Shown here: positions 1 through 20,697 of the stretch, in pieces
Layout: each line of letters starts with the position of its first letter
Numbering within the stretch: the first letter of the stretch is position 1
Source: an uncultured Roseburia sp.
GTDB lineage: Bacteria > Bacillota_A > Clostridia > Lachnospirales > Lachnospiraceae
Assembly (NCBI GenBank): GCA_900753715.1
Contig: CAAEAE010000122.1
Span: 1-20,697 of the forward strand
Direction: 5' to 3'
Length of the DNA: 20,697 nucleotides
Notes under the pieces: model-generated
The model's database searches: none
What the model was told of the DNA's origin: nothing
Seen by the model: the letters and a program-made list of their open reading frames with translations, nothing else
Position numbers and translations under genes: made by a program

Positions 1-81
1 AGGGATTTGAACCCTCGCGCCGCTATTAACGACCTGCACCCTTTCCAGGGGTGTCCCTTCGGCCAGCTTGGGTACTTCTCC
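1..81 (-). tRNA. tRNA-Ser (GGA), 3' end cut by window edge
   Basis: Read on the minus strand this begins with the acceptor strand GGAGAAG, U8, A9 and a D-arm CCC/GGG. The anticodon stem CACCC/GGGUG encloses the loop CUGGAAA, giving anticodon GGA (plus-strand positions 44-46), which reads UCC and UCU serine codons. A long variable arm, diagnostic of class II tRNAs, and a T-loop with GGUUCAAAUC follow. The last few bases of the acceptor stem lie outside the window. It is the second gene of a tandem serine tRNA pair, probably cotranscribed from the promoter at 250-278. Confidence 0.93.
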
Positions 82-111
82 GAATAATAAATCAATATTT
101 ATCATTATATT

Positions 112-128
112 GCCAGATGTTATCTGGC
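112..128. repeat. Perfect 7-bp hairpin between the two tRNA genes
   Basis: GCCAGAT and ATCTGGC are separated by a GTT triloop. The element sits in the 50-base spacer, a few bases past the 3' end of the upstream tRNA. No T-tract follows, so it is not a normal intrinsic terminator. It may be a processing or spacer hairpin in the bicistronic tRNA precursor. Confidence 0.5.
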
Positions 129-131
129 GAG

Positions 132-217
132 CGGAGAGGATGGGATTCGAACCCATGTGCCCTTGCGGACAAACGGTTTTCAAGACCGCCTCGTTATGAC
201 CACTTCGATACCTCTCC
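132..217 (-). tRNA. tRNA-Ser (UGA)
   Basis: On the minus strand the acceptor stem GGAGAGG/CCUCUCC pairs perfectly. The anticodon stem GCGGU/ACCGU encloses the loop CUUGAAA, giving anticodon UGA (plus-strand positions 180-182), which reads UCA codons. A variable arm of class II length lies between the anticodon and T arms, and the T-loop GGUUCGAAUCC is canonical. Discriminator G73 is encoded but CCA is not, so the CCA tail must be added after transcription and 3' trimming. The two serine tRNAs have different anticodons and are not simple duplicates. Confidence 0.95.
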
Positions 218-249
218 ATGTGCTAGCACCACAAATCAGTGCGAAGTTT

Positions 250-278
250 ATTCTACCATCTGTTTCTTATGATGTCAA
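250..278 (-). promoter_or_regulatory. Sigma-A-type promoter for the tRNA-Ser pair
   Basis: On the minus strand TTGACA (273-278) is followed by exactly 17 bases and TAGAAT (250-255). The -35 box is consensus and the -10 box differs by one base. The predicted transcription start lies roughly 25 bases before the mature tRNA-Ser(UGA). Confidence 0.85.
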
Positions 279-333
279 CATCTTTTTTGCATTTTTTTCA
301 TTTTTTTACATATTATCCATTCACATCCTATCA

Positions 334-1023
334 TTATAAGGACGAAAGATATGCCTCTGCTGCCACCAAATCCTCCGGTGTCGTTATCTTAAGGTTCTGA
401 TAGCTTCCCTGTACAAGCTTTACTTTATGCTCTGTCATCTGTTCAAGTACCATGGAATCGTCCGTCACAGATACCTCTCCCCGGGCAAACATTTTTTCAT
501 AAGCATCTAAAATAAGTGGATAGAAAAATGCCTGCGGCGTCTGTATCTGCCACAGAAGGCTTCTGTCCGGTGTTTCCTTTACAAATCCATCACCGTCGGC
601 AATTTTAATAGTATCTTTTACCGGAACAGCGGCAACGCACGCCTGACATTCCTTCACAGTGTCTATCAGCCGCGCAATGAGTTTTTCATCCACAAAAGGG
701 CGTGCCCCGTCATGTATCAGCACATAGTCCGTCCCCTTTGCCGCCTTTAATCCTTCATATACGGAATGGTAGCGTTCTTTTCCACCCTCCACAATTGCCA
801 TTACTTTTGTGAAAGCGTATTTTTCTACCAGTTCCCGTCTGCAATATTCTGTTTCTCCATGTCCCGTTACCAATACAATATCTGTTATATTGCTTTCCTC
901 AAATGCCTTTAATGCATAATAAAGCACCGGTTTGCCTGACAGCATCAGATATTGCTTGTGTACCTTTGAGTTCATGCGTTTCCCGCTTCCTGCTGCCAGT
1001 ACAATCGCCGTGGTTTTCATCAT
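334..1023 (-). CDS. ispD: 2-C-methyl-D-erythritol 4-phosphate cytidylyltransferase
   Basis: IspD transfers CMP from CTP to 2-C-methyl-D-erythritol 4-phosphate, the third step of the MEP route to isoprenoids, in the cytoplasm. The N-terminus carries the nucleotide-binding loop LAAGSGKRM. LIHDGARPFV lies in the middle and VTDDSMVLE towards the end, all conserved in this family. Length (about 229 residues) is normal. An upstream GTG is also possible, but it overlaps the likely ribosome binding site AAAAGGTG, so one of the two consecutive ATG codons (1023 or 1020) is preferred. It starts about 10 bases after the tsaD stop and is the last gene of the long cluster. The reading frame ends with TAA, TGA and TAG back to back. 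Confidence 0.95.
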   Translation of the reverse strand: MMKTTAIVLAAGSGKRMNSKVHKQYLMLSGKPVLYYALKAFEESNITDIVLVTGHGETEYCRRELVEKYAFTKVMAIVEGGKERYHSVYEGLKAAKGTDYVLIHDGARPFVDEKLIARLIDTVKECQACVAAVPVKDTIKIADGDGFVKETPDRSLLWQIQTPQAFFYPLILDAYEKMFARGEVSVTDDSMVLEQMTEHKVKLVQGSYQNLKITTPEDLVAAEAYLSSL

Positions 1024-1032
1024 CGTCACCTT

Positions 1033-2058
1033 TTAACGTTCTCCCAGTTTTAAGTTCGGCACTGCGTTTAAATCCAGCCCGTCTCTTTTTCCACCAATAA
1101 AATCATAATATGCTGCTGCTCCAATCATCGCCGCATTATCCGTACACAGAATTGGCGACGGATGGTAAAATGCCACGCCTTTTTTCTCACATGCCTCGCG
1201 CATCCCTTCCCGCAGTGCTCCATTGGACGCCACGCCGCCTGCAATTGCAAATTTGTCCATTCCAAATTCATCGATTGCTTTCATGGCATTTCCGATTAAG
1301 ACATCCGTCACTGCTTTCTGGAAGGAAGCTGCCACGTCTGCCTGTACAATCTCGATGCCTTTCATTTTACACCCGTTGAGGTAATTGAGTACTGCCGATT
1401 TGAGTCCGCTGAAACTAAAGTCATAAGGTCCGTCTGCTATTTTAGCGCGTGGAAACTCGATGGCATGAGGATTTCCTTCTCTTGCCACCTTCTCAATCTT
1501 CGGTCCACCCGGATAGCCAAGTCCGATTGCCCGCGCTACCTTATCAAATGCTTCTCCCGCCGCATCGTCACGGGTTCTTCCCAGTATCTCGTATTTTCCG
1601 TAGTCTGCAACCTTCACAAGATGCGTATGTCCTCCTGAAACTACCAGACATAAAAACGGAGGTTCTAACTCTTTGTTTTCGATATAATTGGCGCTGATAT
1701 GCCCTTCAATATGGTGGACTCCCACCAACGGTTTGCCGGATGCATAACTGATTGCCTTTGCCTCTGCCACTCCGACTAACAATGCACCCACTAAGCCCGG
1801 TCCATAGGTCACTCCAATGGCATCCATCTCTTTGAGCGTCATGTCTGCATCGGAGAGTGCCTGTGTGATTACCTGATTAATCTTTTCAATGTGCTTACGT
1901 GAAGCAATCTCCGGCACTACACCTCCATAGAGCGTATGCAATGCAATCTGGGATGATATGACATTACTGCGGACATCCCTTCCATTTACCACAACTGCTG
2001 CCGCAGTCTCATCACAGGAACTTTCAATTGCCAATATTTTTACTTCTTTTTCACTCAT
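1033..2058 (-). CDS. tsaD: tRNA N6-threonylcarbamoyladenosine synthase subunit TsaD
   Basis: TsaD (Kae1/YgjD family) transfers the threonylcarbamoyl group from threonylcarbamoyl-AMP to A37 of tRNAs that read ANN codons, together with TsaB and TsaE. The start [11 protein letters not shown] is the family signature. The metal-binding HxxxH motif is at H116 and H120 (VHHIEGH), SGGHTHLV follows near 141, and [10 protein letters not shown] and CTDNAAMIG mark the nucleotide-binding C-terminal lobe. At 341 residues it is full length. Its ATG overlaps the end of the upstream DUF6715-like gene by 8 bases, suggesting translational coupling. tsaE and tsaB are in the same cluster. Confidence 0.97.
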
Positions 2059-2632
2059 TTGAAGAGTCTCCTTCTGTCAGATAGAAGACTAAAATCTTCC
2101 ACTTTCCATCTGTATCTTTTCTAAGTACATAAGTCTGATATGTGCGTTCATACGATTTTGCTTTTCCATTTGAAATAAAATAATTCACCGTCACATATGC
2201 ACATTCCCTGCTGTCTATCGTTTTAAACTCGACTTCATTTGAAGAACATACAGATGCACTGTTGATGGTTTTTTCCTGGCTCTTATAATCTTCGATTTCC
2301 AGTTTTAAATCTTCAAAATACTGGTCTCTTGGATTGTTTTCAAGCAATTCCTCATCAAACAACAGTCTTGCCTGATCTCCTAATGCCGTCACTTCATCTT
2401 CCGTACAGTCTGAATTGTAAAAGCAGCTGATAATCCGGTTATACAGTTTCACCACTTCCCGCGGTGTCGCAGGATAGTTCTTTTCGATATCCATCGCTGC
2501 CAACTTCTGTACTTCCGTAAGTTCCGTCTCATCTGCCGTATTGTGTCCGCGGCTCCAGGTGATATACCCGAACAGACCGATAACCACAAGTACACATACA
2601 ATCGCTGCAATCACTGAATTTCTTTTTTTCAT
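2051..2632 (-). CDS. DUF6715-like membrane-anchored protein of unknown function
   Basis: The 193-residue product starts with KK and a single hydrophobic segment (about residues 7-25), followed by an acidic extracytoplasmic domain. This resembles small Lachnospiraceae proteins grouped as DUF6715. The anchor has no lipobox. The tail has a beta-rich pattern ([27 protein letters not shown]) like NTF2-fold or DUF4878-type domains, which is inference only. The start at 2632 is chosen because GGGAGGAG lies at proper distance; an upstream in-frame ATG would overlap rnz. The gene sits between rnz and tsaD and overlaps tsaD by 8 bases. No function can be assigned. Confidence 0.85.
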
Positions 2633-2651
2633 AGGTATCTCCTCCCTAGTT

Positions 2652-3572
2652 CTACGCTTCGTCCTCCTCAAACAGCAATTCTACTGTTTTGCCATCCTTT
2701 CCAAGCTTTGCATTCGGAAAGGTCTGTAAGACCTGCGGCATATAGTCTTCCGCACGCACCAGCGAAGGCGAAAAATGGGTGAGCCACATTTCTGCCACCT
2801 CCGCACGCTTTGCCATTTCTGCCGCTTCGTAAAACGTCATATGTTTATACTGCTTTGCCTTTACCAGCTTCTCCTTCTCTGCATACATTCCCTCGCAAAT
2901 AAAAAGGTCGGAGCCTCTCGCCGACTGTACGATGGACTCTGTCGGTCTGCTGTCCGTACAGTACGTAACCTTGATGCCCTTTCTGGCTGCCCCAAGCACC
3001 ATATCCGGTGTGTAGACGTCTCCCTGTTCGGTGTGTATGGTTTCGCCCTTCTGTAAGCGGTTCCAGTAGCACTGCGGAATCTGTTTTTCTCTTGCCCGCT
3101 CCACCTGAAATCGTCCACATCTCTTGATTTCCACTGCATAGCCGTAACAGATGACACTGTGGCTTACCCGAAATGCATGGATATGGTATCCGTTTATCTC
3201 TATATCGGCTTCCGGTTCCGTAATTTCAATATATTTCAGTGTAAAAGGAAGTTCCGGTGCTATCGTCCGAAGTGCGGATACCACCCGTTCAAGTCCTTTG
3301 GGTCCAATTAAAGTCAGCGGCTCGGTGCGCTCTGCGTTTCCCATCGTAAGCAAAAGCCCTGGCAGACCGCTGATATGGTCCGCGTGATAATGGGTAAAGC
3401 AGATGACATCGATTGGTTTAAATGTCCAGCCTTTTTCTTTTATGGCAATCTGCGTTCCCTCTCCGCAATCAATTAACAGGCTGCTGCCGTTGTAACGCAT
3501 CATCGCCGCCGTAAGCCAGCGGTGAGGGAGCGGCATCATTCCTGCTGTTCCTAACAGGCATACATCTAACAT
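2652..3572 (-). CDS. rnz: Ribonuclease Z
   Basis: RNase Z is a zinc-dependent endonuclease of the metallo-beta-lactamase superfamily that cuts the 3' trailer from tRNA precursors, especially those without an encoded CCA. The HxHxDH motif is at 61-66 (THYHADHISGLPG). Downstream metal ligands appear as VSHSV, CTDSRP and LTHFSPS. The 306-residue length matches the short bacterial form. A ribosome binding site AGGAG precedes the ATG. It lies within the t6A cluster, and the nearby tRNA-Ser(UGA) lacks an encoded CCA, so it is a plausible substrate. Other metallo-beta-lactamase hydrolases are less likely given these motifs. Confidence 0.93.
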   Translation of the reverse strand: MLDVCLLGTAGMMPLPHRWLTAAMMRYNGSSLLIDCGEGTQIAIKEKGWTFKPIDVICFTHYHADHISGLPGLLLTMGNAERTEPLTLIGPKGLERVVSALRTIAPELPFTLKYIEITEPEADIEINGYHIHAFRVSHSVICYGYAVEIKRCGRFQVERAREKQIPQCYWNRLQKGETIHTEQGDVYTPDMVLGAARKGIKVTYCTDSRPTESIVQSARGSDLFICEGMYAEKEKLVKAKQYKHMTFYEAAEMAKRAEVAEMWLTHFSPSLVRAEDYMPQVLQTFPNAKLGKDGKTVELLFEEDEA

Positions 3573-3591
3573 GGATTTCTCCTATTCATTT

Positions 3592-3822
3592 CTATAATAA
3601 TTCTGTCACGCGCTGCTTTTCCGGCGGAATGACAAACTGCTCCACCAGTTTATCATAACATTCCTCGCACAGGTCAAAGCAATGGCGGGTTCCATCCTTT
3701 TTATCGGAAAAATATCCCCACTCCTTACTGACTGCCAGGTAGGACGCGTAGTCTCTCCCCTCCTGTGCACAGATTTTTTTGCCACAGCGGTTACAATAAA
3801 TATCGTTTTCTTTTCTGCTCAT
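3592..3822 (-). CDS. Small cysteine-rich, zinc-ribbon-like protein
   Basis: The 76-residue soluble protein has cysteines at 10, 13, 18, 48, 52 and 55 plus H47. CNRCGK and CEECYDKL form two CxxC knuckles of the kind that bind one zinc ion. Between them lies a conserved-looking aromatic stretch (DYASYLAVSKEWGYF). I recognise the general type from Firmicutes but know no function. The start at 3822 is set by AAGGAGG seven bases upstream; an earlier in-frame start has no such site. It lies between rimI and rnz on the same strand, 58 and 19 bases away, so it is probably cotranscribed with the translation-related genes. Confidence 0.85.
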   Translation of the reverse strand: MSRKENDIYCNRCGKKICAQEGRDYASYLAVSKEWGYFSDKKDGTRHCFDLCEECYDKLVEQFVIPPEKQRVTELL

Positions 3823-3880
3823 GATACAGCCTCCTTCTGACACCATTTTACCTGCTGCGTAAGGCAGTTTGTAGTGGAAA

Positions 3881-4318
3881 TTACTGGCCGTATATCATAA
3901 TATAGGCATCTTCTTTTGGCAGTTCATAAAAGCCCTTACGCACGCCACAGCGTACATAGCCGTGTTTTTCGTAAAGACGGATTGCAGGTTCATTTGAAAC
4001 GCGCACCTCTAACACAATCTGCTGTATTCCTTTTTGGGCAGCACACTCTGCCATTTTATCCAAAAGTGCGTCTCCGATGCCTTTTCTTCGCATCTTCTGC
4101 GCCACTGCCACATTGACAATCTCTCCTTCATCGACAGACAGATACATTCCCGCATATCCCACAACTTCCTGCCCGTCACAGGCAGCCAGAAAAATCGTAT
4201 TGGGAAGCTGTAAGGAATCCAGAAATCCTTTCTCACTCCAAGGCTGTGAAAATGTCTGACTTTCAAGTTCTGCCACCTGCGGCACGTCCTCCGGTTTCAT
4301 GTTGCGGATTATCGTCAA
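3881..4318 (-). CDS. rimI: Ribosomal-protein-S18-alanine N-acetyltransferase
   Basis: RimI is a GNAT-fold enzyme that acetylates the N-terminal alanine of ribosomal protein S18. The acetyl-CoA pyrophosphate loop is QKMRRKGIG at 75-82. LEVRVSNEPAIRLYEKHGY (103-121) is the family's conserved second half, including the glutamate at 104. Length (145) is normal. The start appears to be TTG at 4318. Its TTGA overlaps the tsaB stop by four bases and GAAGGG stands about eight bases upstream, whereas the first ATG lies 18 bases later and too far from that site. The tsaB-rimI pairing is common in bacteria. Confidence 0.93.
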   Translation of the reverse strand: MTIIRNMKPEDVPQVAELESQTFSQPWSEKGFLDSLQLPNTIFLAACDGQEVVGYAGMYLSVDEGEIVNVAVAQKMRRKGIGDALLDKMAECAAQKGIQQIVLEVRVSNEPAIRLYEKHGYVRCGVRKGFYELPKEDAYIMIYGQ

Positions 4319-5031
4319 ATGTCATTCCCTTCTTTCTGACGTTCCTTCTGCTCTCTTTCTGCCTGGGATAGTCTCAAATAATCAGGGGTATGCTCTTGTG
4401 CGGTTTCCACCTGTCCCCGTTTTAAATATTCCATGCCAAGTGCCGCTACCGCGCCGGCACACTGGCGGTTTAAATGCAGCGGAGCAAAGCTGTATGGCAC
4501 TTCGCAATGCGTGTCAAGATATTCTTTAAACACCGGTACGCCATCTCCAAGGAATACTACCGGTTGCCCGATTTTGTTTATGTGTGCAGTAATCTCGTCA
4601 ATTCCCACCGCGCACTGCGGTCTGACAATCTGAAATTCACCGTTTTCAAACCTGTAAAGTCCGGTGTATGTCTGATTTCTTCTGGCATCCATCAGCGGAC
4701 ATATCATGTCCTTGTGTCCCACCAGATTGTATGCAAGTGCATCCACCGTCGGCACATGGATAAGCGGCTTATTTAATGCCAGTCCTAATCCCTTTGCCGT
4801 TGCAGAGCCAATCCGAAGCCCCGTGAAGGAACCCGGTCCGCCGGAAACTGCAATCGCGTCAATTGTTTTCAAATCGAGTTCTATCATGCGTGCCACTTCA
4901 TCGAGCATGGGAAGAAGCGTCTGGGAATGTGTCTTTTTGTAATTGACCGTATACTCCCCGAGCAGTGTCGTATCCTCTGCCACTGCAACACTTGCCACAA
5001 GTCCTGAACTGTCCAATGCTAATAGTTTCAT
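4315..5031 (-). CDS. tsaB: tRNA threonylcarbamoyladenosine biosynthesis protein TsaB
   Basis: TsaB is the catalytically inactive ASKHA paralogue of TsaD and the scaffold that holds TsaD and TsaE in the t6A-forming complex. The protein opens with KLLALDSSG and carries KKTHSQTLLPMLDEV and SGGPGSFTGLRIG, both family hallmarks. Length is 238 residues. The start at 5031 is preferred because homologues begin with this segment and GGAAAGGG lies just upstream; an earlier in-frame ATG would add 22 atypical residues and overlap tsaE. It starts 28 bases after the tsaE stop and overlaps rimI by four bases, consistent with coupled translation. Confidence 0.95.
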   Translation of the reverse strand: MKLLALDSSGLVASVAVAEDTTLLGEYTVNYKKTHSQTLLPMLDEVARMIELDLKTIDAIAVSGGPGSFTGLRIGSATAKGLGLALNKPLIHVPTVDALAYNLVGHKDMICPLMDARRNQTYTGLYRFENGEFQIVRPQCAVGIDEITAHINKIGQPVVFLGDGVPVFKEYLDTHCEVPYSFAPLHLNRQCAGAVAALGMEYLKRGQVETAQEHTPDYLRLSQAEREQKERQKEGNDI

Positions 5032-5059
5032 AATTTGCCCTTTCCACCGTCTAAAAGTT

Positions 5060-5497
5060 TTACCCCCGGCGGCTGATTGTGATTCTGCGGTAGTCAAAAC
5101 CGCGTTCCAGATCTTTTTCTATGGTGACGTCATACCGCGTATCCGGAAGCAGTTCCTCAATGAGGTTTGCCCATTCAATCATACATAAGCCGTCTCCATA
5201 AAAATAATCTTCATAACCGATTTCGTCCATTTCTTCCGGGTCACCAATCCGGTAGACATCAAAATGATAGAATGGCATTCTGCCTTCCTCATAAATCTGC
5301 ACAATGGTAAAGGTCGGACTTGAAACCGGTTCTGTAATGCCAAGTCCTTCTGCGATTCCCTGTGTAAACACGGTTTTTCCGACCCCTAAGTCTCCCACCA
5401 GTGTATACACATCTCCCGGCTGTGCCGTTTCGCCAATCTTTCGCCCAAGTGCACGAGTTTCCTCCGCGGAATAGGTTTCATATATCTGTTCGCTCAT
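5060..5497 (-). CDS. tsaE: tRNA threonylcarbamoyladenosine biosynthesis ATPase TsaE
   Basis: TsaE is a small P-loop ATPase needed for turnover of the TsaB-TsaD complex. The Walker A loop GDLGVGKT is at 35-42. SSPTFTIVQIYE, FYHFDVYRI and MIEWANLIEELLP follow in the family order. About 145 residues is standard. The second ATG (5497) is chosen because GGAGG lies six bases before it, while the ATG at 5503 would abut that site. It is followed by tsaB 28 bases later. Confidence 0.95.
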   Translation of the reverse strand: MSEQIYETYSAEETRALGRKIGETAQPGDVYTLVGDLGVGKTVFTQGIAEGLGITEPVSSPTFTIVQIYEEGRMPFYHFDVYRIGDPEEMDEIGYEDYFYGDGLCMIEWANLIEELLPDTRYDVTIEKDLERGFDYRRITISRRG

Positions 5498-5509
5498 ATC
5501 CATCCTCCG

Positions 5510-6007
5510 CTATTTCATTTTTATACGAAATTTCTCTAATTTTTCTTTTGCCAGATTGGAGAGTGCCTGATAGTTTTCCCCGAGCTGCTCTCTCGGAATG
5601 ACATAAGCATTTTTCCGGCTGCTGTACACCAGAACATTTCTCTTCGTTGCCACCATCTTATAAATCTGGTTCCACCCAAGTTCTGCCGATGCCTCTCCCT
5701 GGGATACCTTAAATCCGTCTGCATCTACCACATAATGTAACGGCTTTGACAGCTCTTACGATGCCGCAATGCTCTGTCTGGAGCGCAGCTTTAAGGTAAC
5801 CGGTGCATAAAACAGGAATAAAATTCCAAACACCGCATAAAGCAACGTATAAGTCATCTCCACGGTTCCAAAGGTGTAAACCGTCAAAACAAGCATCGCA
5901 ATTCCAAGGACAATCGAAATCCATCCGTGTATTCCCGTATACATCTGATACATATTAAAACGATATAAATCTTCCGGCTTTAAACGAACCTCAAATTCTA
6001 CCTGCAT
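5510..6007 (-). pseudogene. YcxB-like membrane protein gene broken by an in-frame stop
   Basis: The frame starts at 6007 behind AGAGGAG and encodes 83 residues: a beta-rich N-terminus, two membrane helices (about 29-46 and 50-68) and KLRSRQSIAAS. It then meets TAA at 5756-5758. The same frame continues as ELSKPLHYVVDADGFKVSQG and runs to 5510 with the YcxB-type C-terminal domain (WNQIYKMVATKRNVLVYSSRKNAY). No shift is needed: reading one sense codon instead of the stop restores a protein of about 165 residues, the usual family size. GAA or CAA or AAA to TAA by a single substitution would explain it. A GTG at 5731 could start the tail on its own but has no good ribosome binding site. Confidence 0.85.
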
Positions 6008-6032
6008 CCTGTTTTGCTCCTCTCTCGCCTCT

Positions 6033-6635
6033 TTATCTGGCAGTGCCCTTTAACAGTGGTGAAATATGCTTGTAAATCAAAAATGTAATGACCACCGACA
6101 GCATTCCTTTTACAAATGTAAATGGCATATTAAAGAAAATCAAACATTGCAAGATGTTCTTCATCGATGGCAGTATTGCCTGATATGCTGCAAGGATTGT
6201 CTCTTGTGGCATGAAATTATAATAAAACGGATATACAAACAGGTAATTGGAAAAAACGCTGATTACTGCCATAAACGCAGCCCCTAACAAGGAGCCGGCA
6301 AGAGCGCTTTTCCGGCTCTTTTTGTGCTTATAAATCAGTCCTGCCGGAAGTACAAACGCCGTTCCGAGGATAAAGTTGGAAAGTTCCCCAACGCCTCCGG
6401 TGCTGCTTACGGTAAGGTGCAGTATATTTTTTATCAGACACACCATCACCCCGCACGCTGGCCCCATCGCAAAGGAACCAATCAGTGCCGGAAGCTCGGA
6501 AAAATCCATCTGGATAAAGCTTGGTATCAAAAATGCAATTGGAAAATCAAAAAGCATTAACACAAATGCGATTGCGGATAACATTGCCGTCACCGTCAGA
6601 TAACGGACATTTATCATTTTATTCTGCCTACTCAT
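6033..6635 (-). CDS. ribU: ECF transporter S component, riboflavin-type (RibU)
   Basis: RibU is the membrane substrate-binding subunit of energy-coupling-factor transporters, taking up riboflavin with a shared EcfT and EcfA module that is not in this window. The 200-residue protein has about six hydrophobic segments. It shows the RibU-like stretch PSFIQMDFSELPALIGSFA (near 38-56), GVGELSNFILGTAFVLPAG, and the N-terminal helix that docks EcfT. AGGAG lies six bases before the ATG, 14 bases after the tex stop. No FMN riboswitch is visible because the upstream space is occupied by tex, so it is probably expressed with tex. Substrate assignment is by similarity. Confidence 0.87.
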   Translation of the reverse strand: MSRQNKMINVRYLTVTAMLSAIAFVLMLFDFPIAFLIPSFIQMDFSELPALIGSFAMGPACGVMVCLIKNILHLTVSSTGGVGELSNFILGTAFVLPAGLIYKHKKSRKSALAGSLLGAAFMAVISVFSNYLFVYPFYYNFMPQETILAAYQAILPSMKNILQCLIFFNMPFTFVKGMLSVVITFLIYKHISPLLKGTAR

Positions 6636-6649
6636 CTTCTGCTCCTGTT

Positions 6650-8797
6650 CTAGTCGTTTAATTTCATTGTAAGCTGGATGCGCTGTTTCTTCAAATCCAC
6701 GCTCATCACCTTCACCTCTACGATATCGCCGACACTCACTACCTCAAGCGGGTGCTTAATATAGCGGTCGCTCATCTGCGAGATATGCACCAGTCCGTCC
6801 TGATGCACACCGATATCGACAAATGCTCCGAAATCAATGACGTTGCGCACCGTTCCCTTTAAAATCATTCCCGGTGTCAAATCCTTCATTTCCAGAACAT
6901 CACTTCGTAAAATTGGCTTTGGCATATCCTCTCTCGGGTCTCTTGCCGGTTTCTCCAGCTCTTTTACAATATCTTCAAGAGTCAGTGCACCAACGCCGAG
7001 TGTCTCTGCCAGTTTTTTGTAATCTGTAATTTTCTTTGCAATTCCGCCAAGCCTGCGCTCTTTTACATCCTCTAGGGTGTGACCTGTCCGCTCAAGCAGT
7101 TTCTTTGCCGCATCGTAGCTCTCCGGATGAACACCTGTGGCATCCAGCGGATTTTTGCCATCGTTAATCCGGAGGAATCCGGCACACTGCTCATATGCCT
7201 TCGGTCCAAGCTTCGGAACCTTCAAAAGCTGGGCGCGGGAGGTAAATTTGCCGTTTTCTTCACGGTACGTGACTATATTTTTTGCAATTGCCTTACTGAT
7301 ACCGGAGATATATTCCAAAAGGGATGCCGACGCGGTATTTAAATCCACTCCGACACGGTTTACGCAGTCCTCTACAACGCCCTCAAGTGCCTCGCTGAGC
7401 TTCTTCTGGTTCATATCATGCTGATACTGTCCAACACCGATGGATTTCGGGTCAATCTTTACCAGCTCTGCCAGTGGGTCCTGTAAACGTCTTGCCATGG
7501 ATGTCGCACTTCTTTGTCCCACGTCAAAGTTCGGAAATTCTTCGGTTGCCAGCTTGCTTGCGGAATATACGGATGCGCCTGCTTCATTTACAATAATATA
7601 CTGTACCTTCACCGGAATTTCTTTTAAGAGTTCCACAATCACCTGCTCGGACTCTCTTGAGGCAGTTCCGTTTCCGAGTGAAATCAGTGTAATATGGTAT
7701 TTTGCAATAAGCTTCTTTAAGACTGTTTTCGCTTCCTCTACCTTGTTCTGCGGTGCTGTCGGATAAATAACTGTCGTATCAAGCACTTTTCCGGTCGGGT
7801 CCACAACTGCTAACTTACAGCCGGTACGGAATGCCGGGTCCCAGCCGAGTACAACCTGTCCGGCAATCGGCGGCTGCATCAACAACTGCTCTAAGTTCTT
7901 TCCAAACACACGGATGGCTCCGTCCTCTGCCATCTCTGTCAGACTGCTTCTGATTTCACGTTCAATCGCCGGGGCAATCAACCGCTCATAAGCATCTGCG
8001 ACCGTCTCTTTTAAGACGCTCGTCGTTTCTTTATTATCCCGCGTAATCACCTGTTTCTCTAAGTAACGCAGAATCTCTTCCTCCGGTGCCTCAACCTTGA
8101 CCGTCAATATCTTTTCGTTCTCTCCACGGTTTAATGCAAGGATTCTGTGTCCTGCGAGCTTTGCGACCGGCTCGTCAAATTCGTAGTACATCTCATACAC
8201 GGATTCCGCTTCCGGGTCTTTTGCCGTGGATGTCACACGTCCTTTTTTAAAAGTAAGGTCACGGATTCTGGTACGGTAATCCGCTTCATCGGAAATCGCT
8301 TCCGCGATGATATCTTTTGCACCCTCAATCGCTTCTTCTGCGCTGTTTACCTCTTTTTCCGGGTCAATATACTTTGCGGCTTCCGCATCAAGCGGTGTTT
8401 TTATCATCTGAAGCGTAATAATGCCTGCTAGCGGCTCTAATCCTTTTTCTTTGGCAATCGTTGCCCTGGTGCGGCGCTTTGGCTTATACGGGCGGTATAA
8501 ATCCTCCACTGCAACCATCGTCTCCGCAGCAAGAATCTGGTTTCTTAACTCCTCTGTCAGTTTTCCCTGTTCTTCTATGCTTGCAAGCACCGTCTCCTTG
8601 CGTTCTTCAAGATTGCGCAAATAGTTCAGACGTTCATACAGGTTACGGAGCACCTCATCGTTTAATGCACCGGTTGCCTCCTTGCGGTAACGTGCGATAA
8701 ACGGGATGGTATTTCCCTCGTCAATCAGCTTTACCGCAGCTTCTGCCTGCTGTCTGCGTATTCCAAGTTCTTCGGATATCTTTGCTATAATGTCCAT
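6650..8797 (-). CDS. tex: Tex/YdcI-type RNA-binding transcription accessory protein
   Basis: Tex is a conserved cytosolic nucleic-acid-binding protein linked to transcription processes. The 715-residue product matches the family size. It has an N-terminal helical domain (residues 1 to about 200, with EGNTIPFIARYRKEATG), a YqgF/RNase H-like domain (about 315-440, starting VVLGWDPAFRTGCKLAVVD), a helix-hairpin-helix region (about 495-560, LLEYISGISKAIAKNIV) and a C-terminal S1 RNA-binding domain (about 640-712, GTVRNVIDFGAFVDIGVHQD). GAGGA precedes the ATG. It is the first gene of the long leftward cluster. Confidence 0.95.
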   Translation of the reverse strand: MDIIAKISEELGIRRQQAEAAVKLIDEGNTIPFIARYRKEATGALNDEVLRNLYERLNYLRNLEERKETVLASIEEQGKLTEELRNQILAAETMVAVEDLYRPYKPKRRTRATIAKEKGLEPLAGIITLQMIKTPLDAEAAKYIDPEKEVNSAEEAIEGAKDIIAEAISDEADYRTRIRDLTFKKGRVTSTAKDPEAESVYEMYYEFDEPVAKLAGHRILALNRGENEKILTVKVEAPEEEILRYLEKQVITRDNKETTSVLKETVADAYERLIAPAIEREIRSSLTEMAEDGAIRVFGKNLEQLLMQPPIAGQVVLGWDPAFRTGCKLAVVDPTGKVLDTTVIYPTAPQNKVEEAKTVLKKLIAKYHITLISLGNGTASRESEQVIVELLKEIPVKVQYIIVNEAGASVYSASKLATEEFPNFDVGQRSATSMARRLQDPLAELVKIDPKSIGVGQYQHDMNQKKLSEALEGVVEDCVNRVGVDLNTASASLLEYISGISKAIAKNIVTYREENGKFTSRAQLLKVPKLGPKAYEQCAGFLRINDGKNPLDATGVHPESYDAAKKLLERTGHTLEDVKERRLGGIAKKITDYKKLAETLGVGALTLEDIVKELEKPARDPREDMPKPILRSDVLEMKDLTPGMILKGTVRNVIDFGAFVDIGVHQDGLVHISQMSDRYIKHPLEVVSVGDIVEVKVMSVDLKKQRIQLTMKLND

Positions 8798-8835
8798 ATT
8801 AAATCCTCATACTTCCTGAATTGCTTTCGTGGTCA

Positions 8836-8864
8836 ATTATACCGAAATCCAACGGCAGATTCAA
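8836..8864 (-). promoter_or_regulatory. Sigma-A-type promoter upstream of tex
   Basis: On the minus strand TTGAAT (8859-8864), a 17-base spacer and a perfect TATAAT (8836-8841) precede tex. The predicted start point is about 30 bases before its ATG. No convincing intrinsic terminator was seen between this promoter and the ispD stop, so it may serve all eleven genes of the cluster. Confidence 0.8.
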
Positions 8865-8897
8865 GCATAATCATATCTGGTATTTTTCCCGGTTCCA

Positions 8898-8906
8898 TGT
8901 TACAAT
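8898..8906 (+). promoter_or_regulatory. Possible extended -10 promoter for the DUF4190-like gene
   Basis: TGTTACAAT fits the extended -10 pattern TGnTATAAT with one mismatch. No good -35 box lies 17 bases upstream. The implied leader is about 22 bases, ending at AGGAGG before the ATG at 8935. It is divergent from the tex promoter. Confidence 0.4.
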
Positions 8907-8934
8907 AAAAAGAAGTTTTTTCAGGAGGTTTTTC

Positions 8935-9336
8935 ATGGATTATCAAACATATCAACAACCGAATTCCAATTTTTCTCCAAAGCGCTCGCGCAATATGGAG
9001 ACCGCTTCCCTGATTCTGGGGATTTTATCCCTCGCCCTGTTCTGCTGTGTCTATCCGCCAATGATTTGCGGTGCTTTAAGCATTACACTTGGGCTTCTTT
9101 CCCGCGGTGGAGAGCTCACGCTCACCCCAAAGGCAAAGGCAGGGATTGCACTCGGTGCCACGGCTTTAGGTCTGTTTGTGGCGCTTCTGATTTTCAGCAC
9201 GGTTTTCTTAAGTATCTTTTATGGCGGATTTTCCAACATGGTACGGATTATTTACGAACAGTATCAGCTTTATGGCGATGATTATATGTCCTTTTATAAT
9301 TCTCTGTTAGAAACCATGCCGCAGATACTTCTCTGA
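8935..9336 (+). CDS. DUF4190-like small membrane protein
   Basis: The 133-residue protein has a polar, glutamine- and asparagine-rich N-terminus (DYQTYQQPNSNFSPKRS), then two hydrophobic regions (about 23-55 and 68-98) containing LILGILSLALFCC and KAGIALGATALGLFVALL. This is the organisation of DUF4190/TM2-like proteins: a low-complexity cytosolic head, a short helical hairpin and a short tail. The start at 8935 follows a strong AGGAGG; an earlier in-frame ATG at 8821 lacks one. Function is unknown. It converges on the DUF2752 gene with only 14 bases between the stops. Confidence 0.85.
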   Translation: MDYQTYQQPNSNFSPKRSRNMETASLILGILSLALFCCVYPPMICGALSITLGLLSRGGELTLTPKAKAGIALGATALGLFVALLIFSTVFLSIFYGGFSNMVRIIYEQYQLYGDDYMSFYNSLLETMPQILL

Positions 9337-9350
9337 TATCAGAAGAAGAA

Positions 9351-9695
9351 TTACGATAAAATATCGATATGCCACACTGCCAAAAGCAGGTTTATCACAA
9401 GAAAATGAAATACCAGAATTGCTGCCGCAATCCAGAGATATCTGCCGTGGTAGTGCATGCCAATTTTCAGTTTCCCTTTTGTCATGCGCTCAATGATATT
9501 GCTTATCACAAACCACCCACAGACTGCTGCTGTATAGGGCACCAGTGGATGATACCGGATGCTGTCGACAATGTGCAGGGAAAGCAATGCCTTTACGGCT
9601 CTTGTTCCGCCACACCCCGGACAGTAATAACCGGTTACCGTATGAAACAGGCACGGAATCTGGTATTTTTCAAGCAACATTAAAAATAGTTTCAT
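9351..9695 (-). CDS. DUF2752 membrane protein
   Basis: The 114-residue protein carries the DUF2752 signature CPGCGGTR at 25-32, preceded by an aromatic GYY and followed by a helix. Two more hydrophobic helices lie at about 52-68 and 87-107. Function is not established for the family. The ATG at 9695 is preferred: GAGGG stands six bases upstream and homologues begin close to the signature. A start at 9743 would overlap the divergent DUF975 gene. DUF2752 proteins are often encoded near TM2/DUF4190-type small membrane proteins, as here. Confidence 0.87.
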   Translation of the reverse strand: MKLFLMLLEKYQIPCLFHTVTGYYCPGCGGTRAVKALLSLHIVDSIRYHPLVPYTAAVCGWFVISNIIERMTKGKLKIGMHYHGRYLWIAAAILVFHFLVINLLLAVWHIDILS

Positions 9696-9714
9696 CCTTT
9701 CCCTCACTTTATTA

Positions 9715-9743
9715 TTAATAGGAGACGCATATGCAAAAATCAA
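9715..9743 (-). promoter_or_regulatory. Weak candidate promoter for the DUF2752 gene
   Basis: On the minus strand TTGATT (9738-9743) and TATTAA (9715-9720) are spaced 17 bases apart, each matching four of six consensus positions. The -35 box would lie inside the start of the divergent DUF975 gene. The implied leader is only about 13 bases. Confidence 0.3.
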
Positions 9744-10477
9744 ACAAAGAGCTAAAACGGTTCGCCCGTGAACAATTAAACGACAAATACAGCATCCCGA
9801 TGGGTGCGTTTGTCATTGCAAATTTAATTGCATCTGTCATAGAAATTCCGTTTTCCATGACCTTAAATCTGGACGGAGACCCTTTCCAGACGGGAATTTA
9901 CCTTGTTGCGCGCTATCTGATTACGCTGATTGCCTCAGTTCTTCAGATAGGCGTTGTATCCATTCACCTGAATCTGACGCGAAAACTCCCCTACCGGATC
10001 TCGGATATTTTCTATCCGTTCCGCAGGGGCGCTGACCGTTTCTTCCTTGCAGCTTTTTTCTTAAGTCTTTTTAATCTGGCTGCAAATATTCCGCTGTTTT
10101 GTACCGCAGCGAATGTATACGTAAACGGTGTCACCGTTTCCTCCTGCCTGCTTCTCGCAGCCGGAGCACTTTGTTCGCTGCTTCTTACTCTCTGTATTTC
10201 ACTGTTTTTTCAGTTTACCAGCTATTTTCTGCTCGACTACCCGCAGATGAAGACGATTGCTGCCTTTAAAGAATCTGCACGCCTGATGCGTGGAAAAAAA
10301 GGACGTTTCTTCTATCTGCTGTTAAGCTTTATCGGCTGGGAATGTCTGGTGTTCTGCTCCATCGGTCTCGCCTCCCTGTGGGTAAATCCTTACCTCACAG
10401 AATCCTACGTGGCATTCTATTTGGATGCCACCGGGGAGATGGACCGGATGGAAGCAGGCACTTCTGAACACTTCTAA
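9731..10477 (+). CDS. DUF975 integral membrane protein
   Basis: The 248-residue protein begins with a short basic amphipathic segment (NKELKRFAREQLNDKY) followed by about five membrane helices. Typical DUF975 features are the opening 'lk..A...L...w', the cytosolic FKESARLMRGKKGRFFYLLLSFIGW, and the end WVNPYLTESYVAFYLD (compare the family's 'PY...t.A.FY..L'). Function is unknown. AGGAG lies six bases before the ATG. Its stop overlaps the stop of the convergent DUF4097-like gene by four bases. Confidence 0.88.
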   Translation: MQKSNKELKRFAREQLNDKYSIPMGAFVIANLIASVIEIPFSMTLNLDGDPFQTGIYLVARYLITLIASVLQIGVVSIHLNLTRKLPYRISDIFYPFRRGADRFFLAAFFLSLFNLAANIPLFCTAANVYVNGVTVSSCLLLAAGALCSLLLTLCISLFFQFTSYFLLDYPQMKTIAAFKESARLMRGKKGRFFYLLLSFIGWECLVFCSIGLASLWVNPYLTESYVAFYLDATGEMDRMEAGTSEHF

Positions 10478-11130
10478 GCGATATTTAAACGGATGGTTCC
10501 GACTCCGCATGATACATGGATGGTTCCCGCCGCTATTCCTGCTGCCTGGCGGTTTCCATCCTTTCTTGACAACTTTTCATCATTGATATAAATCTTTCCG
10601 ATTCCGTAATTCAAATCAAAATTGTAGTCTGTGCTTTTTCCTTCCACATTTATTCCGCACTTTCCAACACCGCAGCTGATATCCATATCGTTTGCCACTG
10701 CTTTTGCAACGTCTAACTGACCGGCTCCGCACTCTGCTGTAAAGGTTTGTGCCTTTATGGAACCGATTTTTGCGTTTCCGGCTCCGACTTCAAATTTTAT
10801 CCGGTCAGAATGAAGCTCTGCCTTCTGCGTATCAAACATTCCCGCGCCAATCTCCGCTTTCACCTTTTCAAATACTTTTCCAGCCGGAACTGTCACGGTA
10901 ATCACCGTCTTGCACTCATTCATATGCAGTTTTTTCTGTTTCATCTTAAAGTGAATCTTAAGCTTCCCATTTTCCAGAGAGGACGAATAGGTTCCGGTTT
11001 CATCCTCCAGAACATCTACCTGAATCTGATTTGAATCTGTGCTCTCTTTGACATAGACTGTTCCACAGCCTACTTCCAGCTTTAACTTCTGTACTTCATC
11101 TGCCTGAAAAACTTCTCTTTTTGTTTCCAT
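10474..11130 (-). CDS. DUF4097-like beta-repeat protein, soluble
   Basis: The 218-residue protein has no signal peptide or membrane helix. It is made of short beta-strand repeats around a G-x-G turn: VGCG (20), IGAG (94), VGAG (115), CGAG (134), CGVG (153), YGIG (175) and CGVG (208), mostly 19-22 residues apart. This is the pattern of DUF4097/DUF2807 or 'toastrack' single-stranded beta-helix domains, often found with envelope-stress regulators. The start at 11130 follows AGGAGG, whose first bases form the stop of the upstream LiaF-like gene, so translation is likely coupled. Its partner upstream ends in a similar repeat domain. Role inferred only: sensing or regulation. Confidence 0.85.
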   Translation of the reverse strand: METKREVFQADEVQKLKLEVGCGTVYVKESTDSNQIQVDVLEDETGTYSSSLENGKLKIHFKMKQKKLHMNECKTVITVTVPAGKVFEKVKAEIGAGMFDTQKAELHSDRIKFEVGAGNAKIGSIKAQTFTAECGAGQLDVAKAVANDMDISCGVGKCGINVEGKSTDYNFDLNYGIGKIYINDEKLSRKDGNRQAAGIAAGTIHVSCGVGTIRLNIA

Positions 11131-11143
11131 ATTGTAGGTCCTC

Positions 11144-11857
11144 CTAAACGAAATAAATTTGTATTGCTCCAAAACTGGTGTCACCTTCCACGCGCAGCAC
11201 CGCCTGGCTGGTTGCCTCGTTTTTTCCATGATAAACGACACTTCCGCAGCTTCTGTCTATCTGCTCTTCCACTCTCCAGCTCCTTGGAAGATACAGTTTG
11301 GTTTGCCCAAAGTTATTGTCTATTTTCACATATGCCACCGGATTCTGAATCACGGCGTTGTCAAAGTAAACGGCAAGGCTTCCGAAATTGTTTTCCAAAT
11401 CTGCCTCGCAGAAATTATCGGAATTGATGTAACGGATAGCGCTTCCAAAATTATTTTCGCAATGAATCCGTTCTCCATCCTCGCGTCTTTCGTCTGATGA
11501 GCCGGCTGAAAAAGTAGTGTCACCATCTCCTATATTTACAGACCAGTGTTTCTTTTTTTTCCCACGAAATATCATGGAAAGTCCGATGCTTAACAACAGT
11601 GCTGCTCCTAGTACTGTCCACGGCGTATATGCAGTGATTCCGAGCGGTTTGTCATAAATAATCAGGACAAACGCAACTGCAAACAACATCTCAAAAAAGT
11701 TGACTCTACGGACTCCCTCGATAAACATCCAAATCATAAACACGGTAAGGATGATGCTGAACACACCGACTTTCGGAACAAATCCCATCTGGCTGATGAC
11801 CAGATATACGGCTGCCAGGATAAAAAACATTCCCCATAATTCTCTCGTATGTTTCAT
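11144..11857 (-). CDS. LiaF-like membrane protein with beta-repeat tail
   Basis: The 237-residue protein has four predicted membrane helices (about 8-24, 30-47, 52-68 and 76-97), then a basic RGKKKKHW and a cytosolic tail. The tail has repeated turns ENNFGS (134), ENNFGS (155), DNNFGQ (180), DRSCGS (201) and DTSFGA (226), each followed by a beta strand. This is the architecture of LiaF/VraT-type proteins, which control cell-envelope stress two-component systems in Firmicutes. Here no LiaRS pair is present; instead a LytTR regulator overlaps it by four bases (ATGA). I infer that it restrains or informs that regulator. Confidence 0.85.
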   Translation of the reverse strand: MKHTRELWGMFFILAAVYLVISQMGFVPKVGVFSIILTVFMIWMFIEGVRRVNFFEMLFAVAFVLIIYDKPLGITAYTPWTVLGAALLLSIGLSMIFRGKKKKHWSVNIGDGDTTFSAGSSDERREDGERIHCENNFGSAIRYINSDNFCEADLENNFGSLAVYFDNAVIQNPVAYVKIDNNFGQTKLYLPRSWRVEEQIDRSCGSVVYHGKNEATSQAVLRVEGDTSFGAIQIYFV

Positions 11858-12315
11858 TTCTGTAACCTCTTTTCTTCTAATTTGCTGATTAGCGGTTTAT
11901 AGTAGGAGCGCGAGACATACACCTGCTTGTGGCTGTGCTGGAATTCCACAAGGCTTGATGCGGTCAGGCTGCGGTTGATGGAATAAATATGATTCGTGTT
12001 TAAAATCGTTGATTTTGACACTCTCATAAAAAATCCGGGAAGCATATCCTCAAGCTCATAGAGCTTATGCTGGGTCTCATACATCTCTTCTTTGGTATGA
12101 GCGGTAATCTTCGTCCCCTCTGTCTGAAAAAACAGAATTTCATTTAACGGAATATAGTACTCTGTGTTGTCCCGGTACAGTGGAAACTTTTCGGATACGT
12201 GCAACACATCATTTACTGCCTGCTGCACCCGCAATACCTGTTCCGTCAGACTCCGGCACCGGATCAGCACCTCATCGTCCGTTAAATTTTCGTCAATGTC
12301 AACCCGTATCTTCAT
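11854..12315 (-). CDS. Stand-alone LytTR-family DNA-binding regulator
   Basis: The 153-residue protein has a LytTR DNA-binding domain at about 45-150: YIPLNEILFFQTEGTKITAHT, then LPGFFMRVSKSTILNTNHI and VSRSYYKPLISKLEEK. There is no response-regulator receiver domain; the first 45 residues form a helical arm starting KIRVDIDENLTDDEV. Such short LytTR proteins are usually paired with small membrane proteins that control them, and here the downstream partner is LiaF-like. The closest purine-rich site, GAGGAG, is about 16 bases before this ATG, which is far; no better start is seen. Confidence 0.9.
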   Translation of the reverse strand: MKIRVDIDENLTDDEVLIRCRSLTEQVLRVQQAVNDVLHVSEKFPLYRDNTEYYIPLNEILFFQTEGTKITAHTKEEMYETQHKLYELEDMLPGFFMRVSKSTILNTNHIYSINRSLTASSLVEFQHSHKQVYVSRSYYKPLISKLEEKRLQK

Positions 12316-12342
12316 TCCAGCTACCCGCTTTCTCCTCTCGTC

Positions 12343-12358
12343 ATGAGGTTTTCCTCAT
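12343..12358. repeat. Inverted repeat in the leader of the LytTR operon
   Basis: ATGAGG and CCTCAT, six bases each, are separated by four bases. The element lies just after the predicted transcription start of the LytTR operon and before its ribosome binding site. It could be an operator or a small 5' hairpin; the sequence does not decide. Confidence 0.45.
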
Positions 12359-12369
12359 CACCTGTACCC

Positions 12370-12398
12370 AGTATAAAAAAAGAACCTCCTGTTGTAAA
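12370..12398 (-). promoter_or_regulatory. Promoter of the LytTR operon, inside the upstream terminator
   Basis: On the minus strand TTTACA (12393-12398), exactly 17 bases and TATACT (12370-12375) form a good sigma-A-type promoter. The -35 box is part of the downstream arm of the mrp terminator stem and the -10 box begins with the last T of its T-tract. Confidence 0.65.
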
Positions 12399-12417
12399 TA
12401 GCATTACAGCAAGAGGT
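12375..12417 (-). terminator. Intrinsic terminator of the ECF-mtnA-mrp operon
   Basis: On the minus strand, about 28 bases after the mrp stop, ACCTCTTGCTGTAA pairs with TTACAACAGGAGGT. The stem is 14 base pairs with one mismatch and one G-T pair, and the loop has six bases. It is followed by TC and a run of seven T. Confidence 0.88.
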
Positions 12418-12445
12418 CAGTTTTCCCCGGTAAGAGGTAATGATT

Positions 12446-13297
12446 TTATTTTGAAAGTGCTTTGAGACATTCGATTCCAGCGGAAAGATTGTTGTATTCA
12501 ATCTCTGCGAATTTTCCTTCATCCGCCTTCTGTGCCATCGACGGGTCAAGCGGCAGTTTCCCGAATACCGGAACCTGTAACTCCTCTGCCACTTCATCTA
12601 CATGGCTTTCCCCGAAAAGAGAAATCTTTTTGCCGCAATCCGGACATGCCAGATAACTGAAGTTTTCGACGATTCCAAGAACCGGAATGTGCATCTGCTC
12701 TGCCATGTTGTATGCCTTCTTTACTATCATCTGCACCAGTTCCTGCGGAGATGTCACAATCACAATTCCGTCCACCGGAAGCGACTGGAATACGGTAAGT
12801 GGAACATCACCGGTTCCAGGCGGCATATCTACGAACAGATAGTCTACATCGCCCCATACGGTCTCATTCCAGAACTGTTTTACCACGCCTGCGATAACCG
12901 GTCCTCTCCAGATAACCGGGTCCTCCTCATGGTCCAGTAAAAGATTGACAGACATCACCTTGATGCCGTTTTCTGCCTCCATCGGAATCATTCCGCGCTC
13001 GTCTCCGACAATCTGTCCGTGAACACCAAGCATCTTTGGAATGGACGGTCCTGTGATATCTGCATCCATAATTCCGACCTGATAGCCTGCTTTTTTCATT
13101 GCACAGGCAAGAGATGCGGTCACGAATGATTTGCCGACGCCGCCCTTTCCGCTGACAACACCAATGACCTTCTTAACATTTGAGAACTGGTTCATCGGCT
13201 CCTTTGGAATTCCATTGCCGCCTTTGTTGCTCGGACACCCCTCACAACTTGATTTTCCGCAGGTTGATGCGCTGCTGCAACTGCTGTTTTCTGCCAT
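12446..13297 (-). CDS. Mrp/Nbp35-family Fe-S cluster carrier ATPase
   Basis: Proteins of this ParA-like P-loop family bind and deliver iron-sulfur clusters in the cytosol. The deviant Walker A loop GKGGVGKS is at 50-57, MDADITGPSIPKMLG and FVDMPPGTGD follow, and the cluster-bridging CxxC is at C218 and C221 (ACPDCGKK). The 283-residue protein lacks the N-terminal MIP18-like domain of E. coli ApbC. Instead it has an extension with cysteines at 7, 13, 18 and 21, resembling the ferredoxin-like N-terminus of Nbp35. AAAGGAG precedes the ATG. It starts 23 bases after mtnA and ends just before a terminator. Confidence 0.93.
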   Translation of the reverse strand: MAENSSCSSASTCGKSSCEGCPSNKGGNGIPKEPMNQFSNVKKVIGVVSGKGGVGKSFVTASLACAMKKAGYQVGIMDADITGPSIPKMLGVHGQIVGDERGMIPMEAENGIKVMSVNLLLDHEEDPVIWRGPVIAGVVKQFWNETVWGDVDYLFVDMPPGTGDVPLTVFQSLPVDGIVIVTSPQELVQMIVKKAYNMAEQMHIPVLGIVENFSYLACPDCGKKISLFGESHVDEVAEELQVPVFGKLPLDPSMAQKADEGKFAEIEYNNLSAGIECLKALSK

Positions 13298-13320
13298 TTT
13301 TACACACTCCTTTAAAAAAT

Positions 13321-14394
13321 TTAGTGTTTTTTGTTAAAGATTTCACGAAGTGAATCTGTATACGGCGGTCTTGCCACACCGTATTCCGTGACGATTCCGG
13401 CTATCAGTTCATGGTCTGTCACGTCAAATGCCGGGTTGAACACTTTCACGCCTTCCGGCGCCATGCGCTCCTTGTACCACATTTCGGTGACTTCCTCCGC
13501 CGGGCGTTCCTCTATCTTAATTCCCGCCCCGTCCGGTGTCTCCATATCAATCGTGGAGGTCGGCGCACAGATATATACCGGAACTCCGTAATATTTTGCA
13601 ACCGCAGCCACAACCGAAGTTCCAATCTTATTTGCGGTATCTCCGTTTGCTGCCACCCTGTCGCATCCTACAAACACAGCGTTTACCCAGCCGTTTTTCA
13701 TCACGGTTGCCGACATATTATCACAAATCAGTGTCACATCCACACCTGAGGACAGCAATTCAAACGCAGTCAGACGCGCGCCCTGCAAAAGCGGTCTTGT
13801 CTCGTCTGCAAACACCCGGAAATGATACCCTTTTTCCTGTCCGAGATAAATCGGTGCCGTTGCGGTTCCGTATTTGCTTGTGGCAAGCTGTCCGGCATTA
13901 CAGTGGGTTAAGATTCCATCGCCCGGTTTCACGAGTGACAGTCCATACTCACCGATTTTCTTGCAAATCCAGATGTCTTCTTCCTGAATTGCAACGGATT
14001 CCTTATGCAATGCCTCTACAATCTCTGCAACAGGCTTTTCTGCATTCTCATCCACTACCTTTAACATCCGGTTTAATGCCCAGCTTAAATTCACTGCTGT
14101 CGGTCTTGCAGAATCTAAATATTCCTTCTGTCTGACAAATTCCTTCCGGAATGTGGCGTAATCGCTGCTCTCTATCTGTCTGGCAAGAATATAGATGCCA
14201 TATGCAGCCGCCACCCCGATTGCCGGTGCGCCTCTTACCTTTAACAGATAAATAGCGTCCCACAGTTCCTGCGCCGTATGCAATGAAATCAGTTCAATGC
14301 TTCCCGGCAGCTTCGTCTGGTCGATAATGACAACGGCGCCCTTCTCCTCATCAAGACGGACCGTGTCATAATCCATGATATTGGTGTCGTCCAT
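13321..14394 (-). CDS. mtnA: S-methyl-5-thioribose-1-phosphate isomerase
   Basis: MtnA converts the aldose 5-methylthioribose-1-phosphate to the ketose 5-methylthioribulose-1-phosphate in methionine or 5'-deoxynucleoside salvage. The catalytic cysteine is in [16 protein letters not shown] (C165) and the catalytic aspartate in [17 protein letters not shown] (D245). [16 protein letters not shown] near 51-66 is also diagnostic. Length is 357 residues. The eIF2B-alpha-like relatives lack this full set of motifs. GAGGAG stands before the ATG. No mtnK, mtnB or aldolase gene is in the window, so the rest of the pathway is elsewhere or is the 5-deoxyribose branch. The upstream neighbour is an ECF substrate-binding subunit. 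Confidence 0.95.
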
Positions 14395-14432
14395 TCCTTC
14401 TCCTCTTTTCTTTCACAGGCAAAAGAACGCAT

Positions 14433-15041
14433 TTATGCTGTGCGCAGCGCCTTCTTTAATGCAGCAGAAATTGCCGCTCCTACTACAAAGCACACCGCAG
14501 CTTCCACTACACCGTTGACTCCGACAAACGCAAAAATAAACAGCAATACGTTTTTGGTTCCAAGACTGGTTGCAATCGACTGGATATACTCTGTGTGATA
14601 GAAACAAAGTGCAAGCACTCCCATGAAAAATGTGGTATTTAAGAGTGGACAGCACAGATTAGCAATCGTGATGGATGCCGGAGATGGCAGCTTTGTTTTC
14701 ACCAGACCGCGATAAATCATTCCGGTAAGCCATCCCATCAGAATACGGGTCGGCACACATACCAGGAATGTGAAAAACGGATTAATGCTAAGAAGCATCG
14801 CTCCGAACGCGCTCATTCCAAAGCACTGGATAAAACTTGTGATTCCAAACACTGCACCAAGAATAGCACCTGCTGTCGGTCCTAATGTAACAGCTCCTAC
14901 CGCTACCGGTACAACAATCAGAGTAATCTCAAGTCCGCCTGTCCGAATGTAACCGATTGGGGTAAAAGCCATGATTAAAATAATTGCCACTAACAGTGCC
15001 ATTTCCACAAGATATTTTGTGGAGAAACTTTTTTTGTTCAT
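14433..15041 (-). CDS. ECF transporter S component, substrate uncertain
   Basis: The 202-residue membrane protein has about six hydrophobic segments. It has the S-component pattern of a short basic N-terminus, a first helix with alanines (LVEMALLVAIILIMAF), then GYIRTGGLEITLIVVPVAVGAVTLGPTAGAILG. This second stretch is most like PanT-type (pantothenate) subunits, but the substrate cannot be read from sequence. It is the first gene of an operon with mtnA (38 bases downstream) and mrp. The context allows a methylthioribose- or methionine-related substrate, which is inference only. The shared energizing module is not in the window. Confidence 0.82.
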   Translation of the reverse strand: MNKKSFSTKYLVEMALLVAIILIMAFTPIGYIRTGGLEITLIVVPVAVGAVTLGPTAGAILGAVFGITSFIQCFGMSAFGAMLLSINPFFTFLVCVPTRILMGWLTGMIYRGLVKTKLPSPASITIANLCCPLLNTTFFMGVLALCFYHTEYIQSIATSLGTKNVLLFIFAFVGVNGVVEAAVCFVVGAAISAALKKALRTA

Positions 15042-15079
15042 TGGTCTTTTCCTCTTTTCTATATGTTTTTACGTCAAAT

Positions 15080-15108
15080 AGTATAGCACTCTGTTAAAAA
15101 ATTATCAA
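15080..15108 (-). promoter_or_regulatory. Sigma-A-type promoter of the ECF-mtnA-mrp operon
   Basis: On the minus strand TTGATA (15103-15108), 17 bases and TATACT (15080-15085) precede the ECF gene, whose ATG is at 15041. Each box differs from consensus at only one position (A for C in the -35 apart, C for A in the -10). Confidence 0.8.
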
Positions 15109-15110
15109 CC

Positions 15111-15132
15111 AATGTACCTGCTATTGTACATT
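15111..15132. repeat. Inverted repeat upstream of the ECF-mtnA-mrp promoter
   Basis: AATGTAC and GTACATT, perfect seven-base arms, are separated by eight bases. The repeat ends two bases before the -35 box, a position typical of an activator or repressor site. It also lies 18 bases after the stop of the preceding glycosyltransferase gene, but no T-tract follows directly, so a terminator role is less likely. Confidence 0.55.
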
Positions 15133-15150
15133 CCTGTTTGCCACTTCTTT

Positions 15151-17592
15151 TTAAGCACGAAGTGAAAAATCAAGTTTTTCCAAAGTCAGATTCGGGTTGT
15201 AATATGGGTCGCCCGCAGCAATCACGTCTCCCCACTTCTTTAACAGCTGCTCTGCAGGGATTCCTTTTATCTTATCTGCCGGCAGTGGAATTCCTTTTTC
15301 CTTCGGTCCGTAATAATACAGTTCCGCATACGGATTAAACACCACTAACATGCCTTTTTCCCGCACCTTCAGGCAGAAATCAATATCATAAAAGACATCG
15401 TCAAACTCCTCTGACATTCCACCCACAGCATCGAAAATACTCCGTTTTACCAGCATACAGTCCCCCGAAACCGCAGAATAGTTCTGTGCACAGATGACAC
15501 GGCTCTCATAGCCTGCCGCATAACGGGATTTTCCACGGAATACGTAGCCTGCCGTTTGGCCAAACCCAAGCACGATTCCTGCATGATGAATCGTATCGTC
15601 CTCATAAATTAGCTTGGCGCCTGCGACACCGACATCATTTCTCATACCATATCCGAGCAATTCGTCCAGACAGGAGCTTTGAATCATCTGCGTCCGGCAG
15701 TCCATAAAGAGCAGATATTCTCCTGCTGCCGCCTTCGCACCGAAATTATAATATCCGGTCTTATTTTTTGCTCCGTCGCCCTGTAAAATTCTGATATTTC
15801 CATGCTCTTTTAAAAGCTTTTCATAAAGCGTATGCGTCTCTTCTTTCCGGCTGTCCTGGTCTATTACAAGTATCTCATAGTTGGTGTAATCTGAGTTTAA
15901 GACAGACGCAATGCATCTCTCCAAATCCTCCGCCTGGTCCCTGCATGGAATTAAAACCGACACAAGCGGCTGCTCCTGCCAGTGATACCGTGTGCGATAC
16001 AGTCCGTAAAACTGTGCGTGCTCCACAGTCGCCGGTATCTGTCTGCGCTTATAATGTGCCTCGACCGCACGTCTTCCCGCCTCAAAAGCGTACAGTTTGC
16101 TCTGTGGATTTGCCGCCGTGGAATCAAAATGACAACGCCAGTGATAAAGCACCTTCGGCACATGGTAAATTCCCTTTGCCTCCTCACAACAGCGCAGGAT
16201 AAAATCAAAATCCTGTGAGCCGTCGTACTCGCTTAAGAACCCCTCTTTAAAACTCTTTAACTCCCGTTTTACCGCAATTAAATGACAGATATAGTTGTTC
16301 GTCAGGAAGAAATCCGGGTCAAAATCTGCCTTAAAATGCGGTTCAAAAAACTGCGTTCCTTCAAAGTCAATTTTATCTTCATCTGAATAAAGAAGCTCTA
16401 TATCAGGATTTTCATTGAATGCCTTTGCAAACTCAAACAATGCGTTTAACGCCAGCGTATCATCGTGGTCTACCGGTGCGACAAAGTCACCTTCCGCCAT
16501 CTTCATCGCCTCGTTCATATTCTGTGCGATTCCGTAATTCTTCTCTAAAATCTTATAATGAATCCGCGCATCCTGCTTTGTGTATTCCTCTGCAATGGCA
16601 GCAAGGCTCTGACCGCCGTCCCCGCTTCCATCCGCCAGACACAGCTCCCAGTTATCATAGGTCTGATTCTGCACAGATGCAATCAGTTCTCGCAGGAAGC
16701 GTTCCTCCGTCCGGTAAAGCGGCACTGCAATGGAAAATTTGGGGCGAAGCTTAAAAGCCTTCTGCTCCTCGCGCTGTCTTTGCAGTTCTTCCTCTGTCAC
16801 ACGGTATTTCAACAGCCAGTTTCCATAATCTGCCGTATTACCATGCCCAACTCTCTCATTGATTCGCGTAAGTGTTGCCTTCATGCCGTTCTGCTTAAAA
16901 AAATGAACTGTTTTTTTGCCCTTGGTCCAGAGCTTCATCAATTTGGAATAATGATTCCACTTGTCAAGGCGCTCCACGACTGCCGTATATTCGCTGCGCA
17001 GCTCCAGATAAAATACGGATTCCACCGGCTTCGTTGATTCCAGTGTAAAAATCATTCTCTCTAAGTTTTCATCCTCCGGTCCTACCCGTTCCGGGTCTTT
17101 CCGGTAAAAATAATCGCATTTCACAGGGATTGGCTGTTTATTCTCATCCAAAAGTGATAATTTTATTTCCCCGCTTCCGATGCAAAAACCATTCACGACA
17201 ACTTTATCTGCCGTCTTTCTGACATTATCGACACTATAACGAATCTTATTTTCAAGTTTTTTCAGCTTTGCGACCGAACAGACCTCATCTGTATGCGGAT
17301 TTCCCTTATAGGTAGACTGAATCACTAACTTATGTCCGTTTTTCCAGTCCTTCGGAAGGGTCACAATCCCAACCACTTCCTCACTGATTTCGTTGAGGCT
17401 GTGAATATACTTCTGATTTATCTCAACCCCTCTGTTTATGAGCTGTTCAAGCGGCAGCTCCCTGCCATCAAGCGTTACCGTCAGAGTGTGGTTTTTGGTA
17501 TTGCCGTCATAAAACCATCCTACAAATATGATGACATCCGGTTTTTTCAAATGAAAGCGAATCTCATCCACCATAAATTTATGTGTATTCAT
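15151..17592 (-). CDS. Two-domain GT2 glycosyltransferase with N-terminal beta modules
   Basis: The 813-residue cytosolic protein probably adds sugars to a surface polysaccharide. Residues 8 to about 105 and about 118-205 look like two beta-sandwich modules, each with a V-x-x-G-[WF] strand (FVGWFYDG at 23, VVNGFCIGSG at 132). The first GT-A domain is at about 284-500: SIAVPLYRTEERFL, DHDD (375-378) as metal-binding motif, then LYSDEDKID. The second is at about 543-760: VSVLIPCRDQAEDLERC, LVIDQDSR, but MDCRTQ (630-635) replaces the usual DxD. It ends with DPYYNPNLTLEKLDFSLR. The start at 17592 follows AAGGAG; an earlier ATG would overlap the upstream terminator. The polymer is unknown. Confidence 0.88.
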   Translation of the reverse strand: MNTHKFMVDEIRFHLKKPDVIIFVGWFYDGNTKNHTLTVTLDGRELPLEQLINRGVEINQKYIHSLNEISEEVVGIVTLPKDWKNGHKLVIQSTYKGNPHTDEVCSVAKLKKLENKIRYSVDNVRKTADKVVVNGFCIGSGEIKLSLLDENKQPIPVKCDYFYRKDPERVGPEDENLERMIFTLESTKPVESVFYLELRSEYTAVVERLDKWNHYSKLMKLWTKGKKTVHFFKQNGMKATLTRINERVGHGNTADYGNWLLKYRVTEEELQRQREEQKAFKLRPKFSIAVPLYRTEERFLRELIASVQNQTYDNWELCLADGSGDGGQSLAAIAEEYTKQDARIHYKILEKNYGIAQNMNEAMKMAEGDFVAPVDHDDTLALNALFEFAKAFNENPDIELLYSDEDKIDFEGTQFFEPHFKADFDPDFFLTNNYICHLIAVKRELKSFKEGFLSEYDGSQDFDFILRCCEEAKGIYHVPKVLYHWRCHFDSTAANPQSKLYAFEAGRRAVEAHYKRRQIPATVEHAQFYGLYRTRYHWQEQPLVSVLIPCRDQAEDLERCIASVLNSDYTNYEILVIDQDSRKEETHTLYEKLLKEHGNIRILQGDGAKNKTGYYNFGAKAAAGEYLLFMDCRTQMIQSSCLDELLGYGMRNDVGVAGAKLIYEDDTIHHAGIVLGFGQTAGYVFRGKSRYAAGYESRVICAQNYSAVSGDCMLVKRSIFDAVGGMSEEFDDVFYDIDFCLKVREKGMLVVFNPYAELYYYGPKEKGIPLPADKIKGIPAEQLLKKWGDVIAAGDPYYNPNLTLEKLDFSLRA

Positions 17593-17634
17593 GTACCGCT
17601 CCTTCCTTTTATCCCCGCTATCCGCGTAAATCTT

Positions 17635-17670
17635 AAAAATACGAGAAACACACTCCGTGCGTCTCCCGTA
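17635..17670 (-). terminator. Intrinsic terminator between the two glycosyltransferase genes
   Basis: On the minus strand, 18 bases after the upstream stop, TACGGGAGACGCAC pairs with GTGTGTTTCTCGTA over 14 positions (three G-T pairs) around a GGA triloop. A run of five T follows. No clear promoter fits in the roughly 43 bases left before the next gene. Confidence 0.8.
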
Positions 17671-17687
17671 CTTTCCATTGTTGTCGT

Positions 17688-19931
17688 CTATAATTCCAGT
17701 TGTTCCTTGCACATCACATAATTTTTATCAAGTTCGAGTGCAATTTTATAATGTCCCCCCGGGAACTCTTCTTTATCGAAGATGGACTCAAATCCCGCCA
17801 GAGCAACATCTTTCACTCCGCAGTTTGGATTTGACGGATTTGCAAAATCCAGCCTGTAAAGCTTCGATGTCCCAATTGCATAAACGTCTCCGTTTTCTGC
17901 AATCAACAGAATTTTTGTTTTATTATGATTATTATTTTTCTTTTGTCTGTTAAAGAGCCATCCGTTCATCTGGACATAGCGCCCCTTCTCCTCGACAAAA
18001 TCAACATGATAGGCAATCGCATCCTCTCTGCCGCTGACATCCCGGTAACTCTGAAACTCTGCCGCTGACAGCTTTCTTACCTTTCCATGGGCAGATGCGC
18101 TCTTCATATCCATCGAAAAATCGACTCTGTCCGCAACCAGATTCGGATTGTAACACGGGTCATATCCGCCTGCAAATTTCGGATGTTTCTCATAGAGTCT
18201 CTGCATCTCACGGCTTCTGCGCTCTTCCTTCTCAGCGGACGCATTGTCGAGTCCTCTGCTGACAGACTCATGATGTACCAGTACCACATCATTGCGGACC
18301 ACATTGTAATAGCCAAGCTCCACAAGACGGAAACATAAGGATACATCGTTATAAGCCACCGGGAAGCCCTCATCAAAACCGCCTGCCTCGTCAAACTTTT
18401 TGCGTTCTAACATCAGACATGCCCCTGTGACGCAACAGTAATTGTAATCTAAAATATTTCTTCCATAGTAGAAATTATAGATATCGCTTGCTCCGTAGAA
18501 GCAGTGTGCAGGGCCAATCGGGAGATTGGTAACACCGGTATGCTGAAGGATGTTTCCGCCCGGATAATAAAGCTTACCACTCACCGCACCGGTATCCGGA
18601 AGCTGTGCCTGCCCAAGCAGAACAGACAGCCATTTTCCGACCTTCGCATGGTCATGCGGGCAGTATTTCTCAATGTCTTCCGTCACCTCAATATCATCAT
18701 TCAAAAAGAGCAGATATTCACCCTTAGCTGCTGCCGCCCCGATATTGCACATCTGGGAAAAGTTAAAGTTCATCGGCTGATAAATGTAGTGAATCTTTTC
18801 TTCTTCCGGCTTTGCATATTCTAAAATAAATGCTTCAATTTCTTTTTTATGTTCCTCGGTACTTCCATTATCTACAATTATAACCTCGAAGTTTGGATAC
18901 TCCGTATATTTAAAAATACCATCCAGACACATTTTTAAAATTTTGGTATTGTCCTTCGATGGAATAATAATGGATACCATCGGGTTTCCCTGTGGAAAAT
19001 AGGTCACGCGGTGCTGTGCCACAGACGGAAGAAACGTGATTTCTCCCTTTAAGCCACGGCGCTCCAATGCCTCTTTCTTTGCCTTCTCTGCCGCCTCAAA
19101 TACATATGGCTTTGCGGACATTGCATTTGCAGTGGACTCCTTACGCATCCGCCAGTGATATAAAATCTTTGGCACATGACCGATATTCTTTGTCTTTTCC
19201 ATTACCCGCAGTACCAGGTCATAATCCTGTGAACCTTCAAATCCGACTCTCACACCGGAAAGTTCCTCCAAGAGTGTTCTGCGGTAAACCGAAAGATGGC
19301 AGGTATACATAAAGGACATAAAAGAGTCCGGTGACCAGTCCGGTTTGAAAAACGGATTCTCACGCACTTTTCCCTTTTCGTCAATCTTATCTTCATCCGT
19401 ATAAATAAAGTCTAACGAGGAATCCTCATTTAATTTTTTGGCAATCTCATAAAGTGCATTCGGTGCATACAGGTCATCACAGTCACAAAGTGCAACAAAT
19501 TCACCCTTTGCAGCGTGGATTCCGTCATTTGTCGCACGCGAAATATGCCCGTTTTCCTTGCGGTAAATAATGGTAATCCCTGGTCTTCCCTCGTACTCCC
19601 CGAGTACTTTGCGCACGGATTCCTGTGTGGACGCATCGTCCACGAGAACAATTTCAAAATTTTTATAGGTCTGTGCCAGCACCGAATCAATACACTCGCG
19701 CAGCATATTGTCTGCCACATTGTATACCGGTATTACCACCGAAAACATCGGATTGTATTCCAGTTCTGTCACTTCCAGAATATCACGCTCATTCGCTTCC
19801 ACCCACTTTTCATATAGGCTTGCACGAAAAATATTCTTTGAATCCAATTTCTGTTTCACTTTATAGAAAAATACATCTTTTCCGTCATTCTTCCAGACAT
19901 TACATGCTTTTTTTACACGTGTCATCAACAT
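17688..19931 (-). CDS. Two-domain GT2 glycosyltransferase with C-terminal beta module
   Basis: The 747-residue protein carries two complete GT-A domains and resembles RfbC/WsaE/RgpF-neighbour enzymes that build rhamnose-type or other surface polysaccharides. Domain 1 (about 62-290) has FSVVIPVYNVADNMLREC, LVDDAST, DCDD (150-153) and YTDEDKID. Domain 2 (about 318-590) has VSIIIPSKDN, IIVDNGSTEE and NDD (411-413), with GACLMLERKKFDEAGGFDE as acceptor-side segment. DPCYNPNL at 591-598 matches the end of the neighbouring glycosyltransferase. After it a beta module (about 640-745) shows VQMNGWLFN. GGGAGG lies nine bases before the ATG; a second ATG at 19925 is possible. No membrane helix is visible. 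Confidence 0.9.
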   Translation of the reverse strand: MLMTRVKKACNVWKNDGKDVFFYKVKQKLDSKNIFRASLYEKWVEANERDILEVTELEYNPMFSVVIPVYNVADNMLRECIDSVLAQTYKNFEIVLVDDASTQESVRKVLGEYEGRPGITIIYRKENGHISRATNDGIHAAKGEFVALCDCDDLYAPNALYEIAKKLNEDSSLDFIYTDEDKIDEKGKVRENPFFKPDWSPDSFMSFMYTCHLSVYRRTLLEELSGVRVGFEGSQDYDLVLRVMEKTKNIGHVPKILYHWRMRKESTANAMSAKPYVFEAAEKAKKEALERRGLKGEITFLPSVAQHRVTYFPQGNPMVSIIIPSKDNTKILKMCLDGIFKYTEYPNFEVIIVDNGSTEEHKKEIEAFILEYAKPEEEKIHYIYQPMNFNFSQMCNIGAAAAKGEYLLFLNDDIEVTEDIEKYCPHDHAKVGKWLSVLLGQAQLPDTGAVSGKLYYPGGNILQHTGVTNLPIGPAHCFYGASDIYNFYYGRNILDYNYCCVTGACLMLERKKFDEAGGFDEGFPVAYNDVSLCFRLVELGYYNVVRNDVVLVHHESVSRGLDNASAEKEERRSREMQRLYEKHPKFAGGYDPCYNPNLVADRVDFSMDMKSASAHGKVRKLSAAEFQSYRDVSGREDAIAYHVDFVEEKGRYVQMNGWLFNRQKKNNNHNKTKILLIAENGDVYAIGTSKLYRLDFANPSNPNCGVKDVALAGFESIFDKEEFPGGHYKIALELDKNYVMCKEQLEL

Positions 19932-19979
19932 ACGCCGTTTCCTCCCTGTGTTGCTGCCTGCACCCTGTTGGCGGTATTT

Positions 19980-20697
19980 TTATCTGCCCGACCGCAGTAA
20001 TTTTTTTACCATCTGCTTTGCCTTATTTTTACATTTGTCCCAGAAAATACTCTTTTCCCGGACCTTTACGTGACACTCAATCAGGTCACGTCTCTCCCCG
20101 CGCAAATGGGTGTTTAACTCATGGACATCATCCATTATCGATAAAAACCAGCTCTCACCGTTTTGTATATCTTTTCCGATATTAATTGACTTTTTTGCAT
20201 AGTTTGCAGTGTATCCATATCTACGGTTTTCTCCATGCACATACTGCTGGAAGTTATCATCCATTTTTTCAAAAATGCGGATTTTTTCTTCCGCAATTCC
20301 AAACGCAGGCCATAGCTCCTGTTCGCCAATCCGGATATAACTGACATTTTCACTGTAATAATAATGCAGTGTGCGGTAAATCAGATACTCCACCGGAATC
20401 GGGCAGGTAAACACCCACTCATAATCAAGACAGACCAGTCTGCCCTCCGGTGTCCTTACAAAATTGCTTAAAATGCTGTCAATATTGGAAACCGTAAACG
20501 ACTTTGCATCCCTTAAGATTCCTTTTTCCGTCTCATCAAGACTTCCAAAAATATGCTCAAATTCCTCCGTAACGGAAAAATCCACGAGCGCTCCCGGCGT
20601 TTTTAAATAGCCGCCATAGATATCCTCTGTGGCATCTTTCATTGCACCAACAAACGCATCCCAGTCGCCAAGGCTTTTTTCTACTTCCTTTGCCAGA
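19980..20697 (-). CDS. C-terminal part of a kinase-fold-like protein of the polysaccharide locus
   Basis: The frame is open to the right edge (about 18 codons before the first internal ATG at 20642, encoding LAKEVEKSLGDWDAFVGA), so the gene starts outside the window. VSNIDSILSNF followed by LVCLDYEWVF resembles the catalytic-loop (H/N-x-D...N) and metal-binding (D-x-x) pair of aminoglycoside-phosphotransferase or LPS-kinase folds. PIPVEYLIYRTLHYYY and FQQYVHGENRRYGY follow. Similar tails occur in multidomain proteins of clostridial glycan loci, often behind a methyltransferase or glycosyltransferase domain. The end is basic (CKNKAKQMVKKLLRSGR). The next gene starts 48 bases downstream, so cotranscription is likely. 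Function is uncertain. Confidence 0.7.
   Translation of the reverse strand, partial: LAKEVEKSLGDWDAFVGAMKDATEDIYGGYLKTPGALVDFSVTEEFEHIFGSLDETEKGILRDAKSFTVSNIDSILSNFVRTPEGRLVCLDYEWVFTCPIPVEYLIYRTLHYYYSENVSYIRIGEQELWPAFGIAEEKIRIFEKMDDNFQQYVHGENRRYGYTANYAKKSINIGKDIQNGESWFLSIMDDVHELNTHLRGERRDLIECHVKVREKSIFWDKCKNKAKQMVKKLLRSGR

Follow-up and report, generated by a model that had tools for sequence, protein, structure and literature searches.

A soluble toastrack gene behind a LytTR-LiaF pair in Roseburia: a probable LytTR Regulatory System whose promoter code recurs before an ABC half-exporter in relatives

Three genes in the window, i.e., the whole 20,697-nucleotide stretch of DNA from an uncultured Roseburia sp. 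that was analysed, probably form a LytTR Regulatory System (LRS), a class of kinase-less sensor known since 2018, extended here by an output gene; its promoter code is shared with an exporter in relatives. The regulator and its membrane partner are of a known kind, and the third gene, encoding a soluble toastrack protein, marks one clade of LytTR-LiaF systems when the genomes of relatives are compared.

Results

The three genes are tightly packed on the minus strand and encode, among the open reading frames of the window, a LytTR regulator, a LiaF-type protein and a soluble toastrack protein in that order.

11854..12315, minus strand: LytTR-domain regulator, 153 aa; PF04397 at residues 53-146 (E=1.3e-21); no transmembrane (TM) segment by hydropathy
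11144..11857, minus strand: LiaF-type membrane protein, 237 aa; four TM helices followed by a cytosolic toastrack-like beta domain in the structure model
10474..11130, minus strand: soluble toastrack (DUF4097) protein, 218 aa; likely start ATG at 11130; no TM-like stretch by hydropathy

The LytTR and LiaF genes share an ATGA overlap (CAGAAATGAAAC), and the LiaF-type stop codon lies inside the ribosome binding site of the toastrack gene (GTTTAGGAGGACCTACAATATGG), just as an earlier note on this DNA had placed the genes and described their junctions. Pfam reported PF04397 alone in the regulator, with no receiver domain. A Pfam scan of 24 window reading frames (seven at E<=1, ten at E<=1e-5 and seven at E<=1e-10) reported neither a histidine kinase nor a receiver domain, which agrees with the earlier description of a receiver-less regulator with no kinase nearby. 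The same scan of 24 frames found no LiaS kinase or LiaR response regulator and reported no PadR or HAAS family and no PspA/LiaH; an Rfam search returned two tRNAs and nothing else. The kinase-less unit that the note proposed, a receiver-less LytTR protein with a membrane partner, is what defines an LRS, and the promoter signature of such systems is both present and conserved.

The LiaF-type protein is presumed to be the inhibitor of the LytTR protein. Its membrane part matches PF22570 (LiaF-TM, E=2.6e-14, Pfam), and its C-terminus scores 21.3 bits (E=2.7e-4) against PF09922, below the cut-off of 29; a precomputed PF09922 annotation exists for most of the 120 homologues listed, but not for the five closest. 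The structure model is of moderate quality (pLDDT 75, pTM 0.47), and its best PDB match is 4qrk (E=0.017, probability 1.00), with no PDB match at E<=0.001. The five [NS][FC]G turns previously reported in the tail are confirmed at residues 136, 157, 182, 203 and 228 (steps of 21, 25, 21 and 25), a number that none of 10000 shuffles of residues 106-237 reached.

The third protein belongs to the toastrack superfamily (PF13349, E=3.8e-10, 40.0 bits against a gathering score of 22.9), and a 255-aa version of its reading frame merely starts at a GTG further upstream. Its model is confident (pLDDT 92) and matches 4qrk (E=5.2e-11), named as a toastrack structure in PMC11237479. The earlier count of seven GxG turns holds (residues 21, 95, 116, 135, 154, 176 and 209; 35 of 10000 shuffles reach seven), and the 19-22-residue spacing claimed for them applies to five of the seven turns (intervals 21, 19, 19 and 22) and fails at the outlying intervals of 74 and 33. 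The protein scores 38.4 bits against the LiaG equivalog NF049997 (cut-off 285) and thus falls outside that equivalog. Its identity to trio relatives is 25-32%, compared with 48-59% for LiaF and 62-68% for LytTR. Soluble toastracks form a clade with support 97/96, the only clade used from a toastrack tree with many long branches. In both trees unlabelled proteins, without known context, come between the three trio-labelled rows, and for this reason two changes were counted.

A predicted LytTR site stands directly before the promoter of the operon.

12430..12438, minus strand: LRS direct repeat 1, ACCTCTTAC; predicted LytTR half-site, exact pattern match
12409..12417, minus strand: LRS direct repeat 2, ACCTCTTGC; predicted LytTR half-site, 12 bp after repeat 1
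12393..12398, minus strand: -35 box TTTACA, 10 bp after repeat 2; promoter match 10/12
12384..12390, minus strand: third, inverted half-site AGGAGGT between -35 and -10; core GNGGT
12370..12375, minus strand: -10 box TATACT, 17 bp from the -35 box

The spacing between the repeats and the -35 box is the commonest LRS layout (PMC6193735, Table 3). These direct repeats just upstream of -35, an LRS hallmark, were missed by the earlier note, whose stretch stops with the -35 box (12398) and therefore omits the predicted regulator site at 12409-12438. The repeat pattern, written after the site had been seen, has a single match in the window, with 0.04 expected at up to three mismatches; promoter matches of this -35/-10 class are no commoner than in shuffles. 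The code is conserved: at least 12 of 14 consensus positions are found before 58 of 60 LytTR-LiaF operons (the window and 59 loci), two falling below 12, while 5 of 1036 control windows, taken from other parts of these loci, score as high. L002, a near copy of L001, was excluded from this scoring, and the spacing and -35 counts refer to the 59 of 60 operons that score at least 10. Among 17 relatives, three stand under 12 positions (G796 and G793 with 11; G800 with 10, the background level). The inverted core GNGGT occurs in 14/14 operon promoters of the trio clade, 11/13 target promoters and 2/62 pair-only promoters, a count that is partly post hoc because the shorter core was picked once the sequences had been inspected. 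Against the full consensus (at least 5/6 positions) the signal is weak, with 3/14, 4/13 and 3/62, respectively.

The LytTR-LiaF pair is widely conserved, and the trio marks one clade. LytTR adjoins LiaF at 60 of 70 loci, 58 times as neighbours on one strand and twice in a single reading frame. In one of these two (L086) the sequence departs from that of a near relative, L093, around an indel of 8 bp where the genes meet; in the other (L073) the LytTR part is shortened. Each comes from a single assembly, so both were used as a hint only. At a further locus (L092, genome G124) the LiaF gene has no LytTR gene and is followed by an OmpR-type response regulator. A toastrack gene adjoins the pair in 11 of the 17 newly examined relatives, as well as in G001 and G002, which bears out conservation of the trio within that clade. 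It lies downstream in 13/13 genomes whose LiaF is at least 49% identical over the full length, and in L001 the trio sits in different surroundings. Shared features of the trio genomes are not independent, since G001 and G002 are near copies and all trio genomes belong to one clade. Most LytTR-LiaF loci examined are without a soluble toastrack, the pair alone being the common form, and the genes behind other pairs come from many unrelated families (24 of 71 loci gave no protein, i.e., no same-strand frame of at least 90 aa starting within 320 nt downstream of LiaF). PadR-like and HAAS-like reading frames lie close by at 25 of the 29 best toastrack loci outside the trio, as judged by similarity to the profile-checked L146; all 29 toastrack frames contain a TM-like stretch and fall outside the soluble clade.

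The promoter code recurs before an exporter gene in the trio clade. The exact code gave 25 sites in 17 of 19 LiaF-bearing genomes and the reversed pattern gave none, and of the 13 exact sites that lie away from the own operon, 10 precede a single orthologous ABC half-exporter. This gene is present in 10/13 trio genomes, 0/6 pair-only genomes and 0/20 LiaF-less relatives (20 named relatives out of 161); among 38 candidates scored per genome, no orthologue was found in the trio genomes G806, G824 and G826, and in G808 the gene is split over two reading frames. With its promoter code being that of the trio operon, the exporter is a predicted target, as read from the genomes of relatives. In G816 and G809 a soluble toastrack gene stands behind its own LRS-type promoter, followed in G816 by an ABC exporter; in G809 nothing matched LiaF, and the LytTR proteins there are all distant (26% identity). 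Judging by these promoters, the toastrack may be switched on together with an ABC exporter.

Allowing up to one mismatch gave sites in 42 of 69 genomes, with 9 of 48 sites outside the own operon. The one-mismatch sites were discarded because the reversed-pattern control at the same tolerance gave 29 matches, and the nine off-operon sites were no commoner. Those in G179, G047, G281 and G155 lie inside coding genes, that in G382 lies at a gene end and that in G151 at a glycoside hydrolase promoter, and all were dropped. The site at an MFS-transporter promoter in G079 looks genuine, yet it was given no weight. One exact site, inside a permease gene (G798:C6), was taken as chance.

Discussion

The soluble toastrack looks more like an output of the switch than a second gate, because the soluble toastracks of G816 and G809 have LRS-type promoters of their own. 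At rest, the four-TM LiaF-type protein would keep the LytTR activator at the membrane, by analogy with HdrRM of Streptococcus mutans. An envelope disturbance sensed by the LiaF TM part may then free the activator, which would bind the two direct repeats upstream of -35 and turn on its own operon. Such activation would amount to positive feedback, so that regulator, inhibitor and soluble toastrack would rise together. The toastrack would most likely serve as a cytosolic, membrane-proximal scaffold or effector of the induced state, in one pathway with the exporter.

The toastrack could instead be a regulator that acts on LiaF (or LytTR) by competition or capping and sets the threshold or shut-off of the feedback, a reading that we consider rather unlikely. 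The two genes lie head to tail, the soluble toastrack tracks one LiaF clade, and both proteins have toastrack-type beta domains in their predicted structures. However, many LytTR-LiaF operons carry the same promoter code with no toastrack, and soluble toastracks also occur away from the pair behind LRS-type promoters, in one case (G816) together with an exporter. That the toastrack changes faster than LiaF and LytTR speaks weakly against its fitting both of them tightly. The earlier note had proposed a regulatory role of this kind; we found no support for the two repeat proteins stacking or competing on LytTR, and a soluble toastrack is absent from most LytTR-LiaF loci examined. A more elaborate three-layer LRS, in our estimate a long shot, would make the toastrack a decoy of the LiaF cytosolic domain: produced after release, it would bind the activator or LiaF, keep the activator off the membrane and latch the switch on, while the inverted half-site would limit the loop once the activator is abundant, and the half-exporter would remove the inducer and so reset the system. 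If true, the trio would act as a self-latching, bistable envelope switch that needs no kinase and has a beta-helix decoy as its memory element.

It is very improbable that the toastrack is a bystander downstream of an ordinary two-gene LRS. The pair alone is indeed the common form and third genes belong to many unrelated families, but a bystander would hardly be expected downstream in all 13 genomes with LiaF at least 49% identical, with other surroundings in L001, or in separate copies behind LRS-type promoters. Also very improbable is a remnant or variant of LiaFSR in which kinase and response regulator lie elsewhere in the genome and LytTR is incidental. LiaF-TM and a LiaG-like toastrack are parts of lia operons, and the G124 locus pairs LiaF with an OmpR-type response regulator; against this, 60 of 70 loci have LytTR next to LiaF, the LytTR-type site is conserved, and the 24 scanned window frames gave no report of a kinase or receiver. 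An LRS carrying an extra output gene is the preferred reading.

PMC6193735 describes LRS as widespread, with more than 4600 putative operons, and in 2018 called those of S. mutans the sole characterized ones. The promoter code is sharp enough for targets to be read from genomes, giving a predicted Lachnospiraceae regulon of the own operon, the soluble toastrack and the ABC half-exporter. For the toastrack domain, PMC11237479 puts forward a predicted role as a scaffold, and the promoter code would tie this domain to exporter control. The trio clade and the pair-only clades provide a natural contrast for what the soluble toastrack adds.

Comparison with known systems

LiaFSR and the lia operon share with the trio the LiaF-TM domain, the toastrack tail and a LiaG-like toastrack, and differ in having the LiaS kinase and LiaR, neither of which was found in the window frames scanned. 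LiaG carries a membrane anchor, whereas the window toastrack has none. PadR-HAAS-toastrack operons are the usual toastrack setting in the family; the trio has LytTR and LiaF instead.

A close relative is the HdrRM-type LRS of S. mutans (PMC6193735), which has in common with the trio a receiver-less LytTR first, a kinase-less membrane protein with a DUF2154 (PF09922)-type tail second, and direct repeats of 9 bp, separated by 12 bp and lying 10 bp before the -35 box; the window repeat resembles the first HdrR repeat, ACCTCTTAG. Of the features that define an LRS, inhibition of the regulator by the membrane protein and positive autoregulation are predicted for the trio, and the others are found in the window, namely a receiver-less LytTR encoded directly upstream of the membrane protein gene, a kinase-less membrane protein with DUF2154 (PF09922) or DUF3021 (here PF09922, as a weak match), and the repeat layout, with 9-bp direct repeats 11-13 bp apart and mostly 10 bp upstream of -35. 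Roseburia intestinalis is already among the LRS carriers in PMC6193735. HdrRM works through membrane sequestration, as stated in PMC13384398, and PMC6193735 gives the control of bacteriocins, competence and cell death as the roles of the S. mutans LRS. Two other LRS types of S. mutans, and their relatives, have ABC transporter genes next to them (PMC6193735), so a link between LRS and ABC transporters is not new in itself. In contrast to HdrRM, the window trio adds a soluble toastrack gene and an inverted half-site in the spacer, and the predicted target of the trio clade is an unlinked ABC half-exporter.

The earlier note had called the system under-described, which applies to the third gene only: PMC6193735 described LytTR together with a DUF2154 membrane inhibitor in 2018, and operons of LiaI-LiaF-TM/toastrack with LytTR appear in the available text of Ravi et al. 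(2024; PMC11237479). There, the account takes one sentence and includes no LRS, promoter site, regulon or free-standing toastrack partner. The switch itself is known as an LRS; what is new here is the toastrack and the predicted exporter target and three-site operator.

Promoter of the operon and spread of the LytTR-LiaF pair

Directly upstream of the trio, and overlooked by the earlier note, lies ACCTCTTAC-12 bp-ACCTCTTGC-10 bp-TTTACA-17 bp-TATACT (window 12438-12370), whose layout is that of the LytTR Regulatory Systems (LRS) of Zou et al. 2018 (excerpts of PMC6193735). According to those excerpts, an LRS is marked by a receiver-less LytTR activator, a membrane inhibitor whose gene follows directly, and 9-bp direct repeats that are usually separated by 12 bp and lie 10 bp from the -35 box. 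With up to three mismatches, the repeat pattern matched the window once versus 0.04 matches expected, and 4 of 100 shuffled windows held a match; since the pattern was drawn up once the site was known, conservation is a better test than this chance estimate. Within the leader, downstream of the -10 box and ahead of LytTR, is an imperfect short inverted repeat, TGATGAGG-AAAA-CCTCATGA (window 12341-12360).

Among 397 genomes from the family to which the Lachnospiraceae genome G001 belongs, a protein search found relatives of the window LiaF in 68; adding genome G002 gave 70 loci in 69 genomes. A LytTR gene was adjacent on the same strand at 58 of these loci, LytTR and LiaF shared one reading frame at 2, and no LytTR was found at 10, one of them behind a run of N. 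At least 12 of 14 consensus positions were present upstream of LytTR in 58 of 60 operons (the window plus 59 loci), a score reached by 5 of 1036 control windows taken from other parts of these loci and by 3 of 300 shuffles. The repeat spacing was 12 in 54/59 operons, and a TTT-initial -35 stood at +10 in 55/59. In a phylum-wide draw, the LiaF profile matched 19 of 398 genomes, with LytTR adjoining in three besides G001 (promoter score 12-13). The pair with its promoter is thus, on comparative grounds, an old and selected unit.

At L086 (G038, 6420-7574), LytTR and the LiaF-type protein form a single 385-aa frame; in L093, a near relative, the genes are separate, and the two loci differ by 8 bp where LytTR meets LiaF. 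If true, the fusion, seen in a single assembly, would attach LytTR to the N-terminal, cytosolic end of LiaF. At L092 (G124), which lacks LytTR, the gene after that of the LiaF-type protein encodes an OmpR-type response regulator (PF00072 + PF00486), so regulator partners of LiaF-type proteins swap within the family.

The three proteins and the toastrack as third gene

Open reading frames and domain searches bore out the first description of the three minus-strand genes, including how they overlap and which domains they encode, and a residue check confirmed the five turns of LiaF. The seven GxG turns of the toastrack, whose gene starts at 11130, are present, and the proposed 19-22 residue register holds for only five. 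The AlphaFold model of this third protein is a confident toastrack (pLDDT 92) matching PDB entry 4qrk (E=5.2e-11); the LiaF-type model, of lower certainty, consists of four helices and a beta tail, and this tail also matches 4qrk best, though weakly. Hydropathy gave no TM-like stretch in the toastrack or the LytTR regulator. The closest named homologues belong to a Roseburia sp. assembly (LytTR 82%, LiaF 72%).

The stop codons of the toastrack gene and a convergent DUF975 membrane protein gene (9731-10477, plus strand) overlap at window 10474-10477, which leaves no space for a terminator between them. Elsewhere, at window 5510-6007 (minus strand), a YcxB-like protein is apparently in two pieces:

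5756-6007, minus strand, TM-like YcxB-like piece, 83 aa (ORF and domain scan)
5510-5731, minus strand, YcxB-like piece with the YcxB domain, 73 aa (PF14317)

As the parts occupy different frames, this suggests a frameshift or sequencing error.

DUF4097 occurred in 3 of 47 downstream frames scanned (window, L001 and L002). A LiaF match was present in 33 of 194 relatives of G001, and the 17 loci from this search that were not yet covered (L194-L210) all had LytTR; the toastrack came next in 11, with LiaF identity to the window of at least 49%, and not in 6 (36-41%). Of these 17 loci, 14 had repeat scores of at least 12, two scored 11 and one scored 10, a background value. G001 and G002 bring the number of trio genomes to 13. 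In the LiaF tree, the window protein, that of G001 and close homologues form a single supported clade (99/97). In the toastrack tree, the soluble proteins form one supported clade of 17 rows (97/96), separate from the toastracks of 29 other family loci, all 29 with a TM-like stretch and 25 near PadR-like and HAAS-like frames. Toastrack genes are far commoner than the trio (233/397 genomes). The toastrack is the fastest-changing trio member (25-32% identity to relatives), compared with LiaF (48-59%) and LytTR (62-68%).

Predicted regulon and candidate third half-site

The exact code ACCNCTTRN-12-ACCNCTTRN-10-TTT, run on 13 trio and 6 pair-only genomes (pair without toastrack), gave 25 sites in 17 of the 19, and the reversed pattern none. 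Twelve were own-operon promoters; 10 of the remaining 13, each in a separate trio genome, precede one orthologous ABC half-exporter (PF00664 + PF00005) with TTTACA-17-TATGAT-type boxes, its gene broken across two frames in G808. The other sites lie upstream of a different ABC exporter (G800), upstream of a soluble toastrack and, after it, an ABC exporter (G816), and within a permease gene (G798:C6). In 20 LiaF-less relatives, the single site, in G809, is upstream of a soluble toastrack (L253, G809:C95), on a contig ending shortly past the gene; neither LiaF nor a close LytTR regulator was found in that assembly. The toastracks of G816 and G809 lack a TM-like stretch, and both resemble the window's as closely as trio toastracks do. 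With 38 candidates scored per genome, the half-exporter (E<=1e-60) was found in 10 of 39 genomes (trio 10/13, pair-only 0/6, LiaF-less 0/20). At L180 (G665, 1354-3539), a LiaF-type gene, a TM-bearing toastrack-like gene and an ABC ATPase are consecutive, with no LytTR in that stretch; the toastrack was called by a purpose-built profile, and Pfam at 1e-5 gives none. These arrangements tie the toastrack, the LRS and ABC exporters together by several separate routes. An LRS-like promoter at L138 (G079:C34; one mismatch, TTTACG -35), ~110 nt ahead of the gene for an MFS transporter, marks a possible further target type, outside the counts.

An inverted GNGGT core lies between -35 and -10 in 14/14 trio-operon, 11/13 target and 2/62 pair-only promoters. 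The window copy, GGAGGT, fits its own ACCTC repeats; where relatives have ACCAC or ACCGC repeats, the inverted core is mostly GTGGT or GCGGT, and the correspondence is not one to one. Because the motif was shortened after inspection of the sequences and the trio genomes are related, this predicted third half-site is a lead, not proof. In the two pair-only exceptions, L063 (G079) and L065 (G335), the core is a nearly complete inverted copy of the second repeat.

Mechanism and comparison with known systems

On the likeliest account, the LiaF-type protein would sequester the LytTR activator at the membrane, as has been shown for HdrRM of S. mutans according to the excerpted PMC13384398, and release of the activator would begin positive feedback. 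Outputs would be the toastrack and, in relatives, the ABC half-exporter. The signal may be envelope stress, by analogy with LiaF and toastrack biology (excerpts of PMC11237479 and PMC12791056). Two findings speak against the earlier proposal that tethered and soluble beta-helix proteins jointly gate LytTR: the majority of the LytTR-LiaF loci surveyed lack the toastrack, and soluble toastracks also stand apart from the pair behind this code, in one case alongside an exporter. A role in feedback, with the soluble toastrack competing with or capping LiaF or LytTR, is rather unlikely beside the reading of the toastrack as a predicted output of the switch.

Among the matches listed from open-licence PMC literature, and in the excerpts read from some of them, nothing described a soluble toastrack belonging to an LRS, this ABC half-exporter as an LRS target or the three-site operator. 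An LRS-ABC transporter link as such is not new, since ABC transporter genes adjoin two S. mutans LRS types (PMC6193735, excerpts). LytTR beside LiaF-TM/toastrack proteins was already noted in 2024 (PMC11237479, in part), and the pair as an LRS has been known since 2018. HdrM, one of the S. mutans LRS inhibitors, has DUF2154, the LiaF tail domain (PMC6193735, same excerpts).
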